Assembly (NCBI RefSeq): GCF_000003605.2
Contig: NW_003131867.1
Location: 12,800 to 35,648 of the forward strand
Direction: 5' to 3'
From: Saccoglossus kowalevskii
Lineage: Eukaryota; Hemichordata; Enteropneusta; Harrimaniidae
DNA: 22,849 nt
How positions within the stretch are numbered: the stretch's first letter is position 1; the number at the start of each line of letters is the position of its first letter. Made by a program: the position numbers and the translations under genes. Of the stretch, positions 1-22,849 are shown piece by piece. The notes beneath the pieces are model-generated. The model made no database searches and was not told where the DNA came from. It saw only the letters and a list, made by a program, of their open reading frames with translations.

Positions 1-73
1 CAGGCTTGTCGTAGACGAATCTTTGTATACCTCTTATTTGCTGTTAATTATTGCTTATATTATTCATACTTAC

Positions 74-184
74 CACAATTTTTTTCGTCTGAACCGTCTC
101 CACAGTCGTCGTTGCCGTCACAGAGATAGTGTTTTGGAACACAATATCCTGTATCTGAACACCGCATGGTAAACGCACGACATT
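74..184 (-). CDS. LDLa exon A (module 16, six cysteines)
   Basis: A 111-nt phase 1-1 exon with donor GTAAGT and acceptor TTCTTGCAG. It encodes a full LDLa repeat with six cysteines, ending in [16 protein letters not shown], so the calcium-loop acids are all present. It is the last module visible; the next exon would lie left of position 1. Positions 1-73 are intron. Confidence 0.93.
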
Positions 185-3100
185 CTGCAAGAAGAGCGAA
201 ATGACAAGCATATTACAATAATCAAGTTTAAAGTTATTTCCGATAGGTACAGTATTGGAATCAGTGTGTTAAAATAATTCACTCACCACAGCCCTTCTCG
301 TCGCTTTTATCGGAACAATCAAAGTTCATGTCACAGACAGGAGAGGGATGATCAGGTCGTCGCGTTATTTTTTCACCATTGTTACATACAAAGGTCACTA
401 TGAATATAAAAAAGTATTATTATACTCAAACAGCGAATAGAATTAAAGATGCAATCAAAAGTATACAACAATTATTCTAAATGTAGTATGCAAGGTAAGT
501 CTAATAATACTCACTTTGTAGGTATGCTTTTATTTTTAAGATAGCAAATTTATTTTTTTATATTTTATAGGGCATTGACAGTTAGACACGTTTGACAGTG
601 CATTTATGAGTTCTTTAGATATCACGGTGAAATTCGCAATTTCAATATCACAGGACAGAATAGTAGTAACAATTATATATGACAGTGATATATTTGAAAA
701 TTAACTTACCACAATCCTGTTCGTCAGAATTATCACCACAAGAGTCATATCCGTCACATCGATCATAATGCCACTTACAAATACCATTATCACATCGAAA
801 TCTATCAGCACTCTCATCACATGCTAAATAAAACAAATGAGATATTTTAGGCCATAATAAAGTATTTGTAATTTATTATTCCTATAATCTTTACATTGAA
901 AAAATGTAAAATGAAACTACCAGACAATATATGGGATTTCTACGGTTACAAATTTCACAAAACACCATTTATTCAAGAACAAAAATTAAATAAAAATATA
1001 CAAAACAACATATCTTAATATTGGGAATCAAAAAGGCATACAATTTTAGTTTCTTAGCAATGAGCTAGACAGTGCTGTGATATACCTCATAAACATAGAA
1101 TGACCAGAAACTTACGACAATCTTGTTCATCACTTTGGTCATCACAATCGGCATATCCATCACAAGAAAAGTTTCCTTGAGGTCGAACCTGTCCATCATC
1201 ACATACATAGTACACTGCAGAAAAAATATTATTTACGGCTTGCTATGTACTTTGAATTCTGCGCTTACCAATGTGTTATATATTTAAACAATAATGAATC
1301 CATATAGCAACATATTGGAAAATGGTCAATGCCAAGTCGACGGTGGTCGTCGCACCGCGTAATGTTCTGTATGGGACCAATAGCGACGTATACACGTGTA
1401 AAGCTCATTGTGTATATGAAATTCGATAACGCGCTCTGCGACGATCGCCGCGCAATTAACCTCAACATATATATCTCAAAGTCTGGTTCATGTTGATGTA
1501 TTGGGCAACAATGAGAACATAAAACGTGCCAAACTTTCTTTGTTCGATTAGGGTCTATAGTTAAACAGCAATGAGTAACGCGATCATAATAAGTTGTCTC
1601 CACATTTTGTTTATGATTAGAAAAATAACATTATGCCACACTTCTCACATTTTGCAACAAATTGGTGCTATGAAAAGTTCCAAAAATGAAAAAAATCCTA
1701 CGATGAATATTTGTTTTTTTAACATTTTTAAAATATGATCTGAAATCTGCCATAAAAAACAACAATATTAATATAGTTTCGTCCGTGTCGTTATTCATTA
1801 ATACTTACTACGTTGACAAAAACAAATATTTGCATCTCATAATGTAACTCACCACAATTATTCTCATCACTGTTGTCACCACAGTCATCGTGGTTATTAC
1901 ATATGCTATACTCAGGTTTACATAAACCATTATCACACTCGAACGCGCCTTCTTCGCATTCTAGAAACATGAGGTATCAAGGTTAATTGAAAACAATCAA
2001 TCACTTGTCGAGTTTAATAGCGATTCCCGCCATACAACATAAAAATATAAACGCCACACACAACGACAGCAACAATAACAACAACAACAATATAAAACGT
2101 AAATCAAATCAAACAAAACAATGATTTTATCAACATATCGTTGTCTGGTTTTCTGTATGAAGACATTGATTTGCGACTTATGCTTGAACGCAGTACAAGC
2201 TCTGTTGTGGTTCAACTATGCACTAGAAATGCCGTTGAACTCACGGACGGACTCACGAATACCATACACCAAGGGTTTAAAACATTGTATAATGGAATCT
2301 TACCACAATTCTTCTCATCCGAATGGTCTTCACAATTAAACCAATTATCGCACTCCGCATCGAAAGGAACCAAACTTCCGTCGTCACACTGAAAATCAGC
2401 TGAATAGACATTTGGAAACGAGGTAATACTCATGAGTGAATTTCTGGAAAATTACAATTTGAAGTGTAACGATAGCAAATGTATGCGGAAATAATATTTT
2501 GGATTCTCTTTGTGAGTAAAATGGGAACATGTGGTTACTTTGTGTTGTAAATGGGAAAATGCTGACATAAAATCACAAAACTGTTTATCAACAATCAATG
2601 TCATGAAATTGATTTAGCTGCTACATAATTATAATTAGTAATAAGCAGTCATTGGATACGTCAAATAGCATTTAATGATTGGCCGTTTTCATCGACAATG
2701 TCATTGTTTCGTACATTCAAGGCATACGTTCATAATTAATAATTCAAAGTACTGTCACATTACGGCAGTCACATGTATCTCAGTGATCTTTGTACATGCA
2801 AAAGAATAACAAGAGTAAAATTGTGTAACATTCAAAGCACAATATTGTGATAATTTTATACAAACCCACCACATAATTCTGCACTTTCATCAGATCCATC
2901 ACTACAGTCTTCAGCGCCATTACATCGCAGCCAAAGGCCGACACAACTACCATCTCCACACGTGAACTCGTAGTACTCGCATATTATATCTATCAATATG
3001 ATTATGTATAATATGTAAATGTTATTGTTCCGTCAATGTTAATATAAACAGACATGATTTAATGAATGGTAGGACGTAGTACAAAATAAAAATGTCGTCA

Positions 3101-6100
3101 TGTCCCAGCAAGAGTTATGTTAGATGTTTTAGATTGACGTATTGTTTACTGAATTACATATCATTGGTGTTGAATGATGAAGGGGTCAGATATTAATTTT
3201 GTTTTAGGGTGAAGTTTAGTGTGACACAAGTAGTATGTTTGACTATTAATATGACCAATATCACATTTATAAAGCCCTTAAGGAGTTTAAGACTCGATAT
3301 GGTTTAATTCTACTCAACAATTGTACTGACTATTAAACTTTTTTAAATTGATATATCCAATTTGTTAATAAACATTACTGAACAAAAGTACATTTACGAC
3401 CACACCATCAATTTATGTTACCTACCAAGATTTACCACCACCACCACTACCACTGCATAACATTTCTATCCCCTGCAAACACTAACATCACTAAGTACCC
3501 CTTAGATCAACGAACACACAAGGTAGAATAGAAGATATTAAAGCAGTATCTGTACTTTTACAGTTCAAGTAGTAGTCACTCGGAACTTCAAAAATAATTT
3601 TTATGTCGGGAGAAATTTTTCAAAATATAACAAATTGATAGTGAAATTATAAATTATAAACATCATTGATCCATCTCTAGGGGAGTTTTTTAAGCCGGCC
3701 ACAATAACAATAAGTGTGTGGTTTCCCGAGAGATGTGTGACAAGGTGATGTCCAGCTGCTGGAATAATTTAAAAACAAATATAAAATAGTAGTAAATCAA
3801 TTGTCTTAAAACACATTAGTAATCATACAACTAAAAACTTAAGTTGTGTCACAATAACCGCATTCAGCTTCATTATTCCGGGAAAATTAACATACTGATA
3901 TGTCCCTATGCGCAGACTGGTGACATTACTATTATACACGATTCAATGTATCATGCACCTAAATGTATATCAGATTACTTCAGATATGTAAACCAATCAT
4001 CCAAATTATATATATAACACACGACTGCACTCCAGTGTGTTTCAGATTAAAAATACAAGCAACAATACCCAACTATAATCCAAACAATCAATGTCAAAAG
4101 GCAATATTTAAAAATCCGAGAACACACAGGGGACACACAAACAAAACAAACAACACACTGTCAAATTGGTGAGAGAGATATATAGACATCAAGGCATAAG
4201 CCAAGAGGTGATGTCAGGTTTCGAAAAGAGTATGTAATAGGCTATAGGCCGACACAACTATCATTTCCACATTTGAACTCGTAGTTGTCGCATATTATAT
4301 CTATATGAATATGTATAATATCTGAATATTATAGTTCCGTCAAAATGAATATAAACGGCATGATTTAAGGATGCTGTATAGGTTTTTGGTATTGATTTTC
4401 TAAACGGGTGTTTCCAGCTAAAATATTTACTGAACCATACAAAGCTATATATTGATTGAAAGCTTATTTCACACTGAATGTGAAATCGACAGTGTAGTGT
4501 GTTTATGGACGTGCATAGTCACGTGATCTCTGTGTAAACACAGAAAGCCATTTTCGGTAGAGAAATAATTGAACCAATGAATAAACGAATTTTGTAGAAG
4601 ATTTGCAACAAAACAGTTTTTTCAGACGACGCTCACAACCATTCTGCGTTATTTGAGATATATATGTACATGATAGTTGTGGAAGGAATAATAATTTAGC
4701 TATCTTGAAAAAACAATACGATTTTGTTTTTTCCGGTATTCAGAAATTGGAACGTAATTTCGAAACAAATAGGAAAAATCCCAGAGCCGCTTTAGATGTT
4801 GTTGATAGAAGAACGTATTAAGTAGCCGAAAATACAATCTACGTCATATCTCAGCAAGCGTTTGGTGTGTTTTAGTGACTTCATGTTAACTATATTACAT
4901 ATCAGTGGTGTGATTGATGAAAGGATTACATTCAAGATGATGATTCTGCTTCCGAGGCAATACGTTAATATACCAATCAAATATAATAATACCTTATTTT
5001 CAAAGCTCCGAATGCGTGGCAGTTAATTTAATCCTACATGCTGTAGATGATCCTATTTGTAACTTTTGTGTTACTACGTCCAGAATGTCCGGAAACGTTT
5101 GGTGTAAGTTTAGTCAAGGAAAGCTTGATGTGAAACATTCATTTTATGGTCAGGATTTACTGATAATATAAGGGGACAGATTTGCCTAAAAAATATCAAT
5201 TCATATTGACGAATTTCAGGAATGAGATGCCGCCCATATGTTGTTGTTTTTTTATTTAAATTGGTAATAACCTACTTTAAGGTAAACATGGATCGTTTTA
5301 ACAGATTGTCTCACCGTCGTCCATTGATTAACATGTTAAATTCACTTTACATAGATTTTAGACATTTTATATGGATACAGAATAAAAACAAAATAAAAAA
5401 CTGCGTTTATAGAGTACAAATGATCACTTACCACAGCCAAGTTCATCACTACCATCATCGCATTCATTCCACCCCGTACAGTTAGCGTCTTTACGAACGA
5501 ATTGGCCATTAGCACATTTATAATGCCCTAAAATGGTTTAAGACAAGATATGGTTAAATTTTACTTATAACAGTACATCCCTCGATCTTAGTCTCAGTAA
5601 CTGTAAAAGCAAACTTCTTTGAATTGATATTATATATTTGTAAATAAATATTATTGAACATTATTTACTACCACGCCACTACTACCAACACCACAATTAT
5701 CAATTACTACTTATATCAACAAACACACAAGACAGGATGGAGGATATGAAGGGCAAAATCTGTTCAAAATCAGTTTCATTAGAAGTCATTCAGAATTGCA
5801 ATAATCATTTCGTCAATACGCAGGTGAGAAATTATTCAAAATATAACGGAAAATTGATTACGAACAGCATCTAGAAGATTTGTAAATAAACTGGCTACAA
5901 CAAAAATTGCATCTTGCTGGATAAATTCAACATATTATACTAAAATAAATATACCACAGTAATAATTTACTTATCACGTCAAATTCGTAGTCCAAAACTT
6001 TTTTTGTTAACTTTAGCAAAACATTTGTTACAATTGACAATATAATTCATAATGGTTAAGCTCCATCTCGTGTGTGTATATATGTCTGCAATGTTACTAT

Positions 6101-9100
6101 CTGTAACTATCACGGTTGTATGTATCGGTTCCCAATGACCGCCTGATTTTGACATTCGTCCATTTTTGTTTGTTTGCCGATGATTCAATTTGGTTTCACA
6201 AAGCTCGGTGTAAGCCAGTACAGTACATTTCAATGAGATTAATTGTATTTTGATGAATGTCTTGTCATGACGCAATTTTAATAATCTACAAAAAAACAAT
6301 TATACAGTTATATTTAGAGATCAGAGAAAAAGGGAAATGTGCCAGTTTCAATTATAATTCAGAGTACTTATTTAAAAGAAGTTGGTAATGTACAATTTTT
6401 TGGAATTCAATTCAAAATTAAGTACAGTGTGTCACATTAGTCATCATTCAACTACACATCTTTGTTGTGTCACGATAACTGCATTTGGCTTGTTTACAAG
6501 TCATTCAGTTTCATTATTCCGGGAAAGTTGACATAATTGGTATATTCCAAATACACGGGCTCATGACCATTTTGTTTATACACGATTCAATGTATCATAA
6601 TGCACCCAATCGTATATCATTTTACTTCGTATATATAAATCAATTTAGCAAATTATCTATATAACAAACGACAGCACAGCACGATTTAATGTATTATAAT
6701 TCACTCTACTGTGTTTCACATTATATCAAATATGTAAATTATCTATATAATACAAGACATCTTAACGGATGTTATATTGCAGATATTAACGATGAAAGAT
6801 TTAAAAGTACCTGTACGCTAAGTACCTGAGTGATTGCTAGGCTTAACAAAAACTTTTTAAAATATCAGATTCTAAAATTGCAATTTTGTAGAGCTGTGGG
6901 GGTTAAAATAAAACAACAAACACTAAAATATCCTGAGATGGTTCTGCATGCGAAGGTACGTTTATATCTTAAATCACAATCACAACTTATCATTCAATCT
7001 TACCACAGTTTTCTTCATCGCTGTTATCGCCACAGTCATCATAGAGGTTACACACAGAATAACTTCCGTCAATACATTTACCGTTTGTACATTGAAATTG
7101 ATTGTCTGTGCATTCTATAACAAAATAAAAGGTTTATATGAGTCACGCAAGATCCAATGTTCAAATGTAGTTGCATATATCAAAGACATATAAGCTGTTT
7201 GCATACTTGTATTACACACTCAACCTGAGACTGGTCGGTAATTCTATTCATACATCAAAGCACAATGCACTTCCTCAAAAAATAACATGCCATTGTCGCT
7301 TTGTGTCGTCACAAGAAGCGCTGTCTCAGCACAGTCCTGTGTCATATGACGCTTTACTGGCCGATTAGGCTAAGATAGCCCTTCGCCGCCTTTTTACACC
7401 AGTGTTTATACACGGGACTTGATAATTCTTTTTACAATTTAAGTTGCTGGTCAATCACTTATTTTAGTGAAATATTGTTTAGCGAGTGGAATATTAATGT
7501 CATGCATAATTCAATCTTTGGATCAGCAGAAACTAGGCCATATTAATGATAATAAAATTCGTGTTTGAAGTACGAAATTTCATTCATCATTATTTAGTAA
7601 AAAAATCACTGAAACGATTGACTTCGAAACGTTCGAAGTTTCGAACAAACTCACAGCACTCCCTGCGCCATATGCGTCACATCGGTGTTGAAAGAACACC
7701 GACCTTCAGCGTCAATGGCCATTGCCGTATTTGACAATTGTGTTACGTAATTGCTAAAAAATGATCAGACAATAAAGGTTTATTTTATTGCCTTTCATCG
7801 GTTGATCGAATTCATTAAAACAATCCACAAGAACAAGTACATCACAATATATTGTCCAACAGCAGGATGTATACAAATATGACTATAATTACTTTAATCA
7901 GATTGTGAATCATGTGCCACTGTGATAATATACATTTCAAACACAATATAGCAGTGCATGATCGAATAGAGCTTCTGGTGCTAGTCAAAACCTTGTAGAG
8001 GTGAAGGACCTATTTTCAATGAAATTGTATTGCAATAATTTACAAAGCAATGGTAAACATCCATGTGCCCTGTGACAGCACAGCAATGCTATTCTATATT
8101 TATCATTTGAGAGTCCATCTGCACTCACGTAAGTTTGTCCAAGTGATGTGTTTACTCAAAGCCCTATACTGGTGTTCGTTGTTACGTAATCCTGTACTCA
8201 CCACAATTGAGTTCATCAGTGAAATCTTCACAAATAGGCCAACCATTACATCGATCCCATGGACTGAAACATTTACTACTGTTTTTACACTGTTCCATGG
8301 GAGGACTGCAATCAGCTGTGAAACACACAGAATTATATGTAATGCGGTTGTTCATCTGGATACTATTTTTCAAATAGGTTTTATAGCGAAACGTCGCTTT
8401 TTTTCTGAGCAAATTTGCTTTCTGCATTAAAAACTACCCCAGAAGCAAAATGTGTATATTGATCTTTAAGTGGGATTGAATCGCCCAAACATTTAGACCT
8501 TTTTACATTTAATTTGGTAGCATGCGCGAGAACTGCCAAAATCACTATTTAGTTGTACATACCGCTATTTTGAATGACCATGCGTGTAGTAAAATACGAT
8601 TGAATGCGATCAAGGATGTTGTCAACTAGATGTAGCTAAATGCACCTACGTTGCATTTTGGTAAAGATATGACTATTTTAATTTTATCGGACTATTTGTG
8701 ATACTTTGGATTATTGCTTTACATGTATTCACGTTTTGGTTAAATCTCTAAATTAAACCTGTGTAGCGTATTTTATTCAACCTTCAATACTTCATTCTAT
8801 TCATTTTAGTACTTGAAAATAAGATTAATTCTGTCTTTTGTTGAATACTTCACTTAAATAGTTATGGCATAAATCATCACCAATTCCACAAACTCATAGG
8901 AAATAGCAATCTTGACAATTCCCATTTTCTATCATCGTAATATTATTTCGGAAGTGAGGTCGAAGTACAATCAATCTTATATTTGCAAGGTTTTGTGTAC
9001 CTTGCATAGTTATATAAAATTACGACTCCCGTGATATTCAACAAACCACAATAAAGGATTATTAAAAATTGATAATAGTTCGTAAGAACATTATCAGATT

Positions 9101-12100
9101 GTTATATGTCTTTTACAATTGATTTGTGGTAATTTTTTCAGCGTGCATATTTTGATTTGGAAAACTATGAATTATATTTTATGAACCTGGAAAAATTGGA
9201 AACATTTATTGGCTGAAAATGGAATATATGTTGGACTTAGTTACGTATAATGCATCACAATTACATTGTAACATTACATTATCATCGTCTATTAATGCAA
9301 TGTAAATAATGCGTTATTATTATTATAAACTTTGCACGAATAATTGTTGGGAAAACTTACGGCAATTAACTTCGTCTTCTCCATTGGCACAGTCAGGATT
9401 CCCATCACAAACTTGCTCCATAGTAATACAATTTTCATCACCGCACCGATACATAAAGTCTCTGAAGCAATAATTACCATAACCACTAGGAATGGAAGCT
9501 ACAATGAAATGATACATTTTATAATTTAATGAGTTTAATGTATCTAATATGATTTACTACTTTTTTAACTTGTCTGAATACTGCACACTACCGGCAATTT
9601 CCTCTTGACCTGGCTCGACTTATATAACCTGATATGCCAAATCTTTACAACTGATACAGCGACTTTCAAATTCAATAGAAGATTCATTAATATTTATGCA
9701 TAAAAGAAAATAATCAGAATATTAAATAATTTGACGAACACTGAGGTTGCTAATTTTCGGGACCAACGGGATAGATGCATAGTGATGTTCCCTAGTTGCG
9801 TCATCCCTATATTAACTATATAGTGGGCAACGTACCATTTAGGTGATAAATTACAACCAAGTGCGAGAAACATACCATGCTAAACCATAACATACCAAAT
9901 ATGAATTAAGGCTGATCATTAAGATTTGACGAGGAATTGGTAGGTTGTGAATATGTCACTTGAAGTATATTACTTATTGTATTGTATTTGATAATTCACA
10001 TTAGGAAATGTTCGCTTCGAACTTTTTATGATACGGCATTATTTATACATTTCGTTGTGTACTAACATGTTTACTGATAATGTTTTTGGACCAACACTTA
10101 TGGATGAAAACCTTTCCAATTAGACTCAACCAATGTGTTAAGTGTTTATGATTGTTGACGATTACTATGTCTTCAAGTCATATTTGGTAAAGAAAGATGT
10201 TCTTGTTAATATTTTTCGCATGCTTTTACTCTATGCAACATGGAAATTAATGTATCAGTATGTCTACTCACTAACAAATATCGCATAGGCAATTACTTTT
10301 ACTGATTACTTATTTCATTACTATTTTTAATTTCTTGCATTAAAAAAAACAAATTTGTTTGTAATATTTTCTAAATTAATTTGATCAGTATCTGTCTCTA
10401 TTCATATTTCTGAAATCTCAATAAAAAAGATTGTACATGTTTGACTATTTTGTGTCATAGTTGATCTCAGATTTACTAGTTATTTACCGAGATCTGTCAT
10501 AGTCCCTATCTAAATCTTTGAGATAAAGAGCTATTAAGTGATTTACTCTGCTTTACAAAAAATGTTTTTTAAAAATTGTTGATTTGTTTGAAATTTTGGT
10601 TTTATTGGATATGAATATTCTTATTTATTCTTTTTATTATAAGCCACATAATTTTTGATAGGATTTATTATGGTTTTTCACGGTGGCAATATAGATAGGG
10701 TTGTTCAAAAACTATTGTTGAATGTCCAAATACATTGTCAATCTGGTGGCAGAAGCAGGCACAAATTCATTACGAACGGTGATGGTGATGTTCGAATATT
10801 TTACCATTTTGAGCTAAACAAGATAAACAACAGTAAGTGTAATTTGTGTTTATTAGATGAAATTTTATCAGTAATTTCGACCTTTGATGAATCTAGGATG
10901 CAGTTAAAATCTGTACCAGTGTACCATTGTCGAGATGAAATTGTTCACAGACGTAATGTACACGTCAAATATCAAAGCAATCGGGTTGGTAGTACAAACA
11001 AAAATCGAAGGTAAAAAATTTTACTAAAACTTACAAAAATATTTTTTTTAATAGAGAATTGACAATATCGTCACAAAATGAAAAATCTAAAAGAGATTCA
11101 CCCAAAGTACTTACATACCAAATATCAAGGCAGTTGTTTCAATTGAATTTCAATGAAACGTTTCGTAAACATGTTAATTTTTTTTTATAAAATACGTGAA
11201 CAGCTATTTTGAATGCGTGTATTGATAATTATCAATAAAACATTTGACCTACGACAGTTTTCTTCATCTGAATTATCATCACAATCGTCGTAACCATTGC
11301 ATATATCCTTCTCTGGTACTAAGATACCATTCTTGCATTCCTTTAAATCTGTACATTGAAAAAAATATAAAATACTTTACCTAAACACGTCATTCTGATT
11401 GACCAATATACCAAGGATAGACCTTATGCGTGCATAACATACAGTTGCAGTAAATCTGGATGTCAAGAGAAATCGGCAAGGAGTTGACATGTTGAAGATT
11501 TCAACTCTAGGATGTTTTATTTCTAATGAGATGCATGTGAAATTTTCTTTTTACCATTATGTTAAAGACGTCAAAATATAATTGCCATATGGAGTTATAA
11601 TTAATTATTTGGTTTTTTGGTGAATAAAAATAATTCCTCATCCTGCAACTACATTTATAATACGTTCGTAAAATTTCGTAAAGTATAATAGCAATGAACC
11701 ACCGCATCAGTGTACTTGTGTATATATTTTGTGAATTGTTCAATATTTCGTGGCATCATCTAGTGCTGTGATTTATTTATTAGATATGTTATTAGTAAAG
11801 TTGTTTCATGTATAAGGGACATGCGTTGGTATATATGGAGGTTACGGCACAATATTTAATCAAGTGCACCGACCGACATCCGCTTCAAAAATGTTTAACT
11901 TTGATGATTTGTAGCACTAGAATCTTGAATCGAATCTTGCAACAAAATTGCGTCTAAATTATAGGCAGGCACACATGGACGGATGCATCACCGAAGGGAT
12001 TATACATATTTTAATTAATGAACCGAACATTCTTAGAAAATAACCATACCCAGGGGAATTGTTGGAATATCTTAACAAGTTACACCAGTAATCATATAGA

Positions 12101-15100
12101 GTAAAATATCTTGATATAATATGCAATAAGTATTTACCACAACCGTCCTCATCAGACCAATCACCACAGTCGTTATAACCATCACATCGGCTCCATTCAT
12201 CATAACAACTACCATCGGTACACTTAAAGTGTGATTCATTACACTCAGCTTGAGGTTCTGTTGACAACATTAATATTGTGTGCCATTGTGAAAATGTAAT
12301 TTTATTTTCAGCGTACCAAATACACGTCTGGTCGACAATACGGTCATGCCAACAAATATATTATCTTGATGAGAAGTCCTTGTGATAAATAATCCAAGTG
12401 GTCTTGCATCAAACATGTTTGACTTTCGCTGATAATGTAGATCACGTTCAGACTGTAAGATGTGCATGTGAATAACTCATCGAACACGTTCCATCGAAGA
12501 TGCACGCATTTGATTAAAAGGTAACGACAATGTGTTTTATGATCCCAGGTAACATGGTCGGATCCAGTGACCATATGATTTGATACAAGTGTTGTTTTCT
12601 AATAGTACAAATATCATTTGTAACTGTAAAATATGTCCGATGCTGATATTAGTCTGATATCGAACTGTTCACAATGATCCTTTTTGTTAAGAATCACGAT
12701 CCATGGGAGTTCCACCAAAGAAGAACAAATATGGAATTTCACATAAAAAATGTCCTATCTGTGATGTTACCAATCTTTAGCCATACATGTGCATACAACC
12801 AATAAGGATTATTGAATATGAAGAGCTTACCACACCCAGATTCGTCACTACCATCTGCACAGTCTTCATAGCCATCACATACAGAGAACCGATGCACGAT
12901 GCCACCATTGGTGCAAACAACTAAATATAATGAAAAACAACAACATCAACAACTGAATGTGCATTTAACATATATGTAATTGTAATTATACTGATGAAAT
13001 ACGTGCCTCGTATTAATGCAATGAATATACACTTACAATCGAAATCTTCACAATTCAGCTCATCAGAACCATCGAGACATTGTGGATAACCATCACAAAC
13101 AAAATGTATAGATATCATTCTTCCAAACTCACACTCAAATCGTGGCACAGCTGAAATGACATAGATGGTGAAGGGGTTTACAAGCATACATGATTCAAGG
13201 CATAATTGAATACGCCACAGAGATAGTAAGGTAACGCATCTAATACTCACTATATCTACTTAGAGATTCATCACTGCAACAGGTAACAGTCAGGTAACTT
13301 ACTGCATTTAGTTGGTGATTCATCACTGCCATCGTGACAGTAAGGTAACCCATCACATACTTACTACATCTACTTGGTGATTTATCACTGCCATCGAGAC
13401 AGTCAGGTCACCCATCACGTACTTACTGCATCTAAATGGTGATTTATCACTGCCATCAAGACAGTCAAGTAACCCATCACATACTACTACATCTACTTGG
13501 TGATTTATCACTGCCATCGAGACAGTCATGTAACCCATCACATACTTACTGCATCTACTTGGTGATTCATCACTATCATCAAGACAGTCAGGTAACCCAT
13601 CACATACTTACTGCATCTACTTGGTGATTCATCACTGCCATCGAGACAGTCAGGTAACCGATCACATACTTACTGCATCTACTTGGTGATTCATCACTGC
13701 CATCGAGACAGTCAGGTAACCCATCACATACTTACTGCATTTAGTTGGTGGTTCATCACTGCTATCAAGACAGTCAGGTAACCCATCACATACTTACTGC
13801 ATCTACTTGGTGATTCATCACTGCCATCGAGACAGTCAGGTAACCGATCACATACTTACTGCTTCTACTTGGTGATTGATCACTGTCAACAAGACAGTCA
13901 GGCAATCCATCAAATACTTACTGAATCTAGCTGGTGATTCATCACTGCATCAAGAGAGTAGGGTACCCTATCACATACTTACTGCATCTAGTTGGTGATT
14001 TATCACTGCCATCAAGACAGTCAGGTAACCCATCACATACTTACTGCTTCTACTTGATGATTGATCACTGCCATCGAGACAGTCAGGTAATCGATCACAT
14101 ACTTACTGCTTCTACTTGGTGATTGATCACTGTCAACAAGACAGTCAGGTAACCGATCACATACTTACTGCTTCTACTTGGTGATTCATCACTGTCATCA
14201 AGACAGTCAGGTAACCCACAACATACTTACTGCATCTACTTGGTGATTCATCTCTGCCATCAATACAGTCATGTAACCCATAACTTACTTTCTGCATCTA
14301 CTTGGTGATTGATCACTGTCAACAAGACAGTCAGGCAATCCATCAAATACTTACTGAATCTAGCTGGTGATTCATCACTGCATCAAGAGAGTAGGGTACC
14401 CTATCACATACTTACTGCATCTACTTGGTGCTTCATCACTGTCATCAAGACAGTCAGGTAACCCACAACATACTTACTGCATCTACTTGGTGATTCATCT
14501 CTGCCATCAATACAGTCATGTAACCCATAACTTACTTTCTGCATCTACTTGGTGATTGATCACTGTCAACAAGACAGTCAGGCAATCCATCAAATACTTA
14601 CTGAATCTAGCTGGTGATTCATCACTGCATCAAGAGAGTAGGGTACCCTATCACATACTTACTGCATCTACTTGGTGATTCATCACTGCATCAAGAGAGT
14701 AGGGTACCCTATCACATACTTACTGCATCTAGTTGGTGATTCATCACTGTCATCAAGACAGTCAGGTAACCCATCACATACTTACTGCATGTACTTGGTG
14801 ATTCGTCACTTCCATCAAGACAGTCAGGTATCCCGTCGCATGCTTGGTTCTCTTGTAAACAAACCACTCCATCATCACATACAAATTCTTCTGGGTAACA
14901 ATCTGACATGAAATAAATGTGTGTATTACGTGAGAGTTCTTACATGTATTCGAATTTTTATAAATATTGACAAATCTTGACCATTGGCATATATTATAAT
15001 AATGTTTTGTTCTGATCATTATTGTATTTTGAAAATAAAATGTTAGTGTGACGCACATCGAGTACAGCTTTACTGCCTACTGATTACCATAGTTTTTTTT

Positions 15101-17866
15101 ATAAATAATATTCACCAGTGACATTTAACTGCGTATCCCTATCTCTTGTATGTGGAATGATGTGGGAAACCCACCAAGTTAAGTAGCCTGTTTCAATGCT
15201 TCAGTGAATTCATAGTTTGTTATACCCTTCCAAGACCTTGTGGTGAATGGAGCTAAATGCGATGATTGACCATTAGTGATCGCAAAACGGTAACTGGTTA
15301 TTTGATTAGCAGTCGATGCTTATGGGGCAACTGAACTACATACTGGGGATGTTAGTGGTGAAAATGTTGTTGTTTTTTGATATATATATATATAAGCAGA
15401 ATTTACGTGTTGGGTTGACACATACAGATTTTCAATCGCTGTGGTATGAAAGCTGTAAATCTTATTCGAAGTATTGAGGACGGAGATCGGAATCTGATTG
15501 TTCAAATTAGTTCAACAAGTTTGTAATTTAACTTCAATTGAAGCTCGTACTTTAAACACTGCTGGAAGTAACTTTTAAATGGTTAAACTGACTGGAGGAA
15601 CTGTTGAGACTGCGAAAGGACGCACAGTGTTGGTGAAATGTGGTCAACAGCTGTACTAGCGACATCTACGACTGGGATTTAAACTTAATGTAGATGCATG
15701 ACAGACTCAACTTGATTTGAAGGAATTTTGTTTTGACTCGGGATCACTACGAATTGAGTCACACTAGGCGACAAATAATTCAGTATGATAAATCATATGA
15801 ATTGATAAACATTCAGTGTGAGATAATTTGGTTATGAGAGACACAAGAATGTGGATCACTGTCGGCTTTCATTTGCCTTATGGATTTTGCGGCAAACTTT
15901 ACAAATTAAACGAAACTGAGGCGTATAAAAAATTATTGCTTTTATACACAACAAACGCGTTGTTATGTTTTCAATTCATTAATCGTAGCACGTAATGCAG
16001 TCTATTGCGCCATACGATTCTTTATCCCACCTCATCTCACTAGGAACGTTGGGTTGCAAACAGGAACATTCGAACGTTTTCATAAAGAACGCGGCTCTTA
16101 TGTTGAACGTTCTAGTTTCAATGACGAATACGAGCAAACAGTGCGAGATAAGAATGACATGGGAGGGAACGATGCGTACCGTGACAAAATGATTAATTTA
16201 TGATTTGTGTATGTATATGCGATATAACACATGAAAGATGAACTTAACAACAATGCAACACAAAACTAACTGCAGTCATTATATACCCATTCATACTGTG
16301 AAAATACTGTACCTTGTTTTGGTTCTATACACGTCATACCACAATCAGTATCACAACATTTCTGGTTGAAAGGACATTCTGCGTCATGTTGGCATCTAAT
16401 ATCACATGACAAACCAGTGTTCGTGAATGGACAACGGCCAGGCTTCAAACCTAAATCAATGGATACAATAACTGAGGGTTTTAGCTTATCTATTTTCATT
16501 GAACTTCGTGAACTTATACCCCGATGAATGTATTAATCTAAACATTGAAATTAAGTAATAGTGAAAATAAACGATTTCACAGCTGCAGTGGTTAACCATA
16601 ACCTGTGTAAAGTTTTGATTCACATTCAAACGAAAGATTGTAATTCGCTACCGCGGTGCGAATTTGTCCCATTGTAACATTTACGCGCGAAGTCCATATC
16701 ACATCCAGATGGTGGGACTTAAGAAAGTCGTTCAATAATCGATCGGATTTTTACGTTAATTTTGAGAACTGCTTGTTTTATTTTGAATGATAAGTTAAAC
16801 GTAAATACATTCCTCACACTCGACGAGAATTTCGTTCGGTCGCGTACGATGATTTAGCATGGGAAATAATAGTTTAAAGCAAATTTACTTACAATTAATG
16901 TTTAACCAAACTAAATCTGAGCACAGTGGTATATAGTGATATTTACCTTTACAAACTGGTGGTGGCTGGTTGGGAGCCGTCGCTGTATAAGCAATATAAT
17001 TTCCATACTTATTCACACATACGCACATGCCTCTCTTCAAACATTGTGTCGGTGAAAAACTGCCGTCTTTCTCACACTGATATTCCATGTAGCCATAATC
17101 AATGTTCTGCTTCAATGCCAAAGCAAATTCATGACAGTACTCAGGTTCTTCCTTCACGTTAATCACATTATCTAAAATCACAAATCATCATCAAATAACA
17201 AACAATGGAATCACATAGATTTATACTATGTGTTTATTACATGAACACAACAAAGTGTGAACTAAAGCACTGCGGTGGTCATACTTGTCGATCGATGCGA
17301 TTTCGTACAGCCTGAGTGCATACTTTGCGGTATTCTTGTGATCACCTAGTGGTTATACATCTTACGCTGCTTACAGAGGTTCGAACGTGCTCGTAACAAT
17401 ATCGTAACACATTCGTACGGCTTATTACGAATGAATGAATAATATTGCATTTGGTGCCCTATGAATAATAATGTATGAATAATGTTGTATATACTGTATG
17501 GACAATAATACCGATGGTGTGTAGGTATTATGTGTAAACTCGGCGTGCCAGTTGTTTGACGCATTTCATTTTTTATAAGTATATAAGGATTCGATACTCG
17601 TACACTCGCGAAAGAATACCGGGCTTTCTAAAATGCTGAAAAAATGCGTTCACTAATGTTCGAAAACTACTAACACCGTGAGTGCTGTTGTCTCACCTAA
17701 TATTTACAATGCGTACAACATGCCCAGGTCGTGTAATTTATGTGTTTATTATTGCAATGAGTCGAAATAATAAAACGTATGTGTACAAGTACATACCTTG
17801 GTTTTTAGCTGCACATATTTGATACAGTATACAAAACACCAGCACAACACTTCCTATTCTCTTCAT
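74..17866 (-). CDS. Multi-exon gene: signal peptide + thyroglobulin type-1 + WAP + 16 LDLa modules (3' end outside window)
   Basis: Nineteen exons can be joined from 17866 down to 74 in one open frame of about 729 residues. Order: secretion signal, thyroglobulin type-1 (TY1), WAP four-disulfide core, then 16 LDL-receptor class A repeats. All 18 internal junctions are phase 1, so each domain exon could be added or removed without breaking the frame. TY1 and WAP modules are often protease inhibitors, and LDLa arrays bind ligands or proteins through a calcium loop. A secreted or cell-surface inhibitor or receptor is therefore inferred, not shown. No transmembrane segment, EGF or YWTD domain is seen, but the C-terminus lies beyond position 1. 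Sequons for N-glycosylation occur in four LDLa exons. I do not recognise a named orthologue with this architecture. Exon calls rest on domain fit plus splice signals, without transcript evidence. Confidence 0.9.
287..397 (-). CDS. LDLa exon B (module 15, four cysteines)
   Basis: A 111-nt phase 1-1 exon with donor GTGAGT and acceptor TTCATAG. The module starts TFVCNNGE and ends [16 protein letters not shown]. It has cysteines II, IV, V and VI but lacks I and III. The stretch between II and IV is 16 residues, longer than in the other four-cysteine modules (11-12), and includes [10 protein letters not shown]. The DxSDE loop is intact. Confidence 0.88.
398..709 (-). other. Intron between LDLa exons C and B
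   Basis: AT-rich intron with standard splice ends. I see no further LDLa signature, repeat or gene in it. Confidence 0.6.
710..823 (-). CDS. LDLa exon C (module 14, six cysteines)
   Basis: A 114-nt phase 1-1 exon with donor GTAAGT and acceptor TTTATTTAG. It encodes a complete repeat containing FRCDNGIC and [16 protein letters not shown], with six cysteines and the standard calcium-binding acids. The preceding exon D ends in C, so the junction codon is CCA (Pro). Confidence 0.93.
1116..1214 (-). CDS. LDLa exon D (module 13, four cysteines)
   Basis: A 99-nt phase 1-1 exon with donor GTAAGT and acceptor TTTCTGCAG. It reads [18 protein letters not shown] then [15 protein letters not shown]. Cysteines I and III are absent; II, IV, V and VI remain. 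NFS is a possible N-glycosylation site directly before cysteine IV. The calcium loop is complete. Confidence 0.9.
1215..1852 (-). other. Intron between LDLa exons E and D
   Basis: A 638-bp intron. The stretch about 1320-1600 is less AT-rich than its surroundings and holds a chance-length minus-strand open frame with no recognisable domain. It may be a mobile-element remnant, but I find no terminal repeats. Confidence 0.5.
1853..1960 (-). CDS. LDLa exon E (module 12, six cysteines)
   Basis: A 108-nt phase 1-1 exon with donor GTGAGT and acceptor TGTTTCTAG. It encodes [13 protein letters not shown] and [16 protein letters not shown], a complete six-cysteine module. It resembles exon I ([16 protein letters not shown]), so the two may be older paralogues. 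Confidence 0.93.
2045..2095. repeat. Short CAA-rich simple repeat
   Basis: An interrupted run of CAA/ACA triplets in the intron between LDLa exons F and E. The rest of that 343-bp intron (1961-2303) shows nothing else. Confidence 0.6.
2304..2399 (-). CDS. LDLa exon F (module 11, four cysteines)
   Basis: A 96-nt phase 1-1 exon with donor GTAAGA and acceptor TCTATTCAG. It reads [16 protein letters not shown] then [15 protein letters not shown]. Cysteines I and III are missing and the other four are kept. A second AG ten bases inside (at 2389-2390) would shift the frame and remove DFQ, so I preferred the outer acceptor. Confidence 0.88.
2400..2869 (-). other. Intron between LDLa exons G and F
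   Basis: A 470-bp AT-rich intron. No gene, repeat array or further module is seen. Confidence 0.6.
2870..2989 (-). CDS. LDLa exon G (module 10, six cysteines)
   Basis: A 120-nt phase 1-1 exon with donor GTGGGT and acceptor TTGATAG. It encodes [14 protein letters not shown] and [18 protein letters not shown], with six cysteines and two extra residues before the last one. A decayed copy of its first half lies at 4246-4300 (copy B of a tandem duplication). Confidence 0.92.
3251..3278 (-). pseudogene. Stub of a four-cysteine LDLa exon (copy A counterpart of exon H)
   Basis: Plus-strand CACATTTATAAAGCCCT matches the start of exon H and its acceptor (CACATTTATAATGCCCT), and the adjoining intron also matches (about 27 of 35 bases). 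Read on the minus strand after the kept AG it begins LYKCDIGH, comparable to HYKCANGQ in exon H. The rest of the module and the donor are gone. Confidence 0.75.
4246..4300 (-). pseudogene. Half LDLa exon (copy B counterpart of exon G)
   Basis: The minus strand reads [18 protein letters not shown] and then hits TAG, against [18 protein letters not shown] in exon G. The splice acceptor is still intact, but everything after cysteine III, including the donor, is missing. It is a truncated pseudo-exon in the intron between exons H and G. Confidence 0.85.
5432..5527 (-). CDS. LDLa exon H (module 9, four cysteines)
   Basis: A 96-nt phase 1-1 exon with donor GTAAGT and acceptor CATTTTAG. It reads [16 protein letters not shown] then [15 protein letters not shown]. 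Cysteines I and III are absent; II, IV, V and VI remain. NCT is a possible N-glycosylation site whose middle residue is cysteine IV. A stub of its duplicate lies at 3251-3278. Confidence 0.9.
5528..7003 (-). other. Intron between LDLa exons I and H
   Basis: Mostly copy B of the tandem duplication up to about 6750. The part 5960-6420 has no counterpart in copy A and holds a chance-length minus-strand open frame without recognisable domains. Positions 6750-7003 show nothing. Confidence 0.5.
7004..7114 (-). CDS. LDLa exon I (module 8, six cysteines)
   Basis: A 111-nt phase 1-1 exon with donor GTAAGA and acceptor TTGTTATAG. It encodes [13 protein letters not shown] and [16 protein letters not shown], a complete six-cysteine module. 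Confidence 0.93.
7115..8201 (-). other. Intron between LDLa exons J and I
   Basis: A 1,087-bp intron. The part 7610-7710 has a cluster of perfect inverted repeats, listed separately. No extra module or gene is seen. Confidence 0.5.
7622..7702. repeat. Cluster of short perfect inverted repeats
   Basis: Overlapping arms around TTCGAA at 7621-7646 (ACTTCGAA/TTCGAAGT and GTTCGAA/TTCGAAC) are followed by TCGGTGTT-GAAAG-AACACCGA at 7682-7702, a perfect 8-bp stem with a 5-nt loop. The stretch is richer in GC than the intron around it. Role unknown; a mobile-element remnant is possible. Confidence 0.5.
8202..8315 (-). CDS. LDLa exon J (module 7, six cysteines)
   Basis: A 114-nt phase 1-1 exon with donor GTGAGT and acceptor TTTCACAG. 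It encodes [15 protein letters not shown] and [16 protein letters not shown]. All six cysteines are kept, but the acid before cysteine V is Ile and the SDE motif is TDE, so calcium binding may be weakened. NSS is a possible glycosylation site. Confidence 0.9.
8316..9360 (-). other. Intron between LDLa exons K and J
   Basis: A 1,045-bp AT-rich intron. I see no gene, array or further module. Confidence 0.5.
9361..9498 (-). CDS. LDLa exon K (module 6, six cysteines, long linker)
   Basis: A 138-nt phase 1-1 exon with donor GTAAGT and acceptor CATTGTAG. A linker of about ten residues (SIPSGYGNY) precedes a six-cysteine module with [10 protein letters not shown] and [16 protein letters not shown]. 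The usual SDE is EDE. It is the longest LDLa exon in the gene. Confidence 0.9.
9499..11252 (-). other. Largest clean intron, between LDLa exons L and K
   Basis: A 1,754-bp intron, very AT-rich at 10000-10650. Apart from the plus-strand open frame at 10670-11014, listed separately, nothing is seen. Confidence 0.5.
10670..11014 (+). other. Unassigned plus-strand open frame inside an intron
   Basis: An ATG-started frame of 114 codons beginning [17 protein letters not shown], with a basic C-terminus ([12 protein letters not shown]). It contains several Cys and His residues but no motif I recognise. At this base composition roughly one frame of this length per window is expected by chance, so it may be meaningless. 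A nested gene or a mobile-element remnant are alternatives. Confidence 0.15.
11253..11348 (-). CDS. LDLa exon L (module 5, four cysteines)
   Basis: A 96-nt phase 1-1 exon with donor GTAGGT and acceptor AATGTACAG. It reads [16 protein letters not shown] then [15 protein letters not shown]. Cysteines I and III are absent and the calcium loop is complete. Confidence 0.9.
11349..12137 (-). other. Intron between LDLa exons M and L
   Basis: A 789-bp intron with no recognisable feature. Confidence 0.5.
12138..12257 (-). CDS. LDLa exon M (module 4, six cysteines)
   Basis: A 120-nt phase 1-1 exon with donor GTAAAT and acceptor GTCAACAG. It encodes [18 protein letters not shown] and [16 protein letters not shown], a textbook LDLa module. 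NES is a possible glycosylation site. A nearer AG at 12249-12250 would break phase 1, so the outer one was chosen. Confidence 0.92.
12258..12830 (-). other. Intron between LDLa exons N and M
   Basis: A 573-bp intron. No gene, repeat or extra module is seen. Confidence 0.5.
12831..12920 (-). CDS. LDLa exon N (module 3, four cysteines)
   Basis: A 90-nt phase 1-1 exon, the shortest LDLa exon, with donor GTAAGC and acceptor ATATTTAG. It reads [14 protein letters not shown] then [15 protein letters not shown]. Cysteines I and III are missing. Only 115 bp separate it from exon O, another four-cysteine exon, so these two may be a tandem pair. Confidence 0.9.
13037..13150 (-). CDS. LDLa exon O (module 2, four cysteines)
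   Basis: A 114-nt phase 1-1 exon with donor GTAAGT and acceptor CATTTCAG. It reads [18 protein letters not shown] then [15 protein letters not shown], followed by a five-residue tail EDFDF across the next junction. Cysteines I and III are absent. Its end (CLDGSDE) is close to the minisatellite unit just upstream. Confidence 0.9.
13216..14785 (-). repeat. 62-bp minisatellite built from an LDLa exon-donor junction
   Basis: About 25 head-to-tail units fill most of the intron between exons P and O. On the minus strand each unit contains TGTGATGGGTTACCTGACTG, then codes for [12 protein letters not shown], then A|GTAAGT, so it copies the last third of exon P together with its splice donor. The period is 62 bp with some 60-61 bp units. 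Since 62 is not a multiple of three, reading through changes frame and soon meets TGA. Nearly all units keep GTAAGT; the one near 13480 has lost a T there. The left end (13216-13300) is degenerate and the right end runs straight into exon P. Confidence 0.93.
14176..14669 (-). repeat. 247-bp higher-order repeat, two copies
   Basis: Within the minisatellite, 14176-14422 and 14423-14669 are four-unit blocks that are almost identical; I see one difference (GATTC against GCTTC near the start). A two-unit part of the block also recurs at about 13866-13990. This points to recent unequal exchange or slippage. Confidence 0.85.
14786..14902 (-). CDS. LDLa exon P (module 1, six cysteines)
   Basis: A 117-nt phase 1-1 exon with donor GTAAGT and acceptor TTTCATGTCAG. 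It encodes [14 protein letters not shown] and [18 protein letters not shown], a complete six-cysteine module. It is the first LDLa module of the protein and the parent of the adjoining minisatellite, whose units repeat its final third and donor. Using any donor further into the array would add sequence out of frame. Confidence 0.92.
14903..16312 (-). other. Intron between the WAP exon and LDLa exon P
   Basis: A 1,410-bp intron with a short TA dinucleotide run at 15380-15394. No LDLa, WAP or TY1 signature or gene is seen. Confidence 0.5.
16313..16450 (-). CDS. WAP four-disulfide core exon
   Basis: A 138-nt phase 1-1 exon with donor GTACAG and acceptor ATTGATTTAG. It starts GLKPGRCPF and continues with [18 protein letters not shown] and DTDCGMTC. 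The eight cysteines match the WAP pattern, including the adjacent Cys pair and the CxxxC ending, and the length (46 residues) is normal. WAP domains include elastase- and trypsin-like protease inhibitors and antimicrobial proteins. The inhibitory loop between the first two cysteines reads PFTNTGLS, which does not reveal a target protease. Confidence 0.93.
16642..16664. repeat. 23-bp near-perfect GC-centred palindrome
   Basis: AATTCGC, a single T, the self-complementary ACCGCGGT, then GCGAATT. The arms pair perfectly and only one base is unpaired, in an AT-rich intron. It could be a dimeric factor site, a cruciform or an element end; no function can be assigned. Confidence 0.5.
16893..16946 (-). 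CDS. Possible alternative extension of the TY1 exon
   Basis: Beyond the near donor (GTAAAT) the TY1 frame stays open for 18 codons, [18 protein letters not shown], and reaches a stronger donor GTAAGT at 16892-16887. That donor also leaves phase 1, so it would join the WAP exon in frame and replace the same junction codon position (TGT instead of GGT). If neither donor is used, translation ends at TAA (16885-16887) two codons later, giving a short secreted TY1 protein. The inverted copy at 22380-22410 aligns to this tail with gaps in threes and also ends in a stop. Confidence 0.45.
16947..17171 (-). CDS. Thyroglobulin type-1 domain exon
   Basis: A 225-nt phase 1-1 exon with donor GTAAAT and acceptor GATTTTAG. 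After [13 protein letters not shown] the domain follows the TY1 order: cysteine I, helix-rich stretch ([10 protein letters not shown]), cysteine II in [11 protein letters not shown], the CVCV version of the family's CWCV motif, and the closing PPPVCK. Six cysteines and 75 residues are normal for the type. TY1 domains occur in secreted proteins and several inhibit papain-like cysteine proteases or aspartic proteases; activity here is not predictable. A decayed inverted copy lies at 22221-22410. Confidence 0.93.
17172..17796 (-). other. First intron
   Basis: A 625-bp intron. Plus-strand 17349-17390 looks vaguely like a tRNA-derived element: TAGTGGTTA resembles an A box and GGTTCGAAC a B box, but the spacing (31 bases) is about seven too short and the T-stem does not pair. 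Its 3' end, before the TY1 exon, aligns with sequence before the inverted copy. Confidence 0.4.
17797..17866 (-). CDS. First coding exon: signal peptide
   Basis: A 70-nt coding exon with donor GTATGT, ending in phase 1. It starts [20 protein letters not shown], a basic start, a hydrophobic core and small residues before a likely cleavage after CAA; the mature chain would begin near KNQD. The ATG is the first downstream of the TATA box and has AAA before it, a favourable context. The junction to the TY1 exon makes GAT (Asp). Confidence 0.9.
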
Positions 17867-17886
17867 TTTGCAATAGAGTCATTCAC

Positions 17887-17919
17887 TGTTCCCAAACTGA
17901 ACAAGATTTGATATTTATA
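17887..17919 (-). promoter_or_regulatory. TATA box and likely transcription start
   Basis: TATAAATA occupies 17919-17912 on the minus strand. An initiator-like CAGTG places a start near 17887, 32 bases downstream, giving a 5' leader of only about 20 bases. The arrangement fits a TATA-driven RNA polymerase II promoter; the start itself is inferred from spacing. Confidence 0.65.
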
Positions 17920-17937
17920 GCAATGACACGGAAATTA

Positions 17938-18064
17938 TTGTCAGTAATTATTGGGTAGTTGTCTGTCGGAAATAGCGTCCCACTATTCCCCAATTATATT
18001 ATATTAACATTAATCAACTGAAAAGTCAATTAACAGTACCTAATTATGAACTGACCTTCAATTT
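17938..18064 (-). promoter_or_regulatory. Upstream promoter region, duplicated elsewhere in the window
   Basis: This stretch aligns in inverse orientation with 21984-22112. One 42-bp block (18064-18023 against 21984-22025) differs at eight positions, about 81% identity. ACGCTATTTC and ATTTCCGTGTCAT are shared exactly. Long-retained blocks may mark functional promoter elements or simply a young duplication. Confidence 0.7.
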
Positions 18065-18158
18065 GTATTCAAGTTACCATTGTATATTTCAATGCTGAGC
18101 GGCATAATTTTATTTGATTCCTGTTATTGTCCACGTTACCAAAAATTTTAGCGATATC

Positions 18159-18230
18159 GGAGATAAGATAATAGTTTAGTAATATATACATCAGAGATAA
18201 GACAATAGTTTTGTGATATATATACTCCGG
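18159..18230. repeat. 34-bp tandem repeat, two copies
   Basis: GAGATAAGATAATAGTTT at 18160 recurs as GAGATAAGACAATAGTTT at 18194, each followed by a TA-rich tail. It lies about 250 bases upstream of the TATA box. Confidence 0.7.
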
Positions 18231-19569
18231 CTACCCGTAAACTGTCACAATGCCATACCAGTAAGGTTAATTCTTGTAAAACTACTTTTCAGAAGCAAAT
18301 TTTCCCCATATAACGCAACAGGAGAATACAACGATTGTATTACTATTTGAAAATGGGCGATTTATACACAGCAACACTCTACGAGCTGTGTTGATGTATG
18401 GTCACTCTGAATGAGCTAAGCAGGTGAAAGCAACATGTAGTTTACTATGATATGTACACGAATGCGACTCCTCCATGTCATTGCTTCATTTTACTTCTTA
18501 ATGGCAGATACCACCTCTATTGAAAAAAATTGCAGGTTGGGGGCTCTTATTGAAACCATTGAATTTTGTAGCACAATTTAAAGAACTTTAAGAAATTACT
18601 AAAGTTGTACACAATGCGTACTCAAAAATATTTAAAAAGTTATTAACCAAAAATTCTCATATCTATGAATTTGATTAATATTCATCAACGTGATATTAAA
18701 AAATATAGTCAGTGATATTTTGTTTGATATGGGCTGGACACAATAAAATATAAAAATGCCTAATCGTAGGTGCATGGCGTACTTAAGGTAGCGAGAAGGG
18801 TTTTGTGACGTTTTTTGATTAAAGCATTCTCTGTCTATTGCCTCATTCAGAACCGTAATTTAGCGTATATATTTCAAAAGCCTAAGTATAGAGGGACAAG
18901 TTCACACAAAATGGAGAGTCAATGTTCACTTAATTACCACGTGACCACAACAATTGCAAACCTTGTAAAAATGACTAAGTCCTCGATTGCGAGAGCACAA
19001 TGCGCAATTTCCAGGTGAAATTTGCGCAAGCATTGTCTGTAATCAAGTCCATTGAAATGCGTCTCCGATAATCAAAAGACCTATTCCGATTTCTACGCCG
19101 GTTTGTTTTTGTTGTCCCCTAATTATTCCATACTTGACGTCTTTAACAGACTATTATTCTGCAACAAAGCATTTTCTTCAAAAACCCAGACATATTTCGC
19201 ACTATTTATCTTTTGAACTGCGAGTTTGTCCTAGTTGGAACGCACTTGATTTGGCGGCGGTCCCAATGAGTCGTATGCAATCAAAACTTCAACTCGAGAA
19301 AAACGCGAAAAACAGTTTTGGTTAATAAAACACTGTATATTTGCTGCATTGTTATAAAAATACACTAAAAATAGCCAAACATAATAACCACTGATATTAT
19401 AAAGAGTGTCAGATAATAAATAATTTCAAGCTCGAGCGTGAAGAATGAAGAAAACTGCTGTCATTTGAATCCGTACTCCAGGAACGTTCGGGTTTCCATT
19501 GTTATGCAAACGAAAAACGAGGGATAATCCGTTGACAAACATTACTGTTCCACTGTACACGCTGACAGT

Positions 19570-19800
19570 TTACAAACAAGCTAATCCTTCAATTGTCTCT
19601 GATAAGAGATCTAATAAAACGGTTTTCATGGTGAAAGCTTCCGCTATCCAATCACCTTTTTCTCTAGCTTTTGCGAACGCTTGTTGAATTCGACCGGACA
19701 ATTTCCGCTTCATTTTCGATCGTGCAAACCCCGAAATATCACCGCCCGCTCGCTCGCATTTAAAATTCGGACGAACAAAAAAAAAAATCGATGTTAACAT
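19570..19800 (-). other. Unassigned minus-strand open frame
   Basis: A 76-codon frame in a GC-richer patch. From its internal Met it reads MKRKLSGRIQQAFAKAREKG and then a leucine-rich stretch ending at TAA. The composition looks more protein-like than the other short frames, and GTAAAC near the stop could serve as a donor. I recognise no family and length alone is not evidence. It could be a first exon of a divergent gene, a transposon remnant, or chance. Confidence 0.15.
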
Positions 19801-21510
19801 TGTCTTATAATTAATTGTCTTTCTGGTTTTTATAGATGTTGAACAGCTGACAAAAGTTCAAATAATTTTTGTTGTCACGATGTATAATTACCTTTTGACC
19901 TCGATTTGGATTGGACTGAATATTTTATTTTAAACAATATTCTGACGTGAAATACAAAATGTATTTCAACACAAGTACGACATGTTGTCTGGGTTATCTT
20001 TCTAGATTGTTGAGTCTTCGCAATGTGTTTTGTATAATGAGTGAAAGAAAATATTTCTAAGCCTAAAATAAAACCTAATATTACAATAATAATTTTAATT
20101 TTAAATATGTTTTTCGTTGATAATTTCAATTGTTTGGAATGTCTGTCGCCTGTGTCCCAATAATTTGTTTGGAATATCGATCCCCGTTAGTTTCTCCATA
20201 CTGAGTTTAGGACGGACGTCGATCAACACAATCAGCCGAGACAGAACAAACATTGACCGTAATTCACGGGGATCATGTCCCGTAATTTGTGGGCTGAAAC
20301 CCCAAATAATTAAACAAGTGTTATTATTAAAATATATATTTTATTTTACATCGCAAAACTAGAACAGAGCTAGAGTTGTTCGCGGTGAAACAACCGCCTT
20401 GAAGTCGATGCTACATCAACTAGCCATTTCTTACCTTGAAATTAAAAAAAATTAAAATTCGAAGAACATCGGGGAAAATATTAATAACCATTTTTAGCAA
20501 TCGCTAGCTTTATTTTATTCGAGTCCATGAAACTCACGAGTTTTTCGACATTTGTTCAACTTCCGCACTAAAAAGATTGTAAATGTGGGTGTGGTTCTTT
20601 TGCAAAGTCATATTGATAATATGGACAATTATGGTTCTGTGACCCAGATCGTGCTCCGATCAAGTGACTTTCAGCCAATCAATAATGTTGTAACAAAGCA
20701 TATTTGATGCTAATTGAAGGGTCGTCGTACCATCTAATCTCCGGCGGTGATTCACATAGTTTTTTGTGCTGTGTCAGGCTTCAAATTATTCGCTGAAAAA
20801 GATCGGTATATTTTGACAAGCGAATGGGATTTGACCTTAGTTCAAAAAGAAAATACTAGGCTGAGATACATTAGTTTCCACGGCGAATCAGTTTTTTGAT
20901 TGAAGTTGTGAAATAAAGTAAACCAAAGTAGAGTCGATGATTTTCAGTCCTGAAAGACTTTCGTGTGAATCCTGAGTTTCTAATTGTTCATGGACTGGCC
21001 ACTAAATAATTATGGCTATAACTAAATTTGACACCTTTTTTTGAAAACCAATAAATTATTCATACATGTCAGGCTCTGTTCGATTTTTTCAGGGCATGTG
21101 GCCGATTTTAGTCGAAAATATTTATTGTGGGAACATTTTTTACGGTACGTATAGACTGAAGTCATTCACTGATCCTGACTTAATTTTGAAATGTCAAATT
21201 TTACCAAATCGACCGCCTGTTGACCAACGTGAACTAGGTATCGTTATTTTTGGAAATAATCATTATCATTTCTTCGTTTCTCTGCTCTGTCAAAAGGAGT
21301 TATCTATGCTTTTTTCACGTAAATGTCTCATTAAAATAAAATAAAATATTACATCTAGAACAAGCACCCAAAACACGTAACAAGAGGTCCCAATTCAGTT
21401 GCTTTCACGATACAAGTGTCATACAACTGTTATATTTGTCGTTCAGAATTTAGAATTTAGTAATAGTTAATACTAGTTGTATGTTCACACTTTACTATCA
21501 AAACTATCAT

Positions 21511-21524
21511 TCCGACCGGTCGGA
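21511..21524. repeat. 14-bp perfect palindrome with nearby half-sites
   Basis: TCCGACCGGTCGGA is perfectly self-complementary. GGTCGGA appears again at 21537-21543, and CGGTCGA follows near 21557. The cluster sits in a GC-richer island (about 21510-21590) within AT-rich DNA. It could be a multi-site binding region or the end of a mobile element. Confidence 0.5.
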
Positions 21525-21983
21525 CAAGACCGCGTGGTCGGAAATTAAGCGATAAGCGGTCGATGTGAAAGCGGAAGGTTGGGCGAAATTAGTACTGTAT
21601 GACCATGGTATGACCATGTTTCTCCGACGAAGTCTCAGCTGACAATAATGCTAACAATAGACGTTAGATAAACACGCATTGTTTGCGATAGGAAGCGTAT
21701 AACCCGTTATATCAGAATCGTCAACAACAGAGTATACAGATAAGATGTTATCAATAAACCGTTCCAAAGATAACCATTATGCAAATATCCACGCAACGGC
21801 AGTTGAAGGCTTTTCTGCTAGCGTTTAGAACACTAATTTGAGCAACGTTATTTCGCAGTTTCAAATTTTTGAAAATCAAGAAAAAAGTGAAAATTTTCCT
21901 TCTCGCTATCTTAATGAACCCAGAACAGCATACAACCAAAACACGAATAGCAAAACATTGTAATTAGGTCATTGACTCAAATC

Positions 21984-22460
21984 AAATTAAAAGACAGTTT
22001 ATAAATAATTACTGTTAATAGACTTCGGTATTATAATATGATTTGGAAAAGTTGGAACGCTATTTCTGATCACCCAATAACAAATACATTTAAAAAGTCA
22101 TTTCCGTGTCATATACTGCCAAGGCGAATGTAATTAATACAAGTGATTATAATTTCAGATGTTATCATTATTCTTATTTGTACAATCTACCATCATAGTG
22201 TGTTTATTTGCGATTTATAGTTGCAGCGAATGCCATTAACGACAAGAGAGTTGGTAGTTTTCCATCGACCCATTGTTTAATGACTGGCATCTGGGCGTTG
22301 GTTGATATGCGTGGAAATCATATTGCTGACGCAGTGTCGGCTCCCAAACAACCTTTTCCACTTTGCAAAGCTAACTACTCATTATGTTTCGTACAGTTAA
22401 ATATTGATTGAGAGTAGGATGGTATTTGCTTGGAATTATTCCCAATGACAGTGTTAAAAA
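21984..22460 (+). pseudogene. Inverted, decayed copy of the promoter and TY1 exon
   Basis: The plus strand carries the promoter block (21984-22112), a trace of the 3' end of intron 1 (about 22185-22220), a TY1-like exon (22229-22378), its intronic tail (22379-22410) and the following intron (to about 22460). The exon aligns as AAT GCC ATT AAC and then VGSFPSTHC...APKQPFPLCK with GSFSPTQC...[10 protein letters not shown]. About 25-30 residues holding cysteines I and II are deleted, CVCV has become WALV, the TATA box is gone, exon 1 is missing, and both donors are mutated (CTAACT, GAGAGT). The frame is still open to TGA at 22409. It is best read as a dead segmental duplicate rather than a working gene. 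Confidence 0.8.
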
Positions 22461-22849
22461 GTCATTGCACTGAAGCCTTATTATCGTGTAACTAGTAAAT
22501 TGTTATAATAATCAACAGACCACATTACACACACCCTGGTCTGTAGAATGTATGGATGTGGTTACAGTTAAATTTTAATTCAAAAATGAAAAATAGCAAA
22601 AATGGATGGGTAAAACAGTCTAGTTAATATCCCTATCGGAGAACTATATCACTATCCGACTATTCTATAAACTCCGCGCATAAGAGGCAGTACAAAAATG
22701 CATCAATATAACGAATTCTAATTTAAACCAACATTTATACATAAAATACAAGAACGTATATACTACTGAAACGTACAAGATGAACTTATTTCGGGGTGCA
22801 AGGTGGCAGCGTGCAAGACGCACCGTGATGTGTAGCTTTGGAATTCCGG
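22461..22849. other. Right-hand end, no feature
   Basis: AT-rich sequence beyond the inverted copy. No gene, repeat or RNA is seen. Confidence 0.5.

Follow-up and report, generated by a model that had tools for sequence, protein, structure and literature searches.

Seven of the 16 LDLa modules encoded by one gene of Saccoglossus kowalevskii lack exactly cysteines I and III, and because they miss this pair of the six-cysteine rule we class them as an LDLa variant and not as canonical modules. We propose that all seven represent a two-disulfide LDLa variant maintained by selection, a reading to which we assign a probability of about 0.82; judged from its sequence, it is a variant of a known module that has apparently not been described previously. 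Published work gives LDLa three disulfides, paired I-III, II-V and IV-VI, and associates the substitution of cysteines in the LDL receptor with disease (PMC6192581). A natural form without I and III, which is apparently selected and also recurs among bacteria, points to a bond that may be dispensable, and the four-cysteine modules offer a natural series for folding studies. A strict six-cysteine annotation rule for LDLa would overlook a class.

Gene architecture and cysteine pattern

The window, by which we mean the whole 22,849-nucleotide stretch of DNA analyzed, carries on its minus strand a gene with 19 exons that join to 729 codons with no stop, and all introns of this gene are in phase 1 with AG/GT borders. 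The encoded order is a signal peptide, a thyroglobulin type-1 domain, a WAP domain and 16 LDLa modules (PF00057), a composition that suggests a secreted protein with many calcium-dependent binding sites. Exon 1 (17797..17866, minus strand, as for all features given here) holds the ATG and a signal peptide of 23 residues, called by eye, and ends at a GTATGT donor. Exon 2 (16947..17171) encodes the thyroglobulin type-1 domain (Pfam PF00086, E = 9.4e-10) and exon 3 (16313..16450) the WAP domain (Pfam PF00095, E = 1e-11). On the joined protein, PF00057 matches 16 stretches with 330.4 bits.

The initial annotation had called 16 LDLa modules, seven of them without I and III, and all 16 are found on the minus strand. 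Nine modules have six cysteines: P (14786..14902), M (12138..12257), K (9361..9498), J (8202..8315), I (7004..7114), G (2870..2989), E (1853..1960), C (710..823) and A (74..184), the last module read in the window. Seven keep only II, IV, V and VI: O (13037..13150), N (12831..12920), L (11253..11348), H (5432..5527), F (2304..2399), D (1116..1214) and B (287..397). Taken singly and held to the curated Pfam cut-off of 24.1 bits, O (39.3 bits), N (37.8), L (29.6), H (29.9), F (27.7) and B (24.2) pass, and D, at 22.3 bits, fails by a small amount.

The missing pair is I and III in 7/7 cases, which bears out the claim that no module has lost only one partner, and each of the seven would lack one whole disulfide, I-III. 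If the losses of I and III are assumed to be independent, an assumption that duplication could break, the chance that both fall on the same seven of 16 modules is 1/11440, or 8.7e-5. The D-x-S-D-E calcium loop is kept in all seven, as had been noted, and the II-IV spacing, given earlier as 11-12 residues in six of the seven, measures 11, 11, 11, 11, 11, 12 and 16, the last being the longer loop of B. Between IV and V the window modules have five residues. Asp is missing before Cys V in three of the seven (Gln in O, Glu in H, Asn in F), so calcium affinity may differ in these modules; the six-cysteine modules J and C likewise lack it. Position III is taken by M, I, L, F, L, V and K.

From the N-terminus, the modules are arranged P6 O4 N4 M6 L4 K6 J6 I6 H4 G6 F4 E6 D4 C6 B4 A6. 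The two types strictly alternate from I to A, and form 13 runs overall (permutation p = 0.026), so that both classes lie adjacent in one gene and can be compared directly. They also differ in the spacing ahead of Cys II: in four-cysteine modules it follows Cys VI of the preceding module after 4 or 6 residues and the exon start after 1-5 codons, whereas the six-cysteine modules have 8 to 18 residues and 7-17 codons in these places. In the remaining sequence we see no grouping by type (permutation p 0.15-0.18), and a tree of the window modules, built on 28 usable columns, has no supported branch and implies 4 changes (bootstrap range 3-6). Some four-cysteine modules find their best match in a six-cysteine one, L with E and N with M, which fits repeated conversion between types.

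Splice borders and the route of loss

All 16 LDLa exons have AG/GT borders and lengths divisible by three. The pattern could in principle reflect an error in these borders, with real acceptors lying upstream or extra exons bringing the missing cysteines, though we consider this extremely improbable. Whether other borders might supply the cysteines had been raised with the original observation, and a DNA scan of the open frame over the 170 bases upstream of Cys IV in the seven four-cysteine exons found a phase-compatible, cysteine-adding acceptor for O, and none for N, L, H, F, D or B. The upstream AGs of O would favor a border error, as would an in-frame TGT codon immediately before the acceptor of L, but the alternative acceptors of O have only 7-8 pyrimidines in 15 positions, whereas those in use in the seven modules have 10-12 and also agree in phase. 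A border error would, moreover, leave the missing Cys III unaccounted for, because position III lies within the exon. The exon lengths and phase-1 acceptors of F, D and B are conserved in a second copy of the gene, and bacterial genes lack the same pair although they are single frames.

Two smaller features of these borders can be recorded. The intron before L ends TGT ACA G|AT, which would read C-T-D like module I; this TGT is suggestive of a relic Cys-I codon, being one case in seven that could be due to chance. D has one weak phase-compatible alternative acceptor, which adds no cysteine.

If the seven are selected two-disulfide modules, their origin in this gene likely involved a splice acceptor that shifted downstream in frame and so removed Cys I, after which the unpaired Cys III would have been replaced. 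Cys I occupies the first full codon of 5/9 six-cysteine exons and lies among the first three codons of 7/9, and this position near the 5' edge of most such exons means that a downstream acceptor shift removes it in frame. Since the bacterial genes are single frames, another route of loss is needed there, suggesting that the bond itself can be dispensed with.

Conservation in a second gene copy

The second gene copy lies on another contig (C3846) of the same assembly and contains counterparts of I, G, F, D, C, B and A; none was found for H or E in the stretch of that contig examined. Its exons are 90-98% identical to those of the window gene, and the longer aligned stretches, mostly intron, are mainly 78-85% identical, with one 104-base stretch at 92%. 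Every cysteine of the window modules is kept in the copy, and positions I and III have acquired no cysteine, such that F, D and B are still four-cysteine modules. By the Nei-Gojobori method with Jukes-Cantor correction, the four-cysteine modules F, D and B have a Ks of 0.201, a Ka of 0.052 and a Ka/Ks of 0.26 (p = 0.003), and the six-cysteine modules I, G, C and A a Ks of 0.141, a Ka of 0.045 and a Ka/Ks of 0.32 (p = 0.006), values that come from one gene copy, seven modules and few substitutions. A third copy of F, on the same contig in the opposite orientation, is 91% identical and has no stop. In the C3846 copy, the exon after A encodes one further six-cysteine module followed by a stop codon, so this copy has no membrane anchor beyond its LDLa modules.

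These comparisons bear on the possibility that the seven modules are degenerate and lost cysteines that no longer mattered. The long II-IV loop of B and the score of D, below the Pfam cut-off on its own, could be taken as signs of such decay, as could the lack of a counterpart found for H in the copy, but the six-cysteine module E has none either. Purifying selection on F, D and B is as strong as on the six-cysteine modules, frame and splice sites are intact in 7/7, the lost cysteines are always the same two, and F is predicted to fold. Decay is thus very improbable, and we reject it on the Ka/Ks of F, D and B. The view that the four-cysteine form is a stable subtype gains support from three observations: three of the seven four-cysteine exons are under purifying selection between copies, the one module modeled has a predicted LDLa fold, and modules that lack the same two cysteines abound in bacteria.

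Predicted fold and cysteine pairing

From an alignment of four-cysteine modules, AlphaFold2, a program blind to disulfides and metal, predicts that F, one of the seven, would keep the LDLa fold with its N-terminal hairpin (pLDDT 94; 34 residues superpose on LDLR module 5 at 1.1 A). In LDLR module 5, a hydrogen-bonding network joins the N and C lobes (PMC4500599). We envisage that the II-V and IV-VI bonds and a calcium ion at D-x-S-D-E would hold the C-terminal lobe, and that the hairpin, which the I-III bond would normally clamp, is instead held by backbone pairing and by the non-cysteine residue at III. Because four-cysteine modules are shorter at their start, alternation of the two types would alter spacing and flexibility along the protein, and the short modules may determine how far apart calcium-dependent binding sites lie.

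It is conceivable that the four cysteines pair otherwise, for example between neighboring modules, in which case the seven would not be LDLa modules minus one bond. Just 4-6 residues separate Cys VI of one module from Cys II of the following one, a proximity that could favor such a bond. The model of F, however, can be superposed on LDLa, and II, IV, V and VI lie with D-x-S-D-E at LDLa spacing, making an alternative pairing quite improbable.

Bacterial LDLa arrays

Modules without I and III are also common in bacteria. A DNA pattern for LDLa with I and III left free, requiring at least one match with a II-IV spacing of 11 per locus, returned at least 120 loci from a prokaryote collection, and modules were obtained from 114 of the 120 listed, with a few chance matches (e.g., in L011 and L075). 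Among the matches listed, these 114 loci hold 287 modules: 110 without both I and III, 102 with both, 67 without III that have an upstream cysteine, 1 without I only and 7 unparsed. The upstream cysteine follows a D/E-E stretch in 35/67 of these matches and was read as Cys VI of the previous module; among the other 32, 30 have no recognized module within the preceding 40 residues and 2 are tandem-internal modules that lack III but have I.

Cys I is best defined in tandem-internal modules, those with a recognized module up to 40 residues before them. There are 136 of these among the matches listed, comprising 87 without both cysteines, 46 with both, 2 without III only, none without I only and 1 unparsed, and the paired absence is strong (Fisher p = 4e-34, uncorrected for relatedness). 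Tandem-internal modules occur in 63 of the loci listed, of which 56 are from Myxococcota; 47 loci are of the four-cysteine type, 15 of the six-cysteine type and 1 of another, and none is mixed. When all parsed modules are scored by III alone, just 1 of 113 listed loci (L097) has both kinds, and its III-less module has another cysteine three residues further on. One module in L044 is an exception to the paired rule, with III and no I.

The animal and bacterial four-cysteine modules could share one origin, as an ancient subtype or through gene transfer. Both lack the same pair, their II-IV spacing is mostly equal and their intermodule spacing similarly short, and several other four-cysteine exons of the S. 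kowalevskii genome resemble bacterial ones in having T-I-P or E-I-P at position III; in bacteria this position is E, T, V or S in 48/69 distinct four-cysteine sequences among the matches listed. With III masked, however, the window four-cysteine modules are no nearer to the bacterial four-cysteine than to the six-cysteine profile (p = 0.42, 10/16 modules scorable), a comparison that does not support kinship, and the best matches of L and N to six-cysteine neighbors in their own gene also speak against it. We regard a common origin as unlikely.

Relation to known systems

The seven modules resemble canonical, complement-type LDLa (PF00057) in their Pfam profile, the spacing of II, IV, V and VI, the D-x-S-D-E motif and the predicted fold of F, and differ in lacking I and III, presumably with the I-III bond, and in starting nearer to Cys II. 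Bacterial arrays in Nannocystis, Polyangiaceae and other Myxococcota likewise contain modules without I and III, with a II-IV spacing of 11 in 71/87 among the matches listed. Unlike the window gene, they have one type per array among the tandem-internal modules listed, and several sit in apparent lipoproteins, called by eye.

The first LDLa-like segment of glucosidase II beta, part of an endoplasmic-reticulum enzyme subunit, has been solved (PDB 5f0e, 5hjo and others) and lacks Cys III in the printed alignment. Its Cys IV is displaced (Y-C-D-C), so its spacing is unlike that of the window modules, none of which has its II-IV and IV-V spacing. A parallel in kind comes from atypical Kazal domains (LEKTI, EPI1), which are also cysteine-rich and miss exactly one disulfide pair; in EPI1, an atypical domain beside a typical one in the same chain makes a stable inhibitor (PMC1236909). 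Kazal domains are a separate family from LDLa, however, and EPI1 is an oomycete inhibitor and not an animal LDLa protein. We found no description of LDLa modules without I and III in the titles and abstract openings listed by our searches, a coverage outside which most subscription journals fall. The available part of PMC4742823 makes no mention of LDL, and two further literature leads, PMC13337447 and PMC7851593, were irrelevant in the portions available.

A broader and tentative proposal, which may well prove wrong, is that LDLa comprises two stable structural classes, three- and two-disulfide, in bacteria and animals, and that this lineage interleaves them in secreted chains as interchangeable exons, the short class setting the spacing and calcium response between binding sites.

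Other modules in the same genome

We surveyed the S. kowalevskii genome (572 Mb, 4830 contigs; the window is C2354:12800-35648) for further modules. In 20 regions picked around family matches there are 90 modules, with 74 of six cysteines, 11 of four, 4 scored as III without I and 1 unparsed. The 11 four-cysteine modules lie in L157, L158, L159, L160, L170 (the second gene copy) and L173, with six-cysteine exons adjoining on the same strand; L159 and L160, two stretches of a single contig, are almost identical to each other, which leaves about 9 distinct modules. That adjoining four- and six-cysteine exons belong to one gene is backed for L170 alone, through its match to the window gene.

The initial annotation had regarded the mixing of both subtypes in one chain as unusual. 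This holds for bacteria, where 0/62 typed loci are mixed (tandem-internal modules among the matches listed), but not for this genome, in which the gene copy and four further regions have exons of both types side by side.

A set of 30 smaller loci, partly the same places, adds 57 modules: 50 with six cysteines, 3 without both I and III, 2 with an upstream cysteine and no III, 1 without I and 1 unparsed. Three of the four modules that the script scored as III without I in the larger regions (in L169, L172 and L175) have six cysteines by eye, a cysteine just upstream having been dropped by the acceptor filter. Exceptions to the paired rule are one module in L172 with III and no I in the open frame, and one in L163, unparsed by the script, that by eye has Tyr at Cys II.

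Apparent exon turnover within the gene and its second copy

Between the window gene and its second copy on contig C3846, entire phase-1 exons were apparently acquired or deleted, since no counterparts of modules H and E were seen in the stretch that carries that copy (L170; C3846:9000-18500). Module F of the window gene, for its part, has two additional copies on this contig, one within L170 and the other at C3846:58447-58548, and these lie in opposite orientations. Partial duplication is also observed in the window itself, where the 5' part of exon G recurs at about 4247-4371 with an 85% match to positions 1437-1566 of L170, where exon G of that copy lies; this partial duplicate is apparently unused. 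A further repeat involves exon P, whose 3' half (Cys IV to VI), together with its splice donor, makes up a 62-bp unit present in 25 copies with 87% matches (window 13297-14845). Exon P is itself the first copy in gene order, and the repeat occupies most of the P-O intron, bringing in possible donors.

Cysteine loss and atypical modules

Directly ahead of the acceptor of the four-cysteine exon L lies an in-frame TGT ACA (window 11349-11355), which translates as C-T and so resembles the opening C-T-D of the six-cysteine module I. Module I has an in-phase AG nine bases inside its exon. It is possible, judging from this resemblance, that the intronic TGT ACA before L is a relic of Cys I. Elsewhere in the genome, one module of region L163 has, as read by eye, Tyr at the Cys II position, a lone loss that would be an exception to the rule that cysteines I and III are absent together. 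Region L169 (C4670:33500-43400) holds a 1735-codon open frame with 25 LDLa profile matches and no visible introns, in contrast to the one-module exons elsewhere in the genome. Only one of its modules matched a stricter LDLa motif, and thus most are atypical.

LDLa modules in bacterial and viral collections

Six loci (L034, L046, L070, L072, L100 and L105), myxobacterial wherever the record names a source, encode a linker rich in D, G, S and T and, after it, three or four LDLa modules, by eye purely of the four-cysteine type, and from sequence their products are apparent bacterial lipoproteins. Candidatus Endonucleobacter, whose source is the mussel Gigantidas childressi, contributes L083, where, by eye, three encoded four-cysteine modules precede a hydrophobic stretch that is probably membrane-spanning. 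Several LDLa modules are also encoded by an IMG/VR contig (L001); these are unusual for a viral collection, and the contig may be a bacterial stretch.
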